64,000 bases of DNA from Gammaproteobacteria bacterium. Its GTDB lineage: Bacteria; Pseudomonadota; Gammaproteobacteria; HK1. The notes under the pieces are model-generated. The model ran no database searches, was not told the origin of the DNA, and was given only the letters and a program-made list of their open reading frames with translations. The DNA lies in assembly GCA_021773645.1 (NCBI GenBank), contig JAJFJU010000010.1, positions 1-64,000 on the forward strand, in the 5' to 3' direction. Position 1 is the first letter of the stretch, and the number at the start of each line of letters is the position of its first letter. Positions 1 to 64,000 of the stretch are shown piece after piece. Both the position numbers and the translations under genes were made by a program.

Positions 1-45
1 ACTAGCACCTGAAGCTAGCGCGTCTACCAATTCCGCCACCTCGGC
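1..45 (-). tRNA. tRNA-Leu (anticodon CAG), 5' part only
   Basis: The reverse complement of the first 45 bases matches the 5' half of a class II leucine tRNA. It shows the acceptor strand and D-arm (GCCGAGGTGGCGGAATTGG), then an anticodon stem-loop with CAG inside CTTCAGGTG. The gene runs off the left edge, so the long variable arm and 3' half are not visible. It decodes CUG. It is divergent from rnr. Confidence 0.9.
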
Positions 46-98
46 ATTGAGGACTGGTTGCCACTTGAAGAAGTGCTAACCTGAACGGGAAGCCGCGC

Positions 99-127
99 AC
101 TCTACCCACCACCTGTTTTATTGTCAA
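99..127 (-). promoter_or_regulatory. sigma70-type promoter of the tRNA-Leu gene
   Basis: On the minus strand a perfect -35 TTGACA (122-127) is separated by 17 bases from TAGAGT (99-104, 4 of 6 to consensus). A G/C-only discriminator (GCGCGGC) follows. Initiation would be near 92, about 47 bases before the mature tRNA end. A GC-rich discriminator is typical of stringently controlled stable-RNA promoters. The element lies wholly inside the short leader of divergent rnr. Confidence 0.6.
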
Positions 128-136
128 CGAGTCTGC

Positions 137-2386
137 ATGTCTAAAAAGAAATGGCGTTCCGGCCAGGATCCCTGGTCTGCGCAGGAGGCGAAGAAATACG
201 ATCGCCCCGTCGCAAGTCGAAAATATCTCCTTGAGTTTCTAGCCAAACGTGGCGTACCCCTAAGTTATAAGCAGATCGTCTCCGAATTAGGCGTCGAGGA
301 TGCGGATGCACGCGAAGGGTTGCGGCGTCGGTTACGGGCCATGGAGCGTGATGGCCAGGTATTTTGTAACCGCAGCGCCGGTTATGGCCTGCCGGAGAAG
401 ATGGATCTGGTGCGTGGTCAGGTACTGGCTCATAAGGATGGCTTCGGCTTTCTGCGCCCTGAGGGTGGTGGTGATGATCTCTACTTACCCTCGCGCCAGA
501 TGAGTGCGTTGATGCATGGTGACCGTGCGATGGTGCGCATAACCGGCATTGGCATGCGCGGACGTCAGGAGGCGGCTTTAGTGGAGGTGCTAGAGCGAGG
601 CACTCAGCAGTTGGTAGGGCGCTTTTGCATCGAGCGCGGGGTGGCCTTTATTACTCCGGATAGTCGCCATATGCCACGTAATGTGCTGGTGCCACCGGAG
701 GAATACGGCGGTGCTGAAAACGGCCAAATCGTGGCCGCAAAAATTCTTACGCCTCCGAGTAAACATTCCCAGGCCATCGCTCGTGTGACCGAGGTGTTGG
801 GGGACCGCATGGCACCCGGTATGGAGATAGAACTGGCGGTGCGCACCCATGACTTGCCGTGGGAATGGCCTCAGGCGGCGCTGGAAGAGGCGGCGGAATT
901 TTCCCTGGATGTGCCGGAGGAATCAAAGCAGGGCCGCGAGGATCTCCGCGATGTGCCGTTGGTCACCATAGATGGTGCGGATGCCCGGGATTTTGACGAT
1001 GCGGTCTATTGTGAAAAGAAGGGCCGTGGCTGGCGTTTGTTGGTTGCTATTGCCGATGTCTCTGCTTATGTCCAGGAAGGCGGGTTTCTGGATGCCTCAG
1101 CCGTGGAGCGGGGGACCTCAGTCTATTTTCCCGGGCGCGTGATTCCGATGTTGCCCGAGGTGCTTTCTAACGGCCTGTGTTCGCTCAACCCCAAAGTTGA
1201 TCGCCTGTGCATGGTTTGCGAAATGACGATCAATGGCGCGGGCAAGGTGACTCGCAGCCGCTTCTTCGAGGGCTTGATGCGTTCCCACGCACGTCTGACC
1301 TACACCGAGGTGGCGGCCATGGTGGTGGAGAAAAAGGCCAAGCTCCGTGAGCGCTACGAGGCATTGGTACCCCACCTGGAAGAACTCCATCGTCTGTATA
1401 CCGCGCTCCATGGGGCGCGCCAACAGCGCGGTGCCATCGACTTTGAGACCACCGAGACCCGTATCGTTTTTGACGATGCAGGAAAAATCGATCGTATCGA
1501 GCCCACCGAGCGCAACGATGCCCATCGCATGATCGAGGAATGCATGGTGGCGGCCAACGTGGCGGCTGCGGAATTTTTACAGCGTAAGCGTCTGCCGGCC
1601 CTATACCGGGTGCACGAAGGCCCGAGCCTGGAAAAACTCACTGCACTGAGGGAATTTCTCGGTGAGTTGGGGCTGGGACTCGGCGGTGGTGATCAGCCCG
1701 AGGGCCATCATTATGCAGCGCTGCTAGCGCAGGTGGTGGGGCGTCAAGATGCGCACTTGATCCAGACTGTATTGCTGCGCTCGCTTTCGCAGGCGGTTTA
1801 TACGCCGGAGAATTCCGGTCATTTTGGTCTGGGGCTGGAATGTTACGCCCACTTCACCTCGCCCATCCGGCGCTATCCCGATCTGTTGGTGCATCGCGCC
1901 ATTCGCCACGCAGTGTCCGGTGGCAAGGTGGCCGAGTTCCGCGCTAAGGCCCCGGATATGATGGCCATGGGCGAGCATTGCTCGGCCATGGAGCGGCGTG
2001 CCGATGAGGCCACCCGTGAGGCTGCCTCCTGGCTTAAATGCGAGTACATGAGTGACAAGGTGGGGGAGGAATATACCGGCACCGTTGGTGGAGTGACCAA
2101 CTTCGGCTTGTTTATCGAGTTGGATAATATTTACGTGGAGGGGTTGGTGCACGTCAGCTCCCTGGGCAGCGATTATTTCCATTTCGACGCTCCCCATCAT
2201 CGTCTCAGTGGAGAGCGCACTGGCCGTATCTATCGGCTGGCGGATCGTCTCAAGGTCCGGGTAATCCGGGTTAGCCTGGATGATCGCAAGATTGATTTTG
2301 AGCTGGTGGAAGACCAGCCCAAGTCCAAGCCGAAATCCAAGGCCAAGTCCAAACGTCGTAGTGGACGCCGTCGTCGGCGTAAATGA
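137..2386 (+). CDS. rnr: ribonuclease R
   Basis: A processive 3'-5' exoribonuclease that degrades structured RNA and takes part in rRNA and mRNA quality control. The 749 residues show an N-terminal winged-helix region, cold-shock-type OB domains (about 90-230), the RNB catalytic domain and an S1 domain (about 655-730). A Lys/Arg-rich tail follows, of the type that aids duplex unwinding. The RNB acidic cluster is intact: D279, D285, D287 and D288 in IDGADARDFDDAVY. Length is close to that of other gammaproteobacterial RNase R proteins. The stop overlaps the rlmB start by four bases (ATGA), so the two are probably translationally coupled. Confidence 0.97.
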   Translation: MSKKKWRSGQDPWSAQEAKKYDRPVASRKYLLEFLAKRGVPLSYKQIVSELGVEDADAREGLRRRLRAMERDGQVFCNRSAGYGLPEKMDLVRGQVLAHKDGFGFLRPEGGGDDLYLPSRQMSALMHGDRAMVRITGIGMRGRQEAALVEVLERGTQQLVGRFCIERGVAFITPDSRHMPRNVLVPPEEYGGAENGQIVAAKILTPPSKHSQAIARVTEVLGDRMAPGMEIELAVRTHDLPWEWPQAALEEAAEFSLDVPEESKQGREDLRDVPLVTIDGADARDFDDAVYCEKKGRGWRLLVAIADVSAYVQEGGFLDASAVERGTSVYFPGRVIPMLPEVLSNGLCSLNPKVDRLCMVCEMTINGAGKVTRSRFFEGLMRSHARLTYTEVAAMVVEKKAKLRERYEALVPHLEELHRLYTALHGARQQRGAIDFETTETRIVFDDAGKIDRIEPTERNDAHRMIEECMVAANVAAAEFLQRKRLPALYRVHEGPSLEKLTALREFLGELGLGLGGGDQPEGHHYAALLAQVVGRQDAHLIQTVLLRSLSQAVYTPENSGHFGLGLECYAHFTSPIRRYPDLLVHRAIRHAVSGGKVAEFRAKAPDMMAMGEHCSAMERRADEATREAASWLKCEYMSDKVGEEYTGTVGGVTNFGLFIELDNIYVEGLVHVSSLGSDYFHFDAPHHRLSGERTGRIYRLADRLKVRVIRVSLDDRKIDFELVEDQPKSKPKSKAKSKRRSGRRRRRK

Positions 2387-3171
2387 TGGGCACGCCTAAG
2401 CAAAAAAAAACTGAGGCAGAAACCTTGGTTTATGGCTGGCATGCGGTGGCTGCGGTATGGGCGAACCGGCCTAAGGGAATTAGTGGGGTATGGACCTGCA
2501 GACGTGGTAGTGACCCACGCAGTCAGGCGATCATTAGTCCCATGGCCGCGGCGGGAATCGCCATCCACCAGCTCGGTCGTCGTGATATTGATCGCATGGT
2601 AGAGGGCGCCAATCATCAGGGCATCGTCATCCGCTGTCGCGAGGCCACCGCCATTGATTGGCACGAACTGGAGGCGCGGTTGGATGTACTGCAAGAGCCG
2701 CCTTTCCTATTAGTGCTGGATGGGGTTCAGGATCCACATAATTTTGGCGCTTGTCTGCGTAGCGCCGGAGCCGTTGGCGTGCATGCGGTCATTATCCCAA
2801 AGGCCCGAAGTGCACCGCTTTCGCCAGTGGTTCGCCGTGTTGCTTGTGGGGCGGCAGAATCGGTGGCGGTGGTACAGGTCAGCAATCTGGCGCGTACCCT
2901 GCGGGCCCTTAAGGATCGGTTTATTCAGGTAGTAGGAGCCGCAGGCGAAGCCACCGAGAGTTTGTACGAGGCTGAATTAACCGGGCCGCTGGCTTGGGTG
3001 CTCGGTGCCGAGCAGCATGGTTTACGGCGCCTGACCCGGGAGCAATGCGATCAGCTGTTGTCGATTCCCATGGGTGGGGCGGTGGAAAGTTTGAACGTAT
3101 CGGTGGCCACGGGAATTTGCCTGTTTGAGGCCCAGCGTCAGCGCCTGGCTACCGCGTTGCGTACCCCATAA
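2383..3171 (+). CDS. rlmB: 23S rRNA (guanosine-2'-O-)-methyltransferase RlmB
   Basis: A SpoU/TrmH-class SAM-dependent enzyme expected to methylate the 2'-OH of G2251 in 23S rRNA. The 262 residues contain an N-terminal substrate-binding domain and a C-terminal knotted SPOUT domain. SPOUT motifs are visible: VLDGVQDPHNFGACLRSA, AWVLGAEQHGL and IPMGGAVESLNVSVATG. It overlaps rnr by ATGA, the classic rnr-rlmB pair. Two ATG codons lie side by side at the start. A run of nine A residues sits at 2402-2410, inside codons 7 to 10. Confidence 0.95.
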   Translation: MMGTPKQKKTEAETLVYGWHAVAAVWANRPKGISGVWTCRRGSDPRSQAIISPMAAAGIAIHQLGRRDIDRMVEGANHQGIVIRCREATAIDWHELEARLDVLQEPPFLLVLDGVQDPHNFGACLRSAGAVGVHAVIIPKARSAPLSPVVRRVACGAAESVAVVQVSNLARTLRALKDRFIQVVGAAGEATESLYEAELTGPLAWVLGAEQHGLRRLTREQCDQLLSIPMGGAVESLNVSVATGICLFEAQRQRLATALRTP

Positions 3172-3185
3172 TGATGGCGTACAAT
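3157..3185 (+). promoter_or_regulatory. possible promoter of the rpsF operon
   Basis: TACAAT (3180-3185, 5 of 6) is preceded at 17 bases by the weak -35 TTGCGT (3157-3162), at the very end of rlmB. Initiation near 3192 would give a leader of about 114 bases before rpsF. This rests on hexamer match only. Confidence 0.4.
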
Positions 3186-3245
3186 CCGCCGCTCTTTGAA
3201 AGTCGCGTAGAAACAGTTTCTTAGGATTTTCAAGGTTACTCCTTG

Positions 3246-3290
3246 CCACAGTACATCGGTACGTGGCCGACGCCCTCCGGGGCATAACCC
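3246..3290 (+). promoter_or_regulatory. rpsF leader hairpin, candidate S6:S18 autoregulatory element
   Basis: The leader forms a hairpin at 3246-3266 with arms CCAC(a)GTAC and GTACGTGG. A CCG triplet (3267-3269) follows directly, then a second small stem (GCCctccGGGGC). A stem next to a CCG is the core of the known S6:S18-binding motif in rpsF leaders, so feedback control by the S6:S18 complex is inferred. No covariance check was possible. Confidence 0.5.
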
Positions 3291-3305
3291 GTAAGGAGCT
3301 CTTTA

Positions 3306-3779
3306 ATGAGACATTACGAAATCGTATTTTTGGTCCATCCCGATCAGAGTGAGCAGGTATCGGGGATGGTGGATCGCTACCGCAGCATGATTGAGGAAAG
3401 CGGTGGTGCCGTACACCGTTTTGAGGACTGGGGCCGGCGTCAGTTGGCCTATCCCATCAATAAGATACACAAGGCCCACTACATTCTGATGAATGTGGAA
3501 TGCGGCCAGGAAGTGCTCGACGAATTGGGCAGTGCCTTCCGTTTCAACGACGCGGTTATCCGCAACCTCATTATCGCCCGTGACGAAGCAGTCACTGAGC
3601 CTTCTGTGCTGGCCAAGAGCCAGGAAGAAAAGCGTGGCGGTGATCGCAGGCCCCCTCGCCCAGCTCCAGCTGAGAGTGACAGCGCGGCTGCTGCCACTGC
3701 AGAGACGGCGGCTCCTGAGGTCGAGAAGACCGAGGCAGCAGAGCCTGAGACTAAGGCAGAGCCGGAAGCCGAGGCCTGA
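3306..3779 (+). CDS. rpsF: 30S ribosomal protein S6
   Basis: A primary 30S component that binds the central domain of 16S rRNA together with S18. The first 100 or so residues are a canonical S6 fold ([12 protein letters not shown], then [15 protein letters not shown] and [13 protein letters not shown]). The chain then continues into an Ala/Glu/Pro-rich acidic tail of about 50 residues, making 157 in total. This is longer than the roughly 130 residues of the E. coli protein. It heads an operon with rpsR, a DUF2232 protein and rplI. A good ribosome-binding site (AAGGAG) precedes the ATG. Confidence 0.97.
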
Positions 3780-3841
3780 TTGTTTCAGCTTAGGTTTATG
3801 CGGATTCTTTCTGAAAAATATTTAGCGTATAGGGGTTAGTC

Positions 3842-4066
3842 ATGGCACGATTTTTTCGTCGTCGGCGGTATTGTAGATTTACGGTAGAGGGCACCAAGGA
3901 GATCGATTACAAGGATCTCGCCACTCTAAAGGCTTTTGTTACTGAGACTGGCAAGATTGTTCCCAGTCGGATCACGGGCACTAAGGCGCGCTATCAGCGT
4001 CAGCTTTCCACTGCTATCAAGCGGGCTCGTTTCCTAGCGTTGCTACCTTATAGCGACGCTCACTAG
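3842..4066 (+). CDS. rpsR: 30S ribosomal protein S18
   Basis: A small basic 30S protein (74 residues) that forms a heterodimer with S6 on the platform. It shows the expected sequence: [13 protein letters not shown], then [18 protein letters not shown] and IPYSDAH-like end LLPYSDAH. The length is normal. It lies 62 bases after rpsF in the same operon. The GC-rich sequence just after the stop (4065-4090) can form an imperfect hairpin without a clear U-tract. Confidence 0.97.
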
Positions 4067-4118
4067 CGGCGGCACGTATTACCGTCCGCTGTTGTAAAAC
4101 GGGGATGCGAGCTAGCTA

Positions 4119-5027
4119 GTGCGCTCACTTCTCGGATATATCAATAAGGGGCCGTTACAGGCAATCACGGTAACCGCCGTGTTTGCGATCCTGTCGCTGA
4201 TGTTGCCGGTGCTGATTTATGTCAGCGGCGCAGTGGTGGGGCTGGTCAGCCTGCGCTTAGGTCTGCGTCAGGGGGCGGTGGTGATCACCGGCTCTATGGC
4301 CTTGGCCGGGGTGTTTTCACTGGTGCTGTTGGGCAATGCGCTGCCGGTGTTGATGTTTGCGCTGCTGACCTGGGTACCTGTTTCTTTGCTTGCTGCCTTG
4401 TTGCGGCGGGTGGCGGACCAGGGGCTGATGCTCGGTGTGGCCTTCGTGTTTGCGGTAGTGGCCGTTACCCTGGTGCATTTACTGGTGGGGGTGCCCACGG
4501 AATGGTGGAGTGCCTTGTTAGACGGCATGCTTCGCGGGGCCATCGCTGAGGGTGGCCTTGAGCTGGACGCGGAACAGGCTAAAAGCGTTGCCCATTTCGT
4601 TGCGACCATTGCACCGTTGATGACCGGCTTGGTGGTAGCGACGCTATTACTGAGCATGGTGCTGAGCGTCTATCTGGCGCGTTGGTGGCACTCGCTGATA
4701 GATAACCCCGGCGGTTTTGCGCGCGAATTCCGGGAGTTGAGCCTGGGACCGCGGGTGGCTTACGCGGTGACGGGGATCAGCCTGGCGGCGTTTATACCGT
4801 GGCCTGAGGTTCGTGCGTTGGCAACCGACGTGTTATGGTCAGCGGTTGTGATTTACATGCTCCAGGGCCTGGCGCTAGCCCACTGGGCGGCGGAAAAGCG
4901 GAATATTTCCAGAGCTTGGACCGTTTGTTTTTATATAGTGATTTCGGTATTCCCCCAGGTGATTCTGATGCTGGCATTGGCCGGATTTTCGGAGACTTGG
5001 CTAAAGCTGCGACAACGGGTGGCCTAG
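4119..5027 (+). CDS. DUF2232 family inner-membrane protein
   Basis: A polytopic membrane protein of 302 residues, rich in Leu/Val/Ala, with about eight hydrophobic segments along its length. It matches the DUF2232 (YybS-like) proteins that sit between rpsR and rplI in Pseudomonas-type Gammaproteobacteria. The biochemical function is unknown. The start is GTG at 4119. A weak GGGG (4101-4104) lies upstream, and no in-frame ATG fits better. Its 3' end comes 41 bases before rplI. Confidence 0.8.
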   Translation: MRSLLGYINKGPLQAITVTAVFAILSLMLPVLIYVSGAVVGLVSLRLGLRQGAVVITGSMALAGVFSLVLLGNALPVLMFALLTWVPVSLLAALLRRVADQGLMLGVAFVFAVVAVTLVHLLVGVPTEWWSALLDGMLRGAIAEGGLELDAEQAKSVAHFVATIAPLMTGLVVATLLLSMVLSVYLARWWHSLIDNPGGFAREFRELSLGPRVAYAVTGISLAAFIPWPEVRALATDVLWSAVVIYMLQGLALAHWAAEKRNISRAWTVCFYIVISVFPQVILMLALAGFSETWLKLRQRVA

Positions 5028-5068
5028 TCGGCCAACGATCGCAACGGGTTAATGATAAAGGTGACGTG

Positions 5069-5518
5069 ATGGAAGTTATATTGCTGGATGGGGTAGAGAA
5101 GCTCGGAGAACTGGGCGCAAAGGTCAACGTGAAAGCGGGATACGCGCGCAACTATTTGTTGCCAAAGGCTAAGGCTTTGCTGGCGACGCCTAAAAACCTG
5201 GCTGATTTCGAGGCCCGTCGTGCCGAGATCGAAAAGCAGCGCTCCGGTGAACTCGCCGTCTCGCAAGCTCGACTCGATGCCATTAATGAATTGCCGGCGC
5301 TGCAGCTCACCCGCATTGCCGGTGACCAGGGCAAGCTGTTTGGCTCCGTGGGTCCGCAGGATATCGCCGAGGCGATTACCGCAGCCGGGGCGGAGCTCAG
5401 CAAGCAGGAAGTACGCATGCCCGATGGGCCAATACGCGAAGTGGGTGAGTACCAGGTGGTGATTCATCTGCAGGTCGGTGTGGAAGCCACGCTCGAGCTT
5501 GAGGTTGTCGCCGAATAA
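5069..5518 (+). CDS. rplI: 50S ribosomal protein L9
   Basis: L9 binds 23S rRNA domain V at the base of the L1 stalk and helps maintain reading frame. The ATG at 5069 gives 149 residues, normal for the family. It opens with the L9 signature MEVILLDGVEKLGELGAKV, then GYARNYLLPKAKA, a long connecting helix and the C-terminal domain. An open frame extends further upstream, but that part overlaps the DUF2232 gene in another frame and has no L9 similarity. Confidence 0.97.
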   Translation: MEVILLDGVEKLGELGAKVNVKAGYARNYLLPKAKALLATPKNLADFEARRAEIEKQRSGELAVSQARLDAINELPALQLTRIAGDQGKLFGSVGPQDIAEAITAAGAELSKQEVRMPDGPIREVGEYQVVIHLQVGVEATLELEVVAE

Positions 5519-5605
5519 CATCTTTTGTGGTGGCTTGCGTGGTGTAGGATATTCCTCCTGCATCGCCGCGGGTCTGCGGTGTGCTGATTCTGGGTATACG
5601 GGCTT

Positions 5606-6991
5606 ATGCAATTCACCGCGCCAACTGATAACGAGACCTCCGCGCTAAAGATTCCGCCTCATTCTATCGAGGCGGAGCAGTCGGTGATCGGTGGTCTACT
5701 GCTGGACAACAACGGTTGGGACCGGGTGGCGGATCGGGTCACCGAAGAAGATTTTTATCGCCACGATCACCGCCTTATCTACAGCGCCGTCCGCGCGCTG
5801 TCGGAAAAAAGCACCCCCTTTGATGTCGTTACCGTCAGCGAATGGCTGGAGGCTAATGACAGCCTAGAAGAGGCCGGTGGGCTGGTCTATCTGGGGGAAC
5901 TGGCACGCAATACTCCCAGTGCCGCCAATATTCTTGCCTATGCCAACATCGTTCGTGAGCGCGCAGTACTGCGTGGATTGATTCGTGCGGGTGGCGAGAT
6001 CTCCGCCAACGCCTTCAACCCTGAAGGACGAGACGCCGCCGAATTACTCGATCATGCGGAGCAGTTGGTATTTCGTCTGGCGGAGAAGGGCGGGCGTCAG
6101 GGGCAGGGCTTTGTGGCCATGAAGGACATCCTGCCGGCGGTGATGGATCGTATCGACGAGCTCTATCATCAGGATAGTGCCATTACCGGTGTTAGCACTG
6201 GTTTCACGGATCTCGATGGTAAGACCTCTGGCCTGCAACCCTCCGATCTGATCATCGTTGCTGGTCGACCCTCCATGGGTAAGACCGCCTTTGCGATGAA
6301 TCTTATTGAGCATGCTGCTATCGGTGAACAGAAGGCTGCGGCGGTGTTTAGCATGGAAATGTCGGCACCACAGCTGGTGATGCGTATGGTGTCTTCGCTT
6401 GGCCGAATCGATGCCCATTCGGTGCGTACCGGCAAGCTGCATGATGACGATTGGCCGCGCCTGACCTCAGCGGTGAGCATGCTCGATGTCGCTAAAATAT
6501 TCATTGATGACACCCCGGCCCTGACCCCGACGGAACTGCGTGCCCGCTGCCGGCGGCTAAAGCGCGAGCACGAATTGGGGATAGTGGTGGTGGATTATAT
6601 GCAGCTCATGCAGGTGCCGGGCAGCAAGGAAAACCGGGCCACCGAGATTTCGGAAATCTCTCGCTCCCTGAAGGCGTTGGCCAAGGAGCTCAATGTACCT
6701 ATCGTGGCCCTCTCGCAGCTCAATCGTAGTTTGGAGAATCGCCCTAACAAGCGTCCAGTGATGTCGGATTTACGTGAATCAGGTGCCATCGAGCAGGATG
6801 CGGATCTGATTCTCTTTATCTACCGCGATGAGGTCTACGACGAGGATAGTCCGCATAAGGGAATGGCGGAAATTATTATTGGCAAACAGCGTAATGGCCC
6901 CATTGGCAAGGTGGAGCTAACCTTTCTAGGTAAATACACTCGCTTTGAGAATTTCAGCCCGGCCAATTACCCCGGTGGCTTTGAAGCGTGA
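5606..6991 (+). CDS. dnaB: replicative DNA helicase DnaB
   Basis: The hexameric 5'-3' helicase that unwinds the replication fork. The 461 residues hold the N-terminal DnaG-interacting domain (starting IPPHSIEAEQSVIGGLL) and a RecA-like ATPase. Walker A is GRPSMGKTAF, near residues 220-229. Walker B is in VVVDYMQLM, and the DLRESGAIEQDAD motif follows. Length is standard, with no intein. The stop overlaps the alr start (GTGA). Confidence 0.97.
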   Translation: MQFTAPTDNETSALKIPPHSIEAEQSVIGGLLLDNNGWDRVADRVTEEDFYRHDHRLIYSAVRALSEKSTPFDVVTVSEWLEANDSLEEAGGLVYLGELARNTPSAANILAYANIVRERAVLRGLIRAGGEISANAFNPEGRDAAELLDHAEQLVFRLAEKGGRQGQGFVAMKDILPAVMDRIDELYHQDSAITGVSTGFTDLDGKTSGLQPSDLIIVAGRPSMGKTAFAMNLIEHAAIGEQKAAAVFSMEMSAPQLVMRMVSSLGRIDAHSVRTGKLHDDDWPRLTSAVSMLDVAKIFIDDTPALTPTELRARCRRLKREHELGIVVVDYMQLMQVPGSKENRATEISEISRSLKALAKELNVPIVALSQLNRSLENRPNKRPVMSDLRESGAIEQDADLILFIYRDEVYDEDSPHKGMAEIIIGKQRNGPIGKVELTFLGKYTRFENFSPANYPGGFEA

Positions 6992-8136
6992 GTAGGGAGC
7001 GCCCACGGCGTTCCGATGATGCCTTAAGCGGTGCCCGCGCAGTCATTGATCTCGATGCCCTGGCACATAATCTGCGGAAAATTCGTACCTTGGCACCAAA
7101 CGCCCGGATCATGGCGGTGGTTAAGGCCGATGGCTATGGGCATGGTGCGCTGCGAGTTGCACAGGCCTTAGTGGGCGCGGATGCCCTTGGCGTAGCACGG
7201 GTTGCTGAAGGGATGGCGTTACGTCGTGCTGGCATCAACAAGCCGATTGTGGTGTTGGAGGGCTTCTCCTCATCCGAGGAGCTGGCCGAGGTGCGTGCCC
7301 ACAGGTTAGAGAGTGTGCTCCATCATCCCTCACAGATGGAGATGCTTGAGCACGCCCCGGTTGGTGAGGCGATTTCTACTTGGTTAAAGCTCGATACCGG
7401 CATGCACCGGCTTGGCTTTCCGCCCGCAGCTTATGGCGAAATGATGACACGTCTTGCTGACTGTGCCGCAGTGGCGGCCCCGGTGCGTCTGATCACCCAC
7501 CTTGCCAGTGCCGATGAGCAGGACAATCCCCAGACCTTAAAGCAGCTTGAGTGCTTTCAAGCCATTTCGGCACAGCATCCGGGAGAACTCAGCATTGCCA
7601 ATTCCGCTGGCATTTTGGCCTGGCCACAGGCCCATGCGGACTGGTTGCGCCCCGGCATCATGCTGTACGGGGTTTCTCCATTTGCCGACAGTACGGGCGG
7701 CGAGTATGGATTGCGCCCGGTGATGGATTTCAGCACGCGTTTAATTGCGATTAACCGACTTAGTAAGGGCGATGCCGTGGGTTATGGCGGCCGTTGGATT
7801 TGCCCAGAAAACATGGCTGTAGGCGTTGCCGCAGTCGGCTATGGCGACGGTTATCCACGTCACGCGGTATCGGGCACGCCGGTGCTGGTGAATGGCGCTC
7901 GGGTACCCTTGGTTGGGCGGGTTTCCATGGACATGATTAGCCTGGACCTACGTACTCAGGCTACAGCTCGGGTCGGCGATCCCGTGCTGCTGTGGGGGCG
8001 GGAGCTACCGGTGGAAGAAGTCGCCCGGGCCGCTCATACCATTCCCTACGAACTGACGTGCAAACTCACCAACCGGGTAGAACGCATCGAACGGAGTATG
8101 GTTAATGCGTCGCGGCAGGATGCACCGCTTCGCTGA
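6988..8136 (+). CDS. alr: alanine racemase
   Basis: A PLP-dependent interconverter of L- and D-alanine that supplies D-Ala for peptidoglycan. The 382-residue chain has the PLP-binding lysine in AVVKADGYGHGA. The C-terminal catalytic tyrosine region is VGYGDGYPRH. The start is GTG at 6988, overlapping the dnaB stop. It is followed by an overlapping DUF192 gene. dnaB-alr is a common gammaproteobacterial pair. Confidence 0.95.
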   Translation: MSRERPRRSDDALSGARAVIDLDALAHNLRKIRTLAPNARIMAVVKADGYGHGALRVAQALVGADALGVARVAEGMALRRAGINKPIVVLEGFSSSEELAEVRAHRLESVLHHPSQMEMLEHAPVGEAISTWLKLDTGMHRLGFPPAAYGEMMTRLADCAAVAAPVRLITHLASADEQDNPQTLKQLECFQAISAQHPGELSIANSAGILAWPQAHADWLRPGIMLYGVSPFADSTGGEYGLRPVMDFSTRLIAINRLSKGDAVGYGGRWICPENMAVGVAAVGYGDGYPRHAVSGTPVLVNGARVPLVGRVSMDMISLDLRTQATARVGDPVLLWGRELPVEEVARAAHTIPYELTCKLTNRVERIERSMVNASRQDAPLR

Positions 8137-8596
8137 ACATCGCGTGCTAGCTCATCTGCACGCTGTTCTGCTGGGCGGGCTAATTCTGTTGATGGGTGCT
8201 CCGGCCTTGAGTGCCAGTGAATTGCTGCTGATCAAGGGGCGCGACGGCAGCGAGCATGGCTTTAGTGTTGAAATAGCCCGTACACCTCAGCAACAAATGC
8301 AGGGCCTCATGGGTCGGCAACATCTGAAGCCCGATGAAGGCATGTTGTTCTATTTGAAACCAGCGCGAGCGGTCAGCATGTGGATGAAGGATACGCCGCT
8401 ATCCCTGGATATATTGTTCGTCGCAGATGATGGCCAGATCCTGGCTATTCACCCACGGGCAACTCCATTTTCTACTCAGTACATTCCCTCTCCCGGGCCC
8501 GTCCGCAGTGTGCTGGAAGTGCTGGCAGGCACTGCGGACAGGCTGGGAATAGTGGTTGGCGATCGGCTCATTCACCCCTTGTTCAAACCGCGCTGA
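8105..8596 (+). CDS. exported DUF192 family protein
   Basis: A 163-residue protein with an N-terminal hydrophobic export signal (about 18-38, ending GAPALSASE). A DUF192 domain follows: RTPQQQMQGLMGR, EGMLFYLKP and VSMWMKDTPLSLDILFV. DUF192 proteins are small beta-barrel periplasmic or secreted proteins without an agreed function. It overlaps the end of alr by 32 bases. A second in-frame ATG at 8120 is also possible. Confidence 0.8.
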   Translation: MRRGRMHRFAEHRVLAHLHAVLLGGLILLMGAPALSASELLLIKGRDGSEHGFSVEIARTPQQQMQGLMGRQHLKPDEGMLFYLKPARAVSMWMKDTPLSLDILFVADDGQILAIHPRATPFSTQYIPSPGPVRSVLEVLAGTADRLGIVVGDRLIHPLFKPR

Positions 8597-8597
8597 C

Positions 8598-9134
8598 TCA
8601 GGGTTTTTTCAATTCCTTGAGGGCAGCGGTGAAACCCTTCAGCGAGACGGAGAGTTTGACGGGTCGACGGCGAGCATCGTGAAAAGTGACCTGCAGCTGC
8701 GCTTCCGCCTTGAATTGATCCAGCAGCTTTTTCGCCACAGGCAGGACCACGCGGCAGCCCCCTGGAATGCAGTGCTCAACAGCCAGCCGCAGTGGTTCAT
8801 CCTCGGCAATTTGCATGGAGACTCCCGGCGGTAGTGAGATTCCCAAGGGCAGGGTTAGGATTGCCACCGGCTCCTCGCGTTTAGGTGGGTAGGTCACCGC
8901 AAACAGCAGTACCCGCCCCTTGCCTTCGCGTAGCACCAGATTCTGGAATACGAAACACTGTTCTGCGCCGCCGCTGGGCGGTTGTTCGCAACGCAGCATC
9001 CAGTCCTGAAAGCGCTTGGCCTCTGGTACGGTTTTCTCCTGGGCAGTGGCCAGGGTGGGGGCCATCAGCAAGCTGATGAGTAGTCCTATCAAGGCCATGC
9101 CCGGATTGCTCTTGTTCCAGTGCGTTGATTCCAT
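8598..9134 (-). CDS. invasion-associated locus B (IalB)-like periplasmic protein
   Basis: A 178-residue exported protein with a signal peptide (cleavage probably after ATA in TLATAQE). It matches the IalB family: RFQDWMLRCEQPPSG near the N-terminus, then AEQCFVFQNLV, TLPLGISLPPGVSMQI and HCIPGGCRVVLP. Several conserved cysteines could form disulfides. IalB is linked to host-cell invasion in Bartonella, but the family is widespread in free-living bacteria and its role is unknown. It converges with the DUF192 gene. Confidence 0.8.
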   Translation of the reverse strand: MESTHWNKSNPGMALIGLLISLLMAPTLATAQEKTVPEAKRFQDWMLRCEQPPSGGAEQCFVFQNLVLREGKGRVLLFAVTYPPKREEPVAILTLPLGISLPPGVSMQIAEDEPLRLAVEHCIPGGCRVVLPVAKKLLDQFKAEAQLQVTFHDARRRPVKLSVSLKGFTAALKELKKP

Positions 9135-9183
9135 CAGTCCAGCTCTCCCGTTGATTAGTAATCTTGGGGCGGAGCCTACCGGC

Positions 9184-10227
9184 CTAAGGCCTCTCTCTCA
9201 AGCCAATGTTTTCCTTGAAATGCCGCAGTTCAAGGTTTAAGTTTTCCGTCAGGGAAGGGTTGCCAAGCTTCGGATGAGTCAGAGCCGGTCTGTCCCGAAA
9301 GCGTGCAGGAAGTAAAATGACTGCCGTCATGGAGACGCCAGTATGGTCGATGAGCAAGGAGAGGGAAGGGAAACGGATGTCCGCCCCGCCTTCCAGCAAA
9401 TGTGTGGCGAAAGAATGTCGCAGCGTATGGCAGGTTGCGCGCTTTGGAATACCCGTTGCGCGAACCGCTGTCTTGATCGCCTTTTGTACGGCCGAGGCAT
9501 GAATATGATGGCGCCGGCGGATGGCAGAAACCGGATCGGCTCCAATCCGCGACGAGGGAAATACGAACTGCCAACCCCATTCACTTTCCGCCCGTGGATA
9601 TTTTCGCGCCAGTGCCCACGGCAGCGAGACGGTGCCAAATCCCGCCGTACGGTCGGCGTCAAAGAGATCCTGTCGTCGTGCCAAGTGACGGCGAAGCGGT
9701 GTAAGCAACTGCCCTGCCAGGGTCACCACCCGATCCTTGCCTCCCTTACCGTGACGAACCACCATCGCACGCCGCAAAAAATCAAGGTCATGTACACGCA
9801 GCCGGATACTCTCGCGCAGGCGCAGCCCCGAGCCATATTGCAGACCGGCGATGAGCCAGTGAGTACCCCGCAACTGCCCGAGAATGGCGGCCACCTCTTC
9901 GGTACTCAGGACCACTGGAATATGCTGCCGGGATTTGGCCCAGACCAGGCCCTGCATCTCACCGAGTGGCTTATCGAGTACCGATTTATAGAGAAAGACG
10001 AGAGCGCACAGCGCCTGGTTCTGGGTCGCAGGAGCAACCCGCTTGCGGACGGCGAGATCCGAGAGAAAGCTTCTGACCTCGGTTTCACCCATATCCTTGG
10101 GATGGCGTTTGCCGTGGAACAGGATGAAGCATTTTACCCAGTGCACATAGGTCTTTTCAGTCGTGCGGGCGTAGTGGCGAACTCGAACTGCCTCACGAAC
10201 CTTGTCGAGAAAAGGCGAGTGACTCAT
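9184..10227 (-). CDS. intI: integron integrase IntI, damaged at its C-terminus
   Basis: A tyrosine recombinase of the integron type that normally joins attI and attC sites. The N-terminal SAM-like domain and much of the catalytic domain are clear. The first catalytic Arg is in YGSGLRLRES, the Lys in GKGGKDR and the HxxR motif in CHTLRHSFATHLLEGG. The IntI-specific insertion is present too (about 200-245, ESEWGWQFVFPSSR). After GGADIR the expected LLGH...IYTH block is replaced by a degenerate stretch with no nucleophilic tyrosine. Removing one T in the run at 9314-9317 would restore I-Y-F-L-H, so a one-base insertion plus further decay is likely. GGAGG precedes the ATG. Confidence 0.85.
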   Translation of the reverse strand: MSHSPFLDKVREAVRVRHYARTTEKTYVHWVKCFILFHGKRHPKDMGETEVRSFLSDLAVRKRVAPATQNQALCALVFLYKSVLDKPLGEMQGLVWAKSRQHIPVVLSTEEVAAILGQLRGTHWLIAGLQYGSGLRLRESIRLRVHDLDFLRRAMVVRHGKGGKDRVVTLAGQLLTPLRRHLARRQDLFDADRTAGFGTVSLPWALARKYPRAESEWGWQFVFPSSRIGADPVSAIRRRHHIHASAVQKAIKTAVRATGIPKRATCHTLRHSFATHLLEGGADIRFPSLSLLIDHTGVSMTAVILLPARFRDRPALTHPKLGNPSLTENLNLELRHFKENIGLRERP

Positions 10228-10502
10228 GGAACCCTCCCTGGTTCTTCGAATGCTGGATATATAAACAGTAGTCGTGAGGGCTGGCTATGTCAATCGGATT
10301 ATGTGGAAACATTCCACATAATCCGGAAGGAACAGTAGCTCTATTGAGTGTAACGAAAGGCTATATAGGTTTGTAATATGTTGAATAATAAAGGGTATGT
10401 ATAAAATGGCGAGTAACGTAAATACACGCGAGATACAGATAAAGTCGTTTAATGCCGATTCGGCATTTCTCATTAAATGAGAAACTTTCCACATAAATCC
10501 TG
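10228..10502. other. attI-proximal spacer with inverted repeats
   Basis: This AT-rich spacer between intI and the first cassette has no gene. It holds the intI SOS box. A perfect palindrome with 14-base arms lies at 10295-10325 (CGGATTATGTGGAA and its complement, loop ACA). An inverted copy of the same arm sits at 10486-10500 (TTTCCACATAAATCC). Two tandem hairpins lie at 10451-10467 (AATGCCG/CGGCATT) and 10466-10484 (TTTCTCAT/ATGAGAAA). The first cassette joins at G10502/T10503, which marks the attI crossover. A cassette promoter is expected here, but none could be assigned with confidence. Confidence 0.6.
10253..10268. promoter_or_regulatory. LexA (SOS) box of intI
   Basis: CTGGATATATAAACAG fits the gammaproteobacterial SOS box CTG-N10-CAG with an AT-rich core. 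It lies 26 bases before the intI start, where LexA would block transcription. SOS control of integron integrases is established in other bacteria. The same type of box precedes lexA in this window. Confidence 0.8.
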
Positions 10503-10530
10503 TTATGTGTTTACGAGGAAGATTTGAAAT

Positions 10531-10995
10531 ATGGAAGAGAACGTAAAGCGACCAAAAAGGGTTTGGCTCATTTTTATCTGGTTTGTTCTTGGCGGAGTGG
10601 CCTCTTTCTATCAGATTTACAGAATATCTTCTGGCAATGTTGAGCTGCCGCCGGGCGTAGAGCAACCTTCGGGTATTCTTTACTATCTTCAAGCTGTGGG
10701 CTTCCAATTTCTTGCAATGGTCGCTGCAACTCTCATGTTTCTTCGTCTCTCGATAAACTGTTGGGTTTTCTCGTTTATGCTTGGGGCAAGCATAATCAGT
10801 ATGCTATTTACCCTGCTTTCTGGCGGCGTACCAGAACAACAAACCACTACCGTAATAGTTGGCATGTTGTTCTCGCTGGGTATCTATGCGCTTATCACTT
10901 GGTATTCATTTATTTTGTTAGCTAGTGGCTACTACAAAGACACACATAACAAGTCAAGCCAGCAGGACGCCAGCGAAGCTGGCGCCTCTGCTTGA
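10531..10995 (+). CDS. cassette 1: small multi-pass membrane protein, unknown function
   Basis: A 154-residue protein with four predicted membrane segments, roughly 12-30, 50-70, 76-95 and 107-130. A hydrophilic tail is encoded by the attC itself (SQQDASEAGASA). The start is 28 bases after the cassette junction, typical of cassette genes. No family was recognised. It is AT-richer than the chromosomal genes around it. Confidence 0.7.
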   Translation: MEENVKRPKRVWLIFIWFVLGGVASFYQIYRISSGNVELPPGVEQPSGILYYLQAVGFQFLAMVAATLMFLRLSINCWVFSFMLGASIISMLFTLLSGGVPEQQTTTVIVGMLFSLGIYALITWYSFILLASGYYKDTHNKSSQQDASEAGASA

Positions 10996-11004
10996 AGCGT
11001 TATG
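10945..11004 (+). repeat. attC site of cassette 1
   Basis: About 60 bases bounded by CATAAC and GTTATG. The inner arms pair as TCAAGC with GCTTGA and as GGACGCCAGC with GCTGGCGCC around a GAA turn. The recombination point would be between G10999 and T11000. The stop of the cassette gene lies inside it. Confidence 0.85.
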
Positions 11005-11043
11005 CGCGACGGGGCTAGAGAAAAGGTGAAGAAATCATCAGCC

Positions 11044-11370
11044 TCAGCACAGCCGCCTGTCGCGGGTCCGGGAGTAGAGGTCCCTATGCTCCGAGGCTGT
11101 CGAGGCGAGCGCCAGTCGGTCTCCTCCTGAGCTGAAGGTGCATCTGTTCCAATGCTCGAGTTTCAACGGTCCTGTCCGCCCGACTATGGTCAGGGCAGCC
11201 TTCACGAACCCTGCACTATGGGCGACCTCTTCGTTCAGGCCTGGCCTGCTAATCGGCCACGCCCTTTCAAGGCCTGCACTCCGAAAGGGTACTCGGTCAT
11301 GTATGCAATGAAGCAAAGTGGCCTTGGTCGGCATCTCAGCCGCCCCATGGCGGTATAGTTCATTCAGCAA
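11044..11370 (-). CDS. cassette 2: possible reverse-oriented small protein
   Basis: Cassette 2 (11000-11470) has no convincing gene in the usual orientation. The only long frame runs against the array: 108 residues, mixed composition, no membrane segment and no recognised domain. Reverse-oriented genes with their own promoters occur in integron cassettes, and so do noncoding cassettes. Both readings remain open. A 68-codon plus-strand frame at 11152-11358 is less likely. Confidence 0.35.
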   Translation of the reverse strand: MLNELYRHGAAEMPTKATLLHCIHDRVPFRSAGLERAWPISRPGLNEEVAHSAGFVKAALTIVGRTGPLKLEHWNRCTFSSGGDRLALASTASEHRDLYSRTRDRRLC

Positions 11371-11401
11371 ACATCCTCAGGGTACGGCCGATGACCGCAG
11401 C

Positions 11402-11476
11402 GCATAACAAATCATTGCAGCGGACCAGACCGTCCGCTTCGCGGCCGGCCTGGCCGCTGAATTCCAGCCGTTATGC
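11402..11476 (+). repeat. attC site of cassette 2
   Basis: Bounded by GCATAAC and CGTTATGC, about 75 bases long. Central arms pair as AGCGGAC with GTCCGCT, and GCGGCC with GGCCGC. The cut point is G11470/T11471. Confidence 0.85.
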
Positions 11477-11503
11477 ATGTTAAACCTCCATCGGTGATAC
11501 GAA

Positions 11504-12679
11504 ATGACTAGAAAGGACTTCAGTGAAATTGGGCACACAGGTGGAAAAGTCACATTTACTATCGTTTGCGATGCACAAGGGCACGTGCAATATCAAATCG
11601 GCTACTCGCATTCTTCGCCACGACCTGCAAGTCTTGTTGGTATCTATGCCCACCCAGATGGATTTGCGTGCGGAAATATAGTTATGGGAGGTATCGGGAC
11701 TCCTTGGAATATCCCCCCTTTCCCAAACTGTATCGCTGTGATGATGGCATCGGATTCGCAGGGTAGATTCGGGCATGAGTGCCCTAGCTGTAAAAAGCAT
11801 TTTCGATCCGGGAGCATCCCTTCTAAATATCCGTTAACCTGTCCGTATTGTGGTGTTAGAACAGAGTCATACCATTTTTTAACCCCACCTCAAAAGTCAT
11901 ATATTTCACACTATGTAGAGTCGCTACATGAAGCCATATATGAATCAGAACCTGACACAACCAGGGAAGTCGTTATCGATATGGACGCTCTGGCAGATTC
12001 TATAACTGATGACCTGAGGCCGGATTTTTACTACACATCAACCGCTCAACAAACGGAATTCAGATGCTCCGCATGTAATAGTTACAATGATATTCGTGGT
12101 AAATATGGGTATTGCTCTTCATGTGGATGGAGAAACTCTGCTGAACAACAACGTTTAGCGCTAGAGCAAATCAGAAATCAATTAACAAGCGGTGATATAT
12201 CTCCGTCTGACGCGGTTAAGCAATCAGTTTCAGAGTTTGATTCAGCTGCACGTGATCAGGTGGCTCAGTTAATTTCCTGTGTTCCTATGAAAGAATCGAG
12301 AAGCAACCAATTAGAAAGGCTTTTATTTCACGATCTTGATAAGTTCGAAGGGTTAATGAGTGATTGTTTTGATATCAATATACTTCAAGGGATGACAGCA
12401 GATCGCGCTTTCGTTAAAAAGATGTTTTATCGCCGTCACGTCTATGAACATGATGGCGGTGTTGCGACACAGCGATATGTTGACGAAAGTGGAGACACTG
12501 GCATTGAAAAAGGTGATCTCATTAGAGAAACCACAGAAAACGCACATAAGTTTATCGGCTGCCTCAACCGCATGAGTACCACCTTCGAAACCGATTTCCA
12601 TGAAATGTTGGAGCCTGAGGAGTTTTGTATTGAAATTGAAAAGGAACGTAGAGAGCAAACCGGGAAACGAAATGCATAA
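11504..12679 (+). CDS. cassette 3: two-zinc-ribbon protein with HEPN-like C-terminus
   Basis: A 391-residue protein with four parts. The first is a beta-rich N-terminal region. The second is a zinc ribbon (C93/C96, C113/C116) and the third another (C188/C191, C204/C207). The last is a helical C-terminal half containing R311-H-V-Y-E-H316. Rx4H is the catalytic signature of HEPN ribonucleases, and the helical surroundings fit, so an RNA-cleaving toxin or defence role is inferred but not shown. No signal peptide or membrane segment is seen. The start lies 33 bases inside the cassette, and the stop is within its attC. This is a very large cassette gene, AT-rich compared with the flanking chromosome. 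Confidence 0.7.
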   Translation: MTRKDFSEIGHTGGKVTFTIVCDAQGHVQYQIGYSHSSPRPASLVGIYAHPDGFACGNIVMGGIGTPWNIPPFPNCIAVMMASDSQGRFGHECPSCKKHFRSGSIPSKYPLTCPYCGVRTESYHFLTPPQKSYISHYVESLHEAIYESEPDTTREVVIDMDALADSITDDLRPDFYYTSTAQQTEFRCSACNSYNDIRGKYGYCSSCGWRNSAEQQRLALEQIRNQLTSGDISPSDAVKQSVSEFDSAARDQVAQLISCVPMKESRSNQLERLLFHDLDKFEGLMSDCFDINILQGMTADRAFVKKMFYRRHVYEHDGGVATQRYVDESGDTGIEKGDLIRETTENAHKFIGCLNRMSTTFETDFHEMLEPEEFCIEIEKERREQTGKRNA

Positions 12680-12744
12680 CAAGGCGCTCGTTCGGACGCA
12701 ATCTCCGCTTCGCTCCGTTTGCGCCCCACAGCTTGGTCGTTAGA
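12674..12744 (+). repeat. attC site of cassette 3
   Basis: Bounded by GCATAAC and CGTTAGA, about 70 bases. Arms include AACAAGGC-type ends and the pair GGACGCAA / TTTGCGCC flanking a CTCCGCTTCGCTCC turn. The cut point is G12739/T12740. Confidence 0.8.
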
Positions 12745-12753
12745 TTTCAGAAG

Positions 12754-13005
12754 ATGAAAAACGATAAAAACATGCCGCATGTGTATTTTAAGAGGAGATT
12801 GCAGATTGCCTTTGCAGCATGGATGTCGGGTGTTTTTATCGGGTTCTCTTCGATCATATGTACGAAGCATAGCCAATCATTGGTAATAATTGGCTTCTTC
12901 GTGGCAGCAGTATCTGCGGTAGCCTATTTTTATTATTGGCTGAAGAGAATGAATGTGCCAAAGGAAGTCGAATTCAAGAGAGGGTCACAGCCTTGGGAAA
13001 ATTAG
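12754..13005 (+). CDS. cassette 4: small two-pass membrane protein, unknown function
   Basis: From the ATG at 12754 the product has 83 residues. There are two hydrophobic segments (about 18-37 and 46-64) and charged ends. The open frame reaches upstream into the attC of cassette 3, but that part belongs to the recombination site, so the ATG start is preferred. No family was recognised. It is AT-rich like the other cassette genes. Confidence 0.6.
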   Translation: MKNDKNMPHVYFKRRLQIAFAAWMSGVFIGFSSIICTKHSQSLVIIGFFVAAVSAVAYFYYWLKRMNVPKEVEFKRGSQPWEN

Positions 13006-13019
13006 CTGTAGGCGAAGAA

Positions 13020-13081
13020 TCTAACAAGTGGGTCAAGATTGACGCGCAAAAATCGCGCGCATCTTACCCTGAATGTTAAGC
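13020..13081 (+). repeat. attC site of cassette 4 (end of array)
   Basis: Bounded by CTAAC and GTTAAG, about 60 bases. Arms AAGTGGGTCAAGAT and ATCTTACCCT pair imperfectly around a GACGCGC/GCGCGC centre. The cut point is G13075/T13076. No further attC follows. Confidence 0.75.
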
Positions 13082-13269
13082 CGTCGTTTTGGCTGCTTTC
13101 TTTTCTGGCTTCTATGTCCGCTATATAGACCTGAAAAATAGTTGGCAAGAAAGGCATTGAGACCTTTCTGCATATTGCTGAACCCCGCTTCAATACCTCC
13201 AGATATGTTATCGATAGCCTCCGGGTTGGCCGCGCGCACTCTTTTCGGGCGTGAGGCGTGCTCGCGCAC
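13033..13269 (-). CDS. doubtful reverse-strand frame after the cassette array
   Basis: A 78-codon frame from a GTG, hydrophilic and Lys/Arg-rich at its end. Its 3' end runs into the last attC, so the downstream part cannot be native. It may be a remnant truncated by cassette insertion, or chance. No family was recognised. Otherwise 13082-13344 holds nothing I can identify apart from possible enhancer sequence for the sigma54 promoter. Confidence 0.15.
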   Translation of the reverse strand: MREHASRPKRVRAANPEAIDNISGGIEAGFSNMQKGLNAFLANYFSGLYSGHRSQKRKQPKRRLNIQGKMRAIFARQS

Positions 13270-13344
13270 TGTTTCGGAACGTGTTGGTTTGACTCCAAGC
13301 TCGCGTAAAATCGTAAGTCATTGTATTAGAAGCGAAAGTATATA

Positions 13345-13360
13345 TGGCATGGCTTATGCA
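13345..13360 (+). promoter_or_regulatory. sigma54 (RpoN) promoter of glnK-amtB
   Basis: TGGCATGGCTTATGCA matches the -24/-12 consensus TGGCACG-N4-TTGCW. The invariant GG (13346-13347) and GC (13358-13359) are ten bases apart. Initiation near 13371 leaves a short leader before glnK. This fits NtrC-dependent, nitrogen-limitation control. No clear NtrC enhancer could be pointed out upstream. Confidence 0.8.
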
Positions 13361-13394
13361 ATCTTTTCTCTGAAGACGAGTCAGGAGAGAAGTT

Positions 13395-13733
13395 ATGAAG
13401 CTGGTTACAGCCATTATCAAGCCATTCAAGGTGGACGATGTGCGTGAGGCCTTGGCGGATGTGGGGGTTCAGGGAATGACGGTTACCGAGGTCAAGGGTT
13501 TCGGTCGTCAGAAAGGGCATACGGAATTGTATCGCGGTGCTGAGTATGTGGTGGATTTTCTGCCCAAGGTGCGTATGGATATAGCGATCTCAAAGGATCG
13601 TCTGGATGTGGTTATTGAGGCCATTGTCGAAGCAGCGCGTACCGGAAACATCGGGGATGGGAAGATTTTTGTTACGTCCATCGAGAATGTGGTTCGCATC
13701 CGTACCGGCGAAACGGGCCCCGAGGCCCTGTGA
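13395..13733 (+). CDS. glnK: nitrogen regulatory protein PII (GlnK type)
   Basis: A trimeric signal protein that reports 2-oxoglutarate, ATP/ADP and uridylylation state, and docks on AmtB to close the ammonium channel. It has 112 residues, the standard length. It shows the uridylylation tyrosine Y51 in the T-loop ([15 protein letters not shown]) and the B-loop GDGKIFV. It is placed directly before amtB under a sigma54-type promoter, which supports glnK rather than glnB. GlnD in this window (47503-50190) is the expected modifying enzyme. Confidence 0.93.
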
Positions 13734-13752
13734 AGTAAAAGGAGCAAAGAGA

Positions 13753-15063
13753 ATGAGAATTTCCATTAGAAAATCGGCGCTTCAGTTGTTCGCAGGGATG
13801 CTTCTGGTTGCTAGTTCTTCGACCACACTGGCCGCCGAGGGCATTAATGCCGGGGATACGGCATGGATGCTGACTGCTACTGCTCTTGTGTTATTCATGA
13901 CTGTTCCCGGCCTTGCGCTTTTCTATGCGGGCATGGTGCGTAGCAAGAACGTGCTATCAGTAATGATGCAGTGTTTTGCCATTACCTCGCTGATGACGGT
14001 GTTATGGATTATCTACGGTTATAGCCTGGCCTTTGAAAATGGTGGTGCAATGAACGCCATGATAGGGGGGCTGAGCAAGGCCTTTCTTGCGGGTGTGGAT
14101 TTGGATGCAGTGAGTGGCACCATTCCCGAAACCGTGTTCGTTACTTTTCAGATGACTTTCGCGATCATTACTCCGGCATTGATAGTTGGCGCCTTCGCCG
14201 AGCGTATGAAGTTTTCCGCCATGCTGTGGTTCATGGGCCTGTGGTTCACCCTGGTCTACCTGCCCGTGTGTCACTGGGTATGGGGTGGCGGCTGGTTGGG
14301 AAGTTGGGGGGTGCTGGATTTTGCCGGTGGTACCGTGGTGCATATTAACGCCGGTGTAGCCGGGTTGGTGGCAGCCCTGATGCTGGGCAAGCGCAAGGGC
14401 TTTCCCACTACCGCTATGCCGCCGCACAACCTCACTTTGACAGTGATTGGCGCGGCCATGTTGTGGGTGGGCTGGTTCGGCTTTAATGCCGGTAGCGAGC
14501 TTGCTGCTGATGGCACGGCTGGCATGGCGATGCTGGTTACCCAGATCGCTACCGGTTCTGCTGCTCTGGCCTGGATGTTCAGTGAGTGGCTGTCCCACGG
14601 CAAGCCCAGCGTGCTTGGCGTTGCCTCGGGTGTGGTCGCTGGATTAGTGGCGATTACACCAGCCTGTGGATCCGTGGGTCCCATGGGGGCGCTGGCTATC
14701 GGTTTTGCCTCTGGTGTGGGCTGCTTTTTCACCGCCACTCGGATGAAACGGGCCTTTGGCTATGACGACTCCCTGGACGTCTTTGGGGTGCATGCAGCCG
14801 GTGGTGTTATAGGCGCCATGTTGACAGGGGTGTTTTCCGCTACTGCCTTTGGCGGTACGGGATTTGGCGAGGGCAACGAGGGGATTGGTGAGCAGTTGCT
14901 GGCGCAGTTCGTGGGGGTGGCGGCTACCGCTGTTTATACAGCCATCCTCAGCTATGTGATCCTGAAAACACTGGATTGTCTGATTGGGCTGCGGGTGAGT
15001 GAGGAACAGGAGGTGGAGGGGCTCGATACTGCGTTGCACGACGAGCGGGGTTATATCCTCTAG
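13753..15063 (+). CDS. amtB: ammonium transporter
   Basis: A trimeric ammonium channel of the inner membrane. From the ATG at 13753 (preceded by AAGGAGC) it has 436 residues. There is an N-terminal signal sequence (ending STTLAAEG) and about eleven membrane helices. The family motif is FYAGMVRSKNVLS, and the pore histidines lie in DFAGGTVVHINAG and VFGVHAAGG. It lies 19 bases after glnK. Longer upstream frame readings overlap glnK and are not real. A strong terminator follows. Confidence 0.95.
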   Translation: MRISIRKSALQLFAGMLLVASSSTTLAAEGINAGDTAWMLTATALVLFMTVPGLALFYAGMVRSKNVLSVMMQCFAITSLMTVLWIIYGYSLAFENGGAMNAMIGGLSKAFLAGVDLDAVSGTIPETVFVTFQMTFAIITPALIVGAFAERMKFSAMLWFMGLWFTLVYLPVCHWVWGGGWLGSWGVLDFAGGTVVHINAGVAGLVAALMLGKRKGFPTTAMPPHNLTLTVIGAAMLWVGWFGFNAGSELAADGTAGMAMLVTQIATGSAALAWMFSEWLSHGKPSVLGVASGVVAGLVAITPACGSVGPMGALAIGFASGVGCFFTATRMKRAFGYDDSLDVFGVHAAGGVIGAMLTGVFSATAFGGTGFGEGNEGIGEQLLAQFVGVAATAVYTAILSYVILKTLDCLIGLRVSEEQEVEGLDTALHDERGYIL

Positions 15064-15083
15064 CGGGCTGTTGGTTGCGAAGG

Positions 15084-15110
15084 AAAAGGGGGCGCATGCC
15101 CCCTTTTTTT
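15084..15110 (+). terminator. Rho-independent terminator of glnK-amtB
   Basis: A GGGGGC stem, GCAT loop and GCCCCC are followed by seven T residues. It lies about 25 bases after the amtB stop. Confidence 0.9.
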
Positions 15111-15131
15111 ATGCTTGTTCTTTCGTTGGAC

Positions 15132-15166
15132 GGCGCACACGGTGCGCCCTACATATTATGTAGGGC
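15132..15166. repeat. paired hairpin repeat between amtB and moeA
   Basis: Two adjacent inverted repeats: GGCGCA/TGCGCC (15132-15148), then GCCCTACAT/ATGTAGGGC (15146-15166, 9-base arms). The GTAGGGC ends resemble the repeat at 59076-59129. It sits between two convergent operons and may act as a terminator for moeA transcripts. It looks like a dispersed intergenic element. Confidence 0.55.
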
Positions 15167-15190
15167 AGTCCATGGCTGCCATTCGGGTTT

Positions 15191-16447
15191 CTAAACCAGC
15201 CCGTGAAAGGGCTCCACACTGACTAAATCACCGGCCTCAACGCCGCTACTATCTTCAGTCAGAATGATGAAGCAGTTGGCCTCGCTCATGGAGCGGAGGA
15301 TGCCGGAGCCTTGATGGCCGGTGCTGCGTACCTGTAGCGTTCCATCTGCTGCATTTTCCAGGATGCCGCGTTGAAACTCGGCGCGCCCGGGGCGTTTTCT
15401 CAGCGCCGTGACGGTGGGTATTTGTAGCAATATTCGCGGTGGCGGGATTTCTCCCATCAGGCGCCGTAAGGCAGGCTGTACGAACTGGTAGAAAGTGACC
15501 ATCACCGAGACTGGGTTACCGGGCAATCCGAAGAATTGGCTGTCGCCAAGCTTGCCGAAGGCCAGTGGCCGACCTGGTTTTATGGCGATTTTCCAGAAGT
15601 CTATCTGGCCCAGTTTTTCCAGCATACCGGTCACATAATCGGCATCTCCAACGGAAACACCACCGGTGGTGATCACCGCGTCGTTACCTTCCATGGCGTC
15701 TCGAAAGGCCTTTTCCAGCAACTCCGGCTGATCCGGGATAACCCCCAGATCGATAATTTCCACCCCCAAGCGTTCCAGCATACTGTAGAGGGTGTAGCGA
15801 TTGCTGTCGTAGATTTCACCTTTTTCCAGAGACTGGCCGACCGATCTCAGCTCATCCCCGGTGCAAAAAATAGCCACTCGGGGCCGTCGTATGACGCTGA
15901 CCTCAGCAACGCCAATAGAGGCCAACAGGCCGAGTTCTACCGGTCGGATGCGTTGCCCCTTGCTGAGCGCCTGGCCACCGGCACGCAGATCCTCCCCCGC
16001 CGGGCGAACATTTTCCTGGGCACGTACTGCGCGTTGTAGGCAGATGGTATCTGCCTTTCTTTCCACCAGCTCTTGCATCACCACGGCATCCGCACCATCC
16101 GGGATGACCGCACCGGTCATGATGCGTGTACATTCTCCTTTTCCAATTTGTCCGGCGAAGGGCTTGCCCGCCCAAGCGGTGCCGATAACTTGCAGTGTCG
16201 CGCCTTGCTCGATGCCGTGGCTGTTGAGTGCATAGCCATCCATGGCCGAGTTGGTATACGGCGGCACGTTGATGGGGGACAGGATGTCCTCGGCGAGCAC
16301 CCGTCCCAGCGCGCCCCATAGCCCAACCTCTTCTTGTTCGTTAACCGGTTTGATGTTGGAGACGATTCTCGTGCGCGCCTCATCCATGGTGAGCAGACCC
16401 GGATTATGGTTATCGGCGCAGGAGCCGGTCGCGGCTTGATCATTCAT
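15191..16447 (-). CDS. moeA: molybdopterin molybdenumtransferase MoeA
   Basis: Inserts molybdate into adenylylated molybdopterin, the last step to Mo-MPT. The 418 residues have the MoeA domain order and motifs: NSAMDGYAL, RIMTGAVIPDGADAVV, GDELRSVGQ and TTGGVSVGDADY, then GLPGNPVSVMVTF. Length is normal. The start overlaps the end of mobB by four bases. It forms a minus-strand set mobA-mobB-moeA that would serve the NapA-like enzyme at 56333-59029. Confidence 0.95.
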   Translation of the reverse strand: MNDQAATGSCADNHNPGLLTMDEARTRIVSNIKPVNEQEEVGLWGALGRVLAEDILSPINVPPYTNSAMDGYALNSHGIEQGATLQVIGTAWAGKPFAGQIGKGECTRIMTGAVIPDGADAVVMQELVERKADTICLQRAVRAQENVRPAGEDLRAGGQALSKGQRIRPVELGLLASIGVAEVSVIRRPRVAIFCTGDELRSVGQSLEKGEIYDSNRYTLYSMLERLGVEIIDLGVIPDQPELLEKAFRDAMEGNDAVITTGGVSVGDADYVTGMLEKLGQIDFWKIAIKPGRPLAFGKLGDSQFFGLPGNPVSVMVTFYQFVQPALRRLMGEIPPPRILLQIPTVTALRKRPGRAEFQRGILENAADGTLQVRSTGHQGSGILRSMSEANCFIILTEDSSGVEAGDLVSVEPFHGLV

Positions 16448-16992
16448 AAATTTTCCTCGTATTTAATTTCTCCACCAAAGCGCTGGAGGATGAATTGGGC
16501 AATGGTGGGTGGATCGTTGAGGTTAAGAATGGGTAATTCGGTATCGATGGCCGTGGTGTCGTCGGTTGCCACTGCGATGATGGAATCATCCGTGGACAAC
16601 AGCAACGGATGGCCCAGGCTTGGGCGATGCAATTCAATTTTCGGAAAAGGCACATCCTTGAAGCCTTCCACCAAGATGAGATCCAGCGTATTTGGATCCA
16701 GACGCGCGATCAGGTCCTCTAGCCGGGGCTCGTTGGCGACCGCATTCTCATGAATCAGCGCCCAACGGTTTTTGGAGGCAATAAGCGTTTGTTGCGCCCC
16801 GGCCTTACGTAATCGATAGCTGTCCTTGCCTGGGTGGTCGATGTCAAAGCTGTGATGAGCGTGCTTGATGATGCCGATGCGAACCCGCTGTTTTTGGAAC
16901 AGGGCGAGTAGTTGAACCAGCAGTGTGGTCTTGCCAACGCCACTAAAGGCGGCAAAGCCAAGTAGTGGTAATGGAGATTTGGGAGTCGTCAT
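16444..16992 (-). CDS. mobB: molybdopterin-guanine dinucleotide biosynthesis adaptor MobB
   Basis: A GTP-binding partner of MobA that improves guanylylation of molybdopterin. It has 182 residues with a P-loop near the start (GFAAFSGVGKTTLL) and the family motif IGIIKHAHHSFDID. It lies five bases after mobA and overlaps moeA by four bases. Confidence 0.93.
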   Translation of the reverse strand: MTTPKSPLPLLGFAAFSGVGKTTLLVQLLALFQKQRVRIGIIKHAHHSFDIDHPGKDSYRLRKAGAQQTLIASKNRWALIHENAVANEPRLEDLIARLDPNTLDLILVEGFKDVPFPKIELHRPSLGHPLLLSTDDSIIAVATDDTTAIDTELPILNLNDPPTIAQFILQRFGGEIKYEENL

Positions 16993-16996
16993 GGGA

Positions 16997-17617
16997 TCAG
17001 TGCGTCGCGCCAGCGCTGGCTTCCAGCGCCGCCTTGTCCTCCAGGCGATTGAGATTCAGAAAGGCCTCGGGCTGATCCGAGAAATCTGCGGTGACAAAAC
17101 GATGCGCGCCATACCACTCATCAATGCGTCGTCCACCCTTCTTTAAAAAAGACTGCAGGCTGGGTAGCAAGGTGGGTGTGATCAGGGCGAAAACCGGTTG
17201 CAGGCGGTTGCCATCGTGGGCCGCGACGATCTCGGCATCATGGTCTATCAGGGCTGCGTGCAGGCGCTCGGCCAGATCTGCGGGAGGAAAGGGGCAGTCA
17301 CAGGGTGCGGTGAGGAGCAAGCTTCCGGTCATGGCCTCTAGTGCCGTGGCCATACCCGCAAGGGGGCCGGCATAGTCGGGGAAACTGTCGGTGATGACCG
17401 GGCATCCGTAGGCGCTGTAGGCATCCTGATTACGATTCGCGTTGATGAGCAGCTCATCTACCTGGGGACGTAGGGCAGCAATAACATAGTCAATCATCGG
17501 CCGATTCCTTAGCGTGACCAGTCCCTTGTCCTGTCCCCCCATGCGACGCCCAAGGCCACCGGCGAGGATGACCCCGGTGAGTCCTTGTTTATGGCTATCT
17601 TTGGGCTGAGAAGTCAT
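16997..17617 (-). CDS. mobA: molybdenum cofactor guanylyltransferase MobA
   Basis: Attaches GMP to molybdopterin, giving the MGD form needed by DMSO-reductase-family enzymes. From the ATG at 17617 it has 206 residues. The nucleotide-binding loop is GVILAGGLGRRMGGQDKG, and later motifs include FPDYAGPLAG and APCDCPF. An in-frame TTG nine codons upstream (17644) is possible, but the region between is Lys-rich and not conserved-looking. It is divergent from the FAD dehydrogenase gene. Confidence 0.93.
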   Translation of the reverse strand: MTSQPKDSHKQGLTGVILAGGLGRRMGGQDKGLVTLRNRPMIDYVIAALRPQVDELLINANRNQDAYSAYGCPVITDSFPDYAGPLAGMATALEAMTGSLLLTAPCDCPFPPADLAERLHAALIDHDAEIVAAHDGNRLQPVFALITPTLLPSLQSFLKKGGRRIDEWYGAHRFVTADFSDQPEAFLNLNRLEDKAALEASAGATH

Positions 17618-17688
17618 GCTTTTCTTCTTTTTGGTGTGCCCCAAGTGGGGCTAAACAGTATCATAGAGCCGGTGCAATGGAGCGTGAT

Positions 17689-19110
17689 ATGACTAAGAAA
17701 ATTTCCACCGGGCTAATACAGCAACTGCAAGCAGCTGTGGGTCCAGCGGGATGGAGCTGTGATGCCGAGGTGTTGGCACCCCTGCTGCTGGACCAGCGTG
17801 GACGCTATCAGGGAGTTACGCCAATCCTGTTGCGTCCGGCTTGTACCGAGGAAGTTTCCAAGGTGCTCCGCATTTGTCATCAGGCCGACATTGCGGTGGT
17901 ACCCCAAGGGGGTAATACCAGTCTGGTGGGTGGATCGGTGCCTGACGAAGCCGGGAACCAGGTTTTGCTTTCACTCTCACGCATGAATCGCATTCGCGAT
18001 CTCAGCATCGCGGACTTTACCCTTACTGCCGAGGCCGGTTGCATCCTCGCCTCCCTGCAAGACGCAGCTGAGGCCGAGAACCTGCTGTTTCCCTTGAGCC
18101 TAGCCGCAGAGGGTTCCTGTCAGATCGGCGGCAATCTCTCCACCAACGCCGGCGGCACCCAGGTGCTGCGTTATGGCAATGCCCGTGATCTGGTGCTTGG
18201 TTTGGAGGTGGTCTTTGCTAATGGCGAGATCTGGAACGGTCTGCGGGCGTTGCGCAAGGACAACGCGGGCTATGACTTGAAGCAACTCTTTCTGGGTAGT
18301 GAAGGTACGCTGGGGATAATCACTGCCGCGGTACTCAAGCTTTTTCCCCGCCCCAACCACACCGAGACCGCGCTAGTCGTGGTCCCGGATGCGGAAGCGG
18401 CAATGGCGTTGTTGCGGGCCTGTCGTGCCGAGGTGGGGGAGGCGGTCACACGTTTCGAATACATGGACCGCGCCAGCATGGAGCTGGTATTGTGCCAGAT
18501 TCCGGATATCCGTAATCCCTTTGCCGAAGTGCACGACCACTATGTGCTGCTGGAACTTACCGCCAGCCACGGCGGCGAGGCACTCGCCCGCGGTCTGGAA
18601 ACGGTGCTGGAACAGAGCTTGGGCAAGGGGCGAGTGATTGATGCGGTGATTGCCCAGAGCGGTCGTCAGGCACGGGATTTCTGGAATATCCGCGAGGGCA
18701 TTCCCGAGGCCCAGCGCAAGGATGGTGCCGGGCTCAAGCAGGATGTCTCCGTGCCACTCTCGCGATTGCCGGAATTCCTTGCTCGCGCCCGCCCGGCCGT
18801 AGCCGCGGCCTTTCCCGAGGCACTCATCGTCGCCTTCGGACATCTTGGCGATGGCAATCTGCACTTCAATCTCAATCAGCCCCACGGCATGGACGCAGAG
18901 AGTTTTCGCGCCCGTGGTCCGGAGATACACCGCTTGATCTATGACATTGCGGTGGAAATGGAGGGCAGCTTTGCCGCCGAGCACGGTGTGGGCAGGCTTA
19001 AGCGCGAGGAGCTACGCCGTTACCGCCCCGCGGTGGAGGTGGAACTCATGGCGAAGTTAAAGTCCACCCTGGACCCCCGCGGCATCCTTAATCCAGGCAA
19101 GGTGGTGTGA
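17689..19110 (+). CDS. FAD-linked D-2-hydroxyacid dehydrogenase (GlcD/D2HGDH-like)
   Basis: A flavoprotein of the vanillyl-alcohol-oxidase fold with two parts. The N-terminal FAD_binding_4 domain shows VPQGGNTSLVGGSVPD, GNLSTNAGG and LFLGSEGTLGI. The C-terminal FAD-oxidase domain has GHLGDGNLHFNL, AEHGVGRLKRE and LDPRGILNPGKVV. Substrates in this family include D-2-hydroxyglutarate, D-lactate and glycolate, and the sequence does not decide between them. The ATG at 17689 is preferred over 17677 because GGAG (17679-17682) sits six bases before it. The product is then 473 residues. Confidence 0.85.
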   Translation: MTKKISTGLIQQLQAAVGPAGWSCDAEVLAPLLLDQRGRYQGVTPILLRPACTEEVSKVLRICHQADIAVVPQGGNTSLVGGSVPDEAGNQVLLSLSRMNRIRDLSIADFTLTAEAGCILASLQDAAEAENLLFPLSLAAEGSCQIGGNLSTNAGGTQVLRYGNARDLVLGLEVVFANGEIWNGLRALRKDNAGYDLKQLFLGSEGTLGIITAAVLKLFPRPNHTETALVVVPDAEAAMALLRACRAEVGEAVTRFEYMDRASMELVLCQIPDIRNPFAEVHDHYVLLELTASHGGEALARGLETVLEQSLGKGRVIDAVIAQSGRQARDFWNIREGIPEAQRKDGAGLKQDVSVPLSRLPEFLARARPAVAAAFPEALIVAFGHLGDGNLHFNLNQPHGMDAESFRARGPEIHRLIYDIAVEMEGSFAAEHGVGRLKREELRRYRPAVEVELMAKLKSTLDPRGILNPGKVV

Positions 19111-19154
19111 GTTTTCCAGCTACCATGGCGCGGGATTTGTGGTTGCGCTCGGAT

Positions 19155-19904
19155 TCACTTGATGGCTTTAAAGAGGGCTCCGATGGTGCTGGCAGCGGTC
19201 TTATAGCCAGTAAATGTAGTTAATTCAGCGTTGAGAAACCCAGCGACTTTTAGCATCGATAGAAAGGCCTCGGGGGCCAGTGTTCCGGATACGCAGTCGG
19301 CCCAGGATTCCTTTCCGCTAGGGCAAGTTGGGTTACCCGCTGACGGTGCGCGAACCATGTCGGCGATTTGCAGACGGCCACCGGGTCGCAGCACCCGGAA
19401 TATCTCTCCCAATACGATGTTTTTATCCTCGGCGAGGTTAATGGCACCGTTGGAGATCACCACATCCGCACAGGCATCCGGCAGCGGCAGTGCGGTGAAC
19501 TCTGCTTCGTGAAAAGTTATCTGTTTGAGGCGGGAGGCCTGGGCGTTGGCGGTGGCCTTGGTAATCATGGCCGGCGTGCAGTCGATGCCGAGAACCTTGC
19601 CCTGACCACCAACCAAAAGTGCGGCCACACAGGCATCGGCACCCGCGCCACAGCCGATGTCGACGACGGTTTCGCCATGATGGATCGGGCCCAGGCTGAA
19701 AGGATTGCCAACTGCAGCGGCGGATTCCCACACCATGTCCGGCAGGCGGTTTAGCCACTCCTCGCTATAGCCCAGCGTACGGGCATTTTCCTTGCCCTTT
19801 CCCCAGCCAAACTCCGAGGCTGGTTCATTCGCTAGCCGGCTATACAGTTCCAACAGTTGGGCGCGGCTATCCTTGCCGTGATTTTGCGAGTTGCAAATGC
19901 CCAT
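19155..19904 (-). CDS. SAM-dependent methyltransferase, ArsM/UbiE-like
   Basis: A 249-residue class I methyltransferase. Motif I is [18 protein letters not shown], followed by an acidic D in [10 protein letters not shown]. The later motifs are [13 protein letters not shown] and [15 protein letters not shown]. The C-terminal [18 protein letters not shown] resembles arsenite methyltransferases. However, the N-terminal cysteine arrangement of ArsM is not clear and no ars genes are nearby, so the substrate is unknown. An AGGAGG lies ten bases before the ATG. Confidence 0.75.
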
Positions 19905-19943
19905 GTCCGGACAGCCTCCTGCTTGTCATCGACCGCATTCCCA

Positions 19944-20441
19944 TCAATGTCTGTGGCTCTGCAGGCGATCCATCACCCCCATCATGACAGCCGAGATGAC
20001 GAAGGTGAGATGGATGATGACGTACCACATCAATTTGTCGTTGGCGATTTCGGTTGCGTTCATAAAGGCCCGCAGCAGATGAATGGAGGAGATGGCGACG
20101 ATGGAAGCCGCTACTTTCAGCTTTAGTGAGCCCGCATCGAGTTTTCCCAGCCAGGATAGTTTGTTGCTTTCATCATCCATGTCGATCTGGGAGACAAAAT
20201 TTTCATAGCCGGAAAACATCACCATGACGATCAAGCCACCCACCAGAGCCAGGTCGATGAAGGCCAGGATCATCAGTACCAGATCAGCTTCACTGATTCC
20301 CTGAATATGTGCGAACAGGTGCCATACCTCTTCAAAGAATTTGATGCCCAGTGCTAGTAGCGCAAAGCTGAGCCCTAAATAGATGGGGGCTAATAACCAG
20401 CGACTGGCATAAAGAAGTTTTTCGACAAGGCGTTCCAGCAT
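19944..20441 (-). CDS. yqhA: YqhA family (UPF0114) inner-membrane protein
   Basis: 165 residues with four hydrophobic segments. The family start is recognisable ([19 protein letters not shown]), as is the conserved GYENFVSQ with the polar loop after it. This matches UPF0114/TIGR00645. Function is unknown. It lies 39 bases upstream of the methyltransferase on the same strand. Confidence 0.9.
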
Positions 20442-20491
20442 GGGATGTTTCCTGTGTAAAAAGAGATATTTAGCCGGCGGTTAAAAAAGGT

Positions 20492-21307
20492 TCAGGTGCC
20501 CTTGCTCGATGCCCAGGTCTTGAGATGGCCGGGGAGGGCGTAGGCGATGGCGAACAGGGCAGTGGCGATACAGACTGTGGAGGGGCCCACCGGGGTGTCC
20601 CATTGCAGAGAGACGCCGAGGCCACCGGCCACTGAGAGACAGCCGATGATGGCCGCGTAGATGGCCATTTGCTCCGGGGTGTGGGCGAAGTGGCGAGCCG
20701 CGGCGGCGGGAATGATCAGTAGTGCGGTGGTGAGCAGCACGCCGACCACTTTCATGGCTAGGGCGATAACCAGGCTCAGCATGAGGATGAAGGCGATGCG
20801 CACGGCGGCGACCGGGGTGCCTTCTACTTGGGCCAACTCCTCGTTGACGGTAACCGCGAGCAATGGGCGCCAGAGCCATACCAGCATCAACAAGACAGCA
20901 CCTCCTCCGATGTAGATCCAGTAAAGATCGGTAGGGGTTGTCGCCAGGATGTCGCCGAAGAGCAGGCCGGTGAGGGTCACTTGCGGGGTGTCCATCAAGG
21001 CCAGCACGATGAGTCCGGCGGAGAGGGTGAAGTGGGCGAGGATTCCCAGCAGGGTGTCGTAGGCTAGTTGTCCTTGGCCGCGCAGGGTGCCCAGGATAAA
21101 GGCTAGCAGGATGCCCACGAGGACAATGCCGATGGTGTGGTCAATGCCAAGGACGACGCCAAAGGCGATGCCGAGTAGCGCTGCATGGGCCAGGGTATCG
21201 CCGAAATAGGCCATCCGTCGCCACACGATAAAGGAGCCTAGTGGGCCCGTGACCAGGGCAATGCCGATGCCGGCCAGCAGGGCGTAGAGAATGAAGCTAT
21301 CGAGCAT
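20492..21307 (-). CDS. znuB: zinc ABC transporter permease ZnuB
   Basis: A membrane subunit of the high-affinity zinc importer, 271 residues and about eight helices. Motifs include GPLGSFIVWRRMAYFGDTLAH and, near the C-terminus, VVGVLLTTALLIIPAAAAR, both typical of the ABC-3 family. It follows znuC by three bases. The binding protein gene znuA is not in the window. Manganese-type ABC-3 permeases are similar, but the His-rich ZnuC partner favours zinc. Confidence 0.88.
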   Translation of the reverse strand: MLDSFILYALLAGIGIALVTGPLGSFIVWRRMAYFGDTLAHAALLGIAFGVVLGIDHTIGIVLVGILLAFILGTLRGQGQLAYDTLLGILAHFTLSAGLIVLALMDTPQVTLTGLLFGDILATTPTDLYWIYIGGGAVLLMLVWLWRPLLAVTVNEELAQVEGTPVAAVRIAFILMLSLVIALAMKVVGVLLTTALLIIPAAAARHFAHTPEQMAIYAAIIGCLSVAGGLGVSLQWDTPVGPSTVCIATALFAIAYALPGHLKTWASSKGT

Positions 21308-21310
21308 GGC

Positions 21311-22078
21311 CTAGTCGCTCCCAGAGTGCGGCGGAGTGACAATTTCGCCATGCAGTGTGTGGCTGTGGTCGTGGTGGTGGTGATAGAGGGCGAGGCCCTC
21401 GGGTAGCTCTCCTCCGAACAGGTTGTGATAGGCCGGGTGCTGGGAGACTGCCTCGGGGTGTCCCGAGCAGCAGATATGCTGATTGAGGCAGATCACCCGG
21501 TCTGTTTTTGCCATCACCATATGTAGATCGTGGGACACCAGCAGGATGCCGCAGCCGTGCTCATTCCGCAGGGTGCCGAGCAGATTGTAGATTTCCGCCT
21601 GTCCCACCACGTCTACTCCCTGGGCGGGTTCGTCGAGGATCAGCAGATGGGGGTCATGCAGCAGGGCGCGGGCCAGAATGGCGCGCTGCATCTCGCCGCC
21701 AGAGATGCGCTGTATCGGGCTGTTGGCCAGAGCGTCGATGCCGGTGGTGCGCAATACCTCATGCAGCCGTGAGCTGGGTGCGCGCCGCCCCAGGGTGATG
21801 AAGCGTGCCACGGTAAGCGGCAGGACATCGTCCACCACCAAGCGTTGGGGCATGAAGCCAATGCGTAGATCGGGACGCAGCTTTACCTCGCCATGGTTCG
21901 CGGGTATCAACCCCAGAATGACGCGCAGCAGCGAGGTCTTGCCGGCACCGTTGGGGCCAATCAGGGAGACGATTTCACCCGCATGCAGGCTGAGATTGAT
22001 GTCCTGCAGGATATTGTGGTCACCCAAACGAAGTTCCAGGTCACAGATTTCGAGTAAGGGCGGTGATTTTTCGGGCAT
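21311..22078 (-). CDS. znuC: zinc ABC transporter ATPase ZnuC
   Basis: The ATP-binding subunit of the zinc importer. From the ATG at 22078 it has 255 residues. Walker A is [13 protein letters not shown], the signature [10 protein letters not shown], Walker [11 protein letters not shown], and the switch His is in LLVSHDLH. The C-terminus carries a His-rich stretch ([12 protein letters not shown]) that could bind zinc. An upstream in-frame ATG (22159) would add 27 residues reaching toward the lexA promoter, which is unlikely. No Zur box was recognised. Confidence 0.88.
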
Positions 22079-22178
22079 GGTGAGCCGGTGTGTGTAGTGA
22101 AGACGGTTGCGGCGCGAGAGTATAGCAAAGGCACCTACCCATGGCCTTTTGCGCATCATCAGCCGCCGTGCCAGAATA

Positions 22179-22194
22179 CTGTCTATATTTACAG
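22179..22194. promoter_or_regulatory. LexA (SOS) box of lexA-imuAB
   Basis: CTGTCTATATTTACAG is a near-consensus CTGT-N8-ACAG box, 19 bases before the lexA ATG. It implies lexA autoregulation and DNA-damage induction of the downstream imuA and imuB. Confidence 0.9.
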
Positions 22195-22213
22195 TTATCC
22201 GAGATTGCCTACG

Positions 22214-22825
22214 ATGAACGCAAAGCTAACCACCCGCCAGCGCCAAGTGTTGAACTTCATCCGTGATTTCATCCGCCGTGAGGAGATGCCGCCGACACGG
22301 GCGGAGATCGCTCGTGGATTGGGTTTTCGTTCAGTGAATGCGGCGGAGGATCATCTCAAGGCGCTGGTGCGCAAGGGGGCGATTAGCATCCGCGCCGGTG
22401 CCTCTCGTGGCATTCGTATCCAGCAGGCCGAGGAGGATGGCTTGCCGGTGGTTGGGCGGGTGGCAGCGGGCGCGCCGATACTCGCCGAGGAGCATATCCA
22501 GGAGCACTACCAAGTGGACCCGCGGCTGTTTCGTCCACGGGCAGACTATTTGCTTGAGGTTAAAGGCATGAGTATGCGGGATGTGGGCATCCTGAACGGG
22601 GATCTGTTGGCGGTGCATCGCACTCCCGAGGCCACTAGCGGGGCGATTATCGTGGCCCGGGTGGATGATGAGGTGACGGTGAAGCGCTTCCGGCGGCGCG
22701 GCAATATCGTGCGCCTGATGCCGGAGAATCCCGATTTTAGCCCTATCGTGGTAGATCTGCGGCAGCAGAGCCTGGTGATCGAGGGGCTGGGGGTGGGGGT
22801 AATTCGTAACCGTACACTGCGATGA
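22214..22825 (+). CDS. lexA: SOS repressor LexA
   Basis: A RecA-stimulated self-cleaving repressor. The ATG at 22214 gives 203 residues. The N-terminal winged helix runs from [16 protein letters not shown] through [13 protein letters not shown]. The Ala-Gly cleavage site lies in RVAAGAPIL. The catalytic Ser is in GMSMRDVGI and the Lys in DDEVTVKRF. The upstream open frame is noncoding promoter region. The stop overlaps the imuA start (ATGA), which gives a lexA-imuA-imuB operon. Confidence 0.95.
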
Positions 22826-23433
22826 ATGCGCTCCCCGAGGCACTGCTGCGCCATCCCGGCCTGTGGCAGGGCAAGGCCCGCCGTGATCAGCAGGCCTATG
22901 TGTCTACGGGATTTTCGGCGCTGGATGCACAACTGCCAGGACACGGCTGGCCCCGTGGAGCCCTGAGTGAATGTTTGGTGGCGCAACCGGGTATCGGTGA
23001 ACTGAGATTGTTGCTCCCGGCTCTCGTCCAGCTGGCCGAAGAGGGACGCTGGATGGTCTGGATTGTGCCGCCATATATCCCCTATGCCCCGGCCCTGCGT
23101 ACTGCCGGGCTTAACTTGTTCCACATCCTAGTGGTGAATACAGCCGATGAGGCCGAGGCTCTGTGGGCAGCAGAACAAGCCCTGCATAGTGGTGCCTGCT
23201 CCGCCGTTTTGCTTTGGTCCGGGGTGTGCGATGCACGGCGTTTGCGGCGACTGCAACTGGCGGCGGAGGAGAGTCGGAGCTGGGCGGTGTTATGCCGAAA
23301 TAGCGATTTTTCCAGGCATCCATCGCCAGCGGCCCTGCGTCTTGGGCTGGAGGGTATGGAAGGCCGGCTTGCTGTACAGATCCTTAAATGTCGAGGCTCG
23401 GTACCCGCAGCCACAATCATGTTAGATGCCTGA
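22822..23433 (+). CDS. imuA: ImuA-like (SulA/RecA-related) SOS mutagenesis protein
   Basis: 203 residues, matching the accessory protein of the ImuAB mutasome. It has the start [20 protein letters not shown], a RecA-like core lacking a proper Walker A ([17 protein letters not shown]), and [16 protein letters not shown]. It is thought to modulate translesion synthesis with ImuB, although its biochemical action is debated. It is coupled to lexA by ATGA and overlaps imuB by one base (TGATG). Confidence 0.88.
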
Positions 23434-24929
23434 TGGAGGCGGCGCGGGCCACGGTTCCACCCTGGCCAGATGTGGAACGGCAGCGGGGCAGAGATACCCG
23501 GCAGCGTTTGTGGCTGGCCCTGGTTTTCCCTCATTTCTCCTTGGAAATGGCTTGCCGGGGGCTCGCAAATCACGAGCCGGTGGCGGTGGTGGAGGGGCAG
23601 GGTGTCCGTGCCCGCATCCTGGCCTGTAATCGAGCAGCACGAGGAGTGGGAATTAGCATCGGCATGCCGCTCAGTGCGGCTTGGGCAGTGACGGCAGAGC
23701 TACAAACTGTTAACCAGAATGCTGTGGTGGAGGCAGCGGCTCTGCGCGGTATTGCCGCTTGGGCCGGACAATGGAGCTCTCTGGTGAGTCTGATGGAGGA
23801 CAAGCCCCCCGGCTTGTTATTGGAGGTGGGGGGGAGTCTGCGACTGTTCGGTGATCTGGAGCGGCTGACGGCAAGGATTCGTGCCGGGGTGGAGGAACTG
23901 GGGTACCGGGCGCTCTGTGGAATTGCACCGACACCGCTTGCGGCCTGGCTGTTAGCGCGCATCAACGATAGCCGCCCGGTGCGGCAATCCGAGGCCCTGG
24001 CCGGTCGTTTGGCCCCGGTGCCGTTGCTTTTTCTGGGATTGGAAAAAACCACCCATAAGGCACTGGAAAATATGGGGATCCGTTCCTTTGGCGACTGCCA
24101 GCGACTCTCCCGTAGCGGTACGGCACGGCGTCTCGGCCCGGAGCTGCTGCGCTATCTGGATCGTGCCCTTGGGCGGGTCGCCGATCCACGGGTAGCCTAT
24201 GTGGCACCAGCGGTATTCACACGGGAATTGGATCTGCCAGCTGAAACCTCTGCACTGGATGCCCTGCGTTTTGCCGCTCGCCGTTTGTTACTGGAACTGG
24301 AAGGCTTTCTCATCGCTCGTGATGGTGCTGTTGGGGAATTGGAACTGGGTCTTAGACATAATCGGGAGGCGGACACCTGCATTGTCATTCGCTTATTAGT
24401 TCCGGGTCGAAACGCCTGCCATCTGCTCGCTTTGCTGCGGCAACGCCTGGAGAGTACAAAGCTGCCGTCGCCTGTGACGGGGTTATGGTTACGGGCAGAC
24501 AAGGTGCTGGTTTCCGCACCCCCAGCAATGGATCTGTTTGGTAGCGCAGAGGAAAAAAAAGAAGGGCAACAACTGCTAGTGGAACGCCTGCAGGCACGGC
24601 TCGGAGTTGATGCCGTGCGGGGGCTTGAGGGGGTATCCGGACATCGCCCGGAGCGGGTTTGGCGTTATTGCAGTCCTGGAACGCAAAGCCCTGTAGCGAA
24701 GTCGGAGGTGATGGCATCTCGCCCGCTATGGCTATTAGCTTGTCCTACACCATTGGCGCACAAGCCCCAGCTTGAGAGCGGGCCGGAACGCATTCAAAGT
24801 GGTTGGTGGGATGGTGAGGATATTGCCCGGGACTATTACACCGCCCACACTTCCGATGGCGCACGACTCTGGATCTTTCGGGAACTTCGGGGTGAGCAGC
24901 GCTGGTTTATTCATGGTTACTTTGCGTAA
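23433..24929 (+). CDS. imuB: ImuB-like Y-family polymerase homologue (catalytically inactive)
   Basis: A mutasome scaffold that in other bacteria links DnaE2 and ImuA to the beta clamp. From the ATG at 23433 it has 498 residues. It opens LWLALVFPHFSLEMACRGL, where active Y-family polymerases carry catalytic Asp residues. The absence of these acids is the ImuB hallmark. The finger/palm-like and little-finger regions follow, and the C-terminal ImuB tail is present. An ATG 15 codons earlier (23388) overlaps imuA and is less likely. No dnaE2 follows, which is unusual. Confidence 0.88.
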   Translation: MEAARATVPPWPDVERQRGRDTRQRLWLALVFPHFSLEMACRGLANHEPVAVVEGQGVRARILACNRAARGVGISIGMPLSAAWAVTAELQTVNQNAVVEAAALRGIAAWAGQWSSLVSLMEDKPPGLLLEVGGSLRLFGDLERLTARIRAGVEELGYRALCGIAPTPLAAWLLARINDSRPVRQSEALAGRLAPVPLLFLGLEKTTHKALENMGIRSFGDCQRLSRSGTARRLGPELLRYLDRALGRVADPRVAYVAPAVFTRELDLPAETSALDALRFAARRLLLELEGFLIARDGAVGELELGLRHNREADTCIVIRLLVPGRNACHLLALLRQRLESTKLPSPVTGLWLRADKVLVSAPPAMDLFGSAEEKKEGQQLLVERLQARLGVDAVRGLEGVSGHRPERVWRYCSPGTQSPVAKSEVMASRPLWLLACPTPLAHKPQLESGPERIQSGWWDGEDIARDYYTAHTSDGARLWIFRELRGEQRWFIHGYFA

Positions 24930-25249
24930 TGAAAAAACTCTACAGCGCCCAGAACATCAGCCTGCCGGCCTATTTGAAGACTGCCTTGGAAGAGCAGGGC
25001 ATCGTTTGCATCCTTCGTAATGAATATCTCGCGGGTGGTGCTGGCGAACTGCCGCCCACGGACTGCTGGCCGGAACTGTGGCTAGTGGATGATGAACGTT
25101 ATGCTGAGGCCCGGAAACTTGTCACCGCACTGTTGGCGGCCCCGGAGGAGCACGAGTCCCATACCTGCCCGGATTGTGGCGAGCACTTGGAACCGCAGTT
25201 CAGCGCCTGCTGGCGTTGCGGCCGGGAGCTTTCAGGCTCATTAGGGTAG
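24929..25249 (+). CDS. DUF2007 protein with C-terminal zinc ribbon
   Basis: 106 residues. The N-terminal two-thirds match DUF2007, called putative signal-transducing proteins (LYSAQNISLPAYLKTALEEQG, then PELWLVDDERYAEARKL). The C-terminus has a four-Cys ribbon (CPDCGEHLEPQFSACWRCG). The ATG overlaps the imuB stop (TAATG), so it is probably co-transcribed with the SOS operon. No function is established. Confidence 0.8.
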   Translation: MKKLYSAQNISLPAYLKTALEEQGIVCILRNEYLAGGAGELPPTDCWPELWLVDDERYAEARKLVTALLAAPEEHESHTCPDCGEHLEPQFSACWRCGRELSGSLG

Positions 25250-25252
25250 TCA

Positions 25253-25483
25253 CTACTGATATGCCTCGGTATAGGCATCGAGCAAGCGGCGGATCATTTT
25301 CTGATATTGAGTATGGTTCTTTTTGGCTTCACGCTTGAAGAACTCGACACTCGATTGGCTCAGGGCGATTGTTACCTTGACCGTCTCCTCACGAAAAACC
25401 AGTTCTTCGGGTGCCGGAAGAAAATCCGGGATCGGCCTTAGCTTTCCCAGTGGCTCATCGGTGTATTTTATTTTCGCGCTCAT
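25253..25483 (-). CDS. brnA: BrnA-type antitoxin
   Basis: A small DNA-binding antitoxin of the BrnT/BrnA type II system. From the ATG at 25483 it has 76 residues, with a CopG-like ribbon-helix-helix end (VTIALSQSSVEFFKREAKK). A GGGGAAAG lies before the ATG. It begins inside the 3' end of the toxin gene, as is usual for this family. It appears intact, whereas the toxin is frameshifted. Confidence 0.8.
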   Translation of the reverse strand: MSAKIKYTDEPLGKLRPIPDFLPAPEELVFREETVKVTIALSQSSVEFFKREAKKNHTQYQKMIRRLLDAYTEAYQ

Positions 25484-25746
25484 AAACTTTCTTTCCCCGT
25501 CGCCAGTAGCCGGCCCCAAAAATGCGGATAAGCCCGGACCGATAAGTAAATCGAACCGTCAGAATGTCACTTCCGATTTTCCCAAAGCAGAAATAGAGCT
25601 GCTCGGTTTGGCTGTGTGAAAGGTCTTCTGCAATGACCCGGTTCGGGCCCACAAAGGCATATTGCCGCCTCGGCAAACGAGATATTGTGTTTAGCCTGGT
25701 TAAGGAGATCCTTTTCCGGATCCCAATCAAAGCATTCCTTGCTCAT
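25455..25746 (-). pseudogene. brnT: BrnT toxin, frameshifted
   Basis: The gene starts with MSKECFDWDPEKDLLNQAKH, a clear BrnT N-terminus. After residue 29 it shifts frame. The second frame continues the family sequence FVGPNRVIAEDLSHS, then YFCFGKIG, ILTVRFTYRSGLIRI and GAGYWRRGKKVYE. One extra G in the GGCGGC near 25667 explains it. As read, translation stops after about 59 residues and the RNase fold is lost. BrnT is a ribonuclease toxin neutralised by BrnA. A sequencing error cannot be excluded. Confidence 0.82.
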
Positions 25747-25790
25747 ATACGAAGTATAGCCTGGGATATGCCTTTGTATACATAGATATA

Positions 25791-25808
25791 ACCATATATT
25801 TATATGGT
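25791..25808. promoter_or_regulatory. inverted repeat upstream of brnT
   Basis: ACCATATA-TT-TATATGGT has 8-base arms and lies 45 bases before the brnT ATG and just after the gamma-glutamyltransferase stop. It could be a BrnA operator, since the family autorepresses. It could also be a weak transcription end for the upstream gene. Confidence 0.35.
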
Positions 25809-25832
25809 TTCCGTGTTGGTAAGGAAGGCTGT

Positions 25833-27365
25833 TTATCCAACTTTGATACAGACTCCACCCCGCCGTGGGTCGCCGGTACCCTGGAATTGACCCTTGTGAA
25901 GGGCCACGGTGTGCGTGCCGCCAAAAAAGATATTTTGTTCCGGCCACAAATGGTGGTCAGGGAAGTCAGCGAGCAATGCACCCAGTCGGGATTCGTCACC
26001 ATCAAGCTCGACGCTTAGCCGGCCTTCTTCATAGTGGATGCGTGGTGCGGTTACTGCGGCCTCCACACCCATCTCAAAATCCACCAAGTTGGTCAGCACC
26101 TGCAGGATGGCCGAGCGGATGCGATTGGAGCCACCGGAACCGGTGACGGCGAGCGAGCCGTCCCGACCTGACAGCAGGCTGGGTGCCATCATTGAGGTCA
26201 GGCGTTGACCCGGTGGCCAGCGATGGAAGCCACCCGGATTGAGGTCCGCTTCCCCGAGCATATTGTTGAGCAGGATACCGGTACCTGGAACCACGTAACC
26301 GCAACCCTCTCCATTGGAGAGGCTGAGGCTGGCCGCATTGCCCTCGGCGTCAACGATGCTGATATGGGTGGTGCCGCGCCGTGCCCGGGGTTGCCGCTTA
26401 ATCCGTTGTTGATAGAGCTTGAGTAATTCTGCATCCAGCAGTCGATCACTGGTTTCATTGCCGGCTTCGAGGCGCGCCTCATCGCTTAATTCCATGGCGC
26501 GTGCCAGGGTTTGCAGATGGGCGGGAGAACGAAAGCCCATGCTGCGGATCTCCTCGGCTTCGAGCAGGCCTAGGGCGAAGGCGATGAGTAACCCACCAGA
26601 AGAGGGTGGTGGATTGGTGAGTAAGCGAGTGCCGCGGTAATTAACCATTAGGGGATGGCGTTTTTCTACCTGGTAATTTTCCAAATCGGCACGCGTCAGC
26701 TGCCCTCCTTGTTCCATGTCTTGCCCAATGCGTGCAGAAATTTCACCACGGTAAAAGAGCTCTGCTCCCTCAAGGGCAAGATTTTCCAGTAGATCCGCCA
26801 AGTCCGGTTGGCACAAGGTTTCTCCAGCACCTAAAAGCACATCATCATGGTCCGGGCTGCCATAGAGGGCGCGAGTGTCTGCCGTGGCGGTGTAAAGATC
26901 CTTCACTACGCTAAAAATATAGGCTTGTAGCGAACCGATGGTAAAACCTTGTTTTGCGTGCCCAATCGCCGGGGCCAGCACCTCGTTCATAGGCATACTG
27001 CCAAGATCGCGATGCACTGCAAACAGCGCCGCCACGATGCCAGGCACCGCCACCGACCCCCGGCCTATGTAAAACTCCTGGGTGGTGGTGCCAAAGTCCG
27101 CATGCAAGGGGTGAAAATCCAGTTCTTCCATTGGCCTTGAACAGGCGGGGGTCTGTACAAAGAAGTCGTAGACTCGTGGCGACTCACCAGTTGGTGCCGC
27201 CAGTAGAAAACCACCACCGCCTAGGGAAGCAAGTACCGGCTCCACCACACAGGCGGCGGCTAATGCCGCAAGGGCGGCATCATAGACATTCCCCCCGGCA
27301 CGCAAGACTTCTGCGCCGGCTTCGGCAGTGAGTTCGTGTCCGGCGGAAATGGTACAGCGAGGCAT
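25833..27365 (-). CDS. gamma-glutamyltransferase family protein
   Basis: An Ntn-hydrolase that self-cleaves into large and small subunits and transfers or hydrolyses gamma-glutamyl groups such as those of glutathione. The 510 residues show the autoprocessing/catalytic threonine T332 in RGTTHISIVDAEGN. The substrate motif is LTSMMAPSLL, with the GSGGSNRIRSAILQV loop following. No signal peptide is present at the N-terminus (MPRCTISAGHELTAEAG), unlike E. coli Ggt, so a cytoplasmic location is inferred. It may act on other gamma-glutamyl or acyl substrates. Confidence 0.82.
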   Translation of the reverse strand: MPRCTISAGHELTAEAGAEVLRAGGNVYDAALAALAAACVVEPVLASLGGGGFLLAAPTGESPRVYDFFVQTPACSRPMEELDFHPLHADFGTTTQEFYIGRGSVAVPGIVAALFAVHRDLGSMPMNEVLAPAIGHAKQGFTIGSLQAYIFSVVKDLYTATADTRALYGSPDHDDVLLGAGETLCQPDLADLLENLALEGAELFYRGEISARIGQDMEQGGQLTRADLENYQVEKRHPLMVNYRGTRLLTNPPPSSGGLLIAFALGLLEAEEIRSMGFRSPAHLQTLARAMELSDEARLEAGNETSDRLLDAELLKLYQQRIKRQPRARRGTTHISIVDAEGNAASLSLSNGEGCGYVVPGTGILLNNMLGEADLNPGGFHRWPPGQRLTSMMAPSLLSGRDGSLAVTGSGGSNRIRSAILQVLTNLVDFEMGVEAAVTAPRIHYEEGRLSVELDGDESRLGALLADFPDHHLWPEQNIFFGGTHTVALHKGQFQGTGDPRRGGVCIKVG

Positions 27366-27428
27366 AATGTATGAGTCTCAGAAGTGGTTATAAAGGGTAG
27401 ATTCAAGAGCCAACACACCCTCGTCATC

Positions 27429-27454
27429 CCGGATGCAGCGTAACGGAAATCCGG
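27429..27454. repeat. dispersed intergenic repeat (CCGGAT...ATCCGG)
   Basis: Sequence of the widespread CGTCATCCCGGATG...GGAAATCCGG type, with 6-base arms. It lies between the gamma-glutamyltransferase start and the DUF523 stop, and overlaps neither conserved region. Confidence 0.5.
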
Positions 27455-27456
27455 CT

Positions 27457-27990
27457 TCAGTTTTCAGTTTGCTGCTGAGGATGGTGGGCGTGGATGCGGC
27501 GGAGAAAGGCCTTACGCTGTAGCGGGTCTAGTAGTTCGCTTTCGTCCACCACCGGTAGTTCCGGCAGGGCCTTGCATAGCGCGCGGGCAAAGAGTCCCAT
27601 GCTCTCTCCAACGGATATGCCTATGGAGTCGTGGACCGGGGTGTTGCTGATGCTGCAACTTGGGGAGCGGGCCTTGAATATATAGCCACTGAGTACCAGA
27701 TATTCCGCTGCGATGTGCCGTCCGTAATTTTCCAAATCAGCACTGAAGCTACCCTCGCCATCACATATCCGGACGGCATTGGGATGGGCGGGATTTCCTA
27801 CCAGATGGATTGGCTCTCGTGGTACGGAAAGGCCGATAGCGGTTTCCGGACAGAGGGGGAGCAGGGTGCAGCAGGTGGCCAGTTCTTCGACTATCCATGC
27901 GTTGTATTTGTGCCCACCATCATAGCGTACGGGTTGGCCAAGGAGGCAGGCGCTGACGCCGACGAGCGGCTTGTCATCGGGTGTGTTCAC
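27457..27990 (-). CDS. DUF523 domain protein
   Basis: 177 residues matching DUF523. It has VGVSACLLGQPVRYDGGHK, then LLPLCPETAIGLSVPREPI and FKARSPSCSISNTPVHD. Conserved cysteines (SACLLG, CPE, SPSC) suggest metal or Fe-S binding, but the family has no assigned reaction. It stands alone between repeat-bearing spacers. Confidence 0.88.
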   Translation of the reverse strand: MNTPDDKPLVGVSACLLGQPVRYDGGHKYNAWIVEELATCCTLLPLCPETAIGLSVPREPIHLVGNPAHPNAVRICDGEGSFSADLENYGRHIAAEYLVLSGYIFKARSPSCSISNTPVHDSIGISVGESMGLFARALCKALPELPVVDESELLDPLQRKAFLRRIHAHHPQQQTEN

Positions 27991-28063
27991 CGGTGGATGC
28001 AGGCAGTGAGGAAGGAATAAATGCTCCTGGCAGAGCGTTTGTTTCTGTGCCTTCGTTCCCTGG

Positions 28064-28085
28064 ATACCGGGTCGGAGCCCGGTAT
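28064..28085. repeat. dispersed intergenic repeat (ATACCGGG...CCCGGTAT)
   Basis: A perfect hairpin with 8-base arms and TCGGAG loop, within the common TGGATACCGGG...CCCGGTATGACGG type. A second fragment of a related repeat (AACGGGAATCCAGG) follows at about 28124-28138. The spacer 27991-28167 holds no gene. Confidence 0.55.
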
Positions 28086-28167
28086 GACGGAGGAGATGAA
28101 AGCAAGACCGTCACTCTCGTGGAAACGGGAATCCAGGTGCGGAAATGCGATGGGCACGAGCGGTTAT

Positions 28168-28581
28168 TCAGGCCTGTTCGATGAGTTCCACTGCGTAGCC
28201 GTCGGGGTCTTCTACGAAGGCGATGACGGTGCCGCCATCTTTCAGGGCAACGGGCTGCAGGTTGATTTTGACGCCATCGGCCTCCATGCGTTTGCAGGCA
28301 GTGTGGATATCGGGAACGCCGATGGCGATATGACCGAAAGCGCCACCGTGTTCGTAGGGCTCGTCGTGGCCCCAGTTGTAGGTGAGTTCGATGACGGTGT
28401 GGTTAGCCTCGTCACCGTAGCCGAGGAAGGCAAGTGTGAATTCTCCGGAAGGGTGTTCACTTTGGCGTAACAGCTTCATGCCCAGTTGCCCGGTGTAAAA
28501 GGCGATGGAGTTTTCCAGATTGCGGGTCCGAATCATGCTGTGCAACAGGCGGTAGCCGGTAGTGTGGGTGTTTTCGTTCAT
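28168..28581 (-). CDS. gloA: lactoylglutathione lyase (glyoxalase I)
   Basis: Isomerises the methylglyoxal-glutathione hemithioacetal to S-lactoylglutathione. 137 residues, with the metal-site His near the start (LLHSMIRTRNLENSIAFY), TVIELTYNWG, AFGHIAIGVPDI and the closing Glu in AFVEDPDGYAVELIE. It resembles the Ni-type bacterial enzyme of similar length. It lies 26 bases downstream of dnaE on the same strand and may be read through from it. Confidence 0.93.
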   Translation of the reverse strand: MNENTHTTGYRLLHSMIRTRNLENSIAFYTGQLGMKLLRQSEHPSGEFTLAFLGYGDEANHTVIELTYNWGHDEPYEHGGAFGHIAIGVPDIHTACKRMEADGVKINLQPVALKDGGTVIAFVEDPDGYAVELIEQA

Positions 28582-28607
28582 GATGTATTGCCTTATTAAA
28601 TGGGTGA

Positions 28608-32040
<3,433 letters not shown>

Positions 32041-32051
<11 letters not shown>

Positions 32052-32640
32052 TCAGGGTTTCTAATATTTTACGTACCGGTCGGAATGAGCGTCGGTGCTC
32101 GGCACAGGGGCCGAGGCGCGCGAGGCTGGCGAGATGCTCCCGCGTAGGATACCCCTTGTGACGGGCAAAACCGTAACCCGGATAGCGTGTTTCCATTTCC
32201 TCCATCTCCGCATCTCGAAGCACTTTGGCAAGGATCGATGCGGCGCTGATTTCGGCCACCTTGTCGTCGCCTTTAATGATGGCTTCTACTGAACAAGGCA
32301 GCCGTGGGCAGTGGTTGCCATCTACCTGGACGTGTTCGGGGGCAACGGGCAGGGCGAGTACCGCGCGACGCATGGCCAGCAGGCTGGCCTGGAGGATGTT
32401 GATGTCGTCAATTTCGGTGCATTCGGCGCGTCCGATAGCCCAGCCGAGGGCCTGCTCGCGGATGATTTCGGCAAGCACGGTGCGGCGCTTGGGGCTTAGG
32501 CGTTTTGAGTCCCGCAGGCCTTTGATGGGATGTGCCGGATCGAGAATTACTGCGGCGGCGACCACTGGACCTGCTAGTGGTCCGCGTCCTACCTCGTCTA
32601 CACCGGCAAGGCCGGGCGTGACTACAAAGAGGTCATTCAC
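32041..32640 (-). CDS. rnhB: ribonuclease HII
   Basis: Cleaves RNA in RNA-DNA hybrids, including single ribonucleotides in DNA. 199 residues, with the acidic motif [15 protein letters not shown] and the later [12 protein letters not shown] and [12 protein letters not shown]. It overlaps lpxB by four bases and dnaE by 11, the usual gammaproteobacterial arrangement. Confidence 0.96.
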
Positions 32641-33776
32641 GAGGGCAGGAGTTCGAGTATGGCCTCGGCAGCGCGTGCGCCGGCATCGTTTCCGAGGGTG
32701 GTGCGTATGTGGGAAAATTCATCGGAAAGTTGCTGCCGCTGGTCGTCATTTTCCAGCAGTTCCAGCAGCGCAGCACCGAGACGTTCTGGGGTGGCTTCTG
32801 ACTGCAGCAGTTCGGGAACCAGTTGTTTCCCCGCAAGTAGATTGGGCAGGGCGATATTATTGACCGAAAATAGCGCCTTCATGATATGGAAACTCACCGG
32901 ATGCATGCGATATGCCACCACCATGGGGCGGTTGAGCAGCATTGCCTCCAGGGTGGCGGTGCCGGAGGCCAGCAGAATGGCATCGGCGGCGGCCATGACC
33001 GTGCGCGACTGGCCGTCGATGATACGGATATCGAGCCCCTGGCCCTGTTGCGCCAGGACCTGCTGAAAGCGTGCTTGCATGTCTGCATTGATCATGGGAG
33101 CGATAAAAGTAATGTCTGGACGACGTTCGTTAAGCCAGCGCGCGGCTCCGACCATGGGCTCGGCGAGATAGTCGAGCTCCTGGCCACGACTGCCCGGCAG
33201 CAGGGCGATGTACTCACCCTCAGTGGGTAGATTCAGCACCCCTCGTGCCTTATCTCTGTCCGTATCTGCGGGAATAATGTCAGAGAGGGGATGGCCAACA
33301 AAACTGACCGGTACGTCGTGCTCACGGTAAAAGTCCGCCTCAAAGGGAAACAGGGTGAGCATGCGGTCTACGGCACGGGCTATTTTGCGGATTCGATAGC
33401 GTCGCCAAGCCCATACTGAGGGGCTGACATAGTGGGCCGTGGTGATGCCGCCTTTGTGCAGGCCTTCTTCAAGGGAGAGGTTGAAATCGGGGGCATCGAC
33501 GCCGATGAACAGGGCGGGTGGATTCGCTAGCCAGCGTTTTTTGAGGCGTGCCCGCACCGGTAATAATTCCAGGTAACGCCCCAGAGCCTCGGTCAGCCCC
33601 ATAACCGACAGGCGTTCTAAGGGATACAGGCATTCACAGCCTGCGGCAATCATTTGTGGGCCGGCGATGCCCTCAAAGCAAAGATCGGGACGGCGCTCCT
33701 TGAGGGCGCGAATAAGCGCGCTGGCCAGCAGGTCGCCGGAGGCCTCTCCCGCAACGATGGCAATACGTGGCGCCAT
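32637..33776 (-). CDS. lpxB: lipid-A-disaccharide synthase
   Basis: Condenses UDP-diacylglucosamine with lipid X to the lipid A disaccharide at the inner membrane. 379 residues of the GT-B/GT19 type, starting [18 protein letters not shown], with [17 protein letters not shown] and [20 protein letters not shown]. It is 13 bases downstream of lpxA. Confidence 0.96.
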
Positions 33777-33789
33777 TTTCCTTCCCTGC

Positions 33790-34560
33790 TTAGCGAACTA
33801 TGCCGCGACTGGAGTTTTCCAGAAAGGCGACCAAGGGGATGATGTCGTCACATTCGGCGGCCATGGCCCGCAATTCCCGGAGCGCTTGATCTATAGTAAG
33901 TCGTTGTTTATATAGCACCTTATAAGCGCGTTTCAGTTGCAGCAGGCTGTGGGTGGTGAAGCCCCGGCGTTTCAGCCCTTCGCTATTGAGGCCGTGGGGG
34001 GAGGCACTATTGCCGGAGACGGTGACGTAGGGGGGAACGTCTTTCAGAATCACCGTACTCATGGCGGAAAAACTGTGGGCACCGATGGCACAGAACTGGT
34101 GTATCACGGTAAAAGCGCCAAGAATGACGTGATCCTCTACCCGCACATGCCCCGCAAGAGTGCTGCCGTTTGCGAGTATGGTATGGCTTCCCAACTCACA
34201 ATCGTGGGCGATGTGCACATAGGCCATGATCCAGTTGTCGTTGCCGATACGGGTGAGACCGCCGCCATCATCGGTACCGCGGTTGAAGGTACAAAACTCG
34301 CGAATGGTGTTGCCGTCACCGATTTCAAGACGTGATTTTTCGCCCGCGTATTTTTTGTCCTGCGGAGCATCGCCCAAGGCATTGAAGGGATAAATATGGT
34401 TATCGCGGCCAATGCAGGTCGGGCCATTGATGATCACATGGGCATCAATTTGGGTATTCTCTCCGATCTCTACATCGGCACCGATGATCGACCAGGGGCC
34501 GACACTGACCCCGGGAGCGAGACGAGCTCTGTCATCGATGATGGCGCTGGGATGAATCAA
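33790..34560 (-). CDS. lpxA: UDP-N-acetylglucosamine acyltransferase
   Basis: The first lipid A step: transfers (R)-3-hydroxyacyl from ACP to UDP-GlcNAc. 256 residues, a left-handed beta-helix of hexapeptide repeats. The catalytic His region [15 protein letters not shown] is followed by [13 protein letters not shown] and a helical C-terminus. It starts at an ATGA overlap with fabZ. Confidence 0.96.
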
Positions 34561-35006
34561 GAATCCAGATCCTTCAGGGCCCCCATAAGTTCAGCACTGG
34601 CTGCGAGATCGCCCTCCACCGTGGCCTTTGCCTTGACCTTGCACATGCTGCGGGTTAGGCGCATCACTTCTACCTCAATACGCAATTGATCTCCGGGCTC
34701 CACGGGTCGGCGAAAACGCGCCTTGTCGGCACCGACGAAGTAATAGAGCACTGAATCCGAGGGGGATAGCCCGAGGGAAATCATCGCTAAGATCCCCGTG
34801 GCTTGGGCCATGGCCTCTAGCGTTAGCACTGCTGGCATCACTGGCTTGCTCGGAAAATGGCCTTGAAAAAAAGGCTCATTAAAACTCACGTTTTTAATTG
34901 CGATGAGTGACTTTTCCGGCTCGATTTCTAGCACTCGGTCGAGGAGCAAGAAGGGATAGCGGTGCGGGAGGTACTGGAGAATCTCATTGATGTCCATGCT
35001 GGGCAC
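34557..35006 (-). CDS. fabZ: 3-hydroxyacyl-ACP dehydratase FabZ
   Basis: Dehydrates 3-hydroxyacyl-ACP in fatty acid elongation. 149 residues of hot-dog fold. It opens [20 protein letters not shown] with the catalytic His, then [21 protein letters not shown] with the second His and Glu region. It competes with LpxA and LpxD for hydroxyacyl-ACP, which fits its place between them. Confidence 0.96.
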
Positions 35007-35072
35007 TGTTTTGCTTCCTGTTTATAGTGTTGTGAAGGTGGCTAATGTCTGCAACTGGTCTGCGCCAATAGG

Positions 35073-36086
35073 CTACTTAAGTTTGCGTTCGAGTGCCTTG
35101 ATGCGCTTTGCCATATCGTCCAGATGCAGCATGCGTATGACATTGCGTCGCCACACTTTGTTTTCCTGAATGGGGACGCCCGACGAATAGACTCCGGCCT
35201 TGCTGATGGAGTTGGGAACGCTGGAAGTGGCCGTCAGGTGGACATCATCGGCTATTTCCAAATGACCACCGATGGCGGCGGCACCACCAATGGTGCAGCG
35301 CTTGCCAATATGCGCACTACCGGCGATGGCAGTGCAGCCGGCGATGGCAGTGTGGGCACCAATGCGGACGTTGTGTCCTACCTGGACCAAATTATCGAGT
35401 TTGACACCCTCTTCAAGTATCGTATCTTCAAGGGCGCCACGGTCAACAGAGGTATTGGCACCGATCTCTACATCATCGCCAATGATCACGCTGCCCAGTT
35501 GTGGCACTTTGATCCAGGCCTCTCCGTCATTGGCGATACCAAAGCCATCGGCACCGATAACGACGCCGGGATGTAGCCGTACTCGTTTGCCAATTTGTAC
35601 CCCACGACACAGGGTGACATTGGCGCTAAGCCAGCTTTGCTCTTCTACTGAGACATTTTCTAGAATAACGCAGCCAGGACCAATGTAGCAGCCGGCTGCG
35701 ATGGAAACGCCCTCAGATATCACGGCATTGGCATCGATATGGGCACTGCTATCAATATGGGCGCTGGCATGTACGCTGGCGGAAGAGTGTATGCCGGGTG
35801 CCGCTATGGGCTCAGGATTTAGCAAAGTGGCCGCTTGAGCGTAGCCAAGGTAGGGGTTATCCATGACCAGCGTGGCTACCGGAGCCTCTTCCTGATCGGC
35901 TTCAGCCAGAATAACTACGCTAGCGTGGGTTTCTTTGAGAAAACGACGATAGCGCCGATTAGAGAAAAAACTGAGCTGACCCGGAGTCGCATTGCCCAGG
36001 GTTGCGACGCTTTCAATCACCGTTGCAGGATCGCCGTTAAGCGTAGCCTTCAGGGTGGCGGAAAGTTCTTTGAGTGTAAGGCTCAC
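35073..36086 (-). CDS. lpxD: UDP-3-O-(3-hydroxyacyl)glucosamine N-acyltransferase
   Basis: The third lipid A step. 337 residues: an N-terminal uridine-binding domain (LSATLKATLNGD to about 100), then a hexapeptide-repeat beta-helix with HPGVVIGADGFGIANDG and LVQVGHNVRIGAHTAIAG (catalytic His). A short helical C-terminus follows. It lies 66 bases upstream of fabZ. Confidence 0.96.
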   Translation of the reverse strand: MSLTLKELSATLKATLNGDPATVIESVATLGNATPGQLSFFSNRRYRRFLKETHASVVILAEADQEEAPVATLVMDNPYLGYAQAATLLNPEPIAAPGIHSSASVHASAHIDSSAHIDANAVISEGVSIAAGCYIGPGCVILENVSVEEQSWLSANVTLCRGVQIGKRVRLHPGVVIGADGFGIANDGEAWIKVPQLGSVIIGDDVEIGANTSVDRGALEDTILEEGVKLDNLVQVGHNVRIGAHTAIAGCTAIAGSAHIGKRCTIGGAAAIGGHLEIADDVHLTATSSVPNSISKAGVYSSGVPIQENKVWRRNVIRMLHLDDMAKRIKALERKLK

Positions 36087-36100
36087 TGCGGATATCCGTG

Positions 36101-36661
36101 TTATTGAGGGCTTTTCTTGGGACTCCTAGCCCGCTCAAATTCTGTTCGCAGTTGAGCCGTGACTTTGTTAGTGATGTTGACGCGATCCGCTGCAAAGAGC
36201 ACGCCCTCGCCGACAACGATGTCGTAGCCGCTGGCTCGTGCCACCGTATCGATGGCTCTTAACACTATTTTCTGCAGCTTTACCCGCTCCTGATTCTGGC
36301 GCAGGTTACTGTCCTCACGGAATTCATCGAATTCGCGCTGAAGATTACGTTTTTTTGCACGCAATTCCTGGGTGGTGCGCTGTTTGGCTGACTGGGTCAT
36401 GACTGAACCGTCTCGTACCAGCTTGTCTTCCAACTTACGTAGTTCTTTTTGCTGAGCAATGAGTTTACGGTCTCGCGGAGCAAATTCGGCCTCGATACGC
36501 TTTTTTGCAGCTTCTTTTTGAGGTGAGTCGTTTAGGGCTCGAGCTGCGTTGACATAGCCAACCTTGATGGCTTCTACAGCATTTACCGAGGTGCTGAAAG
36601 CGATGGCGGCTGTTAGGGCCAGTGCGGTGTACACGGATTGAGTAGTCAATTTAAGAGTCAT
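36101..36661 (-). CDS. skp: periplasmic chaperone Skp (OmpH)
   Basis: Holds unfolded outer-membrane proteins in transit to BamA. 186 residues, with a signal peptide (about 1-28, ending FSTSVNAVEA) and IKVGYVNAARALNDSPQ. A long Lys/Glu/Arg-rich coiled-coil region forms the tentacles. It sits between bamA and lpxD, the standard place. Confidence 0.93.
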   Translation of the reverse strand: MTLKLTTQSVYTALALTAAIAFSTSVNAVEAIKVGYVNAARALNDSPQKEAAKKRIEAEFAPRDRKLIAQQKELRKLEDKLVRDGSVMTQSAKQRTTQELRAKKRNLQREFDEFREDSNLRQNQERVKLQKIVLRAIDTVARASGYDIVVGEGVLFAADRVNITNKVTAQLRTEFERARSPKKSPQ

Positions 36662-36663
36662 GG

Positions 36664-38955
36664 CTAGAAACTGGTCCCAAAGGTGAATTGAAAGGATTGA
36701 GTGTCATCAGTCGATTCTTTTTTCAAGGGAGCGGCGATGCTGACCGTCATGGCTCCGAGTGGTGAGAGCCACACCGCTGATACGCCAACGGCGCTACGTA
36801 AATCGCCGACATCAAAATCTTGGTTCGGACCATAGACATTGCCTATATCGACGAAGCTGGTGAGTCGGACTGAGCGCGTGTTTGGTGCGAAGGGTACGGG
36901 CAAAATGATCTCCGCATTACCCACCATTTTCAGATCTCCGCCCATAGGATCACCATTACTGTCCCGTGGCCCCAGGGTGTTGGCTTCAAAACCACGTACT
37001 GTGCGGATGCCGCCAACAAAGAAATTGTCGATAAGTGGTAGGCGCTCAGTATCGAGGTAACCGTCACCATAGCCAATTTCGCCATTGAGAATCAGGGTAA
37101 AGCGCTTGGTTAACGGAAAAAATTGTTGGTGGCGCGCAGTTGCCTTGAAATAGGTGAGGTCACTACCAGGAACCGCAACTTCACCGGATAGCCGGGTGAG
37201 ACCGCCGCTATCCGGGAAAATTCGCCGGTTACGGGTGTCATGAGTCCAGCCTGCATCCAACAGAAAGGTATTAAAGCTGTCGCCATTGCGCGTTCTAAAG
37301 TTCAACACCTCCGCCGATGGCAAACCGCCGACCTTGAAGTCCGTGCGTTCTGCGGAGAAGCCCACACGCACGGTTTCTGTTTCATTGATGGGGAGACCAA
37401 ATGAGACGCCACCACCTATTTCATCCAGGGTGTAGTCGGAAAGGTTATCTTCACCGGCATCAGTGGTGCGGTAGTAACCGTTGAAACCCCGGCTGATACC
37501 GTCATCCGTGTAGTAGGGATTTAAGTATCCCAGGCTAAAATTTCGGTTGACGGTACTATTATTGAAAACGCCGGTGACACTGTTGCCGGTACCGAGAAAG
37601 TTATCCTGGCTGATGCTGGTCTGCACCACCACGCCCTGGGACTGGGAAAACCCGAGGCCCGCGGAGAGATTGCCTGAGGGCTGCTCAACGACGGTGAAAT
37701 TTACGTCTACCTGGTCGGCGGTGCCCGGTACCGCCGGGGTTTCCACATTAACTTCTTTAAAATAGCCGAGTCGCTCCAGGCGTACCCGGGAACGCTCGAT
37801 GGCACTGGTGGAGGCACTGGCGCTCTCGATCTGACGCATTTCCCGGCGCAGCACATCGTCTTTAGTCTTGGTGTTGCCTTCAAAATTAATTCGCCGTACA
37901 TAGACCCGTTTACCCGGATCCAGGAAAAAGGTCAGGGCGACCTCTTTTTTCTCCTCATTAATATCGGGGACCGCATTCACATTGGCAAAGGCGTAGCCAT
38001 CGTTGCCGAGGCGGTCCGCTAGCTGATTGCGAGTGTCGGCCACTTCTTTGCGGGAAAACACCTTACTGCGTTGAACCTTTACTAGTTTGAATAACTCTTC
38101 CTCCGGCACATCGAAATTACCGGCGAGGCGGATGTCGGACACCCGATACTGGTCACCTTCCGTAACATTTACCGTGACGTAGATGTCTTTTTTGTCTGGC
38201 GTGATAGAGACCTGGGTGGAATCGATGTTGAAATTGATATAGCCATTATCGAGATAGAAGGAGCGTAATGACTCCAGATCGGCACCGAGCTTTTGCTTGG
38301 AGTATTGGTCCGATTTGGTAAATACTGAAAGCATTTTTGTGGTGCTTAACTTGAATAGATCCAGCAGATCCTCTTCTTCATAGCTGTCGTTGCCAACGAT
38401 ATTGATCTGACGAATCCGTGCGGCCTTACCCTCGGTCACATCAAAGTTGACCGATACCCGGTTACGCTCCAGCGGTGTAATAGTGCTTTCAATCTGTACC
38501 CCGTACTTGCCCAAGCCAAAATAGGAACGCTGCAATTCCTGCTCGACTTTCTCGAACACGGTGCGGTTGAACACTCGTCCAGTGGAAAATCCAACCTGCT
38601 TGAGGGAATCAAGCAATTCGTCCGTTTCAATGGATTTGTTGCCGGAGAAGGTAATGCCGGCGATGGATGCGCGCTCATGGACCACCACCACCAGGGTATT
38701 ATTTTCCTGTTCCAGACGGACATCTTTGAAGAAGCCGGTCTTGAACAGCGTGCGGATGGCCTCGGCGTTACGGCCTTCATCCACCGTATCTCCCACCTTG
38801 ATCGGCAGGTAGTTGAAGACGGTGCCGGCAGAAATGCGCTGCAAGCCCTCGAGGCGAATGTCTTTGACTGTAAAGGGTTCAAAGGCAAAGCTACTTTGTG
38901 GCAGCAGTAGCAGGGTGAGGAGGGCGGTGATCAGGAACTTCGGTAGTCGGTGCAT
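36664..38955 (-). CDS. bamA: outer membrane protein assembly factor BamA
   Basis: The core of the BAM complex that folds beta-barrel proteins into the outer membrane. 763 residues: a signal peptide ending SFA, five POTRA domains (from FTVKDIRLEGLQRISAGTV to about 420) and a C-terminal Omp85 barrel. The conserved loop RGF appears in GIRTVRGFEANTLGPRDSNG. The chain ends with an aromatic residue (FQFTFGTSF), as needed for barrel recognition. Confidence 0.97.
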   Translation of the reverse strand: MHRLPKFLITALLTLLLLPQSSFAFEPFTVKDIRLEGLQRISAGTVFNYLPIKVGDTVDEGRNAEAIRTLFKTGFFKDVRLEQENNTLVVVVHERASIAGITFSGNKSIETDELLDSLKQVGFSTGRVFNRTVFEKVEQELQRSYFGLGKYGVQIESTITPLERNRVSVNFDVTEGKAARIRQINIVGNDSYEEEDLLDLFKLSTTKMLSVFTKSDQYSKQKLGADLESLRSFYLDNGYINFNIDSTQVSITPDKKDIYVTVNVTEGDQYRVSDIRLAGNFDVPEEELFKLVKVQRSKVFSRKEVADTRNQLADRLGNDGYAFANVNAVPDINEEKKEVALTFFLDPGKRVYVRRINFEGNTKTKDDVLRREMRQIESASASTSAIERSRVRLERLGYFKEVNVETPAVPGTADQVDVNFTVVEQPSGNLSAGLGFSQSQGVVVQTSISQDNFLGTGNSVTGVFNNSTVNRNFSLGYLNPYYTDDGISRGFNGYYRTTDAGEDNLSDYTLDEIGGGVSFGLPINETETVRVGFSAERTDFKVGGLPSAEVLNFRTRNGDSFNTFLLDAGWTHDTRNRRIFPDSGGLTRLSGEVAVPGSDLTYFKATARHQQFFPLTKRFTLILNGEIGYGDGYLDTERLPLIDNFFVGGIRTVRGFEANTLGPRDSNGDPMGGDLKMVGNAEIILPVPFAPNTRSVRLTSFVDIGNVYGPNQDFDVGDLRSAVGVSAVWLSPLGAMTVSIAAPLKKESTDDTQSFQFTFGTSF

Positions 38956-39098
38956 GTAACCCTTAATCTTGTTGTGCGTAGCGCGCTCCTGACCGGCAGG
39001 AGGTAGGCACCACGGGGTTTCCAGGGAGCCGCAGAATAGCCCTGCCCCTGGTCGCTGGCTGGAGCATCATGCCAGCGTGTGACGACAAACTTCAGTGC

Positions 39099-40466
39099 TC
39101 AGCCAAGCAGCCGAGCGAGGTCATTGTAAAGGGCCAAGCTCATCAAGCCAATGATTACTGCGATGCCGAAGCGTTGCGCGAGCAGTTGGACCGCCTCCGT
39201 TGGGGGATGGCCGCTGCAAAGCTCGATGAAATAATACATTAGATGGCCGCCATCCAGGATTGGGATAGGCAGGAGGTTGAGGACCCCAAGGCTGACGCTG
39301 ACGATGGCCAGGAATTCGAGAAAGCGCGACAGGCCGGCTTCAGCGGAGTGCCCGGCGTATTGAGCGATGCTGATGGGTCCGCTGAGGTTCTCGCTGGAGA
39401 CCTCCAGGGTCAGCATCTTCCAGAACATACCCAGGGTCAGGGTGGTGAAATCCCAGGTTTTTTCCAGGCTGCGGGGAATTGCTTCGAGTAGGCCGTAGCG
39501 CTGGCTGACGTAATGTAGTGCACGCCAATCGTCGGGTACCTTGGCCGCGGCACCGATACGTCCGATGAGCCCCTCCCCATGTTTTATCGCCTTGGGATGG
39601 AGTGTGAGGGTGTGACTGAGCCCCTGGCGCTCAATATCGACGGAAAAATCCTGATCCGGCCGTGCACGAATGGCCGCAACCCATGTGCCCCAGTTGTCGA
39701 TGGCCTGATCAGCCGCCAGCACGATCCGATCCCCAGCTTGCAGGCCGGCCTTTGCCGCGGGACTACCGGCCTCGATTCGGCCAATTACCGCTGGAAGGCG
39801 AGGGCGCTGTGGAGTGATCCCCAGCTCATCGAAAAATCCACCACGGGCCAGGGCATCCAGGGAAATACCATCTAGTGGCAGCTCCAGAAATTGCTTCCGA
39901 TTGTCACTTTCTTGAACCGTAATCTTGACCCGTTGCTGCCCCATGGCGCTACCGATCAAGCGTTGAATGACTGCGTCCCAAGTGCGGGTTTCTCGATCGC
40001 CGACACGCAGGATTTGCTGTCCGCTACGAAAGCCGGCACTCATACCGATGCTCGTTGGCTCAACCTCGCCCACTACCGCCCGTAGTCCCTCTATGCCACT
40101 GACGTACATGACCCAGCAGGCGAAAATGGCAAATAGAAAATTGGCTAAGGGGCCGGCGGCGACCACCGCAGTGCGCACTGCCAGGGATTTTCGGTTGAAG
40201 GCTCTGTGGCGTTCCTCTTTGGCTACTGGTGCTTCGTTCTCATCGAGCATTTTCACGTAGCCGCCCAAGGGAATGAGGGCCAGCACGTACTCGGTGTCAT
40301 CACCCTTACGCTGGCCACGCCACAGGGGACGGCCAAAGCCGATGGAAAAACGCAGCACCTTGACGCCCAATTTGCGAGCAACCCAGAAATGGCCGAATTC
40401 GTGCACCGTGACGAGGATGCCGATGACCACGACAAAGGACAGTATGGGATAGAGAAAGCCCATCAT
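39099..40466 (-). CDS. rseP: intramembrane zinc protease RseP
   Basis: A site-2 protease that cleaves RseA to release sigmaE during envelope stress. 455 residues: the zinc site HEFGH is in LVTVHEFGHFWVARK, and two PDZ domains lie about 110-280. The third-ligand motif is NLLPIPILDGGHLMYY. Adjacent ATG codons lie at 40466 and 40463, and the first shares a base with the dxr stop. The 143-base gap before bamA shows no gene. Confidence 0.96.
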   Translation of the reverse strand: MMGFLYPILSFVVVIGILVTVHEFGHFWVARKLGVKVLRFSIGFGRPLWRGQRKGDDTEYVLALIPLGGYVKMLDENEAPVAKEERHRAFNRKSLAVRTAVVAAGPLANFLFAIFACWVMYVSGIEGLRAVVGEVEPTSIGMSAGFRSGQQILRVGDRETRTWDAVIQRLIGSAMGQQRVKITVQESDNRKQFLELPLDGISLDALARGGFFDELGITPQRPRLPAVIGRIEAGSPAAKAGLQAGDRIVLAADQAIDNWGTWVAAIRARPDQDFSVDIERQGLSHTLTLHPKAIKHGEGLIGRIGAAAKVPDDWRALHYVSQRYGLLEAIPRSLEKTWDFTTLTLGMFWKMLTLEVSSENLSGPISIAQYAGHSAEAGLSRFLEFLAIVSVSLGVLNLLPIPILDGGHLMYYFIELCSGHPPTEAVQLLAQRFGIAVIIGLMSLALYNDLARLLG

Positions 40467-41644
40467 CAGGATAGCGCTGCAATATAGGCGGTGGCGGTGA
40501 TGCGGGCGGCGTGGTCGGCGGCGAGCACGGTGTCGATATCGTGTACGGGAGCCACGCTGTGGGCTTCAAGGGTATGTTCAATAACTCGCGGAATATCGGT
40601 GAAAGGTAGTTTTTCCTTGAGGAATGCTGCTACTGCAATCTCATTGGCGGCATTGAGATGAACACTGGCTGTACCACCCGCTTGTGCCGCTTCAAAGCCG
40701 AGGCGCAAACAGGGGAAGCGTCCGGTGTCCGGTGCTTCGAAGCTAAGCTTTGCAATTTCCACCAAATCCAGCGCAGCCACTCCCGCTTCAATCCGCTCCG
40801 GCCAGGCCATGGCGTGGGCAATGGGGGTGCGCATATCCGGATTTCCCAGCTGTGCGAGCACCGAGCCGTCGCAGTATTCCACCATGGAGTGGATGACGCT
40901 CTGCGGGTGGATCAACACCTCGATGCGCTCCGGTCCGGTGGCAAATAGCCAGCAGGCCTCAATGAGCTCCAGCCCTTTATTCATCATGGTGGCCGAATCC
41001 ACTGAGATTTTTCGCCCCATCTTCCAATTGGGGTGGGCGCAGGCCTCCGATGGTAAAATTTTGTCGAAGCTATCCAGTGGGCGGGTGCGAAAGGGACCGC
41101 CAGAGCCGGTGAGCAGGATGCGCCGCACCCCAACCTGATCCAAGCCGTCAGCGTGGTGTGGGGGCATGGCCTGGAAGATGGCATTGTGTTCGCTATCAAT
41201 GGGCAGTAGTTGGCCACCATGTTCACTAATGGCGTCAATCAGCAATTGCCCCGACATTACTAGCGCTTCCTTGTTGGCAAGCAGCACCCGTTTTCCTGCC
41301 CGTGCCGCTGCCAGGGTGGGTAGTAATCCTGCGGCACCTACGATGGCGGCCATAACGTAGCCCACCTGTGGCAGGGCAGCCACTTGCTGCAGCCCTTCGA
41401 TACCCGTCAGGACGGTGGTGGGTAGCCCGGCGTGCTTGAGGCGTTGTTGCAGGCGTTCTGTCGCATCGGCATCCACCATCACGGCAAATTCGGGTCGCCA
41501 CTTGATGCACTGCTCCGCCAGTCTTTTATCGCTGCTATTAGCCGTCAGAGCCACCACTCGAAAATGCTCAGGATTACGCGCGATGACATCCAGGGTGCTG
41601 AGACCAATGCTGCCGGTGGAGCCGAGTATGGTTACGCCGATCAC
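40466..41644 (-). CDS. dxr: 1-deoxy-D-xylulose 5-phosphate reductoisomerase
   Basis: The committed step of the MEP isoprenoid pathway, NADPH-dependent. 392 residues: a Rossmann start [31 protein letters not shown], the metal/substrate site [11 protein letters not shown], and [10 protein letters not shown] and [18 protein letters not shown]. Isoprenoid precursors feed UppS two genes away. Confidence 0.97.
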
Positions 41645-42466
41645 TTATAAATCCGTAATGTAGAGTCCAAGCACGAAAAAGGGGGCCGCCGCGGTGAGGC
41701 TATCGATGCGATCCAGTATGCCGCCATGGCCGGGCAGCAGATTACCGCTGTCTTTCAATCCGGCACGACGCTTGAACAGGCTTTCTACCAGATCGCCAAT
41801 GATGGATACCACGGTGGTTAGTAGACAAAGGGTGAGTAGTAAAAGTGCCGCATGTGGTTCTATATCCAGATATAGCGCTGCTAGGGACGCCAGTGCGGCG
41901 GTGGCCACCAAGGCCCCTGCTACGCCCTCCCAGGTCTTCCCCGGGCTGATGCGCGAGGCCAGGCGTCGGTTTCCCCAGCGCCGGCCGGCAAAATAGGCCC
42001 CGGAATCCGCGCTCCAGATGAGCAGTAGCAATAACACCATATACAGGCGTCCGTTTTCGCTCAGGGTGTGCAGGTGTACCAGTCCGGCCCAGGCGGGTAC
42101 CAGGACGAGCAGGCCCGCCAGCGGTAGCGGCAGCAACAGGCGCGGTTTGCTGTCGGCGGGGGCCAGTTGCTGGCGGATAAGCCAACGGAAGGCAAGGAGC
42201 CACCAGCCTAGCGCGAGCATGCATAGTGATAAGGAGAGGGTGTTATTCAGATAGATGAAGGCCAGCGCGCCGGCCACTATAGCGGTGTAAGCGGCTCGTG
42301 CTGCGAGATGTTGCCAGCCCATGAGGGCACTCCATTCCCAGGCCGCTAGCAGTACAAAAATGGCGAGGGTGAGGGCCAGCCATTGAGTGGGCAAGTAGAG
42401 CACCCCGGCAAGCAGTAACGGGGCCAGGATAGCGGCAGTGATAAGACGCGCGCCGAGACTGCTCAT
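41645..42466 (-). CDS. cdsA: phosphatidate cytidylyltransferase
   Basis: Makes CDP-diacylglycerol for phospholipid synthesis. 273 residues, about eight membrane helices, with the C-terminal signature SIIGDLVESLFKRRAGLKDS and LLPGHGGILDRIDSL. It lies directly after uppS and before dxr. Confidence 0.96.
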   Translation of the reverse strand: MSSLGARLITAAILAPLLLAGVLYLPTQWLALTLAIFVLLAAWEWSALMGWQHLAARAAYTAIVAGALAFIYLNNTLSLSLCMLALGWWLLAFRWLIRQQLAPADSKPRLLLPLPLAGLLVLVPAWAGLVHLHTLSENGRLYMVLLLLLIWSADSGAYFAGRRWGNRRLASRISPGKTWEGVAGALVATAALASLAALYLDIEPHAALLLLTLCLLTTVVSIIGDLVESLFKRRAGLKDSGNLLPGHGGILDRIDSLTAAAPFFVLGLYITDL

Positions 42467-42472
42467 GCCTTG

Positions 42473-43234
42473 TTACTCATCCTGTAAGTTTGAGAGTTGT
42501 TCACTGGTACGGCCAAAGCGGCGTTCACGGGCACCATAGGAAGCGAGGGCCTGCTCGAGGGCTGTTTGGTCAAAGTCGGGCCACAGGGTATCGGTGAAAT
42601 AGAATTCTGTGTAGGCCAATTGCCACAGCAGATAGTTGCTGACGCGTTTTTCCCCGCCAGTGCGGATAAACAGATCGGGTTCCGGCAGATCGTTCAAGCA
42701 CAGCTGTGCTTGCAGCAGCTCCGGGGTGATGGTGTCCGGATCAAGGTCGCCCTGACTAGCCTGTATTGCCAATGCGCGGGCTGCCTGGCAGATGTCCCAG
42801 CGGCCCCCATAATTGGCGGCAATCACCAATTCAAGGCCAGTGTTGTCTCGAGTACAGGCCTCCGCATCGTCGATCATGGTCTTGAGCTTGGCGCTAAAGA
42901 GGCTACGGTCACCGATGATGCGCAGGCGCACATTGTATTTATTAAGTTTTTTTAGTTGCTGCTCTAGGGCGGTGATAAACAAACCCATGAGCAGGCTCAC
43001 TTCCTTTTCAGGACGCCGCCAATTCTCGCTGCTAAAGGCAAACAGGGTAAGGGCTGAAATGCCCTTCTCGCCGCATAGCCGCACCAGTTTCTTGACCGTG
43101 TCGACACCAGCCTTGTGACCAGCAAAGCGGGGTAGGTGGCGTTGCCGCGCCCAGCGGCCATTACCATCCATGATGATAGCGACATGCTTGGGGAGCTCGG
43201 AGGCTTCAGGCGGCGCCGTAGGGGAGGGGCTCAT
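42473..43234 (-). CDS. uppS: undecaprenyl diphosphate synthase
   Basis: Builds the C55 lipid carrier for peptidoglycan and O-antigen. 253 residues of the cis-prenyltransferase fold. The diphosphate site is AIIMDGNGRWARQRHLPRF, with GHKAGVDTVKKLVRLC and the C-terminal PEPDLFIRTGGEKRVSNYLL. The N-terminus is a little Pro-rich. Confidence 0.97.
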   Translation of the reverse strand: MSPSPTAPPEASELPKHVAIIMDGNGRWARQRHLPRFAGHKAGVDTVKKLVRLCGEKGISALTLFAFSSENWRRPEKEVSLLMGLFITALEQQLKKLNKYNVRLRIIGDRSLFSAKLKTMIDDAEACTRDNTGLELVIAANYGGRWDICQAARALAIQASQGDLDPDTITPELLQAQLCLNDLPEPDLFIRTGGEKRVSNYLLWQLAYTEFYFTDTLWPDFDQTALEQALASYGARERRFGRTSEQLSNLQDE

Positions 43235-43268
43235 TGGATGCAGAAAGTTAATTAAAGGATGAGAGGCC

Positions 43269-43826
43269 TTAAACCTCCATCAATTCGGTTTCTTTGTCCT
43301 TGAGCATTTGTTCCACCTCGGCAACATGTTTGTCCGTAAGTTGCTGCATATGCTGCTCTCCCTGGCGTTCATCATCCTGGGTGATTTCCTTTTCTTTCAG
43401 CAATTCCTTAAGGGTGTGGTTGGCATCCCGGCGAATATTGCGGATGGCTACCCGTGCCCCTTCGGCTTCCTGACGTACTATCCGGGTCATGTCACGTCGG
43501 CGCTCTTCGGTTAGTGCCGGCAGCGGTACGCGCATCACCGTGCCAGAGGTCACTGGGTTGAGGCCAAGGTCCGAGTCGCGGATGGCCTTTTCCACCACCT
43601 GCATCATGGGTTTTTCCCAAGGCGCCACGGTGAGTGTGCGGGCATCGCCTACGGCAACATTTGCTACTTGGCTAAGGGGTACATCACTGCCGTAATAGGG
43701 CACTACGATATGATCCAGCAGGCTGGTGTGAGCACGCCCGGTGCGTAGTTTGGTCAAGCCAGTTTGCAATGCCTTGATGCTCTTGCCCATGCGCTGGGCC
43801 GCGTCGGTTTTGATATCTTCCAGCAT
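43269..43826 (-). CDS. frr: ribosome recycling factor
   Basis: Splits post-termination ribosomes together with EF-G. 185 residues, the standard length, with [33 protein letters not shown] and the C-terminal helix [19 protein letters not shown]. It lies between pyrH and uppS. Confidence 0.97.
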
Positions 43827-43842
43827 GTCTTAGGGCCTTTCC

Positions 43843-44574
43843 TTATTTGTTGTCGTCGATCAGGGTGCCTACTGCTTCGCCGCGTACTGCGGCTAGTAGT
43901 ACCCCGGACTGATTCATGTCGAGCACCCGTAGGCGCATGTGGTGATCGCGACAGAGGACGATTGCCGTTGCGTCCATGACTGCAAGTCGCTCGGCCAGCA
44001 CTCGGTCGTAATCGAGATGGGTGTAGCGCGTGGCACTCGTATCAAGCATGGGGTCAGCGCTATACACGCCGTCTACCTTGGTGGCCTTGATCATGAGATC
44101 TGCATTGATCTCAATAGCGCGCAGGCTGGCAGCAGAATCTGTGGTGAACAGGGGATTGCCCGTGCCAGCGGCGAAAATGGCCACACGATTATGTTGTAGA
44201 TGGCGAATGGCGCTCCGCTGCTGGTACTCCTCGCAGACGGCATTGATAGCTAGCGCTGACATCAGCCGGGTGGCGAGGCCGTGACGCTCCAGAGTGTCCT
44301 GCAATGCCAGGCTGTTGATGACCGTGGCTAGCATGCCGATATGATCACCGGTGACCCTGGCGATGCCTGATTCCGCCAGGCTGGCTCCCCGCGAGATGTT
44401 GCCGGCACCGATGACGATACCGAGTTGTACCCCAGCGGCCACTAGGTCCTTAATCTCGCCAGCGAGTCGCTCTAGCACCGCCGGGTCAATACCGTAATCC
44501 CCCGACCCCATGAGTGCCTCGCCGCTCAGCTTGAGCAGAACGCGCTGATATTTGAGCTCGGGGGTCGTCGGCAT
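43843..44574 (-). CDS. pyrH: UMP kinase
   Basis: Phosphorylates UMP to UDP as a hexamer. 243 residues of the amino-acid-kinase fold: [48 protein letters not shown] and [14 protein letters not shown]-like [19 protein letters not shown]. It lies nine bases after tsf. Confidence 0.97.
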
Positions 44575-44583
44575 GGCTAAGCG

Positions 44584-45465
44584 CTAGCTGCCCTGTACCT
44601 GGGCCTGGACCTCTTCGGCAAAGTTCTCGGAGCGTTTTTCCATACCCTCACCCACTTCGTAGCGAACAAAGCGTCGCACCGTGCAGTCGTGCTGTTTGAG
44701 GTATTTCTCCACGGAAAGATCCGGCTCTTTTACAAAGGCCTGGCCAAGCAGGGTGATGTCGGCGAAATATTTCCGCATTCGTCCGGCTACCATCTTCTCG
44801 ATGATCGCCTCGGGCTTGCCGCTGTCCGCAGCCTGACCGACCAGAATGGCCTTTTCACGCGCTACGTCATCGGCGGGTACTTCAGATTCGGAAACACATA
44901 CCGGGTTGCTGGCGGCCACATGCATGGCGATATCACGGGCAATATCTGCATTGCCGCCATCGAGCTCCACCAGCACGCCAATACGGCCACCGTGCAGGTA
45001 GCTGCCCAGGGAGCCATCGCTAGTCTCCAGCGTGGCGAAGCGGCGTACGGAGATATTCTCACCAATCTTTGCCACCAGTTCCCGGCGTCGTTCTTCTACC
45101 GTGGGGCCATCGGCATCGTCCATGGAAATCTCTGCCAGGGCAGCGACATCAGCTGGGGACTGTGCCAACACACGATTCGTTACCGTTTGCAGGAAATCCT
45201 GAAACTCTTGCTCTTTAGCCACGAAATCGGTTTCGCAGTTAACCTCGGCGATGGCTGCCTTGTTGCCCTCTATGGCAAAGGCCACCAGGCCTTCCGCGGC
45301 AATGCGGCTGGCTTTCTTGTCTGCCTTGGCCTGGCCATCCCGGCGCATGGCGTCCAGCGCCTGCTCGACATTACCCTCGGATGCTACCAAGGCTTTTTTG
45401 CATTCCATCATGCCGGCGCCGGTGCGCCCGCGTAATTCTTTAACTAATGCTGCACTGATCTGCAT
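44584..45465 (-). CDS. tsf: elongation factor Ts
   Basis: The nucleotide-exchange factor for EF-Tu. From the ATG at 45465 it has 293 residues: ISAALVKELRGRTGAGMMEC, then KKALVASEGNVEQA and NCETDFVAKEQEF, all family signatures. The open frame extends 94 codons further upstream, but that part is Arg/Pro-rich, overlaps the rpsB 3' end in another frame and is not protein-like. Confidence 0.97.
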   Translation of the reverse strand: MQISAALVKELRGRTGAGMMECKKALVASEGNVEQALDAMRRDGQAKADKKASRIAAEGLVAFAIEGNKAAIAEVNCETDFVAKEQEFQDFLQTVTNRVLAQSPADVAALAEISMDDADGPTVEERRRELVAKIGENISVRRFATLETSDGSLGSYLHGGRIGVLVELDGGNADIARDIAMHVAASNPVCVSESEVPADDVAREKAILVGQAADSGKPEAIIEKMVAGRMRKYFADITLLGQAFVKEPDLSVEKYLKQHDCTVRRFVRYEVGEGMEKRSENFAEEVQAQVQGS

Positions 45466-45487
45466 GTTCCTAACCACCTGACTGAAC

Positions 45488-45544
45488 GCCGCCGTCAGGT
45501 GACGGCGGCATATTGTTTTTGAAGCCCGGGAGTCGCTCCCGGGC
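45488..45544 (-). terminator. two hairpins between rpsB and tsf (attenuator-like)
   Basis: Two perfect 9-base-arm hairpins lie in the 100-base gap: GCCCGGGAG/CTCCCGGGC (45524-45544) and GCCGCCGTC/GACGGCGGC (45488-45509). Neither is followed by a full U-tract on the minus strand; the first is followed by TTCAAAAAC. They could set the rpsB:tsf expression ratio by partial termination or processing, as known for the E. coli operon. Confidence 0.5.
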
Positions 45545-45565
45545 GATTGCTGGCCTGATCTCTGC

Positions 45566-46414
45566 TCAGGACTCCGGGGTGCTAGCCTCGGTCTCAGCAG
45601 CGGGTGCTTCTGCTGTCGGAGCGGCCTCACTTTCCTCGGCCGCGGCCGGAGCTGCGCTTTCCTCAGTTGTGGCCTTGGCACTTTTCTCTGCTGAGGCCTC
45701 GGCGATCTTCTCCATCGCGGCGGCTCCCTCACTGACCGTGCGGGCATCGAGGATACCGTCGGCTACACCCTTAACGTAGAGCTGGATGGCACCGATAGAG
45801 TCATCATTACCGGGAATGATGTAATCCACACCTTCCGGGCTGTTGTTGCTATCCACTACGCCAACCACCGGGATGCCCAGCTTTACGGCCTCCTGAACGG
45901 CAATGTCTTCGTGTCCCACATCGACAATGAAGAGAACATCGGGTAGGCCATTCATGTTCTTGATGCCACCAAGGCTGCGCTCGAGCTTTTCCATCTCCCG
46001 TTTGCGCGACAAGGTTTCTTTCTTGCTGAGATTATCGAAACCGCCTTCGGCTTCCATTTTCTCCAGCTCCAACAGGCGTTTGACCCGCCCGGAGACGGTC
46101 TTGAAGTTGGTCAGCATACCGCCGAGCCAGCGTCGATCTACATAGGGCATGCCACAGCGAGCAGCTTCCTCACGCACGGCCTGCTGGGCTGCGCGCTTGG
46201 TGCCAACAAACAGAATGACGCCGCGATTGGCGGCCATGCGGCCAAGAAAATCTACCGCGTCACGGTATAGGGGAAGGCTTTTTTCGAGATCGATGATGTG
46301 GATTTTTTTCCGCTCACCGAAGATGTAGGGGGCCATGCGTGGGTCCCAGTAACGGGTGCGGTGTCCGAAGTGAACGCCGACTTCGAGCATGTCACGCATT
46401 GAAACGTCTGCCAT
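45566..46414 (-). CDS. rpsB: 30S ribosomal protein S2
   Basis: A late-binding 30S protein that bridges to S1. The first 230 or so residues are canonical ([20 protein letters not shown], then VLFVGTK-type [18 protein letters not shown] and [17 protein letters not shown]). The 282-residue chain then ends in an Ala/Glu-rich acidic tail (about 235-282), longer than in E. coli. GGAG lies before the ATG (ATTGGAGTTACAAA). Confidence 0.97.
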
Positions 46415-46573
46415 TTTGTAACTCCAATTGTGTGGGTTTGGCCTCCACGCACCCCAGAACTCAACCCGCGCTGCATTAGCGCGAGCACCCGGAACCCTGT
46501 GACGGTGCGTGTGCGGATTTTAGGAGCCTACAGGGCCCCAGCTATATTCCCCGATTAAGTTGCCTTTCGGGGG
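46415..46573 (-). promoter_or_regulatory. rpsB 5' leader, candidate S2 autoregulatory region
   Basis: The transcribed leader would be about 159 bases, similar to the known S2-regulated rpsB leaders of Gammaproteobacteria. It contains self-complementary GTGTGGGTTTGG/CCAAACCCACAC-like sequence close to the Shine-Dalgarno site and a GCGCTAATGCAGCGC hairpin. S2 feedback is inferred from family knowledge. Folding was not computed. Confidence 0.45.
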
Positions 46574-46579
46574 CGCGAC

Positions 46580-46608
46580 TTTATAACATAGGCGGCCCGA
46601 CACGACAA
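46580..46608 (-). promoter_or_regulatory. promoter of the rpsB-tsf operon
   Basis: On the minus strand TTGTCG (46603-46608) and TATAAA (46580-46585) are separated by 17 bases, and a GC-rich GTCGCGC follows. Initiation would be near 46573. The rest of the 46609-46733 gap serves divergent map and holds no gene. Confidence 0.6.
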
Positions 46609-46733
46609 TCAACACAGCGCGGAAGGCAAAGGGGGCTCGTCCCGGCCCTCAGTGGCTCATCCGCTTGTTGGTGCGTTTTGTTTGCCACCGTATATCAAGG
46701 TGCCTGCTAAAGGCGCATTCAGGACCAGCCTAA

Positions 46734-47516
46734 ATGGATATGAAAAATTCGCTTATCTCGATTAAGACCGCAGCCGAAATTGAGAAGATGCGTGTTGCCG
46801 GCGCATTGGCAGCGGACGTGTTGCGTATGATAGAGCCCCATGTGGTTCCCGGCATCACCACCGGAGAGTTGGACCGCCTGTGCCACGAATATATGGTCGA
46901 TGTGCAGCAGGTCATTCCGGCACCGCTGAATTATCACGGTTTTCCCAAGTCCATCTGCACCTCGGTGAATCATCAGGTTTGTCATGGCATCCCCGGTGAA
47001 AAGCGCCTCAAGAAGGGCGATATCGTGAATATTGATATCACCGTGATTAAGGACGGCTTTCATGGTGATACCAGTCGTATGTTTGCTGTGGGTGAGGCCT
47101 CGGTGCGCGCTCGCCGCCTGATGCGTATCAGTGAGGACTGCATGTGGAAGGGGATCAATATGGTGCGCCCGGGTATACAGCTGGGTGATATTGGTCATGC
47201 TATTCAGGTGCTGGCTGAGGGTGAGGGTTATTCGGTCGTGCGGGAATACTGTGGCCACGGCATCGGCCGCGAGTTCCACGAAAACCCTCAGGTGCTGCAC
47301 TATGGCAAGCCGGGCACCGGCGAGACTTTGGCGGCGGGTATGATTTTCACCATTGAGCCTATGATCAATGCGGGAAAACGCAACGTGAAGGTGCTGTCCG
47401 ATGACTGGACCGTGGTGACCCGTGATCGCTCTCTCTCGGCGCAATGGGAACACACCATATTGGTGACTGACATAGGCTTCGAGGTGCTGACTCGCTTGTC
47501 CGATGCCGAAGGCTGA
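46734..47516 (+). CDS. map: methionine aminopeptidase type I
   Basis: Removes the initiator Met from nascent proteins. 260 residues with the pita-bread metalloenzyme ligands: VNIDITVIKDGFHGDTSRMF (Asp pair), YCGHGIGREFHENPQ (His) and FTIEPMIN (Glu), plus the closing Glu in WEHTILVTDIGFEV. It is divergent from rpsB, as in many Gammaproteobacteria, and overlaps or abuts glnD. Confidence 0.97.
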   Translation: MDMKNSLISIKTAAEIEKMRVAGALAADVLRMIEPHVVPGITTGELDRLCHEYMVDVQQVIPAPLNYHGFPKSICTSVNHQVCHGIPGEKRLKKGDIVNIDITVIKDGFHGDTSRMFAVGEASVRARRLMRISEDCMWKGINMVRPGIQLGDIGHAIQVLAEGEGYSVVREYCGHGIGREFHENPQVLHYGKPGTGETLAAGMIFTIEPMINAGKRNVKVLSDDWTVVTRDRSLSAQWEHTILVTDIGFEVLTRLSDAEG

Positions 47517-50190
47517 GGTGATGACGGGAGAGCCGGTGCAACACACGGCTGCGGAAAATGTCTGTGATGACCTGGATTTTGCCTGTCTGCTGACAGCGGA
47601 TGATGCCCCGGCACGAATACGTGCCGCCCTACTGATGGCGGAACAAGCGCGTGGGTCGCGTTTCTGGGCCGACATATCCGCTCATCGGTTGGTGGGCGAA
47701 CGGGCAGTACTGGTGGATCGGCTACTCATCAGCCTGTGGGCGCATTTCGAACTATCCGGGGAAGGCCATATCGCCCTCGTCGCGGTGGGTGGTTACGGTC
47801 GCAAGGAACTCCACCCCGGTTCTGATATTGACCTCATGGTACTGCTCACCGAGGCGCCGGGAGCCCAGCAGGGTGAAAAGATTCAGCAGTTTTTGACCTT
47901 TCTCTGGGATGTGGGTCTGGAGCCCGGCCACAGCGTGCGCACGGTGGCCGATTGTGTGCAAGAGGCGACCGGCGATATCACCGTAGCAACTAGCCTTATG
48001 GAATCTCGCTTGCTCACGGGACCGGCGGGACTGTTTCACGAGATGCGCCATTGCACTGGCCGCAACGCCATATGGGACAGCGCGGCATTTTTTTCCGCCA
48101 AGTCCGAGGAGCAAGTGGCACGTCACCACAAGTTCCACGATACCGCCTATAACCTGGAGCCGAATATTAAAGAAGGTCCGGGCGGCCTGCGCGATATTCA
48201 AATGATTGGCTGGGTGGTGAAGCGTCATTTTTACGCTGATAGCTATAGAGAATTACTGAGTCGAGGTTTTCTCACTGAGCCCGAGTACGACAGCTTGGTG
48301 GCGGGACAGAATTTTCTCTGGCGTATCCGTTATGCGCTGCATCTGGTGGCCGGGCGGCGGGAGGATCGGCTGCTGTTTGATTACCAGCGCGAACTGGCTA
48401 CACGCTTGGGCTACCGTGATCAACCCGAGGGGCTCGCGGTAGAACAACTCATGCAGGATTATTTCCGCACTGTGCGCGAATTACGCTGCCTTAACGAGGT
48501 GTTACTGGCACTATTTCGCGAGTTCTTTCTGCATGGCAGCGATGATGCGGAAGTGATCCCCATCAATAAGCGTTTCCAGGTGAGGAACGGATTGCTTGAA
48601 GTCGTCGATGATGCGGTGTTTCGCCGCCGTCCTCTGGCCTTGTTGGAGATGTTTCTGGTGCTGCAAAGCCACCCCGGCATGAAGGGTGTGCACCCCGAGA
48701 CCATTCGTCTGGTACGCGACCATTGTTACCTCATCGACGATAACTTCCGCGATGACCCCAAGGCCCATGCGCTGTTTCTGCGTATCGTGCGCCAGAAACG
48801 CGGAGTGGCTCATGGTTTTCGCCGTATGCACCGTTATGGCGTGCTTTCTGCCTATCTGCCCATATTCGCTCGTATCGTTGGTCAGATGCAGTACGACTTA
48901 TTTCATGCTTATACCGTGGATGATCACACCCTTAGAGTGGTGCGTAATCTGCGCGAATTATCCCAGGCCCACCGTTATCTTGAATTTCCGCACTGCATGG
49001 AGGTCTTCAAACGCCTTCCACGACCGGAACTGCTCTATCTCGCGGGACTGCTGCATGATATAGCCAAGGGGCGTCGTGGCGGGCAGCATGCGCAACAGGG
49101 GGCGGTCGAGGCGCTGCGTTTTGGTGAGCACCATGGTTTGGCTAGTGAAGATAGTGAGTTGATCAGCTGGTTAGTGCGCCATCATTTATTGATGTCCATG
49201 ACCGCACAGAAGCAGGATATTGGCGATCCTAAGGTGGTACGGCGATTCAGTATGCAGATGGGCAGTCGCAACCGTTTGGATCACCTTTATTTACTTACCG
49301 TTGCCGACATTCGTGCCACCAACCCGGAGCTCTGGAATGGTTGGAAGGAAACGTTGCTGAAGGATCTTTATGAGGCCGCGGCAGAGCAGCTTGAGTGTGG
49401 TACTAAAGTTATTCCAAAACCCACGGCTTTAGTCGCGTCGGCGCGGCGGCGAGCACGGGAATTGCTGCTGCAAGAGGGGGGTGACGAGACCGCTATTGAG
49501 GGGCTTTGGAGCAGCCTGGGAAATGACTATTTCTTGCGCACGGTGCCGGAAGATATCGTCTGGCAGACGCTGGCGATTCTGCAGCACGACGAAGCCGAGC
49601 CACGGCTGGTACTGCTGCGCGAAATTAGCGGGGGAACGGAGGTTTTTGTTTACACCCGTGACCAGGATTATTTATTTGCTGCGACTACCGCGCTGTTCAA
49701 TGGTCTGGGGCTGAATGTGTTGGTGGCTAATGTACATACCACCCCCACGGGCATGAGCGTGGACACGTATATCGTGCTTGAGGCGGCCTCGGGCGCGCCG
49801 GTAACCGACGCCCACCGCCGCTCACGGGTCTGGGGGCGGCTACGTCAGGCCCTGTTGCATCCACAGGAAGTGGCCTGTACCGAAATGCGCATGCCCCAGC
49901 GCCGTTACCGACATTTTTTGATTCCCACCAGGGTCGATTTCTTTTCTGAGGAGGCGCTGCTGGCAACCCGCATGGAAGTCGTGAGTGCGGACCGGCCAGG
50001 GCTACTTTCGCGCATTGGCCGGGTGTTGGTGGAAAACCGGGTGCACCTGACCACGGCGCGTATCGCCACCTTGGGAGAGCGTGCCGAGGATTATTTTCTG
50101 CTGAAGGACGACGCAGGACAGCCTTTAGACGAAACGGCACAGGCCGGCCTGCGAGCATGTCTGGTGGCTGAGCTAGATACCCCAGCCTAA
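47503..50190 (+). CDS. glnD: bifunctional PII uridylyltransferase/uridylyl-removing enzyme
   Basis: The glutamine sensor that adds or removes UMP on PII proteins. 895 residues: a nucleotidyltransferase domain with [18 protein letters not shown] (about 88-110), an HD hydrolase domain with [20 protein letters not shown], and two C-terminal ACT domains (about 710-785 and 820-890). The ATG at 47503 overlaps map by 14 bases. The ATG at 47521 is an equally possible start. GlnK at 13395-13733 is a likely substrate. Confidence 0.95.
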
Positions 50191-50212
50191 GCCCGAGCAA
50201 CTTCTAATGGCG

Positions 50213-50446
50213 CTAACCGCCGGTTACCGGTGGAAAAAACCCAACCTCGTCGCCATCCTGCACCGGGGTATCAACCTTGGCATAGGTCAGATTGACCGCC
50301 ATCAGAATGCCATCCGGCAGGCTATCGGTGCCGGTAGCGGCTTTCCAGATAGCGGCTACCGAGTCACCTGCACTGGCCGGAAGCTGTTCCTCGCTGCGGC
50401 CCAGTTGTTCCCGCAGGCGGGCAAAATACTTTACTGTAATAGACAT
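50213..50446 (-). CDS. moaD: molybdopterin synthase sulfur carrier subunit MoaD
   Basis: A ubiquitin-like protein whose C-terminal Gly-Gly thiocarboxylate donates sulfur to cyclic pyranopterin. 77 residues, starting [20 protein letters not shown] and ending FFPPVTGG, as required. It is convergent with glnD and divergent from moaC. The catalytic partner moaE is not in the window. Confidence 0.92.
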
Positions 50447-50488
50447 AGAGACTCGCTGTATCCCGGGTCGTTAGCGGTGGGGAGCATT

Positions 50489-50974
50489 ATGAAAGAACTC
50501 AGCCATTTCAACAAAGGGGGCGCCGCCTGGATGGTGGATGTGGCGGATAAGCCCGAGACTCACCGCATCGCGGTGGCCGCCGGACGCATCAGTATGGCCG
50601 CAGAAACCCTGACATTAATTCGTGACGGTGGCCATAAAAAAGGGGATGTATTAGGGATCGCGCGGATTGCCGGCATTACCGCGGCCAAGAAGACATCGGA
50701 TCTGGTGCCCTTGTGTCACCCCTTGCCGCTTACTCGGGTAGAGGTGGATTTCCAGCTGTTTGAGGATGAATCTGTGCTGGCCTGCCAGGCACGGGTGGAG
50801 ACAGTGGCGCGTACCGGGGTGGAAATGGAAGCGCTATGTACGGTCCAGAATGCCTTGCTGACGGTCTACGATATGTGCAAAGCGGTGGACCGAGGAATGT
50901 GCATCTCGGCGGTTCGGGTGTTAGAAAAACGGGGTGGCCGTTCTGGTGACTGGCAGTGGTCCGGGAAGGACTGA
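50489..50974 (+). CDS. moaC: cyclic pyranopterin monophosphate synthase MoaC
   Basis: The second step of molybdopterin synthesis. The ATG at 50489 (GGGGAG seven bases upstream) gives 161 residues, the normal length. Motifs: [40 protein letters not shown] and [13 protein letters not shown], with catalytic Lys and Asp in [10 protein letters not shown]. The open frame upstream overlaps moaD on the other strand and is not coding. Confidence 0.95.
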
Positions 50975-50996
50975 CCCTATTTGAACGGTTAGCTGA

Positions 50997-51584
50997 TCAG
51001 GCGGTGTCAGCAGTCGCATCCTGTCGCCGGTCCTCGGCTTCCAGGCGCAAGATTTCCTTAAATAGATCCTGAAACTCTACCGCTACGGCTGCACCAAATA
51101 GCGGATCATCCCGCTGATTAATGCGTTCGTCTATTTCCTTCCAGTCGCTCGGTTTTAGCACCTCAAGGGCGAGCGGGAAGACCTGAACCTCTTCGGTGTA
51201 GAGGTGGCTGCGCAGGGCTTCGGCATAGTGAGTGCCCAAATGCTCGAGCGTATCGCGCAACATCAGCGCCTCATCATTGACCATGCCGCGCAGGGCATTG
51301 CGAAATTCGATTCCCTCACGGGCCAGGGATTCGTGCTCCTTCAGCAGTTTTTCCACGATATGGTGACTGCTTCCATCCAACTGCCGCAGACGACCAAATA
51401 CCAGATCTTCCTTAGGATGGTGGAAGGTGTCCGGGTAGTGGGTCAAATAATCCATGACATCAAGCATCAGCTCAAAGTCAGGCTGTTCACCAGTATGGAA
51501 GATGGCAAGCTCGGCCTCCAGGAGATCGAGCAGTTTGGCGATGTTGCGGTGTTCGGCGTTCAGCCGTTTGATGACTTCAGACAT
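50997..51584 (-). CDS. hemerythrin-like domain protein
   Basis: A 195-residue, largely helical cytoplasmic protein with spaced His/Glu residues of a di-iron hemerythrin domain: LNAEHRNIAKLL, HYPDTFHHPKEDLVF, LLKEHESL and HYAEALRSHLYTEEVQVFPL. Relatives sense or store O2, NO or iron. Its place beside fnr and cofactor genes suits an oxygen- or nitrosative-stress role, by inference. It is convergent with moaC. Confidence 0.85.
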   Translation of the reverse strand: MSEVIKRLNAEHRNIAKLLDLLEAELAIFHTGEQPDFELMLDVMDYLTHYPDTFHHPKEDLVFGRLRQLDGSSHHIVEKLLKEHESLAREGIEFRNALRGMVNDEALMLRDTLEHLGTHYAEALRSHLYTEEVQVFPLALEVLKPSDWKEIDERINQRDDPLFGAAVAVEFQDLFKEILRLEAEDRRQDATADTA

Positions 51585-51626
51585 GGGAGCCTCTGAATAT
51601 GCGTCGGTGCCGTAGCGCCGTTTTAG

Positions 51627-51786
51627 GGAAGCTTTGATTTATTCTGAGCAAAGTAGATTTTGATTCAAAATATTCAGCTTTGAGGCACTGTTCGCACGTA
51701 ATAGTCGTTCTATTGCGAAGAGCAGCAACGATAAAGCTGGATGCCTTGGGCGCAAGGTACGAGTTCATGAATAGATCAGAGCTTCC
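51627..51786. mobile_element. 160-bp MITE-like element with 5-bp target duplication
   Basis: Terminal inverted repeats GGAAGCTTTGATTTATTC (51627-51644) and the complement of GAATAGATCAGAGCTTCC (51769-51786) match at 16 of 18 positions. TTTAG flanks both ends (51622-51626 and 51787-51791) as a perfect target-site duplication. No transposase fits inside, so it would depend on one elsewhere. It fills much of the 51585-51933 gap upstream of fnr, and the remaining bases show no gene. Confidence 0.75.
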
Positions 51787-51933
51787 TTTAGGTCTGTCCG
51801 TATGGGTTGAATGATAGCGCGGAAATCTTCTCTGCGCTCGCCCTGAATGCACCGTATCCACATTCCAACGATACGGTTGATTCGCGACCGTCGAACTGGT
51901 CCAATGCATCCGGTTTCATGGAATCCTTGAACT

Positions 51934-52692
51934 ATGCTGCAAAACGCCGATCCCCTTAATCTTTGCCTGCTCAAGGTCTCTTGTGCGGACTGCACGTTGC
52001 GGGAACTCTGCCTGCCGCGGCGGCTCGAACCGATCGAGCTGACACAGCTAGAGGGCATCGTCCGCCATCGTCGTCCTTTGCAACGTGGTGAGGTGTTGTA
52101 TCGCCGAGGTGAACCTTTGCGCGCCCTTTATGCCATTCACTCTGGCTCGGTCAAAGTCCATATGCCGGCTTCCGGGGGTGGTGAACAGGTGATGGGTTTT
52201 CACCTACCGGGAAACCTGCTGGGCCTGGATGGTTGTGGAACTGATAGTTATACCTGCACCGCTATAGCCCTGGAGACCACCAGTATCTGCGAGCTCCCCT
52301 ACGCTCGACTGGAATCGCTCTGTGCCCTAGTGCCCGGATTGAATCGTGAATTTCGCCGCCTCATGGGGCGGGTTATCGGTGCCGAGCAGGCGATGTTGCT
52401 TATGTTGGGCAACAAGAAGGCGGAGGAGCGGCTGGCCTCTTTCCTGATTCACCTATCGCGGCGTTATTGTGAGCGCGGCTTTTCTCCACTGCGGTTTAAT
52501 CTCAGCATGTCGCGCCATGATATTGGCAATTATCTTGGGCTTGCCCTGGAGACGGTGAGCCGGCAGTTTGCCCATTTTCAGGAGGCGGGCTGGATCAGCG
52601 TCGATCGCCGTGAAGTTTCTATACATCAGCTTGATGCCCTGGAAAAACTGGTGACCCATACCTTGGAGGAGGAGACCGGCAATATCGCCTGA
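51934..52692 (+). CDS. fnr: FNR/ANR-type anaerobic transcription regulator
   Basis: An oxygen-sensing CRP-family activator with a [4Fe-4S] cluster. 252 residues. Cluster ligands are C17, C20, C26 and C119 (SCADCTLRELC, and C in TTSICELPY), in the E. coli FNR order. A cyclic-nucleotide-like roll is followed by the recognition helix in MSRHDIGNYLGLALETVSRQF (E and SR contacts), specific for TTGAT-N4-ATCAA. Such boxes occur before hemN and the dihaem cytochrome gene nearby. Confidence 0.93.
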   Translation: MLQNADPLNLCLLKVSCADCTLRELCLPRRLEPIELTQLEGIVRHRRPLQRGEVLYRRGEPLRALYAIHSGSVKVHMPASGGGEQVMGFHLPGNLLGLDGCGTDSYTCTAIALETTSICELPYARLESLCALVPGLNREFRRLMGRVIGAEQAMLLMLGNKKAEERLASFLIHLSRRYCERGFSPLRFNLSMSRHDIGNYLGLALETVSRQFAHFQEAGWISVDRREVSIHQLDALEKLVTHTLEEETGNIA

Positions 52693-52720
52693 ACGGGATA
52701 GCTCGGAATTCGCTGTAAAG

Positions 52721-53224
52721 ATGAAAACGTTTCCCATGATGAGCCGCCGGACACTAAATTTTGCGGGCGCATTGGCCTGCGTAGGCTTACTCGTGAGCGC
52801 CTACGTGTTCCAGTTTTTCATTGGCCTCGATCCTTGCCCCTTATGTATTTTCCAGCGTGTAGGGGTGCTTGCCTTGGGTCTGATTTTCCTCGCCGCGGCA
52901 ATCCAGCACCCTGGCATGCTCGGTGCGCGCATCTACGCGGGCTTGTTGTTGCTGGCGGCGCTGGCTGGTGGGGGTGTTTCGGGTTGGCACCTGTGGCTGC
53001 AGCATCTGCCCCCGGGCGAGGCTCCGGCCTGTGGCCCCGGGCTCGATTACATGCTGGAAGCCTTTCCCTTGATGGAAACCATCCAGATGGTATTTACCGC
53101 CTCGGGTGAGTGTGCCGAGGTGAGTTGGCGTTTACTGGGCCTGAGCATGCCTGGCTGGGTGTTGATCTGTTTTGTATTGCTTGGCGGCCCCGGGGTTTGG
53201 GCCAATGTATCGGCAAGTAAATGA
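52721..53224 (+). CDS. dsbB: disulfide bond formation protein DsbB
   Basis: Reoxidises DsbA and passes electrons to quinone. 167 residues, four membrane helices. The first redox pair is C39-P-L-C42. The second pair lies in the large loop (PACGPG and SGECAEV). Periplasmic disulfide control fits the c-type cytochromes downstream. It lies 28 bases after fnr. Confidence 0.92.
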   Translation: MKTFPMMSRRTLNFAGALACVGLLVSAYVFQFFIGLDPCPLCIFQRVGVLALGLIFLAAAIQHPGMLGARIYAGLLLLAALAGGGVSGWHLWLQHLPPGEAPACGPGLDYMLEAFPLMETIQMVFTASGECAEVSWRLLGLSMPGWVLICFVLLGGPGVWANVSASK

Positions 53225-53231
53225 TATTTTG

Positions 53232-53245
53232 TTGATCTCGATCAT
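53232..53245. promoter_or_regulatory. FNR box upstream of hemN
   Basis: TTGATCTCGATCAT differs from the FNR consensus TTGAT-N4-ATCAA only at the last base. TAAAAC (53268-53273) is at the spacing expected of a class II promoter (box centre 41.5 before initiation near 53280). Confidence 0.75.
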
Positions 53246-53331
53246 TGTGCTGGGTTGGCCAAGGCGCTAAAACTCTTCACATAAAAGCTGTTCGAGCCCC
53301 TTATTAAGGAAATCCTGCTAGCCAGGGAAGC

Positions 53332-54720
53332 ATGAGCCAAGCACTCGTTTTTGACCCGGAGTTGATCACCCGTTACGACCGGGCGGGGCCGCGTTATACC
53401 TCCTACCCGACTGCACTGCAGTTTACCGAGCTGCAGGAGGCGGAATATCAGGCCTGGGTACGGGATTCCAACGAAGAACCACTGCCGCGCCCGCTCTCCC
53501 TTTATCTTCACCTGCCCTATTGTTCGCGCATCTGCTACTACTGCGCCTGCACCAAGATAGTGACCGCAAACCGCGCCCATGCGGTGCCGTATGTTGGCCA
53601 TTTGAAGCGGGAGATCGCGCTGCAGGGGCGCCTGTATGATCACGACCGTAAGGTGACCCAGCTGCATTGGGGCGGTGGCACACCGACCTTTTTTAACCCC
53701 GAGCAGATGCGTGATCTGATGCGCACCACGGGCGAGCATTTTAATCTTAGTGCCGACAATAGCCGGGAGTATTCCATTGAGGTGGACCCGCGCGAGGCCA
53801 ATGAATTTACCGTTGGGGTGTTGCGGGAGCTAGGCTTTAACCGCATCAGTTTGGGGGTTCAGGATTTTGATCTGGCGGTGCAGCGCGCGGTCAACCGGGT
53901 GCAGAGCGAGGAGCAGACCGAACAGATCCTGACCGCGGCGCGGAATAACGATTTTCATTCCGTGAGTATGGATCTTATCTACGGTTTGCCGCTGCAAACC
54001 CTGGACAGCTTTATGGTCACCCTCGATAAGGTGATCGCCATGGCACCGGATCGGCTCTCGGTCTTTAACTACGCGCATCTGCCCTCACGCTTTAAGTCAC
54101 AAAAGCAGATCAAGACGGCGGAGCTGCCCTCGGTAGAGGAAAAGCTGCGCATCCTTCAAGGCACCATTGAACGCCTCGGTGCGGCTGGTTATGTGTTCAT
54201 TGGCATGGACCATTTTGCCCGTCCGGACGATGAACTCTACAAGGCTCAGCAACGCGGTAGTCTGCATCGTAATTTCCAGGGCTATTCGACCCATGCGGAG
54301 TGTGACATGGTGGGCATGGGCATGAGCGCCATCGGTGCTGTAGGCGGAAACTATGTCCAGAATGAGCGCGAGGTAGCTGCCTACGGCCAGGTCATAGATG
54401 AGGGAAGGTTGCCAGTTTTTCGTGGTCTTGCACCGGATGGCGAGGATCGCCTGCGGCGTGAGGTGATTACTCAGCTCATCTGCCACTTTGAGCTCGATCC
54501 AGCCGTGTTTGAGGCGCGCTGGGAGCTTAACTTCTGGCAGCACTTTGCGGCGGAGCAAGCGGCCTTACAGTCCATGGTGGACGACGGTCTATTGTCGCTG
54601 GATGGCGGCGTTATTCGCGTGTTGCCACCAGGGCGTTTGCTGGTGCGTAATATTTGCATGGCGTTTGATCGCCACCTGCCTGCACCCGCGGTGGGTGGCG
54701 CCTACTCGCGGGCTATTTGA
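53332..54720 (+). CDS. hemN: oxygen-independent coproporphyrinogen III oxidase HemN
   Basis: A radical-SAM enzyme that makes protoporphyrinogen IX without oxygen. 462 residues, with the cluster motif C64-x3-C68-x2-C71 in YCSRICYYCAC and the HWGGGTPTF and FNRISLGVQDFD motifs. It carries the HemN C-terminal domain. It is likely FNR-activated and supplies haem for the multihaem cytochromes next to it. The following cytochrome gene begins within a few bases of its stop. Confidence 0.95.
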   Translation: MSQALVFDPELITRYDRAGPRYTSYPTALQFTELQEAEYQAWVRDSNEEPLPRPLSLYLHLPYCSRICYYCACTKIVTANRAHAVPYVGHLKREIALQGRLYDHDRKVTQLHWGGGTPTFFNPEQMRDLMRTTGEHFNLSADNSREYSIEVDPREANEFTVGVLRELGFNRISLGVQDFDLAVQRAVNRVQSEEQTEQILTAARNNDFHSVSMDLIYGLPLQTLDSFMVTLDKVIAMAPDRLSVFNYAHLPSRFKSQKQIKTAELPSVEEKLRILQGTIERLGAAGYVFIGMDHFARPDDELYKAQQRGSLHRNFQGYSTHAECDMVGMGMSAIGAVGGNYVQNEREVAAYGQVIDEGRLPVFRGLAPDGEDRLRREVITQLICHFELDPAVFEARWELNFWQHFAAEQAALQSMVDDGLLSLDGGVIRVLPPGRLLVRNICMAFDRHLPAPAVGGAYSRAI

Positions 54721-54725
54721 CTCCA

Positions 54726-55373
54726 ATGAGCTCCCCCTTGGGTCGCTTGCGGCAGCAGGTGATGCGCGCGCCAATCATTGCCTTGGGTGTGTGCTTTGTC
54801 ACCGGTATTTTGTTTTGGGGCGGCTTTAACTGGAGCATGGAACTCACCAACACCGAGTCCTTCTGCATCTCCTGCCACGAAATGAAGGATAATGTCTACC
54901 GCGAGTACCGTAAGACCATCCACTTTTCCAACCCCACCGGGGTGCGTGCCACCTGTCCCGATTGCCATGTGCCGAAGGAATGGCTGTATAAAGTGAAGCG
55001 CAAAATTTACGCTACCAACGAGTTGTTTCAGCATTTCCTTGGCACTATCGATACGCGTGAGAAATTTCAGACGCAGCGCCTGTCTCTGGCCACCCATGTG
55101 TGGGAAACCATGCGCGCCAATGATTCTCGCGAATGCCGCAATTGCCATGCCTTTAATTCGATGGATTTGAAGGCCCAGAAGGGCGTGGCAGCGGATAAAC
55201 ATCGCCTAGCCTTCATTGAGCAGCGTACCTGTATCGATTGCCATCAGGGCATTGCCCACAGTCTGCCAGAAGAATTTCTTGAACGGGAACACGCGCGTTT
55301 TGAGCGCGACAAGGTGGCTTGCGGAGATTGCCATGCGGATATGGCGCGTGCGGCCTCGGATGACGGGTGGTGA
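54726..55373 (+). CDS. NapC/NirT-type membrane cytochrome c with five haem motifs
   Basis: A membrane-anchored quinol dehydrogenase cytochrome. From the ATG at 54726 it has 215 residues: one N-terminal helix (about 16-36), then CxxCH at C47, C77, C137, C169 and C199. NapC/NirT/NrfH proteins normally have four. The fifth (ACGDCH) sits in a short C-terminal tail. MKDNV after the first motif resembles the NapC Met ligand. It probably passes quinol electrons to periplasmic partners. It follows hemN closely. A TTG three codons earlier is an alternative start. Confidence 0.88.
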   Translation: MSSPLGRLRQQVMRAPIIALGVCFVTGILFWGGFNWSMELTNTESFCISCHEMKDNVYREYRKTIHFSNPTGVRATCPDCHVPKEWLYKVKRKIYATNELFQHFLGTIDTREKFQTQRLSLATHVWETMRANDSRECRNCHAFNSMDLKAQKGVAADKHRLAFIEQRTCIDCHQGIAHSLPEEFLEREHARFERDKVACGDCHADMARAASDDGW

Positions 55374-55390
55374 GGTTAATTGCAAAGAAC

Positions 55391-55404
55391 TTGATCTCGA
55401 TCAA
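55391..55404. promoter_or_regulatory. FNR box upstream of the dihaem cytochrome c gene
   Basis: TTGATCTCGATCAA is a perfect FNR consensus palindrome. TAAGAT (55427-55432) lies at class II spacing, with initiation near 55439. This suggests anaerobic activation of the cytochrome gene and perhaps the molybdoenzyme genes behind it. Confidence 0.85.
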
Positions 55405-55491
55405 TGTGCCTGCTGAATACAGGTTTTAAGATTTCAACTATTGGCGGGTAAATGCCCGTTTGTTTAAAGGGATGGTTTGACGGAGGTCGTG

Positions 55492-56130
55492 ATGATGCGG
55501 AACCGAGGAATGATCGTGTTGCTGTGCTCGCTGGTGAGTCTGCCGACGGGGCTGTGGGCGGCAGAGAATATCGTCGCCGAGGGTGAGCGGCTGTATAACC
55601 AGAACTGTGGGTTCTGCCACCAGGCGGATGCTATTGGTAAGCCGGGTGTTGCACCCTCGCTGACCAATAAGGAATTCCTTAGCTTGGCCACTGATAAATA
55701 CATCATGGGCACCATTCGCGATGGTCGTAGCGGCACCGGGATGCCACCCTTTGCCCATCTGGGCCGCTCAGGGGTCAAGGCCATCGTTGCCTATCTGCGC
55801 GATCACGCCAAGTTGCCCGATCGCAGTGCGGCGGTAAACGCCCAGCCTGAGGCCCATGGTGACGCACGTTTGGGCAAGCTCTGGTTTGAGCAGGTCTGCG
55901 CTGGTTGCCACGGCTTTGCCGGGGATGGTTATGCCGCTGGTGGCACTGGTACCGCAATTGGCAAGCCGGGCTTTCTCAACAAAGTGAGCGATGGCCTTAT
56001 CCGCACCACTATCAAGGAAGGCCGTTCCGGTACCCGCATGATGGGTTTTCAGGGTGGCACTGGCCTAGCGGATCTCTCTGATCGTGAAATTGACGACATC
56101 ATTACTTACCTGCGCAGCATGAACCGCTAG
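55492..56130 (+). CDS. dihaem cytochrome c, periplasmic
   Basis: From the ATG at 55492 (GGAGG five bases upstream) it has 212 residues: a signal peptide ending LWAAEN, then two class I cytochrome c domains. Each has one CxxCH (CGFCH and CAGCH) and a distal Met (GMPPF and RMMGF). It resembles cytochrome c4/c5-type dihaem carriers, not NapB. It probably shuttles electrons between the NapC-like protein and the NapA-like enzyme. The stop lies in the left end of a small repeat element. Confidence 0.88.
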   Translation: MMRNRGMIVLLCSLVSLPTGLWAAENIVAEGERLYNQNCGFCHQADAIGKPGVAPSLTNKEFLSLATDKYIMGTIRDGRSGTGMPPFAHLGRSGVKAIVAYLRDHAKLPDRSAAVNAQPEAHGDARLGKLWFEQVCAGCHGFAGDGYAAGGTGTAIGKPGFLNKVSDGLIRTTIKEGRSGTRMMGFQGGTGLADLSDREIDDIITYLRSMNR

Positions 56131-56273
56131 CAGGCTGCTGAAAAACCCTCATGCGGCACAATACAGCGTTAAAAACCGGCTCAAAATGCTCATTTACCAT
56201 GTGTAAACTCCGCTTTTTCGCCAATTTTTGCCTTGTCTTGCACTCGCCTGAGTCTTCTTCAACAGCCTGCTAG
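56127..56273. mobile_element. 147-bp inverted-repeat element (MITE-like)
   Basis: The ends CTAGCAGGCTGCTGAAAAAC (56127-56146) and CTTCTTCAACAGCCTGCTAG (56254-56273) are inverted repeats matching at 17 of 20 positions. There is no coding capacity inside. It separates the dihaem cytochrome gene, whose stop it supplies, from the NapA-like gene. CTAG at both ends may be part of the repeat or a target duplication. Confidence 0.6.
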
Positions 56274-56332
56274 TAGAGTTTGAGTGTAAAGCAGAGTTTT
56301 TTATTTACCTCTATTCATAGAGAGACAAGACC

Positions 56333-59029
56333 ATGAAACGTATCAAAGTAACTCGGCGGAATTTCATCAAGGGTAGCTCTTTTATTACTGCGTCAGCTGC
56401 GGGTGCGGGCCTTTTTGTAGGAGCTAATCCCGAGCTGGAGGCTGCTCCGGCGACGCCGCCCACACCTGGGGTTAAACGTACCACCGCGGTGGCTCAATGC
56501 CCCTACTGCGGGGTGGGTTGCGGCACCATCATCCAGGCCGAGAATGGCCGTATCGTCTCCATGCGTCCGGATAAGGATCATCCTACCAACTACGGTCTGC
56601 AGTGCATCAAGGGTTTAACAGCGGCGGAGCCCATCTATGTGGATCGCATGGAAGGGGAGCCCTTTGTCCGCAAGGATGTGTGGCAGGAATGGCAGAAGCC
56701 GGGCCACGGTGACCTGGACTTTATCAGTGCCACCAAGGGCTCCTTTGATGAGGAGCACTTCACCCGGGTGCCCTATGAGCAGGCGTCCGAAATGGTGGCC
56801 CACAAGATTGCCCATTTTGCTAAAAAATATAGCGGTAATTCCATCGGGCTTTATGGCTCTGGCCAGCTCACCATGGAGGGGCAATATATAGAAAACCTGT
56901 TCATGAAGGGGGTGCTCGGTTCGAACACCATTGAGGCCAATGCGCGTATGTGCATGACCTCCGCGGTGACCGGCTACTTCGCCACCCTGGGTTCCGATAC
57001 GCCGCCGTTGGCCTACGAGGACATTGAGCTGTCGGACATGATCATGCACTTCGGGCATAACCCCCGAGAGGCCCATCCAATTATCTTCTGGCGGGCCGCA
57101 GATCATAAAAGGAAAAAGGACATTCCTACCGTGGTAGTGGACCCGCGATACACCGGATCCAGCCAGGGTTATGCGGACATCAATCCAAAAAACCACGTGC
57201 ATGTGCCGGTATTAAATGGCGACATCAGCTTTTTGAATGCCCTCGCCCACGTGCTGCTGACCGAGCATAAGGATGTCGTGGACTGGGATTTTCTCAAGAC
57301 GCATACCACTGGCTGGAAGGAGTACACCGAGGGCGTATTGAAGAGTTACAGCCCGGAGCAGGTGCAGGATCGCATGGGTAATGACGAGGTGACGCCGGCG
57401 CTGATTCGTCGTGTTGCCGGCCTGTTTGCCGATGCCACTCGCAAGCGTTTGGCGCGTAGCCGCCAGAGTCAGTCCGGGGATGGCTACGGTGGTGTCATCA
57501 TCATGTGGGGGATTGGCTACAACCAGCATATCCATGGCCAGCATAACGTCATCGCCATCATCAACCTGCTGACGTTGACCGGCAATCTCGCCAAGCCCGG
57601 CTGTGGACCCTTCTCCATGACCGGACAACCTAATGCCATGGGCGAACGCTTCACCGGTGGTCTCACCGGTCGTTTGCCCTTCAACCAGCCGCTGAAGAAT
57701 GCGACCCATCGCTTGAAGATGGCCAAGGCGTGGCGGGTGCCGGAGAAGAATCTTGTCACCGCCATGAACTCGAAGAATCCGGGTTATGCGGTGGGCATGA
57801 TGGAACGGGCATTGAAGGGGGATGTAAAGGCGATGTTCCTCGTCTATGCCACCCACATTGATCTGCCGGATCAGGACAATTTGGTGCGCCCGGCGCTGAT
57901 GAAGACCTTTAACGTGGTGCAGGAGATCTACCGCCACGCCCCCAATAATCTCTATGCCGACGTGATTTTCCCCGCCGCCACCTGGGGCGAAGTAGACGGG
58001 ATTTATATCAGTTCCGAGCGGCGTCTGAATATCTGTGAAAAGGCCGCCGAGCCACCCCCCGGATGTCGTCCGGATCTGGATATGGTGATCGACAAGGGGC
58101 GTGAGATTGCCCATCTTTTGGGCCTGGATGCCGAGGCCATCTTTCCCTGGAAGCGGGATGACAAGGGCTTTTACCGGGCCGAGGAAATCTTCCGCGATGT
58201 GATCAAGGCCTCCGAGGGCACCGACACGGATTTGAGTGGATTGTTGGAAGTGGAAAAACTCGATGGCGTCAGCCCTTACGAGCACATAAAACGTCTGCGT
58301 GGGGTGCAATGGCCGGCACCGACCTATGCCATTGCCAAGGACGGTGGTACCACCCGGCGCTTTATGATGCAGGAGGGAGCCTGGAAGAATAGGCCCTATG
58401 GTTATTTCCGCACCAAGGACGGCAAGGTGCACATGAAGTTCGTGCAGCAGGACTACAGCGAGCGCGAGGCCGTGACCAAACAGCTCATGGAGTTTGGCCA
58501 CAAGCCGGGACTACTTACTATCGATCATATCCCGCTACTTAAAAAAGCTCGGGATATGGGTTTGACCCCGGATTTGCCCGATGAAGAGCTGCGGGCGAAG
58601 AACTGGGACAAGGTTCCAAAAGATAAATATCCCTACTGGCTGGGCCTTGGGGTGGTGTACGAGCATTTCCATACCGCCAAGTCCATCCGTAGCCCAACTA
58701 CTCGACGCCTAGTGCCCGAGATGTATGTGGAAATGCATACCGAGGATGCCAAAGCTTTGGGTATTAAGGACCGCGATAAGGTGCGCTTGGTGACCCGCCG
58801 TGGTTCTTTCGAGGCGCGTGCTCAGGTGGGTTTGAACAGCCTGGTAAAACCGGTGCGTAATGCGGTACCCAAGGGCTATTTCTTCAGCCCCTGGAACCTT
58901 TCGGTGGCCGATAGCGCGGACCCGAAAAAGAACCGCTGGCTGGTAAACAGCACCTCCAGTCGGGTATGGGACGTGGTCTCGGGGCAGGTGGACTTCAAGA
59001 AACTCGCCTGTCGTATTGAGAAAGTTTAA
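56333..59029 (+). CDS. NapA-like periplasmic molybdopterin oxidoreductase
   Basis: A catalytic subunit of the DMSO-reductase family with bis-MGD. 898 residues, longer than NapA (about 830). A twin-arginine signal (TRRNFIKGSS) is present. The [4Fe-4S] ligands are C56, C59, C63 and C91 (CPYCGVGCG...QCIKG). C207 in NARMCMTSAV is the likely Mo ligand, as in NapA. The later YEDIELSDMIMHFGHNPREA, GPFSMTGQPNAMGER and NAVPKGYFFSPWN are family motifs. Nitrate is possible. The lack of napB and napD and the extra length leave other oxyanions open. Confidence 0.85.
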   Translation: MKRIKVTRRNFIKGSSFITASAAGAGLFVGANPELEAAPATPPTPGVKRTTAVAQCPYCGVGCGTIIQAENGRIVSMRPDKDHPTNYGLQCIKGLTAAEPIYVDRMEGEPFVRKDVWQEWQKPGHGDLDFISATKGSFDEEHFTRVPYEQASEMVAHKIAHFAKKYSGNSIGLYGSGQLTMEGQYIENLFMKGVLGSNTIEANARMCMTSAVTGYFATLGSDTPPLAYEDIELSDMIMHFGHNPREAHPIIFWRAADHKRKKDIPTVVVDPRYTGSSQGYADINPKNHVHVPVLNGDISFLNALAHVLLTEHKDVVDWDFLKTHTTGWKEYTEGVLKSYSPEQVQDRMGNDEVTPALIRRVAGLFADATRKRLARSRQSQSGDGYGGVIIMWGIGYNQHIHGQHNVIAIINLLTLTGNLAKPGCGPFSMTGQPNAMGERFTGGLTGRLPFNQPLKNATHRLKMAKAWRVPEKNLVTAMNSKNPGYAVGMMERALKGDVKAMFLVYATHIDLPDQDNLVRPALMKTFNVVQEIYRHAPNNLYADVIFPAATWGEVDGIYISSERRLNICEKAAEPPPGCRPDLDMVIDKGREIAHLLGLDAEAIFPWKRDDKGFYRAEEIFRDVIKASEGTDTDLSGLLEVEKLDGVSPYEHIKRLRGVQWPAPTYAIAKDGGTTRRFMMQEGAWKNRPYGYFRTKDGKVHMKFVQQDYSEREAVTKQLMEFGHKPGLLTIDHIPLLKKARDMGLTPDLPDEELRAKNWDKVPKDKYPYWLGLGVVYEHFHTAKSIRSPTTRRLVPEMYVEMHTEDAKALGIKDRDKVRLVTRRGSFEARAQVGLNSLVKPVRNAVPKGYFFSPWNLSVADSADPKKNRWLVNSTSSRVWDVVSGQVDFKKLACRIEKV

Positions 59030-59075
59030 TCGGTCCGAGATGGCCATGCAGCGCGAAGCACAAATGGCTTTTTTG

Positions 59076-59129
59076 GTAGGGCGGGCCGTGCCCGCCGTTC
59101 AATGACGGCGGCGGACATGGTCCGCCTAC
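59076..59129. repeat. GTAGG...CCTAC intergenic palindromic repeat
   Basis: Two hairpins, GGCGGGC/GCCCGCC (59080-59096) and GGCGGA/TCCGCC (59110-59126), lie inside outer ends GTAGG and CCTAC. It resembles the repeat at 15132-15166. The remainder of the 59030-59250 gap shows no gene. Confidence 0.55.
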
Positions 59130-59250
59130 TAATGACCGTGGTTTTATTCCGGGTTCTGGAGATCATTTTCATTCCATTCACTATCGATGTGCCCTTTGCG
59201 CGTGGTGGCGAGAGGACGGCTTCCAGCCGGAGTAAATTTTATTTGGGTGG

Positions 59251-59856
59251 ATGCCTTTAGCCATGCAACGCAGAGCCTTCCTCGGTGATCTGATCCAGGG
59301 CGCAGTGGCGGCTGCGACATTGGGGGCGGTGGTTCCCGATGTTGTAGCGGCCCCTGGCGTCCGGCGTTATCTGCGTCCCCCCGGGGCGCTGGCCGAGGAG
59401 GATTTCACCGCGCAGTGCATCCATTGTGGCCAGTGCGCTGAGATCTGTCCGAATCGCTGTATTCGTTACTTTGGCTTGGAAAATGGCCTTGCCTCGGTGG
59501 ATACCCCCTACATCATTCCCCGTGAACAGGCCTGCATCCTGTGCATGAAGTGTGGTGAGGTCTGCCCCAGCGGTGCTATCCAGCCAGTGCCACGTGAAAT
59601 GGAGGCCATCCTGGACAAGGTCCATATGGGGACGGCGCGGGTGGACAAGCGCATCTGCTTATCCTGGCAGGGCAAGACCTGTGGTGTCTGCTATCGGGCC
59701 TGCCCGTTGCCGGACATCGCCATTCGAGTGGGCCGGTTAGAGCAGCCCCACGTGCTTGACGGCTGTGTCGGCTGTGGCATTTGCGAGCGCTCCTGCATAC
59801 AGATCCCACAGGCCATCCGCATCATCCCGGATCGCCGTGGGACAGCCATGAGTTAA
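59251..59856 (+). CDS. NapG-like periplasmic ferredoxin (first copy)
   Basis: 201 residues with a twin-arginine-type start (MQRRAFLGDLIQG) and four [4Fe-4S] motifs: CIHCGQCAEICPNRC, CILCMKCGEVCP, a CLSWQGKTCGVCYRACP variant and CVGCGICERSC. This is the MauM/NapG architecture. It would carry electrons from the NapH-like quinol oxidase to the molybdoenzyme. The ATG at 59263 is an alternative start, four codons in. Confidence 0.88.
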   Translation: MPLAMQRRAFLGDLIQGAVAAATLGAVVPDVVAAPGVRRYLRPPGALAEEDFTAQCIHCGQCAEICPNRCIRYFGLENGLASVDTPYIIPREQACILCMKCGEVCPSGAIQPVPREMEAILDKVHMGTARVDKRICLSWQGKTCGVCYRACPLPDIAIRVGRLEQPHVLDGCVGCGICERSCIQIPQAIRIIPDRRGTAMS

Positions 59857-59860
59857 ATTC

Positions 59861-60838
59861 ATGCTACGTCATCTGAACAAATTGCGTCTGGCGACCCTGA
59901 CGCTCATCTTTGCGGCGCTGATCCTGCTGCCCTTTCTCAGTATTTATCAGAGTTATCGGGCGGCCTATGCCTATGATCTGTTGGCGCCCACGGAACAGCG
60001 GCTTTACGACGCTATGGAGTGGCTCACTGAGTCCTTCACCAACGACCCGGCGGAGGATTTAGACGCCATTAAGGGCACTACCTGGTCGGCCAGTATTTTC
60101 GACCTCAAGCTCAGCGATCCGCTGGCAGTGGTGGGGCAGATTGCAGCAGGTGCCCGGGTGTATAGCCCTTTCCTGTTAAGCGCCCTGATCCCAATCATCC
60201 TTACCGTGTTGCTGGGGCGCTTTTTCTGCGGCTGGGTCTGTCCCGCCACCCTACTCTATGAGATTAACAGCGCGCTTTCCCGTTGGCTCAGGGCCTTGGG
60301 TTTACGTTCCCCTACACGTCATTTTGACCTGCGTTTCAAATACGGCGTATTGGCCGTGGGGCTGCTGCTATCGGTTGCCACCGGCTCGATATTTTTTGCC
60401 ATCATTTATCCTCCGGCGATCATTGGTCGAGAACTCTATTACGCCATTGCTTTGGGGGGCTTCGGAGCGGGAACAGTATTTTTCGCGCTGACCCTGCTGT
60501 TTGATCTGCTGGTGGCCCGAAGGGGTTTTTGTCGCTATCTCTGCCCCGGTGGGGCGCTGTATTCCTTGTTGGGGCGTTATCGGCTGTTGCGTATTGCCCG
60601 TAAGGTAGAGCAGTGCAACGATTGCACCAAATGTGATGTGGTGTGTGAATTCGGCCTACTACCCATGCGCGATGGCTTTGGTCAGGAATGTAATAATTGC
60701 ACTGCTTGCATGGCCGTCTGTCCCACTGATGCCTTGGCCTTCCGAATTGCCTTAACCGACCTGCCGGCACAGGGTGCCGGGCATTTGGGGCGCACCCATC
60801 TGCGCCACGGGGCTGCTCACACGCCAGGTGAAAACTAA
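59861..60838 (+). CDS. NapH-like membrane polyferredoxin
   Basis: 325 residues with about four to five membrane helices. Two cytoplasmic C-x3-CP motifs are present (CGWVCPATLL and CRYLCPGGAL). The C-terminus has two [4Fe-4S] motifs (CNDCTKCDVVCEFG and CNNCTACMAVCP). NapH with NapG forms a menaquinol dehydrogenase. Helix 1 is followed by a long extra loop (about 35-100) not typical of E. coli NapH. The stop overlaps the next start (TAATG). Confidence 0.88.
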   Translation: MLRHLNKLRLATLTLIFAALILLPFLSIYQSYRAAYAYDLLAPTEQRLYDAMEWLTESFTNDPAEDLDAIKGTTWSASIFDLKLSDPLAVVGQIAAGARVYSPFLLSALIPIILTVLLGRFFCGWVCPATLLYEINSALSRWLRALGLRSPTRHFDLRFKYGVLAVGLLLSVATGSIFFAIIYPPAIIGRELYYAIALGGFGAGTVFFALTLLFDLLVARRGFCRYLCPGGALYSLLGRYRLLRIARKVEQCNDCTKCDVVCEFGLLPMRDGFGQECNNCTACMAVCPTDALAFRIALTDLPAQGAGHLGRTHLRHGAAHTPGEN

Positions 60839-61419
60839 TGCAACGTCGAGGCTTGCTGCGTCGTTTACTGGCCTTTCTAGCGCTGCTGGCAGGCGGTGCT
60901 CTGCCCTTTGGGATCTCCCGTCTCCTTGTACCGATCGCGGTGGCAGACCCCAGTCATTTGCGTCCGCCGGGAGCACTTGCCGATATGCGCGACTTCACCG
61001 CCGCCTGTATTGGTTGTGGTCTTTGCGCCGAGGTGTGCCCGCCACGCTGTATCGAGTTCTATACGCGTTCCGGCGGCGGGGCGGTGAACACGCCCTATAT
61101 CGATCCACGGGCCAGCGCCTGCATTCTCTGCGGCAAGTGTATGGAAGTCTGTCCTACCGATGCCTTGCGGGTTATTCCGCGCCAGGAGATTGATATGGGC
61201 ATCGCTAAAATAGACCGTGACACCTGCTATCCGTGGCTGGATCGGGGTGTCTGCGGTGCCTGTGTCACGGTATGTCCGGTGGGCAACAAAGCGATTAATT
61301 TTGAGTTTGCCAATATCTATCGACCAGTGGTGCGTGACGGTTGTGTTGGCTGTGGCCTATGCGTGGAGATCTGCCCGCATCCAGCGTTGGCCATTCATGT
61401 GCGACCACGAGTGGCGTAG
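60838..61419 (+). CDS. NapG-like periplasmic ferredoxin (second copy)
   Basis: 193 residues, again with a twin-arginine-like start (QRRGLLRRLLAF) and four [4Fe-4S] motifs: CIGCGLCAEVCPPRC, CILCGKCMEVCP, CYPWLDRGVCGACVTVCP and CVGCGLCVEICP. It is clearly paralogous to the protein at 59251-59856. Two NapG copies around one NapH is unusual. Confidence 0.88.
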   Translation: MQRRGLLRRLLAFLALLAGGALPFGISRLLVPIAVADPSHLRPPGALADMRDFTAACIGCGLCAEVCPPRCIEFYTRSGGGAVNTPYIDPRASACILCGKCMEVCPTDALRVIPRQEIDMGIAKIDRDTCYPWLDRGVCGACVTVCPVGNKAINFEFANIYRPVVRDGCVGCGLCVEICPHPALAIHVRPRVA

Positions 61420-61440
61420 AACATTAGGAGAGCAAGAATT

Positions 61441-62001
61441 GTGTGTTTTCGTTATTTAGGCGTTTTAATTGTGGCTATATTTTTTATGGGAGCGGCGCAG
61501 GCACACCATGTGCTCGGTCGTCCCGCCTATAGTCTGGGCGAGGATTCCAACACCCCGCCGGGCTCCGAAGTAGAGTTACAGGTGGGTGAATTTGCTATCA
61601 GCTACATGGCCTTTCCCGCCTTTCCCCAACCCCGTGAGCGTGGGCGAATCAACGTCTATGCGTCCTATCTTAAGGATGGCCGTCCCTTTGATGGGGAGAT
61701 GAGCTTCAAGGTGCGGGAGGCGGGCTGGTTTGCCAGTGCCGAGGAACACGTGTTGGGTAGTCAGGGTCCGGATGACGGGGTGCACCGCCAAGGTTATAGC
61801 CTGGAGGCGGCGGGGAAATACACCATCCTGGTGGACTTTGAGGCGGGGGGAGAACCCTATCGTTTGGAATTTCCACTGCAGGTGGGGCAATCCTCGCGCT
61901 TGCCCGCTATCGGTATGGGTATGGCAGTATTTGCGGTGCTGGCTATCAGCGCTACGGTCCTTCGACGCCGGCGTCGGGCCCGCGGTTTGGTAAAGCCTTG
62001 A
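61441..62001 (+). CDS. exported protein of unknown function, C-terminally membrane-anchored
   Basis: A 186-residue protein from a GTG (AGGAGAGC upstream). It has a signal peptide with likely cleavage after AQA, so the mature protein would start His-His. A beta-rich, Ig/FixH/YtkA-like periplasmic domain follows (about 40-155). A C-terminal membrane helix (about 157-175) ends in an Arg-rich tail. The amino-terminal HH could bind copper. No firm family assignment is possible. It closes the NapA-like operon. Confidence 0.65.
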   Translation: MCFRYLGVLIVAIFFMGAAQAHHVLGRPAYSLGEDSNTPPGSEVELQVGEFAISYMAFPAFPQPRERGRINVYASYLKDGRPFDGEMSFKVREAGWFASAEEHVLGSQGPDDGVHRQGYSLEAAGKYTILVDFEAGGEPYRLEFPLQVGQSSRLPAIGMGMAVFAVLAISATVLRRRRRARGLVKP

Positions 62002-62028
62002 TGCCTTCTCACGGCCGGTTTATTGGCT

Positions 62029-62532
62029 TCAGTGGGTGCGGCCGGCTGGCGAGCTCTGCTTCAGGCTAAGGTTTAGCCCCCATTCTGCTTGTTTGGCGCC
62101 TTGCTGAAGCATACGGGCAAAGCCGTGCAGCAAGGGACCTGGAAGCGCCAGGTTGACTCCGTTCCCCTTGATTGGCGCCAGGTGTAGCACCGGACCATCC
62201 TTGCCTTTTCCCGGTTGTAATTTTGCCAGTAGCAGTGGTTTCTCACCCAGTGGCGTTGCTTGGGCATCGGCCTGATATTCGGTGCTGAAGTCACCCTGCT
62301 CGATGGCCTGCTGATGTTGGAAGTCGAGTACGGTGTCTTGATCTAAACGACTGCTCTGAGCCCGCACTTGAGGATTTTCCCGCAATAGCTTTAGCACTGC
62401 TGGCCACAGCAGTCGTACGTAGCGTCGGGTCAGCCAGAAGCAAAACTCGGATTTATCGGCGGTACTGATTCTGAGCAGCAATCTATCGGCTTCCGGGACA
62501 TAATTGAACTGAATTTGGTGAAGGTCGGCCAC
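62029..62532 (-). CDS. conserved hypothetical protein
   Basis: A 167-residue soluble protein starting MADLHQIQFNYVPEADRLLL, with the conserved-looking FCFWLTRRYVRLLWPAVLKL and LALPGPLLHGFARMLQQGAK. There is no signal peptide, membrane helix or known catalytic motif. It converges on the NapA-like operon and is divergent from zapE. Confidence 0.65.
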   Translation of the reverse strand: MADLHQIQFNYVPEADRLLLRISTADKSEFCFWLTRRYVRLLWPAVLKLLRENPQVRAQSSRLDQDTVLDFQHQQAIEQGDFSTEYQADAQATPLGEKPLLLAKLQPGKGKDGPVLHLAPIKGNGVNLALPGPLLHGFARMLQQGAKQAEWGLNLSLKQSSPAGRTH

Positions 62533-62597
62533 GCGCTATGGATTCCTGGAAGAGAGACGAATATTTTTGCACAGACGAAAAATAAAGTGATAGCCGA

Positions 62598-63710
62598 GTG
62601 AGTTCAGCCCAAAGCCCCATTGAGTGCTACCGGGCCGATCTGAAAAAGGATGGTTTTCTACCTGATCCGGTACAGGCGCTAGTGGTGGAGCATACCCAGC
62701 GACTGTATGAGGCGCTGACTACCACCCCAGCCCACAACCGCTCCCCATTCACCCGTTTGCAGGCTCTTATCAACAGGCCTCAGCCGATTATTGCACCCCG
62801 GGGGCTTTATCTTTGGGGTGGTGTAGGCCGTGGCAAGACCCATCTGATCAATGCCTTTCACGATGCCTTGCCCTTTTCCAACAAATTACGCATTCATTTT
62901 CACCGTTTTATGCAGCATGTGCACCATGAGCTGGGCATGTTGCACGGACGTCAGAATCCCTTGCGACTGGTGGCAGCGCAGATTGCCAATCAATGGCGGG
63001 TGATTTGTCTGGATGAATTTCTGGTCTCGGACATTACCGATGCGATGTTGCTATCCGGGCTGCTCGATGCACTGTTTGAGTATGGGGTGGTGCTGGTCGC
63101 CACCTCCAATACCGGCCCGGACGATCTTTATCGCGAGGGCCTGCAACGTGCACGCTTTCTGCCGGCTATTGCCTTGATTAAGAGGCATATGGAAGCCGTC
63201 CATCTGGATGGAGTGGACGACTATCGTTTACGTGCCCTGGAGCGGGCCGAGATCTACCACACGCCACTGGATGATGGTGCTGAGGATGCCTTGAACAGGG
63301 CCTACGAAAGCCTGAGTCCGGAAAATATTTGTGAGGCTCAGCCCTTGCAAGTGGATGGACGTGCGATTCCTACCATACGGCTGGCAGATGGCATCGCCTG
63401 GTTTTCATTTTCGGCACTGTGCGATGGCCCTCGTGGCACCGGGGACTACATCGAAATCGCGTGTTGCTATCACACCGTATTTATCTCCGGCATTCCGGTG
63501 ATACAGCGCGGGGAGAATGATATAGCTGCCCGCTTTATTCATATGGTGGATGAATTTTATGACCGTAATGTTAACTTGGTGATCTCGGCGGCTGCCGAGC
63601 CCGTGGGCATATACTCGGAAGGCCGCCTGTTGGCACAATTTCAGCGCACCCGCAGCCGTCTGGAAGAGATGCAGTCGCACGATTATTTGGCCCGTAAGCA
63701 TTTGCCCTGA
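62598..63710 (+). CDS. zapE: cell division protein ZapE (AFG1-like ATPase)
   Basis: An ATPase that associates with the Z-ring and is needed under low oxygen or high temperature. 370 residues: Walker A in GGVGRGKTHLINAFHDALP (about 73-90), Walker B in VICLDEFLVSDI, and GVVLVATSNTGPDDLYREGL. The start is GTG at 62598. Length is normal for the family. Confidence 0.92.
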   Translation: MSSAQSPIECYRADLKKDGFLPDPVQALVVEHTQRLYEALTTTPAHNRSPFTRLQALINRPQPIIAPRGLYLWGGVGRGKTHLINAFHDALPFSNKLRIHFHRFMQHVHHELGMLHGRQNPLRLVAAQIANQWRVICLDEFLVSDITDAMLLSGLLDALFEYGVVLVATSNTGPDDLYREGLQRARFLPAIALIKRHMEAVHLDGVDDYRLRALERAEIYHTPLDDGAEDALNRAYESLSPENICEAQPLQVDGRAIPTIRLADGIAWFSFSALCDGPRGTGDYIEIACCYHTVFISGIPVIQRGENDIAARFIHMVDEFYDRNVNLVISAAAEPVGIYSEGRLLAQFQRTRSRLEEMQSHDYLARKHLP

Positions 63711-63812
63711 GTTGGCTTGTTTGCATCCTCAGATGCTTGTGGTGCCGATGGGTTTTCCATAATCTCCACCTTCTGTTGTGGCCCGTTGCGGCCCACCAAA
63801 GGAAGTTCTTTT

Positions 63813-64000
63813 ATGTTTCGTCATCCGTTGTGGATATCCGTATTTCTCTGCCTCCTTGGCTTTAATGTAGTGGCTCAGGAACCGCCGCCTGCTTTGGTGG
63901 GAGTGGATGCGGTGCGCCAGCAGGCGCTGACCCAGACCGCACCGGTAATCGCTCGCTTGGTGGCACGAGAGGAGGGGCCGGTGGCGGCACTGGTGAATGG
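63813..64000 (+). CDS. RND efflux periplasmic adaptor subunit, 5' part
   Basis: The first 62 codons of a gene cut by the window edge. There is a signal peptide (cleavage after VVAQ or nearby), then ALVGVDAVRQQALTQTAPVI and ARLVAREEGPVAALVNG. This is the start of a HlyD/MFP-type adaptor, including the beginning of the beta-barrel and lipoyl part. GGAAG lies before the ATG. Confidence 0.75.
   Translation, partial: MFRHPLWISVFLCLLGFNVVAQEPPPALVGVDAVRQQALTQTAPVIARLVAREEGPVAALVN

Follow-up and report, generated by a model that had tools for sequence, protein, structure and literature searches.

A MITE of IS5 type upstream of fnr and the structured RNA probably carried by its family

Results

Insertion between a hemerythrin-domain gene and fnr

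The locus lies in a window of 64,000 nucleotides (the whole stretch of DNA that was analysed) from a gammaproteobacterial genome, where a hemerythrin-domain gene (PF01814; positions 50,997–51,584, minus strand) and fnr (NF008365; 51,934–52,692, plus strand) diverge. Between them, a complete 160-bp MITE of IS5 type (51,627–51,786, plus strand) was delimited by BLAST copies, alignment, and folding. Its distance to the start codon is 42 bp for the hemerythrin-domain gene and 147 bp for fnr; the 142 bases given for the latter in the first-pass annotation hold when counted from the right-hand TTTAG, not from the element itself. The left terminal inverted repeat, GGAAGCTTTGATTTATTC (51,627–51,644, plus strand), was identified by reading the letters and by a motif scan, and IS5-family elements end in a similar motif. 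The right one, GAATAGATCAGAGCTTCC (51,769–51,786, minus strand), is its imperfect inverse with 16 of 18 positions matching, and 124 bases separate the two ends. TTTAG was read on both sides, at 51,622–51,626 and 51,787–51,791. The letters bear out the earlier description of 160 bases with 18-base inverted ends (16 matches) between TTTAG repeats. As for the 5-bp duplication also described there, the repeat is present, but the duplication in the family is 4 bp, mostly YTAR; TTTAG is here either a slightly longer duplication or TTAG with a chance T.

The inverted repeat is not confined to the ends, as the entire length of the element is a single imperfect palindrome. Its conserved 60-nt apical core (51,678–51,738, plus strand), common to elements across the phylum, scored 68.6 bits with a core model. 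The element is short and has no transposase gene, and an overlapping 110-aa ORF had no Pfam match. A repeat search with default settings listed no pair. When up to two mismatches were allowed, the end motif occurred 37 times in forward and 38 times in reverse orientation in this genome, and the reversed-pattern control gave 0 and 0. These counts and the BLAST copies indicate that the inverted ends are beyond chance.

Locus alignment revealed that both congeners (termed G001 and G002; this genome is G000) have the same two flanking genes and no element, with a spacer continuous through the target. Identity and position mark these two genomes as the MAGs OFTM98 and OFTM50. Therefore, we concluded that the element is an insertion gained in, or retained only in, this lineage; comparison of the fnr upstream regions gave no sign of conservation of the element at this place. 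The earlier call of a MITE-like insertion was thus confirmed by the empty site in two congeners, the many copies, and the IS5-type ends and target. It had also been suggested that the element supplies or disrupts promoter elements of fnr. This part was not supported: the upstream blocks conserved in the three species sit uninterrupted between the element and fnr, and no promoter-like site was found in 51,560–51,960 by a simple sigma-70 scan, which is weak evidence. On the hemerythrin side (51,584–51,627), the spacer is uninterrupted in the congeners, and the insertion, 42 bp from the start codon, may have displaced the promoter of that gene. A displaced promoter, if any, would more likely be that of the divergent hemerythrin-domain gene than that of fnr. 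At this locus, the element is probably a passive insertion in the joint upstream region.

Copies in the genus and their target sites

Full copies, for which the first-pass annotation had proposed a genome search, were numerous: BLAST with the 160 bases detected at least 38 matches in this genome (76–100% identity; best 40 of 53 candidates), and the mean pairwise identity of 37 aligned copies was 85%. The same query gave nine matches in G001, one of them partial. In G002, at least 41 matches at no fewer than 40 places, one being a second-strand repeat, were obtained with a consensus query (best 40 of 77 candidates). The remaining 52 of the 55 relatives searched had no copies. The set of 76 copies (38 from this genome, 8 from G001, and 30 from G002) leaves out the 70-bp partial copy of G001, short second-strand matches, and 11 of the 41 G002 matches that had no locus.

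The 4-bp flanks matched exactly in 18 of the 76 copies and at three or more positions in 50, compared with means of 7.1 (maximum 17) and 27.0 (maximum 40), respectively, in 1000 shuffles of the right flanks among copies. YTAR occurred on at least one side of 52 copies, the commonest flanks being TTAG and CTAA. By a simple ORF call, 73 of the 76 copies had no ORF overlap of more than 60 bp. Gene 3′ ends facing a copy were within 15 bp of it in 44 of 60 cases, and 5′ ends in 21 of 80. Since TAA and TAG lie within YTAR, closeness to stop codons is also predicted by the target, and insertion at YTAR with duplication could leave the stop codon intact. The orientation of the neighbouring genes was −− for 25 copies, −+ for 19, ++ for 16, and +− for 7, and incomplete or overlapping for 9.

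Short deletion forms, which have both ends and have lost the core, were also observed: approximately 58 bp in G002 (L159, 1501–1558, and similar places) and approximately 70 bp in G000 (L070, near 1400–1485). At least seven end pairs of the very short form were present in G002. Solitary ends at L069–L071, L150, and L156 were rejected as candidates, being either single ends by unrelated sequence or the short deletion form. One copy (L010, 1501–1660) is placed exactly in the middle of a terminator-like host inverted repeat, GCGGGAAGTATA / TATACTTCCCGC.

IS5-family elements with similar ends

As all copies seen lacked a transposase of their own, the link to the IS5 family is drawn from the ends and the target only; by these tested features, similar ends and the YTAR target, the element is a MITE of IS5 type. 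Viral contigs were scanned with the end motif, and six had one match each. One of these six, L165, carries an intact 1.19-kb IS with ends GGAAGGTCTGATTAATTC / GGAAACTCTGATTTATTC and CTAG on both sides, and its transposase (318 aa) belongs to the IS5 family (PF01609 and PF05598; NF033581, 356 bits). Of 55 genomes, 10 contained relatives of this transposase; the ends of several of these relatives are of the same kind, and their flanks are YTAR-like. IS5-family elements with ends similar, not identical, to those of the MITE were found at L165, L168–L170, and L172. An IS with the same ends, which the first-pass annotation had proposed to look for, was not found in this genome, but these elements elsewhere have similar ends.

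No relative of the L165 transposase was detected in G000 or G001, and G002 had only broken pieces between decayed ends. The sole PF01609 gene of G000 has ends other than those of the MITE. A parental IS was not seen in the genus, as no end-motif pair approximately 1 kb apart occurred among the matches listed. In contig 30 of G002, a decayed IS5-family element (L175, 880–1982) has broken transposase frames and recognisable ends, and is possibly the last relic of the mobilising element in the genus. The sequence features suggest that the present copies may be mobile and that an IS5-family transposase may mobilise them.

Among seven IS with both ends readable, the first six bases were alike at the two ends in one, so the transposase seemingly needs no matched ends. 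Position 5 of the ends was complementary between the two ends in 56 of the 76 MITE copies.

Strand-specific fold and G-U bias

The consensus folds as one end-to-end rod, with −79.3 kcal/mol on the plus strand vs −51.7 kcal/mol on the minus strand. The plus strand folded better in all 76 copies (means, −72.1 vs −45.7), and it was likewise more stable in all 76 with DNA parameters (means, −29.5 vs −22.0). For the window copy, the values were −69.8 kcal/mol (z −8.8) on the plus strand and −43.7 (z −4.3) on the minus strand.

The 4850 paired cells, whose independence is overstated because the copies are related, comprised 3971 Watson-Crick, 703 G-U, 69 A-C, and 107 other cells. Parsimony on the tree of the 76 copies, which is shallow and makes the counts approximate, gave 142 changes from Watson-Crick to G-U and 57 to A-C. 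These counts depart from the equality expected under strand-symmetric mutation, and the G-U to A-C ratio was 105:47 on terminal branches (p 3e-6) and 37:10 on internal branches (p 1e-4). At unpaired sites, among which C and T sites are few (4 and 2), no such bias was observed: 43 changes at 19 sites were of the G-U-making type and 57 at 12 sites were of the other type. Keto-biased mutation pressure was rejected by these sites as the source of the bias. The excess was small (46 G-U vs 34 A-C) when each derived letter in a column contributed a single count to the changes from Watson-Crick pairs. Split by the number of copies sharing a change, the ratio was 12:8 for one copy (with 32 transversions), 12:15 for two or three, and 22:11 for four or more. 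On terminal branches, it was 25:10 where both neighbouring genes are on the plus strand and 34:13 where both are on the minus strand (Fisher p 1.0). Host-gene-driven selection on the strand was rejected, since the G-U bias is independent of neighbour direction.

In a MAFFT alignment made without structure, 18 pairs had changed on both sides vs 8.6 ± 1.9 after shuffling; none of 500 shuffles, which also overstate the independence of these related copies, reached 18. Alignment columns A94, A95, A103, and A104 were unchanged in all 76 copies. Four insertions common to species had accumulated 15 pair-keeping vs 13 pair-breaking changes, which indicates that the fold is not visibly protected after landing. 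A fifth putative shared insertion (L068/L119) was dropped, as it has inverted flanks that are not directly adjacent to the element. The pattern agrees more with selection on the multiplying copies than with selection on each landed copy.

Relatives across the class

A covariance model built from the 76 copies was run on 274 genomes of the class, with 10 candidates scored per genome. It matched 47 genomes (36 of 221 genera) at E ≤ 0.001 per genome, and 32 genomes under 25 family labels at 1e-10. In a further 32 sources totalling 221 kb, among them IS loci and 18 named loci, it found only the window copy, on both strands.

Sixty-one matches from 60 loci of 29 genomes, together with four genus matches, were aligned in 65 rows (alignment A3), leaving out second-strand matches and model matches below threshold. 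In this alignment, 93.3% of cells pair and 58 of 64 pairs have changed on both sides. The cells changed on both sides numbered 656 vs 149 ± 12.5, and the covariation score was 0.545 vs 0.187 ± 0.006. G-U exceeded A-C in all 65 rows (435 vs 64 cells), a comparison that favours G-U by construction because the rows were fitted to the model and the better-scoring strand was taken for each match. After removal of near-duplicates and the genus rows, 32 rows with a mean identity of 0.57 contained 199 G-U and 41 A-C cells.

A 4-bp duplication was exact in 30 of the 65 matches and agreed at three of four positions in 46, and 45 had YTAR on a side. For the 61 relatives outside the genus, the gene orientation was −− in 22, ++ in 13, +− in 11, and −+ in 8, with 7 incomplete; 57 of them had no overlap of more than 80 bp with an ORF of 100 aa. 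Rfam gave no match for the window or for 10 loci of relatives. Plasmid searches with the window copy and two relatives returned nothing, and a sequence-string search of the literature gave nothing relevant among the matches listed. In one genome (G209), L204 and L246 have a slippage-like duplication of the hairpin tip in which GGCTATTGCG is repeated, and L204 also contains N there.

The apical core with other ends and a longer form

The longest conserved stretches are in the apical 60 nt (CAAGGCG....GCA.GTAATAG....CTATTGC.AAG....AACGCAG). This core was found between wholly different ends at L231. Of 398 phylum genomes, 91 had a match to a core-only model at E ≤ 0.001; they represent 44 of 213 genera and include members of families outside the class. 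The weaker matches of this model may be other hairpins. Thirteen of 17 loci of a second type had outer inverted repeats approximately 264–281 bp apart, of several unrelated sequences; L275, one of the 17, has a beginning like that of the first type. In 5 of 33 sources, a further core lay approximately 100 bp away on the opposite strand. In the stability test of this longer form, which covered 14 of the 17 loci with three left out, the more stable strand was the plus strand for arm 1 in 11 (p 0.011) and the minus strand for arm 2 in 10 (p 0.025). The strand asymmetry is mirrored as expected but weak, approximately 4 kcal/mol per arm.

The core is carried by plasmids from Azotobacter chroococcum NCIMB 8003 and Halomonas sp. 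PA16-9 and, going by its listing alone, by one from Pseudomonas aeruginosa. Phage sequences searched with the longer form gave no match, and a core pattern had no exact occurrence in the viral contigs. Elements of approximately 270 bp were observed at L253, L254, L264, L279, L280, L238 (around 1085–1145), and L193 (around 2834–3091). They comprise a core hairpin, a small CCCGAAGGG-like hairpin, and a second arm, which in some bears the opposite-strand core; their outer ends differ, and several start at CTAG.

A tentative reading, possible though short of probable, is a phylum-wide mobile RNA family in which one selected, strand-specific core was repeatedly given different ends and travels on different transposases. 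It would comprise the 160-bp single-rod and the approximately 270-bp two-core forms, and the RNA, not the ends, would define it.

Discussion

We propose that the element probably belongs to an IS5-type MITE family carrying a conserved strand-specific structured RNA, the fold of which helps the element to persist or spread. An IS5-family transposase would move the non-autonomous MITE in trans by acting on the GGAANCTCTGATYTATTC ends, and the MITE would land in YTAR sites, often beside the stop codons of neighbouring genes. The plus strand is predicted to form a conserved rod of approximately 160 nt in which the apical core (60 nt) is very conserved and the internal loops are rich in purines. 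Pairing in this rod is maintained by compensatory changes and by more G-U changes on that strand than expected, both within the genus and across the class. At some step, the plus strand would be transcribed or exposed as a folded single strand, and the whole would act like a structured mobile RNA element. The fold may aid the persistence or spread of the element itself and not the regulation of each neighbouring gene, as the strand bias is the same whatever the direction of the neighbouring genes and, at shared sites, pair-breaking changes after insertion are roughly as frequent as pair-keeping ones.

An unlikely alternative, to which we give the most weight among the rivals, is that a folded single strand of DNA, such as an intermediate of transposition or replication, is under constraint and RNA is not; the authors of a similar motif raised the same possibility (PMC11109978). 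The greater stability of the plus strand with DNA parameters in 76 of 76 copies agrees with it. However, the ends used in IS5-type transposition are generally considered to be double-stranded, and conserved GA-rich loops, like frequent G-U pairs, are found more typically in RNA.

Also unlikely, and ranked next, is an ordinary foldback MITE, whose palindrome arose from inverted duplication of an IS end and whose matched arms are maintained solely at the DNA level, for example by template switching from one arm to the other, RNA playing no part. Palindromic structure is common among bacterial MITEs, and arm-to-arm correction gives compensatory changes, for example the in-place C-G to G-C swap in L020/L083. 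In addition, IS ends vary at the same positions, and the G-U excess per column is small (46:34). Against this, arm correction would produce perfect pairs without a G-U preference on one strand, unlike the 142:57 found by parsimony and the 703:69 among cells. Moreover, the core sequence and purine loops are conserved despite breaking the palindrome (for example, A94, A95, A103, and A104), and the two ends are complementary at position 5 in 56 of 76 copies, whereas the first six bases are alike at both ends in one of seven IS.

We consider it more doubtful still that the hairpins are host regulatory RNA, acting in the 3′ or 5′ regions of mRNA as sites for RNase III or RNase E, in the manner of Correia and ERIC, and retained because selection acts on the adjacent genes. 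Roles of this type have been described for Correia and ERIC (PMC10969869; PMC2229807), and 44 of 60 facing gene 3′ ends are within 15 bp. This proximity to stop codons is, however, also expected from the YTAR target; the gene orientation is mixed in the 76 genus copies and the 61 elsewhere, and the strand bias is independent of the direction of the neighbouring genes. Maintenance of the element as a regulator of fnr, suggested by its position upstream of that gene, was rejected as highly improbable because both congeners lack it at this locus, although their other upstream blocks are conserved.

Bacterial MITEs are usually regarded as internally deleted transposons with a meaningless interior. 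In the MITE family described here, the interior is the most conserved part and is apparently constrained on one strand, across dozens of genera and with partly differing ends. If the RNA is real, it would be a small selfish RNA gene that borrows transposases, and one could then test if folding of a transcript promotes the spread of a non-autonomous transposon. The family would also offer structural work an abundant RNA family that has no Rfam entry, and for annotation it accounts for dozens of intergenic repeats in genomes such as the present one.

Correia/NEMIS and ERIC have sequences and ends different from those of the present element. They resemble it as small, mostly intergenic mobile palindromes whose transcripts fold and can be processed, but each is tied to its own host groups, and the available text of the two reports describes no strand-specific conserved core of the present kind (PMC10969869; PMC2229807). 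According to the accessible part of the report on MITEPsy1, this IS5-related MITE of Pseudomonas syringae was trapped moving in vivo and is thought by its authors to be moved by the IS5-family ISPsy2 (PMC3189936). Like the present element, MITEPsy1 has 18-nt ends, one side of which begins GGAAGGTCTGA, and a 4-bp duplication at CTAG or YTAA; unlike it, MITEPsy1 is 100 nt rather than 160 nt long and has six copies in that strain (PMC3189936). Close copies are in a few pathovars, and its authors note similar sequences in other bacteria; the same part of the report describes no structure, whereas the element here has a conserved interior fold (PMC3189936). MRSC-65-2, as outlined in the portion of its report consulted (PMC11109978), is a similar but distinct motif: it shares with the present family one long covarying stem, a copy number that often reaches dozens in a genome, and a presumed selfish nature. 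It includes a conserved repeat, UYCCGG; among the 61 relatives here, one contains this repeat on the plus strand. That portion counts 250 mobile or repeat candidates (PMC11109978), and the present family may be among them.
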